Shown: in pieces, positions 1-34,466 of the stretch
Layout: each line of letters opens with the position of its first letter
Position numbering within the stretch: position 1 is the stretch's first letter
Assembly (NCBI GenBank): GCA_021801525.1
Contig: JAJYXW010000089.1
Coordinates: forward strand, 1 to 34,466
DNA: 34,466 bases
Direction: 5' to 3'
Source of the DNA: Actinomycetes bacterium
GTDB taxonomy: Bacteria > Actinomycetota > Acidimicrobiia > Acidimicrobiales > JAJYXR01
Translations under genes and position numbers: made by a program
The notes under the pieces: model-generated
Seen by the model: the letters and a program-made list of their open reading frames with translations, nothing else
What the model was told of the DNA's origin: nothing
Database searches by the model: none

Positions 1-2538
1 GTCGAAGGCGAAGACGCCGCCGTCGGAGGCGGTGAGCCAGTACCCGCCGCTGGCCGGGTCGGCCGACATGCCTACCACCGGGGCGGCGAGAGCGTGGCCG
101 CCCATGGACCCGTGGAACTGGGCGTCGCCGAAGCTGTACACGTCGCCTTTAGCCGTCACCTGCCAGTATCCCCTCCCATCAGGGGTCGAGGCGATGCCGA
201 CGACGGGCGATCCGGGTTGGGCAGAAGCCGGCAGCGCAGAGAGCGAGCCGTAGTACCCGGCGCCTGCATAGGCGTAGACGCCGCCGGTCGTGGTGGTGAC
301 GAGGAGACCGCCGCCGGGCGTGGACGTGGCCCCGGAGACGAGGGCGTCGGAAGGTATCGGCGCAGCGATCACCAACGGAGCGCCCGAGCACGAGGATATG
401 GCTCCGAAGCGCGACACGACCCAGTAGCCGCCGGGCGCCGGTACCACGCTCACACCCTGCCCGGGGTAGAAGCCTTGCGTGCACAGCGTGGGGCTAGGTG
501 GCGGCTGGATGGACGTGAGGATCGCAGGGTAGCTGTTCGCTATCGATCCTTGCTGGCCCAGCGCCTCGCAGAAGCCCGGCGACGCGCACGACAGAGAGGT
601 GAGCCTGGTAACGCCGGAAGGAGCAGGCTGGGTCTGCCAGGAGACGCCGTTCCAGCCAAGAGCGGCGGGGGCATTCGCGGCGGCGCTTCCGCTTGCCTCG
701 CAGAAGCCCGGCGACGCGCACGACACGCTGGTGAGGCTGGTGATGCCGGAAGGCGCAGCCTGGGTCTGCCAGGAGTAGCCGTTCCAGACGAGAGCGGCGC
801 CGCTGTAGGCACCCCGTTGGTCATAGGCACCGACCGCCTCGCAGAAGCCCGAGGAGCTGCACGACACGCTGCTCAACTCGCCCACTCCAAGGGGTAGGCC
901 CTGGGTCTGCCAGGAGACGCCGTTCCAGACGGCGGCGGCAAACGCGGCGAGCCCGAACGGGGCAACCTCGCCCACGGCTTCGCAGAAGCCAGGGGACGTG
1001 CACGATACCCCGGTGAGGGCGATGAGAGCAGGCGGTAACACCTGCGTCTGCCAGCGCGCGCCGTTCCACCCAATAGCGAACGCCACGTTGGTGGTGATGC
1101 TTGTGCCTACGGCCTCGCAGAAGCCAGGCGACGTGCACGACACAGCCGACAGCCCCGCAGGAAGTGGCGGCACTGCCTGGGCCTGCCACGAGAAGCCGTT
1201 CCAGGTCATGGCGACCGGGCCTGATGTGTCTTGACCCACCGCTTCGCAGAAGCCAGGCGACGTGCACGATACAGCCGTGAGTACCCCGCGGAGCGCTGGC
1301 GTCGTCTGGGCCTGCCAGGAGACGCCGTTCCAGGCCAGCGCCAGCGGCGCGGGGCTCCCGTCGGGCGAGGTGACTGTGCCTACGGCCTCGCAGAAGTCCC
1401 GGGAGGTGCAGGAGATGCCGGCGGGGCTGGTCATGCCCAGTGGCACTGCCTGGGCTTGCCACTCGAGGCCGTTCCAGGCAATCGCGGCAGGGCCGTTGTT
1501 TTGAAAGAATGAGTAGGCACCGACTGCTTCGCAGAAGCTGGGTGAGGTGCATGACACGCCGTAGAGCTCGTCAGCCAATGCAGGAGTGGCTTCGTCCTGC
1601 CAGGTTGCGCCGTTCCAGGCGAGCATGGCGGCTCCACCCCGCGGCGCCTGGCAGAAGCTGGGCGAGGTGCACGACACGGCAACCGGGTAACTGATCCCAG
1701 GCGGGAGAGCCTGGGACTGCCACGAGAAGCCGTTCCAGGCGAGCGCGACGGCGGCGTCGTTCATCCCTGACCCGACCGCATCGCAGAAGCTAGGCGAGGT
1801 GCACGACAGCGCCGTCACGTCGAAGCTGCTCTGCGCAGGCGGCCACGGTTGGGCCTGCCAGGTTGCGCCGTTCCAGGCGAGCGCGACATCGACATTTCGA
1901 TCTTCTCCCAGCGCCTCGCAGAAGCCGGGCGACGCGCACGACACGCTGCCGAGGGTTACGACGCCGGAAGGCACAGCCTGGGTCTGCCAGGAGACGCCGG
2001 TCCAAGCGAGCGCCAGCGCGAGCGGCGCCGCACCCGTGTCCGAATAGCCGACGGCTTCGCAGAAAGTCGTGGACGTGCAGGAGATGCCATCGAGGGTGTT
2101 CACGTCTGCCGGCAGGGTCTGCACCTGCCAAGTCGCGCCGTTCCACGAGAGCGCCACAAAGCTGTCGGTGGGGAACGCGGTGGAGCCGCCGGCGAGGAGG
2201 CCCAGTGCCTCGCAGAAAGTCGTGGACGTGCACGACACGCCGGTGACGGCGTAGATCCCCTGAGGCAAGGCCTGGGTCTGCCAGGAGACGCCGTTCCACA
2301 TGAGCGCGTTCGTGTCATGCCCCATCGCCTCGCAGAAGCTCGGAGAAGCACACGAAACTACGCTGAGAGAGCTAGGGGGCATGGGGTATGTCTGCTGGAG
2401 GTACCAACCCGCAGGCATGCCGGCCGCGGCGGCAGGCGGTGAGCTCGACACGGCCAGCGCGACCAGGCCGGACAACGCCGTGCAGAGCGCTAGGGCCACG
2501 CGAACGGCGGCACTTGCGAGGGTGCAGGCCGGCCTCAT
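1..2538 (-). CDS. Secreted Cys-paired repeat protein (3' end outside window)
   Basis: A single minus-strand frame stays open from an ATG at 2538 to the left edge (846 codons, no stop seen). The N-terminus is a signal peptide: MRPACTLASAAVRVALAL followed by a hydrophobic stretch and an AAAA-G cleavage-like site near residue 40. Next come 14 in-frame repeats of about 40-51 residues with the core WNGxxWQTQ...L..VSCASPGFCEA; each has a Cys pair seven residues apart (SC...FC) that could form a disulfide. From about position 540 leftwards a second repeat type begins (GGYWLxxxxGGVFAFD, GRGYWQVTAKGDVYSFGDA), known from exported actinobacterial proteins. Both repeat types are probably beta-rich and extracellular. 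The role is unknown; surface adhesion or cell-wall binding would be a guess. The shadow ORFs in this stretch are other frames of the repeats. Export and repeat structure are certain; function is not. Confidence 0.85.
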   Translation of the reverse strand, partial: MRPACTLASAAVRVALALCTALSGLVALAVSSSPPAAAAGMPAGWYLQQTYPMPPSSLSVVSCASPSFCEAMGHDTNALMWNGVSWQTQALPQGIYAVTGVSCTSTTFCEALGLLAGGSTAFPTDSFVALSWNGATWQVQTLPADVNTLDGISCTSTTFCEAVGYSDTGAAPLALALAWTGVSWQTQAVPSGVVTLGSVSCASPGFCEALGEDRNVDVALAWNGATWQAQPWPPAQSSFDVTALSCTSPSFCDAVGSGMNDAAVALAWNGFSWQSQALPPGISYPVAVSCTSPSFCQAPRGGAAMLAWNGATWQDEATPALADELYGVSCTSPSFCEAVGAYSFFQNNGPAAIAWNGLEWQAQAVPLGMTSPAGISCTSRDFCEAVGTVTSPDGSPAPLALAWNGVSWQAQTTPALRGVLTAVSCTSPGFCEAVGQDTSGPVAMTWNGFSWQAQAVPPLPAGLSAVSCTSPGFCEAVGTSITTNVAFAIGWNGARWQTQVLPPALIALTGVSCTSPGFCEAVGEVAPFGLAAFAAAVWNGVSWQTQGLPLGVGELSSVSCSSSGFCEAVGAYDQRGAYSGAALVWNGYSWQTQAAPSGITSLTSVSCASPGFCEASGSAAANAPAALGWNGVSWQTQPAPSGVTRLTSLSCASPGFCEALGQQGSIANSYPAILTSIQPPPSPTLCTQGFYPGQGVSVVPAPGGYWVVSRFGAISSCSGAPLVIAAPIPSDALVSGATSTPGGGLLVTTTTGGVYAYAGAGYYGSLSALPASAQPGSPVVGIASTPDGRGYWQVTAKGDVYSFGDAQFHGSMGGHALAAPVVGMSADPASGGYWLTASDGGVFAFD
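560..2350 (-). repeat. 14 in-frame ~120-153 nt coding repeats
   Basis: The conserved block cgcagaag (FCEA/SC region on the minus strand) recurs near 567, 699, 840, 981, 1116, 1245, 1389, 1530, 1650, 1782, 1917, 2058, 2211 and 2331. Every spacing is a multiple of 3 (117-153 nt). Copies are diverged in the variable loops but strongly conserved at the two Cys and the WNG..W motif, so the repeats are under protein-level constraint. Confidence 0.9.
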
Positions 2539-2756
2539 GGCACGAGACGCGGGTCCGGTCTCACGGCACGAGCGCGAGGACCGGCCGCCATGCTCGACAT
2601 TCTGTCCGTCTCGCCGCACCGGCGAGAGCATACAGTCACAACTCGAGCACCTGGTGTGGCGAGGTCCCGAGCCAGCCGGAGCCCGCCTGGTCCCTTGGCC
2701 ACTTGGTAGCTCGAGCTCAGCTATTCAGCCGCTCAGCTATTCAGGCGCTCAGGCGC
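2539..2756 (-). promoter_or_regulatory. Leader region of the repeat protein, with hairpin and short direct repeats
   Basis: No gene is visible in this 218-nt gap. It holds a perfect 8-bp hairpin at 2609-2627 (TCTCGCCG / CGGCGAGA, 3-nt loop) about 70 nt upstream of the repeat-protein ATG. Near 2715-2765 there are direct repeats of gctcagctattcag and gctcaggc that run across the stop codon of the E1 gene. I see no convincing -10/-35 pair. The hairpin has no U-tract, so whether it terminates E1 transcription or sits in the leader cannot be decided. Confidence 0.35.
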
Positions 2757-5030
2757 TCAGGCGTGGGCGAGGGTCCGGGCGGCGGAGAGGATGGTGGCGG
2801 CCTGGGGGAGCACGGCCGCCTCGAGCTCGGGCGCGTAGGGGACCGGGGTGTCGAGCGCGCCGAGGCGGGCGACCGGCGCGTCGAGGGACCAGAAGCAGTG
2901 CTCGCCGGCCCAGGCGGCCACCTCGGCGCCGAAGCCGGCAGTGAGGGTGTCCTCGTGGACGACGAGCAGCCTGCCGGTGCGCCCGAGCGACTCGGCGACG
3001 GCTTCGGAGTCCCAGGGGGAGATCGTCCTCAGGTCGACCACCTCCGCCTCGATGCCCTCCGAGGAGAGCTCGGCCGCGGCCTGGAGGGAGAGCTCCACCG
3101 TCGCCCCCCAGGTGACGATCGTGAGGTCGGCCCCGGGGCGGGCGATCCGAGCCTTGCCGAAGGGCACGACCCACGAAGCCTCGGGGTAGGGATCGGCCGC
3201 GTAGTGCTGGCGGTAGAGGTGCTTGTGCTCGAGGAACAGCACCGGGTCCCCGGAAGCGAAGGCGCTGCGGAGGAGCCCGACGGCGTCACATGCGCGCGAC
3301 GGGAAGGCGATGAGCAGCCCCGGCACGTGGGCGAAGACCGATTCCCCGCACTGGGAGTGCCAGATCGCCCCACCGGTCAGGTAGCCGCCTATGGCCACCC
3401 TCAGCACCATCGGGCAGGAGAAGGTCCCATTCGAGCGCCAGCGGATCGTCGCCGCCTCCGAGCGGATCTGCTGCATGGCGGGCCAGATGTAGTCGAAGAA
3501 CTGGATCTCGGCGCAGGGTCTGAGCCCACGAAGCGCCTGGCCGATTGCGCGCCCCACGATGTTCGACTCCGCGAGCGGCGTGTTGTAGCACCGAGCAGTG
3601 CCGAAGGAGCGCTGGAGGCCCCGGGTCACCCCGAAGACTCCCCCCTTGCCCTCCACTTTCGAGAGCAGCTCGTCGTCGGCATCGGCAACGTCCTCCCCGA
3701 AGACGCGGATGCGCTCGTCGCCCGCCATCAGCTCGTGCAGCGCGAGGCGGATGGCCTCGGCCGGCACCACGATCGCCTCCGACGGGGTCGTGCTGCCATC
3801 TGCGGAAGGGGGCGCTTGCGCGGGAGGGGGCGACGCTGCCGCGGGAGGGGGCGACGCTGCGGGAGCAGCGAGAACGGCGCCGCCCGGCAGCGGCTGGCCG
3901 CCTGGGGAGCTTCGGGCAAGGTCGTTCCTGGGCGGATTGTGCCCCGCCGCGAAGAGCTGCTCGCTCACGCGCGCGGGATCGGGCCTCGGGGAGCGGAGGG
4001 CTTCGTCCGCGGCCTGAGCGGCCTCGGCGCGTGCCTCTTCGCGGATCCCGGCGGCCTCCTCCGGCGTCAGGATCCCGGCGGCAAGGAGCTCCCGCTCGAA
4101 CACGAGGATGGGGTCGTGCGCCGCCTCAGCCGAGAGCTCTGCCGCGTCGCGGTACTTGGCCTGGGCGTCGGCTGAAGAGTGGGAGTAGGGCCTAGTCACG
4201 TGCGCGTGGATGAGGCCGGGGCCCTCGCCCGCGCGCACGCGCGCCACGGCTCTCGCTCCCTTGATGCGACACGATGCGTAGTCCCAGCCGTCGACCTTCG
4301 TGACCGCGAGCCCCCTGAACCCCCGCACCAGCTCCGAGATCGGGGCCGGCGCCTGGTCGGAAGCCCTCACCGAGATCGCGTACCCGTTGTCCGCGACGAG
4401 GTAGAGGACAGGGAGGTGCAGCCGGCACGCGGTGTTCAGGCTCTCCCAGAACTCTCCCTCGGAGGTAGCTCCCTCGCCGAGGGATACGTAGGTCACCTCG
4501 TCGCCATGGGCAGTGCACCCGGGGAGGCCGGGACGCCTGGCGATGTAGCGCCCTGCCTCCGCGCAGCCGACGGCGGGGATGCACTGGCTGCCGGTCGGGC
4601 TCGACTGGGTCACGATGTTGAGAGCCGGGTCGCCGAAGTGGCATGGCATCTGGCGCCCGCCCGATGCCGGGTCGCATGCCGCCCCTACGGCTTGTGCCAT
4701 CACGGCCGCCGGGCTCACCCCGAGTGACAGCACGAGAGCGCGGTCGCGGTAGTAAGGGAAGAACCAGTCGTAGGCGGGCCTGAGCGACCGAGCGAGCGCT
4801 CCGAGGAGCACTTCGTGGCCGGCGCCCGAGATCTGGAAGAACACGCGGCTCTGCTTCTGCAGTGTTATCTCGCGGTCGTCTAGAGCGCGCGAGAGGCAGG
4901 CGACGTAGAAGTCCCGCGCGAGCTCCTCTGCCGGGAAGGCCAGGAGCGGGTTCCCCCGGTTCGGGTTCCCCCGGTTCGGGTTCCCCCGGTTCGGGGTCTT
5001 CGTGCGCCCAACCGGAGCTCCGCGACCCAT
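2757..5030 (-). CDS. Fused alpha/beta E1 subunit of a 2-oxoacid (branched-chain type) dehydrogenase
   Basis: The 757-residue protein joins the E1-alpha and E1-beta halves in one chain. The alpha half has the thiamine-diphosphate motif GEGATSEGEFWE...NGYAIS and the phosphorylation-loop-like RPYSHSSADAQAKYR. After a Pro/Ala linker (about residues 390-430) the beta half carries FGEDVADADD, NTPLAESNIVG, EIQFFDYIWPA, VVDLRTISPWD and VVHEDTLTAGFG. It would decarboxylate a 2-oxoacid such as 2-oxoisovalerate and transfer the acyl group to E2 lipoyl domains. The ThDP motif starts GEG rather than GDG, which is conservative. An upstream extension of the frame to 5420 overlaps the divergent methyltransferase, so I chose the ATG at 5030. 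No E2 or E3 gene is nearby. The N-terminus carries three NRGNP repeats. The substrate is inferred. Confidence 0.88.
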   Translation of the reverse strand: MGRGAPVGRTKTPNRGNPNRGNPNRGNPLLAFPAEELARDFYVACLSRALDDREITLQKQSRVFFQISGAGHEVLLGALARSLRPAYDWFFPYYRDRALVLSLGVSPAAVMAQAVGAACDPASGGRQMPCHFGDPALNIVTQSSPTGSQCIPAVGCAEAGRYIARRPGLPGCTAHGDEVTYVSLGEGATSEGEFWESLNTACRLHLPVLYLVADNGYAISVRASDQAPAPISELVRGFRGLAVTKVDGWDYASCRIKGARAVARVRAGEGPGLIHAHVTRPYSHSSADAQAKYRDAAELSAEAAHDPILVFERELLAAGILTPEEAAGIREEARAEAAQAADEALRSPRPDPARVSEQLFAAGHNPPRNDLARSSPGGQPLPGGAVLAAPAASPPPAAASPPPAQAPPSADGSTTPSEAIVVPAEAIRLALHELMAGDERIRVFGEDVADADDELLSKVEGKGGVFGVTRGLQRSFGTARCYNTPLAESNIVGRAIGQALRGLRPCAEIQFFDYIWPAMQQIRSEAATIRWRSNGTFSCPMVLRVAIGGYLTGGAIWHSQCGESVFAHVPGLLIAFPSRACDAVGLLRSAFASGDPVLFLEHKHLYRQHYAADPYPEASWVVPFGKARIARPGADLTIVTWGATVELSLQAAAELSSEGIEAEVVDLRTISPWDSEAVAESLGRTGRLLVVHEDTLTAGFGAEVAAWAGEHCFWSLDAPVARLGALDTPVPYAPELEAAVLPQAATILSAARTLAHA
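4951..4995. repeat. Three exact 15-nt tandem copies (NRGNP) in the E1 N-terminus
   Basis: Unit ttcccccggttcggg is repeated three times without a mismatch. On the minus strand it encodes NRGNP three times, just ahead of the first conserved E1-alpha residues, so it forms a flexible N-terminal tail. Confidence 0.9.
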
Positions 5031-5085
5031 TGCTTCCAGGCTATCCCGCCGCGCCCTGGCCGCAGCGTATCGAGGAGCCCGCGCG

Positions 5086-5091
5086 TAGACT
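5086..5091 (+). promoter_or_regulatory. Putative -10 element for leaderless methyltransferase mRNA
   Basis: TAGACT (TANNNT) ends 7 nt before the ATG at 5099, so transcription would start on or very near the start codon. There is no clear -35 and no ribosome binding site. The same spacing occurs before the gtrA-like gene. Confidence 0.45.
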
Positions 5092-5098
5092 CCCCGGG

Positions 5099-6037
5099 AT
5101 GAGCAGGCGGTATCGCACGTTCCACGCCCGGCTCGGGGCCGCCTCTCTAGCGGGGAAGCTAGCGACGGCCCTTCACCCTTACTGCGAGTACGTCCCCATC
5201 GCTCACCTGCCGACCCGGCGCACCGAGGCCCGTTGGGGGCACGGCAGGCCGCCTCACCCCGGACTCGACGCCATCGTCGCCTCGGGAGCGCCCGCCTACG
5301 AGCGGGCCGTACAGGCGATCGCATCGAGGCGCGTAGAGCTCGCCCGCATCGCCCGTGACGGCGCTGGGGCAGGGGAGCCACAGTGGGCGAATGCGTGGAT
5401 CCCGGCGCTTGACGGAGCATGTCTCTACACCTTCGTCCGAGACCTCGAGCCGCGGCGCTATGTGGAGGTCGGCTCCGGAATCTCGACGCTGTTCGTGGAC
5501 AGGGCCAGGCGCGACGGCCACCTCGGGACGGCTGTCACGTCCATCGACCCCGAGCCCCGGGCCGACGTCGACGCCTGCTGCGACCGGGTTGTGAGGGCGC
5601 CTCTCGAGAGCGTGGACCTCGGCATCTTCGGCGAGCTCGAGCGTGGCGACGTCGTCTTCGTGGACAACTCCCACCTCGTGCTCATGGGCTCCGACGTGGT
5701 GGTGTTCTTGCTGGAGGTGCTCCCGTCTCTCGTGCCGGGAGTGCTTGTGGGTGTTCACGATGTCTTTCTTCCGTCGGACTACTTTCCCTTCTGGGGTACC
5801 TACTACTTCGGGGAGCAGTACATGCTGGCCGCCTTGCTTCTCGGTGAGGCTGCCTCCACCCCTCGTCCGGGCGGAGGGCGCTGGATCGAGCCGTTCATGG
5901 CCTCGTACTACGTGAGCTCCCACCCGGAGCTCTCGGCGCCGCTCGACGAGCTGTGGGCCGAGCCGTGCTTCTCGGGGATCGACCCGATCGGCTGGAGCTT
6001 CTGGTTCCTCGTCGGCGATAAGAGGCCCAGCGGATAG
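5099..6037 (+). CDS. Class I SAM-dependent methyltransferase-like protein
   Basis: The 312-residue protein has a Rossmann methyltransferase core: VEVGSGISTLF (motif I, about residue 120), a following VTSIDPEP acidic strand end, and VVFVDNSHLVLMGSDVV, then LVPGVLVGVHDVFLPSDYP-like text typical of the Methyltransf_24 class, where the product strand is followed by an acidic/His pair. The acceptor is unknown. The frame is open back to 4862, but that part runs antisense through the E1 gene; the ATG at 5099 fits because TAGACT lies exactly 7 nt upstream, a leaderless TANNNT arrangement. There is no Shine-Dalgarno. It diverges from the E1 gene with 68 nt between starts. Confidence 0.75.
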   Translation: MSRRYRTFHARLGAASLAGKLATALHPYCEYVPIAHLPTRRTEARWGHGRPPHPGLDAIVASGAPAYERAVQAIASRRVELARIARDGAGAGEPQWANAWIPALDGACLYTFVRDLEPRRYVEVGSGISTLFVDRARRDGHLGTAVTSIDPEPRADVDACCDRVVRAPLESVDLGIFGELERGDVVFVDNSHLVLMGSDVVVFLLEVLPSLVPGVLVGVHDVFLPSDYFPFWGTYYFGEQYMLAALLLGEAASTPRPGGGRWIEPFMASYYVSSHPELSAPLDELWAEPCFSGIDPIGWSFWFLVGDKRPSG

Positions 6038-6090
6038 GGAGCTGACCGGCAAGGGCGGTGATACACCCTTGCCGTAGGATGCGGGACGAA

Positions 6091-6102
6091 GCGCTATAGC
6101 GC
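6091..6102. promoter_or_regulatory. 12-nt perfect palindrome upstream of the SDR gene
   Basis: GCGCTATAGCGC is a perfect palindrome 15 nt before the SDR start and a few bases past a TAGGAT -10-like hexamer at 6075-6080. The position at the expected transcription start suits a repressor operator, but no regulator gene is adjacent. Confidence 0.35.
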
Positions 6103-6117
6103 GAAAGAGAGGCTCGC

Positions 6118-7065
6118 ATGGGACGTTCGCCGGCAGGGATTCGGCCCGGGATGAAGGCAGTGGTGACAGGGGGGGCTGGTGGCCTCGGTACGGCGATATC
6201 GAAGGCGCTTGCCGCACGTGGCCTAGAAGTGCTCGCTGTAGACGTGGCCGGCACCGATCGCCTGCTCGACGTGACGGACGCGGCTGCCTGCCGTCGTCTC
6301 GCCCGCGAGGTGGAGCCTGACGTATGGGTGAACAATGCCGGATTGCTCGGCGCGGGCGAGGCGTTGTCGGCGCCCGACGAGCTGATGGAGCAGGTCGTCG
6401 CAGTGAACCTGATGGGAGTGGTGTATGGCACCAGGGCCGCGGCCGAGGTCATGGTTACCCGAGGCAGCGGGCGGATCCTGAACATCGGCTCCCTGGCCTC
6501 CTTCAACGCGACACCGGGGCTCGCCATCTACTCGGCGACCAAGCATGCCGTGCGCGCCTGGTCGGTGGCCGTGGCCACGGAGCTCCGGCGAACCGGGGTC
6601 CTGGTCTCGTGCCTCTGCCCTGACGGTATATGGACCCCGATGCTCCAGCGGGTCGTAGCCGACCAGGCTGCCGCAATGCCCTTCGGCGGCAAGCGGCTTC
6701 TCGATCCCGACGAGGTGGCCACCCGGGCTCTCGAACTGCTGGACGGCCGGGGCATGGTCGCATCGATCCCGCTGGGGCGGTCGATCCTCGCAAAGGCGAC
6801 GGGTCTCTGGCCCAGGGCGTCTCTCGCTCTCTTGCCGCTTGCGGAACGCGCAGGCAAGGCCGGCCAGGAGCGTTACCGAAGGATGACCCCGCGCGGCCAA
6901 GGGGAGGGGGGCGCGTCCGCGGACGCGCCTGCGGACGCGCCTGCGGACGCGCCTGCCAGCGACGGAGGGGTTGGCGCCAGCGGGGGAGGCGCCAGCGGGG
7001 GAGGTGGCAGCGGGGGAGCCGCCGGGGAGTTTGGCGCCAGCGGGGGAGGCGGCAGCGGCTCGTGA
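6118..7065 (+). CDS. Short-chain dehydrogenase/reductase with Gly-rich tail
   Basis: The classical SDR fold is clear: TGGAGGLG (cofactor loop, about residue 18), NNAG (about residue 76), catalytic Ser in NIGSLAS and the YSATK Tyr/Lys pair (about residues 140-150), then CPDGIWTPM. It is an NAD(P)-dependent oxidoreductase with unknown substrate. The core ends near residue 255. The last 60 residues are a low-complexity tail made of three ADAP units (12-nt repeats at 6919-6954) and Gly/Ser-rich stretches. The upstream GAAAGAGAGG is a fair ribosome binding site for ATG 6118; an internal ATG at 6151 (MKAVVTGG) is an alternative start that removes only an unconserved leader. Its TGA overlaps the GTG of rmuC (GTGA), so the two are probably translationally coupled. 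Confidence 0.88.
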   Translation: MGRSPAGIRPGMKAVVTGGAGGLGTAISKALAARGLEVLAVDVAGTDRLLDVTDAAACRRLAREVEPDVWVNNAGLLGAGEALSAPDELMEQVVAVNLMGVVYGTRAAAEVMVTRGSGRILNIGSLASFNATPGLAIYSATKHAVRAWSVAVATELRRTGVLVSCLCPDGIWTPMLQRVVADQAAAMPFGGKRLLDPDEVATRALELLDGRGMVASIPLGRSILAKATGLWPRASLALLPLAERAGKAGQERYRRMTPRGQGEGGASADAPADAPADAPASDGGVGASGGGASGGGGSGGAAGEFGASGGGGSGS

Positions 7066-8459
7066 ACGGGGATGTCCTGGTCGGGCTTCTTGTAGGAGTC
7101 GTTGCCGGGCTGCTTGGCGGTCTGCTTGTGGGCTTCGCGCGCCGCTCGACCGACCTGGCGAAGCTCGAAGCCGAGCATGTGAAGGCGCTGGCCGACTTGC
7201 AGGCGCGGTGTGCCTCGTCGACGGCGGCGGAGGCGAGCAGGGCTTCGAGCTTGCAAGCCGAGCTCGAGGCCGAGCGGAGAGCGGCACAGGAACGCCAAGC
7301 GGCTTGGGAAGAGGCCCGCCGCCAGATGAAAGGCGAGCTGGCGGAGCTCTCGGCGCAGGCGCTCGACGCGAACAGCAAGCGGTTCTTGGAGCTGGCAGAC
7401 ACGAGGATGAAGCAGGCCCAGGAGTCGGCCGCCGGTGACCTCATGAAGCGACAGCAGGCCATAGGCGAGCTGCTCGACCCGCTTCGCGAGCAGCTGGGCA
7501 AGTACGCGGAGAGCCTCCGGCAGATCGAGCAGGCCCGAGTTGGCGCTTACGAGGGCATCAAAGAGCAGGTGAAGCAACTCACCGAGTCCCAGGAGCGCCT
7601 CCAGGCGGAGACCAGGAACCTTGCCTCTGCCCTGAGAGCGCCTTCGACGCGAGGGCGGTGGGGCGAGCAGCAGCTGCGGCGGGTGGTGGAGATGGCAGGC
7701 ATGGTCGAGCACTGCGACTTCGACGACCAGGTGACCACGGCCGGCGAGGAAGGGCGGGCACGCCCCGACATGGTGGTCCACCTGCCTGGGGCCAAGCAGG
7801 TGGTGGTGGACTCCAAGGTGCCGCTGCAGGCGTTCCTCGATGCAGTCGACGCGACCGACGAGGCTGCGCGCAAGGCGCATCTTGCCAGCCATGCCCGCCA
7901 GCTACGGGCGCATGTCGACTCCCTGGCGAAGAAGGCCTACTGGCGGAGCTTCGGAGACTCCCTCGACTTCGTCGTCGCCTTCGTTCCCGGCGACCCGCTG
8001 ATCGCCGCGGCCTTCGAGCAGGATCCGAGCCTCTACGACTACGCAGTCGCCAACCACGTGCTGATCGCCACTCCGACGACGCTTATAGCTCTGCTCCACG
8101 CTGTTTCGTATGGGTGGCAGCAGGAGAAGCTCGCCGAGGGTGCTCGCGAGGTGCAGCAGCTCGGCCGGGAGATCTACGTGCGCCTTGTGACCTTCGCCGA
8201 TCACATGGCGAAGGTCGGAAGGAGCCTCGACTCCTCGGTGGATGCCTACAACAAGGCGGTGGGTTCGCTGGAGCGGAGCGTCTTGCCCAAGGCCCGGCGC
8301 TTCGGGGACCTGGGCGTGGTCGGGGAGGCCGAGCGCCAGATCCCGGAGCTCGACCCGATCGACGTGACTTCTCGCAGGCTGCAGGCGCCTGAGCTCACCA
8401 GCTCCGTGGAGTTTCCGCTCACCGGAGGTGCCAGCGATCCTGAGCTCGAGGGCGCCTAA
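7062..8459 (+). CDS. rmuC: DNA recombination protein RmuC
   Basis: The 465-residue protein has one N-terminal membrane segment (VLVGLLVGVVAGLLGGLLVG), then a long Glu/Ala/Arg-rich coiled coil (about 25-190) and the RmuC domain with the family hallmarks RGRWGEQQLRRVVEMAGM, RPDMVVHLPG, VVVDSKVPLQAF, FVPGDPLIAAAFEQDP and LIATPTTLIALLHAV. RmuC has a restriction-endonuclease-like fold and limits inversions at short inverted repeats. That role may matter in a genome this rich in small repeats, though the link is only a suggestion. The GTG start at 7062 overlaps the SDR stop by two bases; the longer open frame upstream (from 6630) lies in the SDR gene and is not used. Confidence 0.92.
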   Translation: MNGDVLVGLLVGVVAGLLGGLLVGFARRSTDLAKLEAEHVKALADLQARCASSTAAEASRASSLQAELEAERRAAQERQAAWEEARRQMKGELAELSAQALDANSKRFLELADTRMKQAQESAAGDLMKRQQAIGELLDPLREQLGKYAESLRQIEQARVGAYEGIKEQVKQLTESQERLQAETRNLASALRAPSTRGRWGEQQLRRVVEMAGMVEHCDFDDQVTTAGEEGRARPDMVVHLPGAKQVVVDSKVPLQAFLDAVDATDEAARKAHLASHARQLRAHVDSLAKKAYWRSFGDSLDFVVAFVPGDPLIAAAFEQDPSLYDYAVANHVLIATPTTLIALLHAVSYGWQQEKLAEGAREVQQLGREIYVRLVTFADHMAKVGRSLDSSVDAYNKAVGSLERSVLPKARRFGDLGVVGEAERQIPELDPIDVTSRRLQAPELTSSVEFPLTGGASDPELEGA

Positions 8460-8464
8460 CTTCC

Positions 8465-8486
8465 GAGCAGGCGGCCGGTCTGCCTC
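8465..8486. terminator. Possible hairpin between convergent rmuC and decarboxylase genes
   Basis: GAGCAGGC pairs with GTCTGCCTC through one bulge and one G-U pair around a 5-nt loop, in the 83-nt gap between the converging genes. There is no T-run, so this is at best a weak bidirectional terminator. Confidence 0.3.
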
Positions 8487-8542
8487 CGAGTCAATCTTGA
8501 GCTGTGAGCGCGCATGAAAAGTGCCACTGGCTTCCGGGGCGT

Positions 8543-9913
8543 TCACCGTAGGGATGCGAGGACTTCGATCACCTGCTCGGCAGCGGTTTCGGGGTTGACG
8601 AATGCCAGGCGCAGAACGACACGGCCCTGCCAACGCGTGGGCAAGCAGAGGATGACGCCTTCGGCAGCGTTGCGTTGCGACCATGCACGGTATTCCGCTT
8701 CGTTCCATCCGGAGCGCTCGAACAGGATCACCGAGAGCTCTGGCTCCTTGACCAGCCGCAAGTGAGGGGAATGACGGATGGCATCCGCCACAGCCGCTGC
8801 AGTGGCAATGGACTGCTCGATTGCCGCCGTATACCGATCGGTGCCGTGAGTGGCCAGGCTGAACCAGAGCGGCAGCCCCCGGGCGCGTCGTGACAAGTGG
8901 ATTGCGAGGTCCGCCGGGTTCCACTCCTCCCGGTCGATCTCGTCGAGATAGCTGGCGTGCTGGGCGTGTGCGGCTCTGGCGAGCTCGGGCGTCCTGTAGA
9001 GAAGCGCGCAGCAGTCGTAGGGGGCAAAGAGCCACTTATGCGGGTCCACGATGAAGCTGTCCGCCCGTTCGATGCCGACGAAGCGGTGACGGACACTTGG
9101 AGCGGCAAGACCAGCACCACCGTATGCGCCGTCCACGTGCAACCACAGCGCCCGTTCGGCGCAGACGTCGGCCACGTCGTCCAGGTCGTCGACCACCCCG
9201 GCGTTGGTGGTCCCCGCGGTGCCCACGACAGCGAACACGTCGTCGGTATCGGCCAAGGCCCGCCGCAGCTCACTACCAGTGAGGTGACCCCGGTCATCAA
9301 GGCCTACCTCGAGGACGCCGACATCGAGGATCCGAGCAGCCGCCCGAATGGAGGAGTGGACCTCGGTGGTACACGCCAAGCGCCACCCGCCCTTTGGCCG
9401 GCCACCCCGGCAATGGGTGGCGTACGCCCGGGCCGCGGCGAGGGCAGAGAGGTTTCCCATGGTGCCGCCGGGCACGAAACACCCACCCGCCGTGGCAGGC
9501 CACCCGAGCAGCTGCACGATCCAAGCCAGCGCCTCGTTCTCGGCAAAGATGGCACCGGCCCCCGACTCCCACAGGCCGCCGAAGATGTTGGCGGCGCTGG
9601 TTACCAGGTCGAACGCGATAGCGGCATTGGTGGGGGCCGAAGGGATGTAGGCCAGGTTCAGCACGTCGTCCTGGGCTCGGGTTGCCGGCTCGAGGACCTG
9701 GTCGAACAAGGACAGAGCGGCCTTACCCCCAATCCCACTCGCGGTGATTGTCTTGCCGGCCGCCGCCGCCAGCTCCGACGCCGGACGGGCGGTTGTCCGG
9801 GGATCGCTCGGGCGCAACACCCTCTGAGCCGCCCACGCCACCGCTGCCGAGACCACGTCCCGCTCGTCACCCCAGGGACTCGTGGTTCCCCTCGATCCGA
9901 TCTCCGACATCAT
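8543..9913 (-). CDS. Group II PLP-dependent decarboxylase
   Basis: At 456 residues it has the fold and motifs of the pyridoxal-phosphate decarboxylases that act on aromatic amino acids, glutamate or 2,4-diaminobutyrate: FVPGGTMGNLSALAAAR (phosphate/PLP contact), TTEVHSS (ring-stacking His), GTAGTTNAGVVDD, LWLHVDGAYGG (PLP Asp) and IVDPHKWLFAPYDC with the Schiff-base Lys. The substrate cannot be told from sequence alone. It is the last gene of the leftward cluster, 77 nt after the M19 dipeptidase. It carries none of the tandem repeats found in many neighbours. The start is ATG 9913, with a second ATG at 9910; no Shine-Dalgarno is visible. Confidence 0.85.
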   Translation of the reverse strand: MMSEIGSRGTTSPWGDERDVVSAAVAWAAQRVLRPSDPRTTARPASELAAAAGKTITASGIGGKAALSLFDQVLEPATRAQDDVLNLAYIPSAPTNAAIAFDLVTSAANIFGGLWESGAGAIFAENEALAWIVQLLGWPATAGGCFVPGGTMGNLSALAAARAYATHCRGGRPKGGWRLACTTEVHSSIRAAARILDVGVLEVGLDDRGHLTGSELRRALADTDDVFAVVGTAGTTNAGVVDDLDDVADVCAERALWLHVDGAYGGAGLAAPSVRHRFVGIERADSFIVDPHKWLFAPYDCCALLYRTPELARAAHAQHASYLDEIDREEWNPADLAIHLSRRARGLPLWFSLATHGTDRYTAAIEQSIATAAAVADAIRHSPHLRLVKEPELSVILFERSGWNEAEYRAWSQRNAAEGVILCLPTRWQGRVVLRLAFVNPETAAEQVIEVLASLR

Positions 9914-9990
9914 CGATCAACCGTCGCATTCCTGTCTCGCTGCCGATCTCACCCGTACTCCAGGCTGCCGGGAGACGTCCGTGAAGCCCA

Positions 9991-11001
9991 TCATCCGCAG
10001 ACGGAGCGAATGAGCTCAACGGCGTTGGTGCCGAGGACCCGGTCCACCTCCGTGCCGGTGAACCCTCTCTCCTGCAGCCGCTCCTCGATGGCGCCAAACT
10101 GACCGTAATCGTCCATGACCGGTTGGTAGTTCGCGTCCATGTCGGTGCCGATCCCGACGTGGTCGACGCCGATGACGTCGACCAACCGGATGATCTCGTC
10201 GACGAAGTCCTCGAAGGTACGTGCCGAGACGCCGGCCGGCCAGGCGCCGACGAGTCCGCCGGCAGATGCGACCATTGCAGCGTGCTCGGCGCTCACCAGC
10301 CGGGCGTTGTCGCGCCCGTCACCATTGAGGTGGGTGTGGGAGATCATGACTGGTGCGCTCGACTCTTCCAGCACTCCGAGGGTGGTCTCATACGTGGCAT
10401 GTGCGAGGTCGATTAGCAGCCCGATCCGGTTCATCTCTCGGACGAGCTTCCGCCCGGCTTGGGTGAGGCCGCCATGGGCAGGCTGCTCGGTCTGCAGGTC
10501 GCCGAATTCGTTCTGCCGGTAGTGGAGCAAGGTGATCGACCGGACACCTGCGTCATGGCACTCATCCAGGCGTTCCAAGTGGTCTTCCACGAAGTCGGCA
10601 CCTTCACAGGTGATGAACAGCGCAGTGGTCCCGGCATCGTGGGCGACGATGATGTCGTCGGCACTGCGGACAATGGCCATCTTGTGGCGGCGGGCGAGGT
10701 TGCTCAGGCCAGTGAGTTGACGACGATGGTCGGCGTATGCTTCGCCTTCCTGGAACGGCCTGACGGCACGGAGCCCGCCGTCGCCGTTCAATCCGAGCGC
10801 CCGGAGGTCGGCAACTGTGGCGAAGCTGGCTGCGGCGATGCCGGCGTTCTTGATCTCGGCGACCGATGCGTCGCAGGTGTCTGCCCCGAGGACTTGCGTC
10901 AGGAGGTCGTCGGCGTTGAGCCCAGCCAGGAAACACTTGCCTGGATGCGCGTGTAGGTCGACCCAAGGGCCGTGCGTTCTTTGGGAAGTCGATTCAGTCA
11001 A
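9991..11001 (-). CDS. Membrane dipeptidase-like metallohydrolase (peptidase M19)
   Basis: The 336-residue protein has the M19/renal dipeptidase signatures: DLHAHPG (metal-binding HxH, about residue 15), CEGADFVEDHLERL (bridging Glu region), LIDLAHATYETTLGVLEES, PVMISHTHLNGDGRDNA (metal His) and VGIGTDMDANY near the C-terminus. Family members hydrolyse dipeptides or related amide bonds with two Zn ions. The only plausible start is TTG at 11001, which overlaps the 3' end of the addA-like gene by 8 nt (TTGACTGA), so translation is probably coupled. No signal peptide is seen, so it is likely cytoplasmic. Confidence 0.85.
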   Translation of the reverse strand: MTESTSQRTHGPWVDLHAHPGKCFLAGLNADDLLTQVLGADTCDASVAEIKNAGIAAASFATVADLRALGLNGDGGLRAVRPFQEGEAYADHRRQLTGLSNLARRHKMAIVRSADDIIVAHDAGTTALFITCEGADFVEDHLERLDECHDAGVRSITLLHYRQNEFGDLQTEQPAHGGLTQAGRKLVREMNRIGLLIDLAHATYETTLGVLEESSAPVMISHTHLNGDGRDNARLVSAEHAAMVASAGGLVGAWPAGVSARTFEDFVDEIIRLVDVIGVDHVGIGTDMDANYQPVMDDYGQFGAIEERLQERGFTGTEVDRVLGTNAVELIRSVCG

Positions 11002-14000
11002 GTTCGCATTCCAGTGTCGAACCTGCCATCTCTGCCAGGGAGGCGGCCTCGGCCATGGCGGCAGGGAGATCTACGAGCTCTGTTTCCACAGGTTTCGCGC
11101 CAGCGAGCTGGATGATCACGGCCTTCTTCGCCCTCAGCCCGGTCGAAGCCTCGAGAGCGAGCGCGTAGAGAGCAAGCTGCAATCGGTGAGCTGGTGGCAT
11201 GGAGGCCGGCTCGGGCTCGGCGTCAGTCTTGAAGTCGGCGATCACGAGCTCGCCACCGTCCTCGACGACGAGGTCGACAACTCCCTCGATCAGGAGATCT
11301 GCGTTGCCAATGGCCAGGGGACCTCCGACTAACTTGGACGCTCCGGCCTCCTCAGCGGCGCCGGACGTGCCGGATGTGCCGGACGTGCCGGACGTGCCGG
11401 ACGTGCCGGACGTGCCGGACGTGCCGGATGAGGTGCCTTGCGCGTCGGGGCGGGAGAGCGGATGGGTGTGCAAGACTGCCGACACCGGCATCTCGTGCCA
11501 GTAACGCCTAGTGGCGGCTAGGCGGACAGTAGGGCTCGAGAGCGCGTTGGCGATCATGGCACCCACCTTCCCTGCCTGCTCGGGAACACCGTTGATGTCG
11601 CTCCATCGGCGTGCCAGCGTGGCTGCTCCCACCCCGGTTACGGTATCGCGGCCGGTGGCAAGGTCGACGACTGCCAGAGCCTGGTGAACTGCTCGCCCGA
11701 TCTGCAGCGCTGACGCTCCCGTGTCTCCGTGGCGATGGCGAGGCCCCCCACCAGACCGGCCATTTGGCGGGCCATTTGGCGGGCCATTAGGTGGGCGTTC
11801 ACGAGAGCCACCCGGCGGGGTGCCGGCCGCTGGATCGCCATCCAGCTCTGCTAGCTGTGTGGGGCTCACAACGGGGTCGTTGGCGGATCGCATGATCAAG
11901 TCGGACCGCTCGGCTGTCCACGCTTCGCGCGCTGCGAGCCAAGCGTCGCCCACGGCCCGCCACGTTCCACCTTCGGCGCCGGCGGTGCCGGATCCATCCG
12001 CCTCGGCCGGCTGGGCGCTCTCCGGTTGCTGATCTGCTGGGTTACCGGTGGGTTTGCTTACCGGTTTGCCGGTGGGGGCATCGAGCTCGAGAGGCGGGCT
12101 GGTGTCGAGATGCTCGGGACGCTCGGGATGCTGCCATGCGGCTGGGCCCCAGAGGCCCCTGCATTCCTCGCAAGCAGCGAGGATGCGGCTGGCCATAGAG
12201 GTATCGGGGGCGCTCGGGCTACCCTGCTTTCGGTGCACGCTCACTAGCAGGTGGTCGCGCGCGCGGGTGGCTGCGACGTACAAAAGGCGGTCGCGCTCGA
12301 GATCCTGCTGAATGGCTTCGTCCTGCCATGCGGCGTCGTAGCCTGGTGTCGCGAAGCTGCCCACTCTCACCTCCGGGCGACCGGAAGGGGCCCAGATGAT
12401 CGCACGATTCTGGCGACCCGGGGTGCGCTGCTCCAGCCCTGCCAGCACCACGATCGGGAACTCGAGGCCCTTGGACCCGTGGATGGTGAGGACCCGGACG
12501 GCGTCGTCGTCGGGTTCCGGAGGACCGGTCGGGGTGCCCCGCCCGCCTGCCTCCTCCTGAGCTGCAGCCCAGCCAAGGAAATCGGCAAGGGAGCCGCCGT
12601 TAGCATCGTCGAACATGCGCGCCTGCTCTTGCAGCCAGCGGAGGCGTTGCCAGCGGTCGCGAGGCCTCGGGTGGACGGTCGCCAGCTCGAAAGCGCCGAG
12701 CTCTCTCATTGCCGCCATCACGATCTCCGACGGTTCTTCCGTCCAGCGCCGCCGGTGGAGGTCGACTAGGAGCGACATGGCAGCGCCTACCGGGTGGTGG
12801 GGCGCGACCTGTGAAGGGGTGCTCGCACGCGGGTCGAAGCTGCCACCTGCCGCATGCCACGAGACGAGATCGTCGTCGCCACATCCGAGGAGAGGCGTCC
12901 TCAGGGCGCCGAGCACTGATATCGCATCGGAGGGGTTGTCTGCCGCGCGAAGGATCATCAGGATGTCGCGGATCTCGGGAGAGCCCCAGAGCAAGCTCGC
13001 ACCTTCCAGCCGGTAAGGCACGCCATGCTCCTCGAAGCTGATCTCCAGCTCCCTAAGAGCTGTTCGTGCTGGCAGCAGGACGGCGATGTCGCCGAAACGA
13101 GCCCGCCTCTCCTGCCCGCAGTCTTCGACCGTCCAGCCTTCGTCGAGCACGGCGAGCGCCGCATGAGCTACATCGTGGGCTGATTCGCGTCGCACGGCGC
13201 TCATCGAAGCGTCGTGAGCGGAGCCGAACAGCACTACGGCTCCACCCCTGGCGTCCGCGAGCTCGTCGCGAGCGGGGGCGAGATCGGCGTGGGAAGCCTG
13301 CGCCTGCTCCTGGGCGGTCGTTTCGAAAACGATCTTGAAGACGGCGTTTGTCCAGGCGAGCACGGAAGGCACCGCGCGGTGGTTGTGCCTCAGCACGACA
13401 GGTTCGCCGAAGGACTTCCCTGCCGCTTGGTAGGTGGCTACGTCGGCACGGCGGAAACGGTAGATGGACTGCCTGGGATCTCCAACGGCAAAGATGCGTC
13501 CCGGCTCGGACGCACCGAGCGCCGACACGATGTCCTGACGCCGCGCGTCCTGGTGCTGCGCGTCCTGCGGCAGGATATGCGGAGGCTCTGCTATGGATGC
13601 GAGCAGCTCGGCTTGGACGGGATCCGTGTCCTGGAACTCATCGACGAGAACCCGCCTGTAGTGACTTGCGACCCGGTCACGGGCCTCGGGGCTGTGGCGA
13701 AGCAGTTCTCTCGACCAGACCAGCAGATCGTGGAAACCGAGCCGGCCCTCGCGGCGCCGCTCCTCGGCGCAGGCAAGGGCGAAACCTCCCAAGCGCTGTA
13801 CCAGAAAAGCGAGCACCCGCTGACGGACTCCCTCCAGGATCGAGTTGCACGCGTCCTCGGCGTCCTGGCATGCGTCCCTGGCCAAAGAGATGGTGCCGGA
13901 CCATGCCTCCTTCCGTCCAAGGCGCGATGCAGAGAGCTTCGGGGCGTGAGCCAGCATTGTCAGCACTGCCAGCTCGGCATGGTCTTCATCCTCCCCGGTG

Positions 14001-14815
14001 ATGCCCAAAGCCTCCTCGAGCTCGCTCGCGAAGGGCTCGAGCGATCGGATGTGCGCCAGGAGCTTGTCGTCTGGATCGGTGCAGCTCGCACAGGCATCGG
14101 CAGCGCTCCGGAGTGCATCCAGGACTGCTGCTGCACGTACGGGAGCGAAGGGCTCGGTGGCGGGACCTCCCACCCGAGCGGTGTCGAGCGGGCCTTCGGG
14201 CGCGGTGTCGAGAAGGCGGTCCCAGTCGTGGTCCAAGGCATGGGCGATCGCCTGTATGTCTCTAAGCCTGAGTCCGGTGGCGAAACCTCTGGACAGGGCC
14301 CTCTCCGCCACCGGATCGGCGAGCAACTCCTCGATGAACTTTGAGAGTCGCTTCTCGAAGTCGGCTTTCCCCTCAGCCTCGTCGAGGACCTCGAACGCCG
14401 CGGGTACGCCCGCTTCGAGGAAGTTGTCCACGAGTATCCGCCTCGCGAACCCATGGATAGTGGAAATTGTGGCCTCGTCCACCTCGACGGCAACCTGGCC
14501 ACCATTTTCCCCGCTGCTTCCCCCGCTGCTTCCCCCGGCTGCCGGCAGACGGGTCTCCCTGCCCTTTCCCAGTGCATCACGGACCCGCTCGCGGAGCTCT
14601 GCAGCCGCAGCCTCGGTGAATGTTATGGCTGCGATGTCGCGCATGGTGATCCCGTCACTTCCGGCCAACGACACGATCCGTTCGACGAGGGACGAAGTCT
14701 TGCCCGTGCCAGCGCCAGCCTCGACGAAGAGGTTCCGCTCGAGATCCTGTGCTATCCGGGCCCGGCTCTCGGCGTCAGGTCCCGTGCCGTCCACGTGTGT
14801 GGCCTGAGGTTTCAT
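10994..14815 (-). CDS. addA: AddA/RecB-like UvrD helicase-nuclease
   Basis: The 1273-residue protein is a superfamily 1A helicase with a C-terminal nuclease. Visible motifs in order: AGAGTGKTSSLV (Walker A, about residue 38), AAITFTEAAAAELRERV (Ia), ISTIHGFARRIL, VLVDEFQDTDPVQ (II), FAVGDPRQSIYRFR (III), VVLRHNHRAVPSVL (IV), VLTIHGSKGLEFPIVVLAG (V), LLYVAATRARDHLLVS (VI), then GRAVHQAL and VIADFKTDAE (PD-(D/E)XK nuclease). With the AddB-like gene upstream it should resect double-strand breaks for RecA recombination. I chose ATG 14815; the frame extends to 14839, but that part lies at the IscB element's right flank. The ATG overlaps the IscB stop (ATGA). SGT repeats (9-nt units) sit in a linker before the nuclease motif. 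Confidence 0.9.
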   Translation of the reverse strand: MKPQATHVDGTGPDAESRARIAQDLERNLFVEAGAGTGKTSSLVERIVSLAGSDGITMRDIAAITFTEAAAAELRERVRDALGKGRETRLPAAGGSSGGSSGENGGQVAVEVDEATISTIHGFARRILVDNFLEAGVPAAFEVLDEAEGKADFEKRLSKFIEELLADPVAERALSRGFATGLRLRDIQAIAHALDHDWDRLLDTAPEGPLDTARVGGPATEPFAPVRAAAVLDALRSAADACASCTDPDDKLLAHIRSLEPFASELEEALGITGEDEDHAELAVLTMLAHAPKLSASRLGRKEAWSGTISLARDACQDAEDACNSILEGVRQRVLAFLVQRLGGFALACAEERRREGRLGFHDLLVWSRELLRHSPEARDRVASHYRRVLVDEFQDTDPVQAELLASIAEPPHILPQDAQHQDARRQDIVSALGASEPGRIFAVGDPRQSIYRFRRADVATYQAAGKSFGEPVVLRHNHRAVPSVLAWTNAVFKIVFETTAQEQAQASHADLAPARDELADARGGAVVLFGSAHDASMSAVRRESAHDVAHAALAVLDEGWTVEDCGQERRARFGDIAVLLPARTALRELEISFEEHGVPYRLEGASLLWGSPEIRDILMILRAADNPSDAISVLGALRTPLLGCGDDDLVSWHAAGGSFDPRASTPSQVAPHHPVGAAMSLLVDLHRRRWTEEPSEIVMAAMRELGAFELATVHPRPRDRWQRLRWLQEQARMFDDANGGSLADFLGWAAAQEEAGGRGTPTGPPEPDDDAVRVLTIHGSKGLEFPIVVLAGLEQRTPGRQNRAIIWAPSGRPEVRVGSFATPGYDAAWQDEAIQQDLERDRLLYVAATRARDHLLVSVHRKQGSPSAPDTSMASRILAACEECRGLWGPAAWQHPERPEHLDTSPPLELDAPTGKPVSKPTGNPADQQPESAQPAEADGSGTAGAEGGTWRAVGDAWLAAREAWTAERSDLIMRSANDPVVSPTQLAELDGDPAAGTPPGGSRERPPNGPPNGPPNGRSGGGPRHRHGDTGASALQIGRAVHQALAVVDLATGRDTVTGVGAATLARRWSDINGVPEQAGKVGAMIANALSSPTVRLAATRRYWHEMPVSAVLHTHPLSRPDAQGTSSGTSGTSGTSGTSGTSGTSGTSGAAEEAGASKLVGGPLAIGNADLLIEGVVDLVVEDGGELVIADFKTDAEPEPASMPPAHRLQLALYALALEASTGLRAKKAVIIQLAGAKPVETELVDLPAAMAEAASLAEMAGSTLECELD
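11361..11430. repeat. 9-nt tandem repeats in the addA-like gene
   Basis: About 7-8 copies of gtgccggac (two single-base variants), coding (SGT)n on the minus strand in the nuclease-domain region. A smaller 12-nt repeat, ggccatttggcg, lies at about 11757-11790 in the same gene. Confidence 0.9.
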
Positions 14816-16560
14816 CGAGAATGGGTGTGGGACGAGCAACCCCTGGCTTCAGCCGTGGGAGGGATAGTCCCACTCGGGCCAAAGGCCAGAGCCTCCTCCC
14901 GGTGCTCGTATCCCCAGCCGTCCCCACGCTGCAACAGCGTGCAGTGGCGGTAACTGATGCCTTGCACGGTGCCTCCTTTCGCCTTGATGTTGAAACTGCC
15001 ACTCGAACGCACGGCGACCCGCCCGACGTAGGTCCCCGCCTTCTTGGCACTTGGAACGACTGCCCGCACATGGTCGCCGGTGGCGAACCCGCGGTGGACC
15101 TTCCCGCGTGGCAGGTGAAGGCGCGGGAAGCCGTAGGCATCGGGCCGCGTACGGGCATAGCAGCCCCGGCCGGTCGCCAACGCTTCGAGCACTGTTCCTG
15201 GGAGTGAGGCAACACCGCCGGCATCTCCCGCATCTCCCGCATCTCCCACACAGAGTGCATCGAGTGTGTGGGACTTGGGAACGCTGAACCGGCTGCGGTT
15301 CCACTTGGTGCGCCCACCCGACCCGGTGAAGACAGGCAGTCCTGTGTCCTCCAGTTCCCGCCACAGCGCCCAGCGGGTCGCGTTCCCAGCTGCGGCGTCT
15401 TTGAGCGGCGCCTTCGCCTGGGCGAGTATCTGTGCCAACCGCTTGGGGTCCTTGGCGAGGAAGACCTCGACGGGAAGGCTGTCTTTGGCCTTGTTGCAGC
15501 CGGCGCAGGCGAGCGTGAGATTGGACACCCGGTTGGTTCCGCCACGCGCCTTTGGCCAGATGTGCTCCACCTGCAAGGACACACCCCTGATGTCGCAGTA
15601 GGCACACTCCCGTCCCCACTTCTCGAGCAGGTACTCACGCACCTCGTAGCCAGCCAAGGTGCCCTGGCTGTACTCGACACCGGTGATCTCCGGACTCTCC
15701 ATCTTCTGCATGTCGAAGCGCACGAGCTCTTGGTGAATGGCAGTGACCGGTGCCCACCTGCGCAGACGGATGACCACCGCCATCGTGGTGTCTACCCGGT
15801 GCTGAAGGCTTGGCGGGAGACGATGCCGGCGATAGCCGTTGTCCACGTAGCTCCGTGTACTTGCACACGGTCGGCAGTACCGGGCTCCATGCTTTGCGTT
15901 CTTCCCGCAGTTGGCACACGCCTCCGGGTGGCGGTTAGCGAAGCGGGGCGTCCTGTAGCGGAGGTTCGCAGTCCTGCGGCGGCGGCGGTAGGCAGAGCGC
16001 TGGCCCATGTGCTTGTGGATGAGCTCGCCACGGTGTGCAACCTCGAGCGACACGTGCCCGTGGCGTACATGCTTGTCGTCTACACGGAAGATCGACATTC
16101 CCGTGAACTTCGATCCCGGGTCGATGCCCAGCTCGACTCCGGGCACTTCTGACGTTGCTGCATCTCTGTCCACCAGGCGGATCACGAACGGGACCAGGCG
16201 GTGGACCCTGGCTCGTCTGGCGTGGAGCAACTTCCGGGCACGCGCCGGATTGCACGGCATGAGCGGGTGTCCGTGCTTGTCCAGTACGTTCACCCGCTGA
16301 GCCGTTATTGCTGGTGGAGCCGCAAGGCCCCGATCTTCCGCTTCGCCGGACGAGTCCGGCTCCGCGAAGTGACGCTGTACGGGAAGGTGATCCCGTACAG
16401 TCTCCCCTCGACCATGTTGCACGACAGTTGCCAGGTATCCCCGGCGTCCGCGCCCCGTTTCGCCCTTGCCCTCACGGTTGTCTGCTGACGCGGATTCCAG
16501 AGCAGGGGACTGAGGAAGCATCCCCTGGTGGGTCTTCTCGCTTTCGTGCAACGTAGACAT
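14812..16560 (-). CDS. iscB: IscB, RNA-guided HNH/RuvC nuclease of the OMEGA class
   Basis: The core (residues 90-582 from ATG 16560) is a full-length IscB. In order: PLMP domain (VNVLDKHGHPLMPCNPARARKLL), RuvC-I GIDPGSKFTG (Asp about 147), Arg-rich bridge helix (SAYRRRRRTANLRYR), a CX2CX10CX2C zinc-ribbon-like insertion, RuvC-II HQELVRFD, HNH (CAYC...VEHIWPKARGGTNRVSNL...CAGCNKAKD), RuvC-III SHTLDALCVG, and the target-adjacent-motif domain (GFATGDHVRAVVPSAKKAG...GSFNIKAKGGTVQGISY). All catalytic residues I can place are present. IscB cuts DNA guided by an omega RNA encoded just upstream. The start is uncertain: AAGGAGGTGAACAAG precedes ATG 16560 and gives an 89-residue extension, while GTG 16293 gives the usual 493-residue form. 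The stop overlaps the addA ATG. GDA repeats follow RuvC-III. Confidence 0.93.
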   Translation of the reverse strand: MSTLHESEKTHQGMLPQSPALESASADNREGKGETGRGRRGYLATVVQHGRGETVRDHLPVQRHFAEPDSSGEAEDRGLAAPPAITAQRVNVLDKHGHPLMPCNPARARKLLHARRARVHRLVPFVIRLVDRDAATSEVPGVELGIDPGSKFTGMSIFRVDDKHVRHGHVSLEVAHRGELIHKHMGQRSAYRRRRRTANLRYRTPRFANRHPEACANCGKNAKHGARYCRPCASTRSYVDNGYRRHRLPPSLQHRVDTTMAVVIRLRRWAPVTAIHQELVRFDMQKMESPEITGVEYSQGTLAGYEVREYLLEKWGRECAYCDIRGVSLQVEHIWPKARGGTNRVSNLTLACAGCNKAKDSLPVEVFLAKDPKRLAQILAQAKAPLKDAAAGNATRWALWRELEDTGLPVFTGSGGRTKWNRSRFSVPKSHTLDALCVGDAGDAGDAGGVASLPGTVLEALATGRGCYARTRPDAYGFPRLHLPRGKVHRGFATGDHVRAVVPSAKKAGTYVGRVAVRSSGSFNIKAKGGTVQGISYRHCTLLQRGDGWGYEHREEALAFGPSGTIPPTAEARGCSSHTHSR

Positions 16561-16653
16561 CTTGTTCACCTCCTTCTCGATGTCTTGGTCTGGTCAACCT
16601 GGGCTTACAGGACCTTCCTGCAAGCCCACGGCTTCAGCCGTGGGTGGTTGACC
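14841..16653 (-). mobile_element. IscB-bearing IS200/IS605-like (ISC) element
   Basis: The left end, on the minus strand, begins near 16653 with a 20-nt hairpin (CCCACGGC-TGAA-GCCGTGGG, 16625-16644). The right end has GTGGGA/TCCCAC (14855-14873) followed by GGCTGAAGCC (14845-14854), sharing CCCACGGCTGAAGCC with the left end in the same orientation. Subterminal hairpins and no long terminal inverted repeats are as expected for this superfamily. No TnpA gene lies inside, so it is non-autonomous. It sits precisely between the addB-like and addA-like genes. The exact ends, good to about 10 nt, are inferred. Confidence 0.75.
16293..16653 (-). ncRNA. Predicted omega RNA (guide scaffold) of IscB
   Basis: IscB guide RNAs are encoded between the element's left end and iscB, with the guide taken from flanking DNA at the 5' side. 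Here that interval is densely structured. GGTCAACC (16646-16653) pairs with GGTTGACC (16592-16599) and encloses two hairpins: 16625-16644 (8 bp) and 16601-16627 (12 bp, one G-U, 3-nt loop), which share three bases. Further down are CAGGGGA/TCCCCTG, a perfect 10-bp CTGTACGGGA/TCCCGTACAG stem (6-nt loop, about 16375-16400) and CCGGA/TCCGG inside CTTCG/CGAAG (about 16340-16370). The guide would come from the 3' end of the addB-like gene, above 16653. RNA ends are unknown. Confidence 0.6.
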
Positions 16654-19600
16654 CGGGCGTAACCGTTACGAGCGGACCTGCGACGACTATGCCTGCGAGC
16701 TCGTCGGGTACGGGCGCCTCGAGGACGTCCAGGGCAGGAGCTGCTCCTGGCGACTGGCGCTCGAGCGCCCAGCGCACGTCCCTGTCAGGTGGGCAGATAC
16801 TGTCGTAGGGGCAGCTGGAGCAGTTCTCGAAGGACTCCGCGCGCGGCTTTCCCGGGACGGCAGGGAAGACCCCTTCGGTCGTAGCGGCAAGTATGCGTCC
16901 GACGATTTCCCGGAAACGGTCGAGCACCGCCTCGGTGAGCGGGAGGTCATAGCTCGGGCTCGAGCGCTCGGTCGACAGGAGCCAGTATCGAGCCCTTATG
17001 CGGTCACCCGCTCCGAAGCGCCGGGCGGCAGCTAGAGCGTAGAGGGGAAGCTGCAGACGGGTGCCGTTCGCGACCGGATCGCGGAGCAGCTTGCGCAGAT
17101 CGTCCTGCCTACCCGTCTTATAGTCGCTCACTACGAGAGTGCCGTCGCTCGCGCGGTCCACACGGTCGGCTTTTCCTCGAAACTCGATCACTGATCCGTC
17201 GGCGAGAGCAACTTCGAGGGGAGCCGCCGCCCCGCCTGAGGCCGCCCCGCCTGAGGCCGCCCCGCCTGAGGCCGCCCCGCCTGAGGCGGGATCGTGGCCG
17301 GTAGCCCCAGCATCGCTGCCGTCGCCGTATCCGAAGCTGAGCTCTGCCGCTACGGGGTCGAGGACATCCTCCCGGAAGAAGCGCCTGAGATCGCGCCTCA
17401 TTGCGAAGCGGTCCAGCCGCCACATCAGCGGTATGCCGCCCACGCCGCGTGATGCCGCTTTCTCGAGGTGCTCCTCCGCAATGGCGAGTAGACGATCGAT
17501 CGAGGCAGGTGCGCCGTTCAAGCGCTCCGACACGTAGTCCTCGAGGATTGCGTGGACCACCGAGCCCTTCTCCCTGGGGTGCATCTGCCAGAGCTCCTCG
17601 GGGAGGTCGCGCGGGAGTATCCGAAGCACCCGCTCGAAGAGGTAACGGCGCGGGCAGGTTGCGTAGGCCTCGAGCCGAGTCGGGGAGACCACGAGCGCCG
17701 GAGCTGAAAGGCTGGGGTGCCTCCCCACGAGCCCGTCGAAGCGCGTCAAGTCATTCGACTTCCCGGCGCGCGCTGCCTCTACGGCGGCCGGGAGCAGTGG
17801 GCACCTCGCTCCAAGCGCCGCGTAGCGAGGCGAGCTGCCCGTGGCAGCTTGGTTGGCGAGATCTCCGAGGTCGCGTTCGAAGAGTGAAGCAGCCAAGGAG
17901 GTGTCCATGACCGAAGCTGTGAAGGACGGTGCCACCGAGCGAGTTGCCGATGCTGATGCCTCTTCGGCCCAGCGCGACAGGGTGTTCTCACGCCCCGTGC
18001 GCGGTTCGGAGCGCGGCCAGGTTGCCGAGCAAGCGGCTCCTCCTGCCGCGATGGCGTGCATGAAGGCCAGCCGCTCCTCCGCGATGCGTGCCGCGCGGCT
18101 TCTGAGGGCTCCCGAGGATGCGAGGGAGCACGTGTCATCTGGGATGAGTGGGTTTTCGCCGATCTCCCCGGGGACCTGGGACTCGCAGAGCCCGATTGCC
18201 ACGGCGGCCTCGAAATGCATGCCCCGGGCTGCCGAGAACGGAGCAACGAAGACGCCTTCGCCGTAGCTCCGCCCAGGGCTCGCTTCGGAGCGCGAAGCGA
18301 GCTCGGTGATGAGGGCCTGGGTGAATACCCGGAAGTCGGCACCCTGCGACACGCGGTCGAGCTCTGCAAGGTCCGACAGGACACGGCGCACCTCCTCGCC
18401 GGCCTCGAGCTCCCTCGTCGCGACATATCCGGCTGACAATGCGACTCCAGGCCCGCTGAGATTCACAGGTCGGTGCGCAGGTTGGCCTGCCGGGACAACG
18501 TAGCCGGCCAGCACCTCCAGTGGCAGGTATCGCTCCAGAAGTCCCGAGGACCATTCGGCCCAAGATGCCCACGAGCGCGTGCCTCCTCGCATCGCGCCAT
18601 CTGCGGCACTGGCGCGCTGTGCCAGCTCTTCGACAAACCCGAGGAGCCGGCGAGCCTGCATTTGGATGGAGCCCTCTGCTGACCCAGCCGCCGCCCCGCG
18701 TGCCGCCCAATCTGCTGACCCAGCCGCCGCCCTAGCCGGCCATGTGGCGACGAGGCGCTCGAGCTTCGCGATCCATTGGCCAGCGCCGCGCACGATGCCT
18801 GCGCGCGCAGAGAGCATGTCCCACGCGCTCGACGGTACGGGGGTCATCTCGGCGCCCTCGACTATCGGTGCCGAGGAGAGCCAGCGTATGAGCTCGGCTC
18901 GCCCCCAATCGCCGCCGATCAGGCGGAGCAGGGCGACGAGGGTCCGAGCCGTGAGGCTGCGGGACAGCTCGCGCTGAGCCGGCCCGCAGCCTGGGATCCC
19001 CGCTCCGGCCAGCTCCTGGCGGAGGATCCTCGCGTAGCGCTGCCCGCCAGGGTGGAGCACGGCCTGCCTCCATAGCGGGATGCCGTCGGCGCATCGGGCG
19101 ATCACCTTGCGGAGCGCCAGCCGGACTTCCTCCTCGGGGTCGCTGCATTCCACTACGCAGTCGAGGGTGGGCTCGACGATCCTGCAGCGAGAGGCTCTCT
19201 CGACGCGCCGGTAGGTGTCCGGGTAGGTGTCCGGGTAGGTGTCCCGGACGAGCGATCGGTCCCCGAGCAGGCGTGATAGAAGCTCGCTCTGGCGAGGCGA
19301 CATCGGACCGGGGTCGGACACCACTACGGCGCCAAGCTGTCTCGAAAGGCAACCCCCACTCCCAACTGCCAGATGGCCATCGCCGGGCGCCATCGCCGGA
19401 TCCTGGTTGGCTGCAGCCTCGATGGCTGCCTCCTCAATACCGGGACCGTCGACGTAGCCCGCGTCGTCGAGAAGAGACCGTGCCTGTCGAAGAAGCCTGG
19501 CCAGGCTCCCGGTCATGGAGTCGAGGCCAGCGATGAGATCGAGCTCGTCCTCGCTGCAGCGGCCGAGCTCCGCCAGAGCGTGCCGGAGGGCCGCGAAGGA

Positions 19601-20140
19601 GTGCTCGTCGTGAACCATGGCGCCAACTTGGCCTCCGGCGTCGATGGCAGCGGATCGAGCAGCCTCGGCCTCAACATGTGCGCCGGCCCGACGCTTGCCC
19701 CGAGAGGTGACGAGCGGCGTGCCGAGCATGGCTGCGGCGTCCGCCAAGGTCGCGAATGTCACGTTCGCGCTGCCACGAGGTGCAATGGCGCCGCGTTGGC
19801 GTTCCGCTTCGTGCTGGTGCCGCTTCTTCGGTGCTTCGTCCTTGCCTGTGCCCTTGCCGCCGGGCGGCACTCCGCGAGCGAGGTTCCTCGCCCCGGCGAT
19901 GGCAGCTATGTGGGATGGCACGATCACCGTGACACGCGCTAGAGGGTCTCCGCCCTTGGCTTCGGCCACTTGCCGCACGAGCTCAGCGGTGCTCACCGCC
20001 ACGGGCGTCAGGTCGCGGGCTGTGTCGCGGGCTGTGTCGCGGGCTGTGTCGCGGGCTGTGTCGCGGGCTGTGTCGCGGGCTGTGTCGCGGGCTGTGTCGC
20101 GGGCTGTGTCGCGGGCTACGGGGTTGGATCGTTCCACCAT
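16634..20140 (-). CDS. addB: AddB-like subunit of a helicase-nuclease
   Basis: The 1168-residue protein has an inactivated-helicase-like N-terminal half without a Walker A motif (VTVIVPSHIAAIAGARNLA replaces it), a middle with FVAPFSAARGMHFEAAVAIGLCE, and a C-terminal PD-(D/E)XK nuclease (SVVHAILEDYV, FRGKADRVD, LVVSDYKTGR). One Cys in YATCPRRYLFERVLRI and three in CSSCPYDSIC match the AddB iron-sulfur cluster pattern. It should partner the AddA-like protein to resect DNA ends. ATG 20140 is followed by nine ARDT repeats. Other repeat tracts are DTYP (19211-19246) and ASGGA (17226-17285). The last residues (STTHG) and the TGA come from the IscB element's left end, so the native C-terminus has been replaced by a few residues. 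AdnA-type naming is an alternative. Confidence 0.85.
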   Translation of the reverse strand: MVERSNPVARDTARDTARDTARDTARDTARDTARDTARDTARDLTPVAVSTAELVRQVAEAKGGDPLARVTVIVPSHIAAIAGARNLARGVPPGGKGTGKDEAPKKRHQHEAERQRGAIAPRGSANVTFATLADAAAMLGTPLVTSRGKRRAGAHVEAEAARSAAIDAGGQVGAMVHDEHSFAALRHALAELGRCSEDELDLIAGLDSMTGSLARLLRQARSLLDDAGYVDGPGIEEAAIEAAANQDPAMAPGDGHLAVGSGGCLSRQLGAVVVSDPGPMSPRQSELLSRLLGDRSLVRDTYPDTYPDTYRRVERASRCRIVEPTLDCVVECSDPEEEVRLALRKVIARCADGIPLWRQAVLHPGGQRYARILRQELAGAGIPGCGPAQRELSRSLTARTLVALLRLIGGDWGRAELIRWLSSAPIVEGAEMTPVPSSAWDMLSARAGIVRGAGQWIAKLERLVATWPARAAAGSADWAARGAAAGSAEGSIQMQARRLLGFVEELAQRASAADGAMRGGTRSWASWAEWSSGLLERYLPLEVLAGYVVPAGQPAHRPVNLSGPGVALSAGYVATRELEAGEEVRRVLSDLAELDRVSQGADFRVFTQALITELASRSEASPGRSYGEGVFVAPFSAARGMHFEAAVAIGLCESQVPGEIGENPLIPDDTCSLASSGALRSRAARIAEERLAFMHAIAAGGAACSATWPRSEPRTGRENTLSRWAEEASASATRSVAPSFTASVMDTSLAASLFERDLGDLANQAATGSSPRYAALGARCPLLPAAVEAARAGKSNDLTRFDGLVGRHPSLSAPALVVSPTRLEAYATCPRRYLFERVLRILPRDLPEELWQMHPREKGSVVHAILEDYVSERLNGAPASIDRLLAIAEEHLEKAASRGVGGIPLMWRLDRFAMRRDLRRFFREDVLDPVAAELSFGYGDGSDAGATGHDPASGGAASGGAASGGAASGGAAAPLEVALADGSVIEFRGKADRVDRASDGTLVVSDYKTGRQDDLRKLLRDPVANGTRLQLPLYALAAARRFGAGDRIRARYWLLSTERSSPSYDLPLTEAVLDRFREIVGRILAATTEGVFPAVPGKPRAESFENCSSCPYDSICPPDRDVRWALERQSPGAAPALDVLEAPVPDELAGIVVAGPLVTVTPGSTTHG
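17226..17285. repeat. Four exact 15-nt tandem copies in addB-like gene
   Basis: gccgccccgcctgag is repeated four times without change, coding ASGGA on the minus strand, in a loop just before the PD-(D/E)XK metal-binding motif. Confidence 0.92.
20012..20119. repeat. Nine 12-nt tandem copies at the addB-like N-terminus
   Basis: gtcgcgggctgt recurs at exact 12-nt spacing from 20012 to 20108 and codes (ARDT)n beginning about eight residues after the start ATG. Near-identical copies suggest recent expansion. Confidence 0.93.
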
Positions 20141-20167
20141 GCGACGATGCTACGGGGAGGATGTAAC

Positions 20168-20179
20168 GTCGGCGCCGAC
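20168..20179. promoter_or_regulatory. 12-nt perfect palindrome between addB-like gene and amt
   Basis: GTCGGCGCCGAC lies midway in the 72-nt divergent gap. A GTAAC (20164-20168), which resembles one half of a GlnR box, abuts it on the left. Nitrogen control of amt is a known actinobacterial theme, but the second half-site is poor, so this is only a candidate operator. Confidence 0.3.
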
Positions 20180-20212
20180 CATGTCGGCCGGAGCAGCTCG
20201 GAGGAGGGACAG

Positions 20213-21463
20213 ATGAACGCAGGTGACACCGCGTGGGTTCTCGTGAGCTCGGCGCTCGTGCTGTTCATGACACCTGGCCTGGCGCTCTTCTACGGCGGCA
20301 TGGTGCGGGCGAAGAACGTGCTCGGCATCATCATGCAGTGTTTCGCATGCATGGCCCTGGTAGGCGTGCTCTGGGCGGTCGTAGCGTTCAGCCTGGCCTT
20401 CGGGAAGGATGCCGGGGCAGGCCTGATCGGTGGCTTCGGCTACGCCGGGCTCTCGGGGCTCGCCCACACACTTGCCGGTTTCCACGGCCTGCACGTCTCG
20501 CCGCTCACCGTGATGGTCTTCCAGATGATGTTCGCCGTCATCACGGCAGCCCTGATCGCAGGAGGGGTGGCGGACCGGATGCGCTTCGCAGGGTTCTTGG
20601 TGTTCATTGCTCTCTGGGCGCTCCTCGTGTACGCCCCGATAGCCCACTGGGTCTTCAGCCCCGAAGGATGGCTTGCTCGCCGCGGCGTGCTCGACTTCGC
20701 GGGCGGCACCGTGGTGGAGATCAACTCGGGGTTCTCCACGCTCGCGGTGGTGCTTGTCGTCGGCAGGCGCAGGGGCTGGCCGAGCGAGTCGATGGCGCCT
20801 CATTCGGTTCCCCTGAGCCTCCTCGGCGCTGGGATACTTTGGTTCGGGTGGTTCGGCTTCAATGCCGGCTCAGCCCTTGCTGCCAACCAGGTGGCGGTGC
20901 ACGCGTTCGTCAACACCCAGCTCGCGGCGGCGGCGGGCCTGCTCGGGTGGATCGCCTTCGAACGGGTGAAGGAGCATTCTCCTACTACTCTCGGAGCGGC
21001 CTCGGGGGCGGTCGCGGGAATGGTTGCGATAACGCCGTGCGCAGGCTTCGTGTCGGCAATGCCGTCCTTGTTGATAGGCGTGTTGGCGGGCATCGTGTGC
21101 GCCATGGCGGTGAGGTTCAAGTTCAAGATGGGTTACGACGACTCTCTGGACGTGCTCGGGGTACACGGTGTGGGCGGGCTTGTCGGCATGGTGCTGCTCG
21201 GCTGCTTCGCTACCACAGCCGTCAACGCTCATGGAGCGAACGGGCTCTTCGATGGCGGCGGTTTCCACTTCTTCGGGTTGGAGCTGCTGGCAGCCGTGGT
21301 GGCGGCTGCCTACGCGTTTGGTGCCACCTGGCTGATAGCGAAGGGTGTCGACAAGGTCGTGGGGCTGCGCGTGAGCGCCGAGGACGAGATCCAAGGGCTC
21401 GACCTGAGCCAGCACGCGGAGAGCGCATACTCACTCGGTGGGTCGGGCCGGGTCGGGAGTTGA
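20213..21463 (+). CDS. amt: Ammonium transporter, Amt/Mep family, with Glu at the first twin-His site
   Basis: The 416-residue protein has about eleven membrane helices. Recognisable positions: MTPGLALFYGGMVR, QMMFAVITAALIAGG (first gate Phe), APIAHWVF (periplasmic Trp), LDFAGGTVVEINSG (structural Asp), WFGWFGFNAGSALA (second gate Phe and Ser), and LGVHGVGGLVG with the second pore His. The first pore His, normally in VVHIN, is Glu here, as in yeast Mep1/Mep3. It should import ammonium/ammonia. The start is ATG 20213 behind GGAGGAGGGACAG; the frame open back to 19970 lies antisense in the addB-like gene. No glnK or glnD follows, so it is an orphan amt gene. Confidence 0.93.
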   Translation: MNAGDTAWVLVSSALVLFMTPGLALFYGGMVRAKNVLGIIMQCFACMALVGVLWAVVAFSLAFGKDAGAGLIGGFGYAGLSGLAHTLAGFHGLHVSPLTVMVFQMMFAVITAALIAGGVADRMRFAGFLVFIALWALLVYAPIAHWVFSPEGWLARRGVLDFAGGTVVEINSGFSTLAVVLVVGRRRGWPSESMAPHSVPLSLLGAGILWFGWFGFNAGSALAANQVAVHAFVNTQLAAAAGLLGWIAFERVKEHSPTTLGAASGAVAGMVAITPCAGFVSAMPSLLIGVLAGIVCAMAVRFKFKMGYDDSLDVLGVHGVGGLVGMVLLGCFATTAVNAHGANGLFDGGGFHFFGLELLAAVVAAAYAFGATWLIAKGVDKVVGLRVSAEDEIQGLDLSQHAESAYSLGGSGRVGS

Positions 21464-21682
21464 TGTCAGCACCGCGTCGTCGTTGACAGGAGCGCTCGTC
21501 GTCGCGCAGAGCAAACGAGGACTGCGCTCCTGCGCTACGAGCTAGAGCGCTCCCGCGCTACGAACCAGGGCGATCCCGGGCGGCGAGCGAGGGCGCTCCC
21601 GCGCGGCGAGCGAGAGCGGCAAGGCCCATACTGGTCTGGTGAACCTGACGCGTGGATCCGGCGGCGCCATCGGGGCGTCCTG
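21464..21682. repeat. Intergenic degenerate ~28-nt repeats between amt and glycosyltransferase
   Basis: No gene is seen in this 219-nt gap. Imperfect copies of gagcgctcccgcgctacgaa occur about four times between roughly 21490 and 21622, with G/A variation at fixed places. They could fold into GC-rich hairpins. No clear terminator T-run follows amt. Confidence 0.5.
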
Positions 21683-22708
21683 ATGGGCACATCGGACCAC
21701 GCCCCGGGCGAGGGGGCGAATGGGAGTGCTGCCGGGCAGGTAGATCGGCATGCCTGGGCCGAGGGCCCGATCGAGCTGAGCTTCGTTATGCCCTTCTACA
21801 ATCCGGGCAACAGGCTCCGTGAGCATGCAGTGGCGGTAGTGGAGGCGCTCGAGGCTACCGGGCTCAGCTTCGAGGTGCTGGCAGTGTCCGACGGCTCCAC
21901 CGACGGGAGCTTTGCCTCGCTCGCAGGGGTGAGGCCGGACAGGCTGCGCCGGATCGAGCTCCCGGTCCACCGGGGAAAGGGGGAGGCGCTTCGCACAGGG
22001 CTGAGCGAAGGCCGCGGCGAGTACCTCGGTTTCATCGACGCCGATGGTGACCTCCCCGCCGGGCTGCTCGCTCCCTTCGTCGAGACGATCCGAACTGGCG
22101 CTGTCGACATCGTCGTGGGCTCCAAGCGTCACCCGGGGTCGGTGGTCCACTACCCACTGCTGCGCCGTGTCTACTCATGGGGATACCAGCAGCTCACTCG
22201 CCTTCTCTTCGGGCTCGAGGTGCGCGACACCCAGACGGGGCTCAAGGTCGTGAGGCGGTCCGTGCTCCAAGAGGTGCTTCCGCTCATGCGAGAGGAGCGC
22301 TTTGCCTTCGACCTGGAGCTGCTCGTGCTCGCCCACCGGCTCGGGTACGACCGCGTGGCAGAGCTGCCGGTGAGGGTGGAGCGACGCCTTGGGAGCACGG
22401 TGTCGCCAGGTGCAGTGGCGAGGATCGTGCTCGACACCCTCGGGATCTGGTGGCGTCTGAGGCTGCGGAGCGGCAACGTTCCCGGTGCAGTGGGCGCGGG
22501 CAGCGAAGGCTACGGCGCGGGCGGGGCCGGCGCGGGCAGCGAAGGCTACGGCGCGGGCGGGGCCGGCGCGGGCAGCGAAGGCTCCGGTCCCGGAGAGTCT
22601 CCTGGGGCGGGCTGCGCCGTCCCAGGAGCGGCTACGAGCCACCCGAGCACCGGAACCCGCTCGAATGCCCGGACGACCGGTGAACCCAGCAGCAGGGCCA
22701 GAGGGTAG
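21683..22708 (+). CDS. Family 2 glycosyltransferase (polyprenyl-phosphate hexose synthase-like)
   Basis: The GT-A domain fills the first 260 residues: LSFVMPFYNPGNRL, VLAVSDGSTDGS, HRGKGEALRTGL, LGFIDADGDLP (DxD metal site), VGSKRHPGS, DTQTGLKVVRR and FAFDLELLVLAHRLG. This pattern matches dolichyl/polyprenyl-phosphate mannose or glucose synthases, which charge a lipid carrier for wall or glycan assembly. There is no C-terminal membrane domain. The last 70 residues are Gly/Ala/Ser-rich and come from 36-nt repeats. This tail overlaps the 3' end of the convergent PAP2 gene by 163 nt. Start ATG 21683 agrees with the domain boundary, but no strong Shine-Dalgarno is present. Confidence 0.85.
   Translation: MGTSDHAPGEGANGSAAGQVDRHAWAEGPIELSFVMPFYNPGNRLREHAVAVVEALEATGLSFEVLAVSDGSTDGSFASLAGVRPDRLRRIELPVHRGKGEALRTGLSEGRGEYLGFIDADGDLPAGLLAPFVETIRTGAVDIVVGSKRHPGSVVHYPLLRRVYSWGYQQLTRLLFGLEVRDTQTGLKVVRRSVLQEVLPLMREERFAFDLELLVLAHRLGYDRVAELPVRVERRLGSTVSPGAVARIVLDTLGIWWRLRLRSGNVPGAVGAGSEGYGAGGAGAGSEGYGAGGAGAGSEGSGPGESPGAGCAVPGAATSHPSTGTRSNARTTGEPSSRARG
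22496..22583. repeat. 36-nt tandem repeat shared by two convergent genes
   Basis: A 36-nt unit starting gcgggcagcgaaggc occurs 2.4 times (22496, 22532, 22568). On the plus strand it codes the tail of the glycosyltransferase; the PAP2 stop codon (cta, 22546-22548) lies in the second copy. Confidence 0.88.
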
Positions 22709-23223
22709 AGCACGCCTACTACCAGACCACCGAGTGCCAGCCCGCCGAGGACATCCCCAGGGTAGTGGGCTCCCACGTAGACCCTGTCGAAGCACAGGAG
22801 GAGCCCGGCCGCGATGGTCACCCACGCCACGATCCTGTCGCGGCTGAGCCAGAGGCCTACGATCATGGCCCCTGCGAGGGTGCCGTGGTCGCTCGGGAAG
22901 GCGTAGTCCGAAGTCTTGCCAACGAGCACCTCGACACCGTGAAGCGTGTAGTAGGGCCTTCGCTCGGCGACGAGATGGTTGATCGGCTGTGCGATCCCGA
23001 TCGCGATCACGGCGCCGATCAGCGCCCACAATGCCGCCCCGACACGCCGCACACGCTCTTGGGCGTCGGCTAGATAGCGCGCACGCCACCACGCGACGAG
23101 GCCAAGAACACCGAGCAGGGCCGCGCCAGCCCACACGGCGAACGGCGCCGCGACGCCATGTGCCCACGACGTGTCGCGGGCGAAGTGGTTGATGTCTAGG
23201 TACAGCCGAGTGTTCAGGTTCAT
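22546..23223 (-). CDS. PAP2-family membrane phosphatase
   Basis: The 225-residue protein has about five membrane helices and the three PAP2 phosphatase motifs: AERRPYY (motif 1, Lys replaced or shifted), FPSDHGTLAGA (motif 2, catalytic His) and RVYVGAHYPGDVLGG (motif 3, nucleophile His). Members dephosphorylate lipid phosphates, often undecaprenyl diphosphate, to recycle the carrier. That fits the neighbouring polyprenyl-phosphate glycosyltransferase, but the pairing is convergent, not an operon. The C-terminal 25 residues are Pro/Ala-rich and read through the shared repeats. Start ATG 23223; only a weak GAGAG ribosome binding site. Confidence 0.85.
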   Translation of the reverse strand: MNLNTRLYLDINHFARDTSWAHGVAAPFAVWAGAALLGVLGLVAWWRARYLADAQERVRRVGAALWALIGAVIAIGIAQPINHLVAERRPYYTLHGVEVLVGKTSDYAFPSDHGTLAGAMIVGLWLSRDRIVAWVTIAAGLLLCFDRVYVGAHYPGDVLGGLALGGLVVGVLYPLALLLGSPVVRAFERVPVLGWLVAAPGTAQPAPGDSPGPEPSLPAPAPPAP

Positions 23224-23320
23224 GGATCTCTCACAACTTCTCAGGGACTTCCCGGACGTGTCTCAGGCGTCTCACAGCTTGGTGAGGCATCCTGGTGAAG
23301 ACAACCCAATTCACCGGTGC

Positions 23321-24740
<1,420 letters not shown>

Positions 24741-24836
24741 AGCATCTTGGGCCGGCCGAGCCACCGGCTGTCGCCTGCGTCTCGCCCTCAGCCGGCCGAG
24801 CCGAGCCCCGCCGCGGGGGCGGCATGGTCTCGGCCG

Positions 24837-26438
24837 TCAGGAGCCTGGTCCTCCGGAGGGGCTGCACGAGCGCGGGTCGTAAGGCGGCAGGGTGGTCGCT
24901 GCCGTGTAAGGCGCCAGGCTTGCCGCCGCTGAGGTGTCGGAGTAGCCCGAAGCCGGAGCGCTCCCGGGCGAGCCGGAAGACCCCGGAGCGCCGCCAGCCC
25001 CGTTCGATCCTCCCGTGCTTGCCTGCTGCGTGGCTGGAGGCTGGGCGACGCTGAAGTCCGAGCCCGTGACGACCGTCACCTCGGCGCCGTCGGCGGTCGG
25101 TCCCTGGCCTATGGTCACCGAGCCCGATAGCTCCTGGGCGACGCGCTGGGCCTGGGTGATGTGGCCGGGGCTGTAGTAGACGACGGTCGAGGAGACCGGG
25201 CCCACCGAGGTCGCGTCGCCGATGCCGACGATGTCGAAGCCGAGGGCTCTGAGCGCTGAGCTCGTGTTGGCGGCCTGGTTGTACGCGCCGGTCCCGTTCA
25301 GCACCGACACGCTCACCGAGCCCGGAGCAATCGAAGAGCCGGGAGGCTTCTTCAGGCCGAGGAAGGTGTCTACGTACTGCTGGTCGACGGGCTGCTCGGG
25401 CAGCACTACGTCGCCGTAGTCGGCGCCCCTGTAGTAGTAGCTGTTGGGGTCGATGTAGACGGGCAGGGTGGCAGTCGGCACGCTTCCGGGGTTTACATGG
25501 CGGAAGGTGATGGCGAGGCTGAGCAAGGAGGTGATGCTGAAGTCTGTCTGAAGGTCCGGGGCCACCGAGCCGATGACCGCGTTGGCGGTGAGGGGGTTGG
25601 TGAGGGCCTGCTTCTCCACCTGGGCTCCCAGCACCTTCAGGAACTCGTGGTCGCGCTTGATGCGGCTCAAGTCCCCAGTCGGATCGTAGTAGCGCACGCC
25701 GTTCACCCAGTAGTACATGTGGCGAGCTCGCACGAGGGCGAGCGCCTGGGCGCCGTTCAGGTGGTGGCATCCCGAGGTGGTGATGTCGAGGCCGGAGTAG
25801 TAGTCGCGCACGGGATCGGGGAAGTACATGTTAAGCCCGCCCAGCGCGTTCACGACTCCCTGGAAGGTATTGAAGTTGAGCTCGATGAAGTGGTTGATGG
25901 GGATCCCGAGATCGTCCTCCACGGTCTGGACCAGGCGCTGCGGCCCGAAGTTGAGGGCTGAGTCGACGCGGTTGGCCTGTGTGGTCCCGGGTATGGGCAG
26001 GAACAGGTCGCGCGGTATCGACAGGAGCGACGCCCTGTGGTGGGCGGGGTCCAGGTGCAGCACCATGGTCACGTCGCTGCGTGCTCCTCCGACCTGGGCG
26101 CAGGTGCCGAAGTTCTGCGCGCCGGCGCCATGCAGCACGCAGCGGGAGTTGTTGCCCACGAGCAGCACGTTGTCCACGCCGCTCGGCGGCACGATGTCGA
26201 GGCCGTGGATGGTGAGGTGCTTGATCTGGCTGTTGCGGTAGGCCACGTACGCGAAACCGGCACCGGCAATCAGCACGACCAAGGCCACGAGCACGATGCT
26301 CGTGGTGAGGAGGCGCCTGCGCCGCCGCCGCTTACGGCGCAGCGCAAGGTCTGCTCTCGTGATGAGGGCGGGCGCCTCTTGACCGTCGGCTGGCACGGTG
26401 AGCGAGCATACCGGCTGGCGGAACCTACCTGGCGCCAT
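24837..26438 (-). CDS. LytR-CpsA-Psr (LCP) family protein with LytR_C domain
   Basis: The protein (533 residues from ATG 26438) has a basic cytoplasmic N-terminus (LRRKRRRRRR), one membrane segment (LTTSIVLVALVVLIAGAGFAYVAY), an extracellular LCP domain with ARSDVTMVLHLDP, LSIPRDLFLPIPG, RVDSALNFG, GGLNMYFPDPVRD and ALALVRARH, then a LytR_C domain (VSVSVLNGTGAYNQAANTS) and a Gly/Ser/Pro-rich tail. LCP enzymes transfer glycopolymers such as arabinogalactan or teichoic acid from lipid carriers to peptidoglycan. GTG 26396 and GTG 26444 are other possible starts; none has a good Shine-Dalgarno. It diverges from an unknown membrane-anchored protein. Confidence 0.9.
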   Translation of the reverse strand: MAPGRFRQPVCSLTVPADGQEAPALITRADLALRRKRRRRRRLLTTSIVLVALVVLIAGAGFAYVAYRNSQIKHLTIHGLDIVPPSGVDNVLLVGNNSRCVLHGAGAQNFGTCAQVGGARSDVTMVLHLDPAHHRASLLSIPRDLFLPIPGTTQANRVDSALNFGPQRLVQTVEDDLGIPINHFIELNFNTFQGVVNALGGLNMYFPDPVRDYYSGLDITTSGCHHLNGAQALALVRARHMYYWVNGVRYYDPTGDLSRIKRDHEFLKVLGAQVEKQALTNPLTANAVIGSVAPDLQTDFSITSLLSLAITFRHVNPGSVPTATLPVYIDPNSYYYRGADYGDVVLPEQPVDQQYVDTFLGLKKPPGSSIAPGSVSVSVLNGTGAYNQAANTSSALRALGFDIVGIGDATSVGPVSSTVVYYSPGHITQAQRVAQELSGSVTIGQGPTADGAEVTVVTGSDFSVAQPPATQQASTGGSNGAGGAPGSSGSPGSAPASGYSDTSAAASLAPYTAATTLPPYDPRSCSPSGGPGS

Positions 26439-26472
26439 CGCCACTGGCCAGACGCACTATCGTCTCGGGCCG

Positions 26473-27855
26473 ATGGTCCACGAAGGGTGGCGTTCTCGCA
26501 GACGGCGTTCCCGGAGGCGCCGCTCTTCGTGGCAGAGCGGGGCGCAGCGCGCCTGGAGGGTGCCCGGGGTCCCGCTGGGTGGGATCTCCAGCTCCCCGGG
26601 CCGCTCGCTCGTCACGCGTTCCGCGAGGCGGCGCGGACGAGCGCGGGCGGCAGCCGCGATCGTGCTGGCGGTGGGCGTCGTGGCGGCCGTCTCCGGAGTG
26701 GTGACGCAGGTGGGGCCGGCATCGCTTCCCTACAGGCGCTCTGCCGACCTCGACTACGCCGCGTTGGCGAACACGCTCCTCCAGCGAACCGCGCTGCGTT
26801 CGACCGACCTCGGCAGGTTTCTCGCCCAGGCAGCCGGCCTCGGGAGGCTGACCTTTCTTTACGACCTCGACCGCCTCGTCTCCGAGTCGTCGTCGCTGGC
26901 TGCCGGCTTCGACCGGTTGGCGGGCGTGGGGCCAGGTGCGGACGTATCGGGCTGCCAGCAGGCCATGAGCCTGAGAGCAGGCGCGATGGTGTCCCTCAGG
27001 TCTGCCCTGAGTGGGCTCGTAGGCGGTCCGGATGGCAACACGGTCCTGCCGCGGCGTGAGGCGTTTGGAGAGCTCACCCACGTTGACGCTTCGCTGAGAG
27101 CGGCGGACGCAGCCTGGGCAGGATGCAGGTCGGCGCTCGGCCGAGCGCCCGGTAAGGCTCGGCTCGATGCGTCGGCCTGGTTGCCGGTGCCTGACCCCTT
27201 GGCGCCGGGAGCGCTGGCGAGCCTCGTGGGGGCGATAGCCGGCTCGCCGTCGCTCGCACCTCGCCGCGCCGTCGTGATCACAGCTGTCGGCTTCACGCCC
27301 GAGGCCGTGCCCTTTTCCAGCTCGTCCGGCAGCTCGTCCGGCAGCTCGTCCGGCAGCTCGTCCGGCAGCTCGTCCGGCAGCTCGTCCGGCAGCGGCTCGC
27401 TCCTCCCGCCCACCACCACGCTCCAGGTCGGCCTGGTGGTGAGGAGCCGGGGCAACGTGGACGAGCCGTCTCTCACTGTGTCGGCACGCCTCACACCGAG
27501 CGGGGCCCCTCGGGGCACGAGCGCCGGCAGTGTGACCTCGGGCCCGGTTCGCGTCTCGCTGCCGGCGGCGGGTGCGGTAGCAGTCGACCTGCGCCCTCTG
27601 AGAGTCACGCCGGGGAGCTCTTACAGCCTTTCAATAACTGCGCTGGACGGCTCCTCGGTGCAAGCGGTGGACCGGATCAGCTTCTCTGTGGCGCCGGCAG
27701 CTCCCCCGCCTACGACGACCACGACCCTGCCCGCCAAGTCCCCGGCCAAGTCCCCGGCCAAGTCTCCCGCCAAGTCTCCCGCCAAGTCTCCCGCCAAGTC
27801 TCCCGCCAAGTCTCCCGCCAAGTCCCCGGCTGGGCCCAGTGCGGGTAAGCCATGA
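26473..27855 (+). CDS. Unknown membrane-anchored protein with SSG and AKSP repeats
   Basis: I do not recognise this protein (460 residues from ATG 26473). It has a very basic N-terminus (RSRRRRSRRRRSS), one membrane helix near residue 60-80 (AAAIVLAVGVVAAVSGVVTQV) and an extracytoplasmic region rich in Ala/Leu with two Cys (GCQQAM, WAGCRSALG). A serine-glycine linker (SSSG)6 leads to a beta-rich domain (VGLVVRSRGNVDEPSLTVSARL, GSSYSLSITALDG), and the C-terminus is an eightfold AKSP tail. TATCGT 9 nt before the ATG suggests a leaderless message and favours this start over GTG 26398, which would nearly touch the LCP gene. The divergent LCP partner suggests a cell-envelope role; that is inference. 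Confidence 0.7.
   Translation: MVHEGWRSRRRRSRRRRSSWQSGAQRAWRVPGVPLGGISSSPGRSLVTRSARRRGRARAAAAIVLAVGVVAAVSGVVTQVGPASLPYRRSADLDYAALANTLLQRTALRSTDLGRFLAQAAGLGRLTFLYDLDRLVSESSSLAAGFDRLAGVGPGADVSGCQQAMSLRAGAMVSLRSALSGLVGGPDGNTVLPRREAFGELTHVDASLRAADAAWAGCRSALGRAPGKARLDASAWLPVPDPLAPGALASLVGAIAGSPSLAPRRAVVITAVGFTPEAVPFSSSSGSSSGSSSGSSSGSSSGSSSGSGSLLPPTTTLQVGLVVRSRGNVDEPSLTVSARLTPSGAPRGTSAGSVTSGPVRVSLPAAGAVAVDLRPLRVTPGSSYSLSITALDGSSVQAVDRISFSVAPAAPPPTTTTTLPAKSPAKSPAKSPAKSPAKSPAKSPAKSPAKSPAGPSAGKP
27319..27390. repeat. Six exact 12-nt tandem copies coding SSSG
   Basis: agctcgtccggc is repeated six times exactly, making an inter-domain Ser/Gly linker in the unknown membrane-anchored protein. Confidence 0.93.
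27733..27828. repeat. Eight 12-nt tandem copies coding AKSP
   Basis: gccaagtcyccs is repeated eight times (27733 to 27828) with synonymous variation only (tccccg or tctccc), coding a Lys/Ser/Pro tail near the C-terminus. The synonymous changes indicate the peptide is tolerated or selected. Confidence 0.93.
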
Positions 27856-27924
27856 GGGGAAAGATTCGCTGTTGAGGGTGACCTCGGCCCGGCGGCACCC
27901 TAGGATCACGGGTGGTTACCGAAC

Positions 27925-27930
27925 AGGAGG
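27925..27930 (+). promoter_or_regulatory. Shine-Dalgarno deciding the citrate synthase start
   Basis: AGGAGG lies 8 nt before GTG 27939 and favours that start over GTG 27912. TAGGAT at 27901-27906 is a probable -10. Confidence 0.6.
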
Positions 27931-27938
27931 GTGCGGCC

Positions 27939-29213
27939 GTGGCCGAGAGCATCACGATCATCGACAACCGTACGGGCAACTCGCTAGAGATCCCCGTGGT
28001 GAACGGCGGCATTTCCGCCTCCGAATGGCAGAAGGTTCTGCCGGGGATCTGGTTCTTCGACCCCGGGTTCGTCTCGACGGCGTCCTGCGAGAGCGCGATC
28101 ACCTATCTGGACGGCGAAAAGGGGATATTGAGGTACCGCGGCTATCCAATCGAGCAGCTGGCCGAACAGTCGACCTATCTGGAGGTTGCCTACCTCCTGC
28201 TGCACGGCGAGCTGCCGACGGCGGAGAGCTTCGAGGAGTGGCGCCGTGAGATCACGTACCACACCTTCATCCACGAGAACGTGCGCAAGCGCTTCCTCGA
28301 CGGCTTCCACTACGACGCGCACCCGATGGGGATGTTCGTATCGGCTGTCGCGGCACTGTCGACCTTCTACCTCGACGCGAAGGACATCTTCGATCCCGAG
28401 TCGCGCCACAAGCAGATCATCCGGCTCATCGCGAAGATGCCGACGCTCGCCGCGGCAGCACACCGCTTCAGCGTGGGGATGCCCTTCGTCTACCCTGACA
28501 ACTCCCTCGACTTCACCTCCAACTTCCTTTCCATGATGTGGAAGATCGCCGAACCCCGCTTCGACGCCAACCCCGTCCTGGCACGCGCTCTCGACATCCT
28601 CTTCATCCTCCACGCGGACCACGAGCAGAACTGCTCCACCACCGCGATGCGCGTCGTGGGGTCGTCGCATTCCGACCCCTATTCGGCTGCCGCCGCGGCC
28701 TGCGCCGCCCTGTACGGCCCCCGCCATGGCGGGGCCAACGAGGCGGTCATCCGCATGCTCACCCAGATCGGCTCCATCGACGAGGTGCCAGGGTTCGTGA
28801 AGGCGGTGAAGGAGGGACACGGGAGGCTCCAGGGCTTCGGGCACCGGGTCTACAAGAGCTACGACCCCCGGGCGAAGATAATCAAGCGCACTGCGGACGA
28901 GGTCTTCGAGGTGACGGGGAAGAACCCGCTCCTCGACATTGCGCTGAAGCTCGAGGAGATAGCCCTCTCCGACGAGTACTTCGTCTCGCGCCGGCTCTAC
29001 CCGAACGTCGACTTCTATTCGGGGCTCATCTACCAGGCGATGGGGTTCCCCCTCGAGATGTTCCCCGTGCTGTTCGCCATACCGCGCGTGTCGGGCTGGC
29101 TGGCACACTGGGAGGAGCTCCTCGACGAGGAGGCGAAGATCGCGCGTCCTCGCCAGCTTTACATTGGGCCCGACGAGCGCGACTACGTGCCCATGGAGCG
29201 CCGCGGATCCTGA
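27939..29213 (+). CDS. gltA: Citrate synthase
   Basis: The 424-residue protein is a bacterial type II-like citrate synthase that condenses acetyl-CoA and oxaloacetate at the entry to the TCA cycle. The catalytic triad is visible: His in LYGPRHGGANEAV, His in QGFGHRVYKSYDPRA, Asp in YPNVDFYSGLIYQAMG. LHADHEQNCSTTAMR, the Arg in KSYDPRAK and IPRVSGWLAHW add to this. The N-terminal IDNRTGNSLEIPVVNGGISA domain is the usual small beta domain of hexameric enzymes. It converges on the thioesterase gene with only 28 nt between stops, filled by a 21-nt tandem repeat. Confidence 0.95.
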   Translation: MAESITIIDNRTGNSLEIPVVNGGISASEWQKVLPGIWFFDPGFVSTASCESAITYLDGEKGILRYRGYPIEQLAEQSTYLEVAYLLLHGELPTAESFEEWRREITYHTFIHENVRKRFLDGFHYDAHPMGMFVSAVAALSTFYLDAKDIFDPESRHKQIIRLIAKMPTLAAAAHRFSVGMPFVYPDNSLDFTSNFLSMMWKIAEPRFDANPVLARALDILFILHADHEQNCSTTAMRVVGSSHSDPYSAAAAACAALYGPRHGGANEAVIRMLTQIGSIDEVPGFVKAVKEGHGRLQGFGHRVYKSYDPRAKIIKRTADEVFEVTGKNPLLDIALKLEEIALSDEYFVSRRLYPNVDFYSGLIYQAMGFPLEMFPVLFAIPRVSGWLAHWEELLDEEAKIARPRQLYIGPDERDYVPMERRGS

Positions 29214-29263
29214 GCCGTGCCCAGCGAGGCTCGTGCCGTGCTCAGCGAGTCTCGCGCCGTGCC
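29214..29263. repeat. 21-nt tandem repeat between convergent gltA and tesB
   Basis: gccgtgcccagcgaggctcgt (29214) and a close copy (29235), then a partial third, run from the gltA stop into the end of tesB, whose TGA (29242-29244) lies inside the second copy. Confidence 0.85.
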
Positions 29264-30102
29264 AGGCGCATCAGGCCCTCCTGGACCATCGACACCACCA
29301 TCGTGCCATCGCGGCTGAAGAGGAATCCGCGGGCTATTCCCCTTGCCCCGTACGCGCTCGGGCTGTCCATGTCGTAGAGGAGCCATCCGTCGATTCGGAA
29401 GGGCCGGTGGAACCACATGCAGTGGTCGAGGCTCGCCCCCATGAAGTCGGCGTCGGCCCAGCGCACGTCGTGAGGGGCGAGCATGGTGTCGAAAAGGGAC
29501 ATGTCGGAGGCGTACGCGGCTACGCAGGCATGCAGCAGGGGGTCGTCGGGAAGCTCGCCGTCGGCTCTGATCCAGAGCCTCTGTACCGGATCGCGCCCTT
29601 CGTGGTGCATCCAGGGAAGCTCTCCGATGTGGCGCTGCTCTATCGGGTGGGGACGGGCGAACCACTCCGCGAGCTGCTCACGGTATGGCTCCAGCCGCTC
29701 GTAGAGGGTGGGCAGGGTCTCGGGGTCCGGCACCTCGGGCATGGGCGTCTGGTGCTCTAGGGCGCCCTCTTCGGGCACGTGGAAGGAGGCGTGCAGGTTG
29801 AAGATGGCCCGCCCGTGCTGGATGGCTACTACCCGCCTCGTGGCGAAGGACCGGCCGTCGCGGATGCGGTCCACCTCGTAGAGGATCGGTGTGGACGGGT
29901 CGCCGGGGCGGAGGAAGTACGAATGGAGCGAGTGGACGTTGCCGGTGTCCACCGTCCTGCCTGCGGCCATCAGAGCCTGGGCGGCTACCTGGCCGCCGAA
30001 CACACGCTGGCGGTCCTCGTCCGGGCTGAGCCCGCGGAAGATGTTCACCTCGATGGGTTCGAGGTCGAGCAGGTCGACCAGGAAGGCAAGTGCGTCGCTC
30101 AC
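29242..30102 (-). CDS. tesB: Acyl-CoA thioesterase II
   Basis: This is a double-hotdog thioesterase of 286 residues from GTG 30102, the same size as the E. coli enzyme. Features: LLDLEPIEVNIFRG, RVFGGQVAAQAL, SLHSYFLRPGD, FATRRVVAIQHGRAIFNL, then YASDMSLFDTML (catalytic Asp), SLDHCMWFHRPFR and SMVQEGLMR (catalytic Gln). It hydrolyses medium- to long-chain acyl-CoAs. ATGs at 30129 and 30138 are also open, but AGGA 7 nt upstream of GTG 30102 and the length favour the inner start. It diverges from the GH1 gene. Confidence 0.9.
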   Translation of the reverse strand: MSDALAFLVDLLDLEPIEVNIFRGLSPDEDRQRVFGGQVAAQALMAAGRTVDTGNVHSLHSYFLRPGDPSTPILYEVDRIRDGRSFATRRVVAIQHGRAIFNLHASFHVPEEGALEHQTPMPEVPDPETLPTLYERLEPYREQLAEWFARPHPIEQRHIGELPWMHHEGRDPVQRLWIRADGELPDDPLLHACVAAYASDMSLFDTMLAPHDVRWADADFMGASLDHCMWFHRPFRIDGWLLYDMDSPSAYGARGIARGFLFSRDGTMVVSMVQEGLMRLARRETR

Positions 30103-30108
30103 GCTGCA

Positions 30109-30121
30109 ATCCTGGCAGGAT
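30109..30121. promoter_or_regulatory. Palindrome providing Shine-Dalgarno on both strands
   Basis: ATCCTGGCAGGAT is symmetric apart from its centre. On the plus strand AGGA (30117-30120) is 7 nt before ATG 30128 (GH1); on the minus strand AGGA (30113-30110) is 7 nt before GTG 30102 (tesB). Confidence 0.55.
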
Positions 30122-30127
30122 GTGGCC

Positions 30128-31360
30128 ATGTCCACCATTTCCTTTCCCGACGGCTTCCTCTGGGGCACCGCGACTGCGGCGCACCAGATCGAAGGGGGTA
30201 ACGTCAACAGCGACTGGTGGGCCTTCGAGCATGCCGCGGGGACTCCCTGCGTGGAGCCGAGCGGCGACGCCTGTGACAGCTGGCACCGTTGGCCCGAGGA
30301 TCTGGACCTGGTCTCGTCATTTGGTCTCGGCGCGTACAGGTTCTCCGTGGAGTGGTGCCGCGTGGAGCCCGAGCCCGGCGAGTGGTCGCCGGCAGCGCTC
30401 GACCACTACCGGCGCCTTGCGGCTGGGTGTCGCGATCGGGGCCTCGTGCCTGTGGTCACCATGAACCACTTCACCCTCCCGCGCTGGCTAGCCTCCGATG
30501 GGGGATGGGAGGCCAAGGGAGCCCCGCAGCGCTTCGCTCGCTACTGCGAGAGGGTGATAGCCGTGCTCGGCGATCTCGCCGGCTGGGTCTGCACGCTGAA
30601 CGAGCCGAACATCGTCGCCGCAATGGGGTATCGATTCGGCGTGTTCCCGCCCGGGTTGGTCGACCCTGCAAGGCGGGCGGCTGTTACCGCTGCTCTCGTC
30701 GCTGCGCACCGGGCAGGCGTCGAAGCGCTGCGTTCTGGTCCTGGCGATCCGCTGGTGGGGATGACCCTATCCATGACCGACTACCAGGCACTCCCTGGCG
30801 GGGAGGCCCGCATGGAGAGGGTGCGTCGTTCCATGGAGGACGTGTTCTTGGAGGCGCTCGAGGGCGACGACTTCCTCGGTGTGCAGACCTATTCGAGAGC
30901 ACGTATCGGACCCGAGGGGACGCTGGGGGCTGAAGCGGGCGTGCCGGTCACCCAGATGGGTTACGAGCGCTGGCCCGAGGCGATCGGCGCCACTCTTCGG
31001 CGAGCGGCCGAGGTGACCGCCAGCCAGGCTAGTGCCAGCCAGTCTAGTGCCAGCCTTCCCCTCGTCGTCACGGAGAACGGCATCTCCACCGAAGACGACT
31101 CCGAACGAGCAGCCTTCATCGAGGCGGCCCTGGCGAGTGTGGCGGGCTGCATCGCGGACGGTGTCGACGTGCGCGGGTACTTCTACTGGAGCCTGCTCGA
31201 TAATTTCGAGTGGGTACTCGGGTACGGGCCCAAGTTCGGCCTGGTGGAGGTGGACCGCGAGACCTTCGAGAGGAAGCCCAAGGCGTCAGCGGCGCTTTTC
31301 GGCTCGCTGGCGCGGGCCAATAGGCTCGTGGTTGCCGGCGAGCAGCGTCCGGGCCGTTGA
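30128..31360 (+). CDS. Glycoside hydrolase family 1 beta-glycosidase
   Basis: The 410-residue protein has the GH1 signatures in order: FPDGFLWGTATAAHQIEG, ERIRFSVEW-type GAYRFSVEWCRVEPEPG, VTMNHFTLPRWL, CTLNEPNI (acid/base Glu), VTENGIST (nucleophile Glu), GYFYWSLLDNFEW and FGLVEVDRETFERKPK. It cleaves beta-glucosides or beta-galactosides and is cytoplasmic (no signal peptide). It is slightly short for the family. A loop before the nucleophile contains two 15-nt copies (ASQAS, ASQSS at 31019-31048). A frame open back to 29891 runs antisense in tesB and is ignored. Confidence 0.93.
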   Translation: MSTISFPDGFLWGTATAAHQIEGGNVNSDWWAFEHAAGTPCVEPSGDACDSWHRWPEDLDLVSSFGLGAYRFSVEWCRVEPEPGEWSPAALDHYRRLAAGCRDRGLVPVVTMNHFTLPRWLASDGGWEAKGAPQRFARYCERVIAVLGDLAGWVCTLNEPNIVAAMGYRFGVFPPGLVDPARRAAVTAALVAAHRAGVEALRSGPGDPLVGMTLSMTDYQALPGGEARMERVRRSMEDVFLEALEGDDFLGVQTYSRARIGPEGTLGAEAGVPVTQMGYERWPEAIGATLRRAAEVTASQASASQSSASLPLVVTENGISTEDDSERAAFIEAALASVAGCIADGVDVRGYFYWSLLDNFEWVLGYGPKFGLVEVDRETFERKPKASAALFGSLARANRLVVAGEQRPGR

Positions 31361-31415
31361 CCGTGCGCGGAGCGCTCGGCCGGGGTAGCGCCCCGCTGCC
31401 TGTCGCATTCCCGGG

Positions 31416-31421
31416 TAGGAT
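31416..31421 (+). promoter_or_regulatory. Putative -10 element for leaderless gtrA-like mRNA
   Basis: TAGGAT ends 7 nt before ATG 31429, with no Shine-Dalgarno between. The 68-nt gap after the GH1 gene holds nothing else obvious. Confidence 0.4.
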
Positions 31422-31428
31422 CTAGGCG

Positions 31429-31932
31429 ATGAGAGGCCTGGTGCGGCGGCTGTGGGATCTCTACCACACGCCGTCGGGCAAGAAGATGTTCCGCTACACG
31501 ATGGTTTCCGTCATATCGACGGGAGTCGCCCAGGGAACGCTGTTCCTGGTGTTCGGCATAGCACGCTTGTGGTCGGCGGTGCCGAGCAACATCTTCGCGA
31601 ACGCCGTCGCGGCGGTTCCCTCGTACTACCTGAACCGGAACTGGGCGTGGGGCAAGACCGGCAGGTCGCACGTCATGCGGGAGGTCGTGCCCTTCTGGGT
31701 GCTCTCCTTCGCAGGCATGGCGCTGTCGATCGTCACGGTCGGCGCGACCGCTCACTGGTGCCGGTCCGAGGATCTGGGCCACCTCGCGACGTCGGTGCTA
31801 GTGAACGCTGCCAACCTTTTCGCCTTCGGAGTTCTGTGGATCCTGAAGTTCCTCGTCTTCAACCGCATGTTCGCCGTCGAGCCGGAGCCGGCGCCTGAGC
31901 CGGCGCCGGCGACGACGCTGGTGGACAGCTGA
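31429..31932 (+). CDS. GtrA-like four-helix membrane protein
   Basis: The 167-residue protein has four predicted membrane helices (about 24-46, 50-65, 88-108, 124-147) with the GtrA-family features FRYTMVSVISTGVAQGTLFLV, the NRNWAWGK motif after helix 2, and LVNAANLFAFGVLWILKFLVFNRMF at the end. GtrA-type proteins are thought to help move lipid-linked sugars across the membrane. A short EPAPEPAPA repeat tail follows. cobT starts 9 nt after its stop, so the two are likely co-transcribed, although their functions are unrelated. Confidence 0.85.
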   Translation: MRGLVRRLWDLYHTPSGKKMFRYTMVSVISTGVAQGTLFLVFGIARLWSAVPSNIFANAVAAVPSYYLNRNWAWGKTGRSHVMREVVPFWVLSFAGMALSIVTVGATAHWCRSEDLGHLATSVLVNAANLFAFGVLWILKFLVFNRMFAVEPEPAPEPAPATTLVDS

Positions 31933-31941
31933 GGTCCGGGG

Positions 31942-33168
31942 GTGCCCAGCAGCTCGGATGCGCCGGGATCTAGCCTGGCTCGAGGCCTGTCGGTAGAGCT
32001 GCTTCGCAATGCGGAGCCTGGCGAGGCCTTCTCCGAGGCTGCTAAGCGAGTGGTGCCGCCGGACGAGTCGGTCGCAGTCGAGGCGCGGGCCAGGCACGAC
32101 ACTCTGACCAAGCCACCCGGTGCTCTCGGGCGTCTCGAGGATCTCGGCGTGAGGCTCTCGGCAATAGCCGGGCGCTGCCCGCCCCCCCTGCCGGCTCCTG
32201 CGGCCGTTGCCGTGTTCGCCGGGGACCACGGCGTTCTGAGGCAGGGTGTCTCGCCCTGGCCGGCAGAGGTGACTGCTCAGATGGTCGACAACTTCCTAGC
32301 TGGGGGTGCCGCCATCAACGCGCTAGCCCGCCAGGTCGGTGCCGAGGTGGTCGTGGTCGACGTGGGAGTCGCCTCGGAGCTGCCCGGTTCGCCTGGCCTG
32401 GTACGGGCCAAGGTGCGCGCCGGCACTGGCGACATTGCCACGGAGCCCGCCATGGAGCGTGACGAGGCCCTGCTCGCTCTCGACGTTGGCGCCACCGTCG
32501 CCCGGGAACTGGTCGCCCGCGGCTTTCGCTGCCTGGCGACTGGCGACATGGGGATCGGGAACACGACGCCATCTGCAGCGCTCATTGCCGCCTTCTGCGG
32601 CCGGGATGCCGGCGATGTGACGGGACGGGGGACCGGTATAGACGACGAGCGCCTGGCCACGAAGGTAAGTGTCGTGGAGGCGGCGCTTTCCAGGGTGCTC
32701 GAGCCAGGCGCTCCTTCTGGCAGCGCTTCGAAGAGGCTTGACGGCGGCGCTTCGAAGAGGCCTGACGGCGCCGCCCGAGCGCCGTTCGCCGGCACCGATA
32801 CTGCTCTCGACGTGCTGGCCGGCTTGGGGGGTCTCGAGATCGCCGCGCTGGCCGGGTACGTGGTCGGAGCCGCCTCGGCCCGCGTGCCCGTGGTGGTGGA
32901 CGGGGTCATAGCTGCTGCTGCGGCCGTAGTGGCAGCAGCGCTCGTCCCGGGGTGCACCGGCTACATGATTGCCGGACATCGGTCGAGCGAGCCAGGTGCG
33001 AGCGTGGCCCTGGCCCATTTGGGGCTCGATCCGGTGCTCGACCTCGGCATGCGCCTGGGCGAGGGAACCGGAGCATGCCTCGCCATTCCAGCGCTCCAGG
33101 CCGCGGCGCGCGTCCTCGGTGAAATGGCCACCTTCGACTCCGCCGGAGTGAGCGGCAAGCACACCTGA
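31942..33168 (+). CDS. cobT: Nicotinate-nucleotide-dimethylbenzimidazole phosphoribosyltransferase
   Basis: This enzyme makes alpha-ribazole phosphate for the lower ligand of cobalamin. Visible are TLTKPPGALGRLEDLG, AVFAGDHGV, SPWPAEVTAQMVDNFLAGGAAIN, VDVGVA, ATGDMGIGNTTPSAAL, GRGTGIDDERLATK, and the C-terminal VDGVIAAAAAVVA...GYMIAGHRSSEPG and RLGEGTGACLA with the catalytic Glu. At 408 residues it is longer than the usual 350: the N-terminus has about 50 extra residues and there is a low-complexity insertion after VVEAALSRVL made of two 24-nt repeats (32722-32769, ASKRLDG/ASKRPDG). The start is GTG 31942, 9 nt after gtrA. No cobalamin riboswitch or other cob genes are visible. Confidence 0.93.
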   Translation: MPSSSDAPGSSLARGLSVELLRNAEPGEAFSEAAKRVVPPDESVAVEARARHDTLTKPPGALGRLEDLGVRLSAIAGRCPPPLPAPAAVAVFAGDHGVLRQGVSPWPAEVTAQMVDNFLAGGAAINALARQVGAEVVVVDVGVASELPGSPGLVRAKVRAGTGDIATEPAMERDEALLALDVGATVARELVARGFRCLATGDMGIGNTTPSAALIAAFCGRDAGDVTGRGTGIDDERLATKVSVVEAALSRVLEPGAPSGSASKRLDGGASKRPDGAARAPFAGTDTALDVLAGLGGLEIAALAGYVVGAASARVPVVVDGVIAAAAAVVAAALVPGCTGYMIAGHRSSEPGASVALAHLGLDPVLDLGMRLGEGTGACLAIPALQAAARVLGEMATFDSAGVSGKHT

Positions 33169-33178
33169 GCTGGGCCTC

Positions 33179-33670
33179 TTAGTCGCGGAAGTTGGTGAAC
33201 TGGAGGGGGATGCCAAGGTCGTCGCGGGACTTGAGCTCCTGGATGACCGCTTGGAGGTCGTCGCGCTTCTTCCCCGAGACCCGCACCTGCTCACCCTGGG
33301 TCTGGGAGGAGACGCCCTTCAGCCCGAGATCCTTGATGATGCGGTTGATCTGCTTGGCTTTGTCCGCGGAGATCCCGGCCTGTATCGCTATTCGCTGCCG
33401 AGCACGGCCTTTGGCCGCCTCCTCGATCTTCCCCGGGTTCAGCGCCTTCAGGGAGACCTGCCTCTTCACGAGCTTCTCCTCGAGCACCTGATGGAGAGCG
33501 CGCAACCGGTCCTCGGTGGAGGAGTGGAGCACCAGCTCTTCGTCGGTCTGCTCGATAGTGGAGTCGGTTCCCTTGAAGTCGAAGCGCGTGCTTGCCTCGC
33601 GGTTGGCCTGGTCAACCGCGTTTCGCAGCTCCTGGCGGTCCACTTCCGAGACAACGTCGAACGTAGGCAC
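33179..33670 (-). CDS. yajQ: YajQ-family nucleotide-binding protein
   Basis: GTG 33670 gives a 163-residue product, the usual length of the family, beginning VPTFDVVSEVDRQEL. Other family features are REASTRFDFKG, DEELVLHSSTEDRLRAL, KLVKRQVSLKAL and the C-terminal RVSGKKRDDLQAVIQELKSRD...PLQFTNFRD. Two ferredoxin-like domains are expected; some homologues bind cyclic di-GMP or tRNA-like ligands. A longer frame to GTG 33712 adds 14 unconserved residues. It converges on cobT with 10 nt between the stops. Confidence 0.92.
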   Translation of the reverse strand: MPTFDVVSEVDRQELRNAVDQANREASTRFDFKGTDSTIEQTDEELVLHSSTEDRLRALHQVLEEKLVKRQVSLKALNPGKIEEAAKGRARQRIAIQAGISADKAKQINRIIKDLGLKGVSSQTQGEQVRVSGKKRDDLQAVIQELKSRDDLGIPLQFTNFRD

Positions 33671-33734
33671 GGCCAGCGAGCTTAGTTTCTCTTGTTCTGC
33701 CGTGCGCCTCACGAACGGGCGCTATTGTCGTGCC

Positions 33735-33816
33735 GGGTCGGTGCCCGAGCGGCCAAAGGGAGCAGACTGTAAATCTGCCGGCACAGCCTACGGGGGTTCG
33801 AATCCCTCCCGGCCCA
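33735..33816 (+). tRNA. tRNA-Tyr(GUA)
   Basis: An 82-nt class II tRNA with a long variable arm. The acceptor GGGTCGG pairs with CCGGCCC (one G-U), followed by discriminator A33816; CCA is not encoded. The anticodon stem GCAGA/TCTGC holds loop CTGTAAA, giving anticodon GTA (33769-33771). The T-arm is GGGGG-TTCGAAT-CCCTC. Its 3' part overlaps the end of the integrase gene on the other strand. Confidence 0.95.
33788..33816. other. Likely attachment site core in the tRNA-Tyr 3' end
   Basis: The integrase stop codon (33788-33790) and last codons fall inside the tRNA's variable/T-arm region, the usual att core of tRNA-targeting tyrosine integrases. The second att copy would be outside the window to the right. 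Confidence 0.6.
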
Positions 33817-34465
33817 CTCCCAGCTCAGAGGCTATTTTATGGCTCACAGGGTCGGGCTGCGATCCGGGGCGTGCAATTTCCGTGCAATAGCGGGTGGTGC
33901 GGGCGCGGGCAATGCGCTGGTCGAGCCGGGTGGTCAACTCGGCCTCGAGTGCAGGGAACAGGTGTCCGTAGGTGCCGAGGGTGACGGTGATCGAGCTGTG
34001 CCCCATCCGCTCCATGATCGAGCGCGGGTGCGCTCCTTCTGCGATCAGAAGTGCGGCATAGGTGTGGCGTAGGTCATGAAATCTGAGGTCGGGGGGAAGG
34101 CCAGAGCGCTCGACGGCGGGGCGAAAGTGTCGACGATAGAGGTAGGCGTGGCGGACCGGCTCGCCGCTGTCGTTGGCGAACAGCAGTGCCTCCCCGTCGC
34201 AGGCCACCGCCCCGGCCAGGTGCTCCGACAGGTCTGGCATCAGCGAGGGCGGGATCGGGACGGTTCGGGTCCGACCCGACTTGGGCGGCCCGAACTGGAG
34301 CCTGCCGCTCACGTCTGCCAGCGACTCGCTCACGGTCAGCATCCCGTCGTCGAGGTCGATCCTCGACCGTCGAAGTGCTCCGATTTCGCCGGCGCGTAGC
34401 CCGCAGTAGGCGGCGAGTCTGACCCATAAACCCAGGTCGGGACGGAACAGGCGTCCCGCACCGAG
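33788..34465 (-). CDS. int: Tyrosine recombinase/integrase (5' end outside window)
   Basis: The C-terminal 225 residues are present. Catalytic residues are visible: Arg in YCGLRAGEIGALRRS, His-x-x-Arg in FHDLRHTYAALL, His in MERMGHSSI, and the Tyr nucleophile in TLGTYGHLFPA. A beta-hairpin with Lys (GPPKSGRTRTVPI) lies between. It would integrate and excise DNA at the tRNA-Tyr gene. The protein ends GVGREGFEPP, a tail common in integrases encoded over tRNA ends. The core-binding domain is outside the window. Confidence 0.9.
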   Translation of the reverse strand, partial: LGAGRLFRPDLGLWVRLAAYCGLRAGEIGALRRSRIDLDDGMLTVSESLADVSGRLQFGPPKSGRTRTVPIPPSLMPDLSEHLAGAVACDGEALLFANDSGEPVRHAYLYRRHFRPAVERSGLPPDLRFHDLRHTYAALLIAEGAHPRSIMERMGHSSITVTLGTYGHLFPALEAELTTRLDQRIARARTTRYCTEIARPGSQPDPVSHKIASELGVGREGFEPP

Positions 34466-34466
34466 C

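What the first reader, a model, noticed from the sequence alone, without database searches (positions are those of the whole stretch)
14812..16660. IscB nuclease element stitched into an AddAB-like operon
Seen: the element lies exactly between the addB-like and addA-like genes, same strand. The addB-like TGA (16634-16636) is in the loop of the element's left-end hairpin, so the insertion supplies the stop and the last few residues. The IscB TGA (14812-14814) overlaps the addA ATG (ATGA). Both host genes stay intact. Inference: IscB is now transcribed, and perhaps translationally coupled, with the machine that resects double-strand breaks. IscB-type nucleases are thought to restore their elements by cutting the empty site and triggering homologous repair, so co-expression with the resection complex is a suggestive arrangement, and domestication is possible.
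Basis: partly seen in the sequence, partly recalled or inferred. Interest (0 to 1): 0.7.

Follow-up and report, generated by a model that had tools for sequence, protein, structure and literature searches.

The report
IscB transposon at an addB-addA junction
A known type of mobile element, carrying an RNA-guided cutting enzyme (IscB) and its guide RNA, has landed on the four letters ATGA where two DNA-repair genes overlap; this is its usual kind of landing site and it leaves both genes intact, so the arrangement looks like a harmless insertion and not a repair machine that has adopted a nuclease.

Summary
An intact IscB element (HEARO/omegaRNA plus IscB ORF, 1,837 bp, window 16652 to 14816, minus strand) sits between addB-like and addA-like genes. 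Joining the flanks gives ...GTTACGCCCGG|ATGAAACC..., in which addB ends on the TGA of the ATGA that starts addA. Nine of ten junctions read in relatives have this same ATGA or GTGA overlap, with no element. All 30 related copies with both ends placed abut ATGA; in multi-copy genomes, near-identical copies with different flanks show independently that ATGA is the target. The frame from that ATG is open for at least 60 codons in 24/30 cases (34% for control ATGAs). In several clades, including this one, IscB has no stop of its own and ends on the target's TGA, so the stop/start overlap is remade. Co-transcription and translational coupling with addA are plausible but untested. Domestication, or a special link to AddAB, is not supported: the element is rare (5 of 397 genomes of the order), absent from every other addBA junction seen, and found at many unrelated genes. 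Loose end: 4 of about 14 sites in this clade adjoin repair or recombination genes; none of about 30 elsewhere do. New member of a known kind.

The parts
14816..16652 (-). whole IscB/HEARO element, 1,837 bp (left end GTCAACCACC at 16652, right end ...CATTCTCG at 14816)
   Evidence: end consensus and flank switch in related copies
14812..14815 (-). target site ATGA: start codon of addA, stop codon of IscB, and (in the joined empty site) the former stop codon of addB; also the expected TAM position
   Evidence: NTGA TAM of DtIsrB in PMC9581776
16395..16652 (-). HEARO / omegaRNA scaffold
   Evidence: RF02033 112.5 bits, full model 1-211; folding z-score -4.5
16653..16668 (-). inferred 16-nt guide TAACGGTTACGCCCGG = 3' end of addB coding sequence
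   Evidence: position by analogy with IscB omegaRNA, whose guide lies 5' of the scaffold (PMC9640706); coordinates
14812..16293 (-). IscB nuclease, core ORF with stop (GTG start at MNVLDKHGHPLMPC); the longer open frame up to 16569 runs through the omegaRNA and is probably not coding
   Evidence: codon-position test
16627..16642 (-). left-end hairpin whose loop carries the TGA (16636-16634) now used by addB
   Evidence: sequence
14840..14859 (-). right-end imperfect hairpin CCCACGGCTGAAGCCAGGGG
   Evidence: sequence
16634..20140 (-). AddB-like protein (PD-(D/E)XK nuclease, Cys motif near the C terminus); inferred native end ...VTVTPG*, now ...VTVTPGSTTHG*
   Evidence: PDDEXK_1 E 1e-39
10994..14815 (-). 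AddA-like helicase-nuclease
   Evidence: UvrD + PDDEXK_1; best NCBIfam addA_Gpos 225.9 bits, below its cut-off; best solved structure 3u44, AddAB subunit A

Best explanation
An ordinary, intact, TnpA-less IscB/HEARO (OMEGA) mobile element has inserted at its family's target tetranucleotide ATGA. Here that ATGA was the 4-base stop/start overlap of addB and addA. Shown: the boundaries, the joined empty site, the same kind of overlap unoccupied in relatives, the recurrence of ATGA and of gene starts at other copies. Inferred: the omegaRNA, transcribed through the end of addB, carries the last ~16 nt of addB as guide, so the nuclease would cut an unoccupied addB|ATGA junction (target plus TAM) on a sister or incoming chromosome and spare the occupied one (GTCA follows the guide there instead of ATGA); repair from the occupied copy would restore the element. 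Also inferred: because the clade's IscB reads through its right end onto the target TGA, translation of addA stays coupled to the ORF before it (now IscB), which together with selection against harmful insertions explains why this site is tolerated.
For: HEARO and IscB assignments. Ends and target. Empty sites: ATGA in L034, L036, L041, L045 (same family as the window's genome) and L160; GTGA in L029, L030, L031 and L161. 24/30 copies directly precede an open frame of >=60 codons from the ATG, against 33.8% of 947 control ATGAs (binomial 3e-7); 9/30 also have >=60 open codons running up to the TGA, against 4.8% (7e-6). Stop/start overlaps elsewhere supported by family searches on both sides: ruvC|ruvA, comM|dprA, rseB|rseC; sugar kinase|PLP enzyme is firm on the kinase side and weak on the other. 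IscB ends on the target TGA in 14/30 copies and 1 nt into the ATG (TGATG) in 2 more. Mobility: identical copies at two sites in G048; many partial or decayed copies in G034. TAM fit: NTGA for DtIsrB.
Against: No strain-level empty site was found, so the empty sequence is inferred by joining flanks and by comparison with other genera and families. No TnpA with the element's ends was found: Y1 transposases occur in the genome (two hits), but of these only the locus L182 was read, and it showed no convincing match to the element's ends. The TAM of this particular clade has not been measured. For single copies the ATGA boundary was picked with the motif in mind; only multi-copy genomes (G337, G048) define it independently. 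The 24/30 figure pools related copies, and 11 come from one genome.
Confidence: 0.88

Rival explanations
1. Domesticated IscB: the nuclease has become a working part of the AddAB operon (for example a regulated break-maker or a defence nuclease) and is kept for that.
For: Catalytic motifs are intact, single copy in the genome, same strand and overlapping the addA start; no terminator-like site between the genes on this strand.
Against: Absent from ten other addB-addA junctions; both element ends and the omegaRNA are intact; relatives carry the same element at unrelated genes and as recent identical duplicates; only 5 of 397 genomes of the order have any copy.
Confidence: 0.04
2. The element family in this clade favours, or survives best at, DNA repair/recombination operons, so that cutting and repair are expressed together.
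For: 4 of about 14 acidimicrobial sites adjoin such genes: addB|addA, ruvC|ruvA, comM|dprA and an ImuA'-like/Y-polymerase-like pair (NCBIfam ImuA' 59 bits, just under the cut-off of 65). With an assumed 2-3% background this gives about 1e-4 to 5e-4 (computed for 13 sites).
Against: Noticed after the fact; the background rate is assumed, and counting both neighbours weakens it; none of about 30 sites in other phyla were seen to adjoin such genes, judged mostly by eye from the downstream gene or by record annotation; overlapping gene pairs are enriched for subunits of complexes (PMC10666635), which can produce such hits.
Confidence: 0.07
3. Assembly chimera in a draft genome: the element was joined to the addAB contig by error.
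For: The genome is a draft of 193 contigs, and IscB elements are repeats that break assemblies (several relatives' copies lie at contig ends).
Against: Single copy in this genome; the flanks join to give exactly the kind of overlap relatives have, with addB in frame to the TGA and addA from the ATG, which a random join would not do.
Confidence: 0.01

Closest known systems
HEARO / IscB elements (OMEGA systems, IS200/IS605-like; RF02033, NCBIfam NF040563)
   Same: omegaRNA at the left end, IscB ORF after it, hairpin ends, no TnpA in the element (few HEARO nucleases are found with TnpA, PMC9755519), ATGA at the right junction, several copies per genome in some relatives
   Different: Nothing essential; the copy happens to lie in a stop/start overlap of a repair operon and its ORF stop is supplied by the target
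DtIsrB (OMEGA nickase, NTGA TAM; PMC9581776) and OgeuIscB (NNRR TAM; PMC9640706)
   Same: ATGA fits both TAM descriptions; the omegaRNA carries its guide 5' of the scaffold
   Different: IsrB lacks HNH; this protein has HNH and is only distantly like OgeuIscB (E 2e-17); its own TAM is unmeasured
AddAB helicase-nuclease (3u44 and related entries)
   Same: AddA-like UvrD helicase plus PD-(D/E)XK; AddB-like PD-(D/E)XK with a Cys motif
   Different: Both fall below the NCBIfam AddA/AddB cut-offs; a divergent actinobacterial branch

Membership tests
IscB (RNA-guided nuclease) | PLMP domain, split RuvC with inserted HNH, IscB equivalog model | tested here: met
   393.6 bits vs cut-off 175; RRXRR and HNH; RuvC and HNH motifs align with a solved IscB
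HEARO / OMEGA element | structured omegaRNA directly upstream of the ORF, starting at the element end | tested here: met
   RF02033, full-length match beginning exactly at the element's first base, 16652
HEARO / OMEGA element | insertion next to ATGA/GTGA-type target | tested here: met
   ATGA in this copy and in all 30 curated copies; defined independently only in multi-copy genomes. The original report of ATGA/GTGA (Weinberg 2009) is from memory; the paper was not held
IS200/IS605 transposon | Y1 transposase TnpA acting on the ends | tested here: inconclusive
   none inside the element; two Y1 hits elsewhere in the genome, the one read (L182) without convincing matching ends
OMEGA activity | RNA-guided cleavage of the empty site | not testable with these tools
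   needs biochemistry
AddAB | AddA: UvrD helicase + RecB-type nuclease; AddB: RecB-type nuclease, adjacent genes | tested here: inconclusive
   domains and order fit; NCBIfam AddA/AddB matches are below cut-off; AddB has no solved homologue by sequence search
Domesticated nuclease | conserved position in relatives, loss of mobility features | tested here: not met
   ten relatives empty; ends and omegaRNA intact

The most novel reading that the evidence does not exclude
These elements are built for silent insertion into operons: their target/TAM (ATGA) is the commonest stop/start overlap, the left end gives the upstream gene a quick stop in just that frame, and the nuclease ORF lacks a stop and ends on the target TGA, remaking the overlap so that the downstream gene stays translationally coupled.
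Probability: 0.25. Interest if true: 0.5.

Novelty: new member of a known kind. Interest (0 to 1): 0.3.

Why it matters
It gives a clean example of how an RNA-guided mobile nuclease can sit inside a repair operon at little apparent cost, and it suggests a simple, testable rule: an NTGA-type target places the element on start codons and stop/start overlaps, and in some clades the nuclease borrows its stop codon from the target. If IscB does cut the empty addB|addA junction, the element targets the locus of the very enzyme expected to process the break.

Tried and rejected
(1) OmegaRNA translated as an N-terminal extension of IscB (the frame is open from 16569, behind a strong Shine-Dalgarno-like AGGAGGTG): rejected, since substitutions in that stretch show little third-codon-position excess (0.35 against 0.55 in IscB). 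(2) A second target for the guide in the genome: only a 3-mismatch match to the guide+ATGA pattern on contig 52 (L190), with no evident gene boundary there, taken as chance. (3) A TnpA element sharing the ends: no convincing match in the seven Y1 loci compared. (4) Claim that the target-borne stop codon is adaptive: left open; by a rough hand count about 7 of some 22 lineages show it (+4 or +1), against my own estimate of 3-4 by chance, and the right-end stretch shows no coding signal. (5) Two Pfam scans of the ImuB-like protein gave nothing, the first with a wrong frame; NCBIfam gave Pol IV matches far below cut-off. (7) Weinberg 2009 could not be read. (8) The first search of AddA in 60 relatives failed on the server and was repeated with 30.

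Full report
What is there. On the minus strand the window reads addB-like (20140-16634), an IscB element (16652-14816) and addA-like (14815-10994). The element starts with GTCAACCACC, which is also the first base of a full-length HEARO/omegaRNA match (RF02033, 112.5 bits against a gathering score of 83), then carries an IscB ORF (393.6 bits to the IscB equivalog, cut-off 175) with the PLMP start, RuvC motifs and HNH in place, and ends ...CACACCCATTCTCG, directly before ATGA.

Boundaries and target. I lined up the ends of related elements. In Vreelandella (G337), copies that are near-identical up to ...CGCGCAAAACG share nothing after ATGA and nothing before GTCAAC; in G048 two copies are identical over all 1,800 bp and diverge at GTCAAC and after ATGA. 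ATGA is therefore the target. For single copies the boundary was placed with this motif in mind, so their 30/30 agreement is not independent evidence.

The empty site. Joining the flanks gives ...CTC GTA ACG GTT ACG CCC GG|A TGA AAC CTC: addB ends in TGA, and the ATG of addA overlaps it by four bases. Ten addB-addA junctions from relatives were readable; five have ATGA (L034, L036, L041, L045, L160), four GTGA (L029, L030, L031, L161) and one a longer overlap (L044), and none has an insertion. L045 is the only genome from the same family; L160 and L161 come from genomes that do carry IscB elsewhere. So the insertion separated an ancestral stop/start overlap. AddB gained five residues (STTHG) and a stop in the left-end hairpin loop; IscB took over addB's old stop; addA kept its start.

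Is the place special? Of 30 curated copies, 24 lie directly before an open frame of at least 60 codons starting with the ATG of ATGA (control 33.8% of 947 flanking ATGAs; 3e-7), and nine of the 30 have both that and an open frame running up to the TGA (control 4.8%; 7e-6). Family searches back ruvC|ruvA, comM|dprA and rseB|rseC as real overlapping pairs, and a sugar kinase|PLP-enzyme pair more weakly. Three of the nine (L113, L119, L144) look like chance open frames upstream by eye. Other copies precede genes read as a PAPS reductase (cysH), rplJ, thioredoxin and, by eye only, trmB, yicC, modA and others; on a Deinococcus plasmid a copy lies between parA and parB. One copy (L067) appears to lie inside a gene near its 3' end (my reading), and L050 has no gene at the site. 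The addB-addA site is thus one of many of its kind. Four-base ATGA/GTGA overlaps are the commonest arrangement of same-strand neighbours in H. volcanii, and ATGA in E. coli (PMC10666635), and the measured TAM of the related nickase DtIsrB is NTGA (PMC9581776). An ATGA target plus selection against harmful insertions is enough to explain the position.

Coupling. In 14 of 30 copies the IscB frame runs through the right end and stops on the target's TGA; in two more it stops at TGATG. This holds for most acidimicrobial copies, and for some from Nitrospirae, Schekmanbacteria and a proteobacterium, but not for Vreelandella or for the Pseudomonas plasmid copies read. It would keep addA translationally coupled, now to IscB. 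Whether that is a selected design is not shown: the right-end stretch has no codon-position signal, and the lineage count is only moderately above a rough chance estimate.

Mechanism (inferred). By analogy with studied IscBs (PMC9640706), the guide is the ~16 nt of addB just upstream of the element (TAACGGTTACGCCCGG, 16668-16653). An unoccupied chromosome presents this sequence followed by ATGA, the occupied one by GTCA. IscB would cut the former, and repair from the occupied copy would re-install the element. Apart from the occupied site itself, only a 3-mismatch match to guide+ATGA was found in the genome. No sigma-70-like promoter, and no terminator on this strand, was found around the element, so transcription from addB is the simplest assumption, untested.

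Domestication. Not supported: intact ends and omegaRNA, no conservation at the site, sporadic occurrence (3 of 296 genomes of the class, 5 of 397 of the order, the window's own genome counted), and recent movement in a relative.

Loose end. Among about 14 acidimicrobial insertion sites, four adjoin repair or recombination genes (addB|addA, ruvC|ruvA, comM|dprA, and an ImuA'-like gene followed by a Y-family-polymerase-like gene). With an assumed 2-3% background this is unlikely by chance, but it was noticed afterwards and was not seen in about 30 sites from other phyla. I record it and do not build on it.

Noticed in passing
L157 3' flank (G048 ruvC|ruvA), L049 (G330 comM|dprA), L156 (G331, before imuA'-like), window 14812-16652: Four of about 14 acidimicrobial IscB insertion sites adjoin DNA repair or recombination genes; none of about 30 sites in other phyla were seen to. 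Post hoc, background assumed.
   Followed up: partly
window 16293-16569: The IscB frame is open back through the omegaRNA, behind a strong Shine-Dalgarno-like AGGAGGTG; little codon-position signal, so probably not translated.
   Followed up: yes
window, N-terminal part of addB-like ORF (near 20100) and C-terminal part of addA-like ORF: In-frame short tandem repeats in coding genes (AddB TARDTARDTARD..., GGAASGGAASGGAA; AddA SGTSGTSGTSG; IscB GDAGDAGDAG).
   Followed up: no
L178 2243-3863: On a Deinococcus plasmid an IscB element lies between parA and parB, ahead of the parB start codon.
   Followed up: no
L018 / L066 at 697: In G034/G343 an IscB right end directly precedes the start codon of ribosomal protein L10 (rplJ).
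   Followed up: partly
L131, L133, L134, L136 (cyanobacterium G342): Cyanobacterial copies abut GTGAGG, ATGAGG or GTGCGC by eye, so the target motif may be looser in that group.
   Followed up: no
window 33735-33816: tRNA gene on the plus strand.
   Followed up: no
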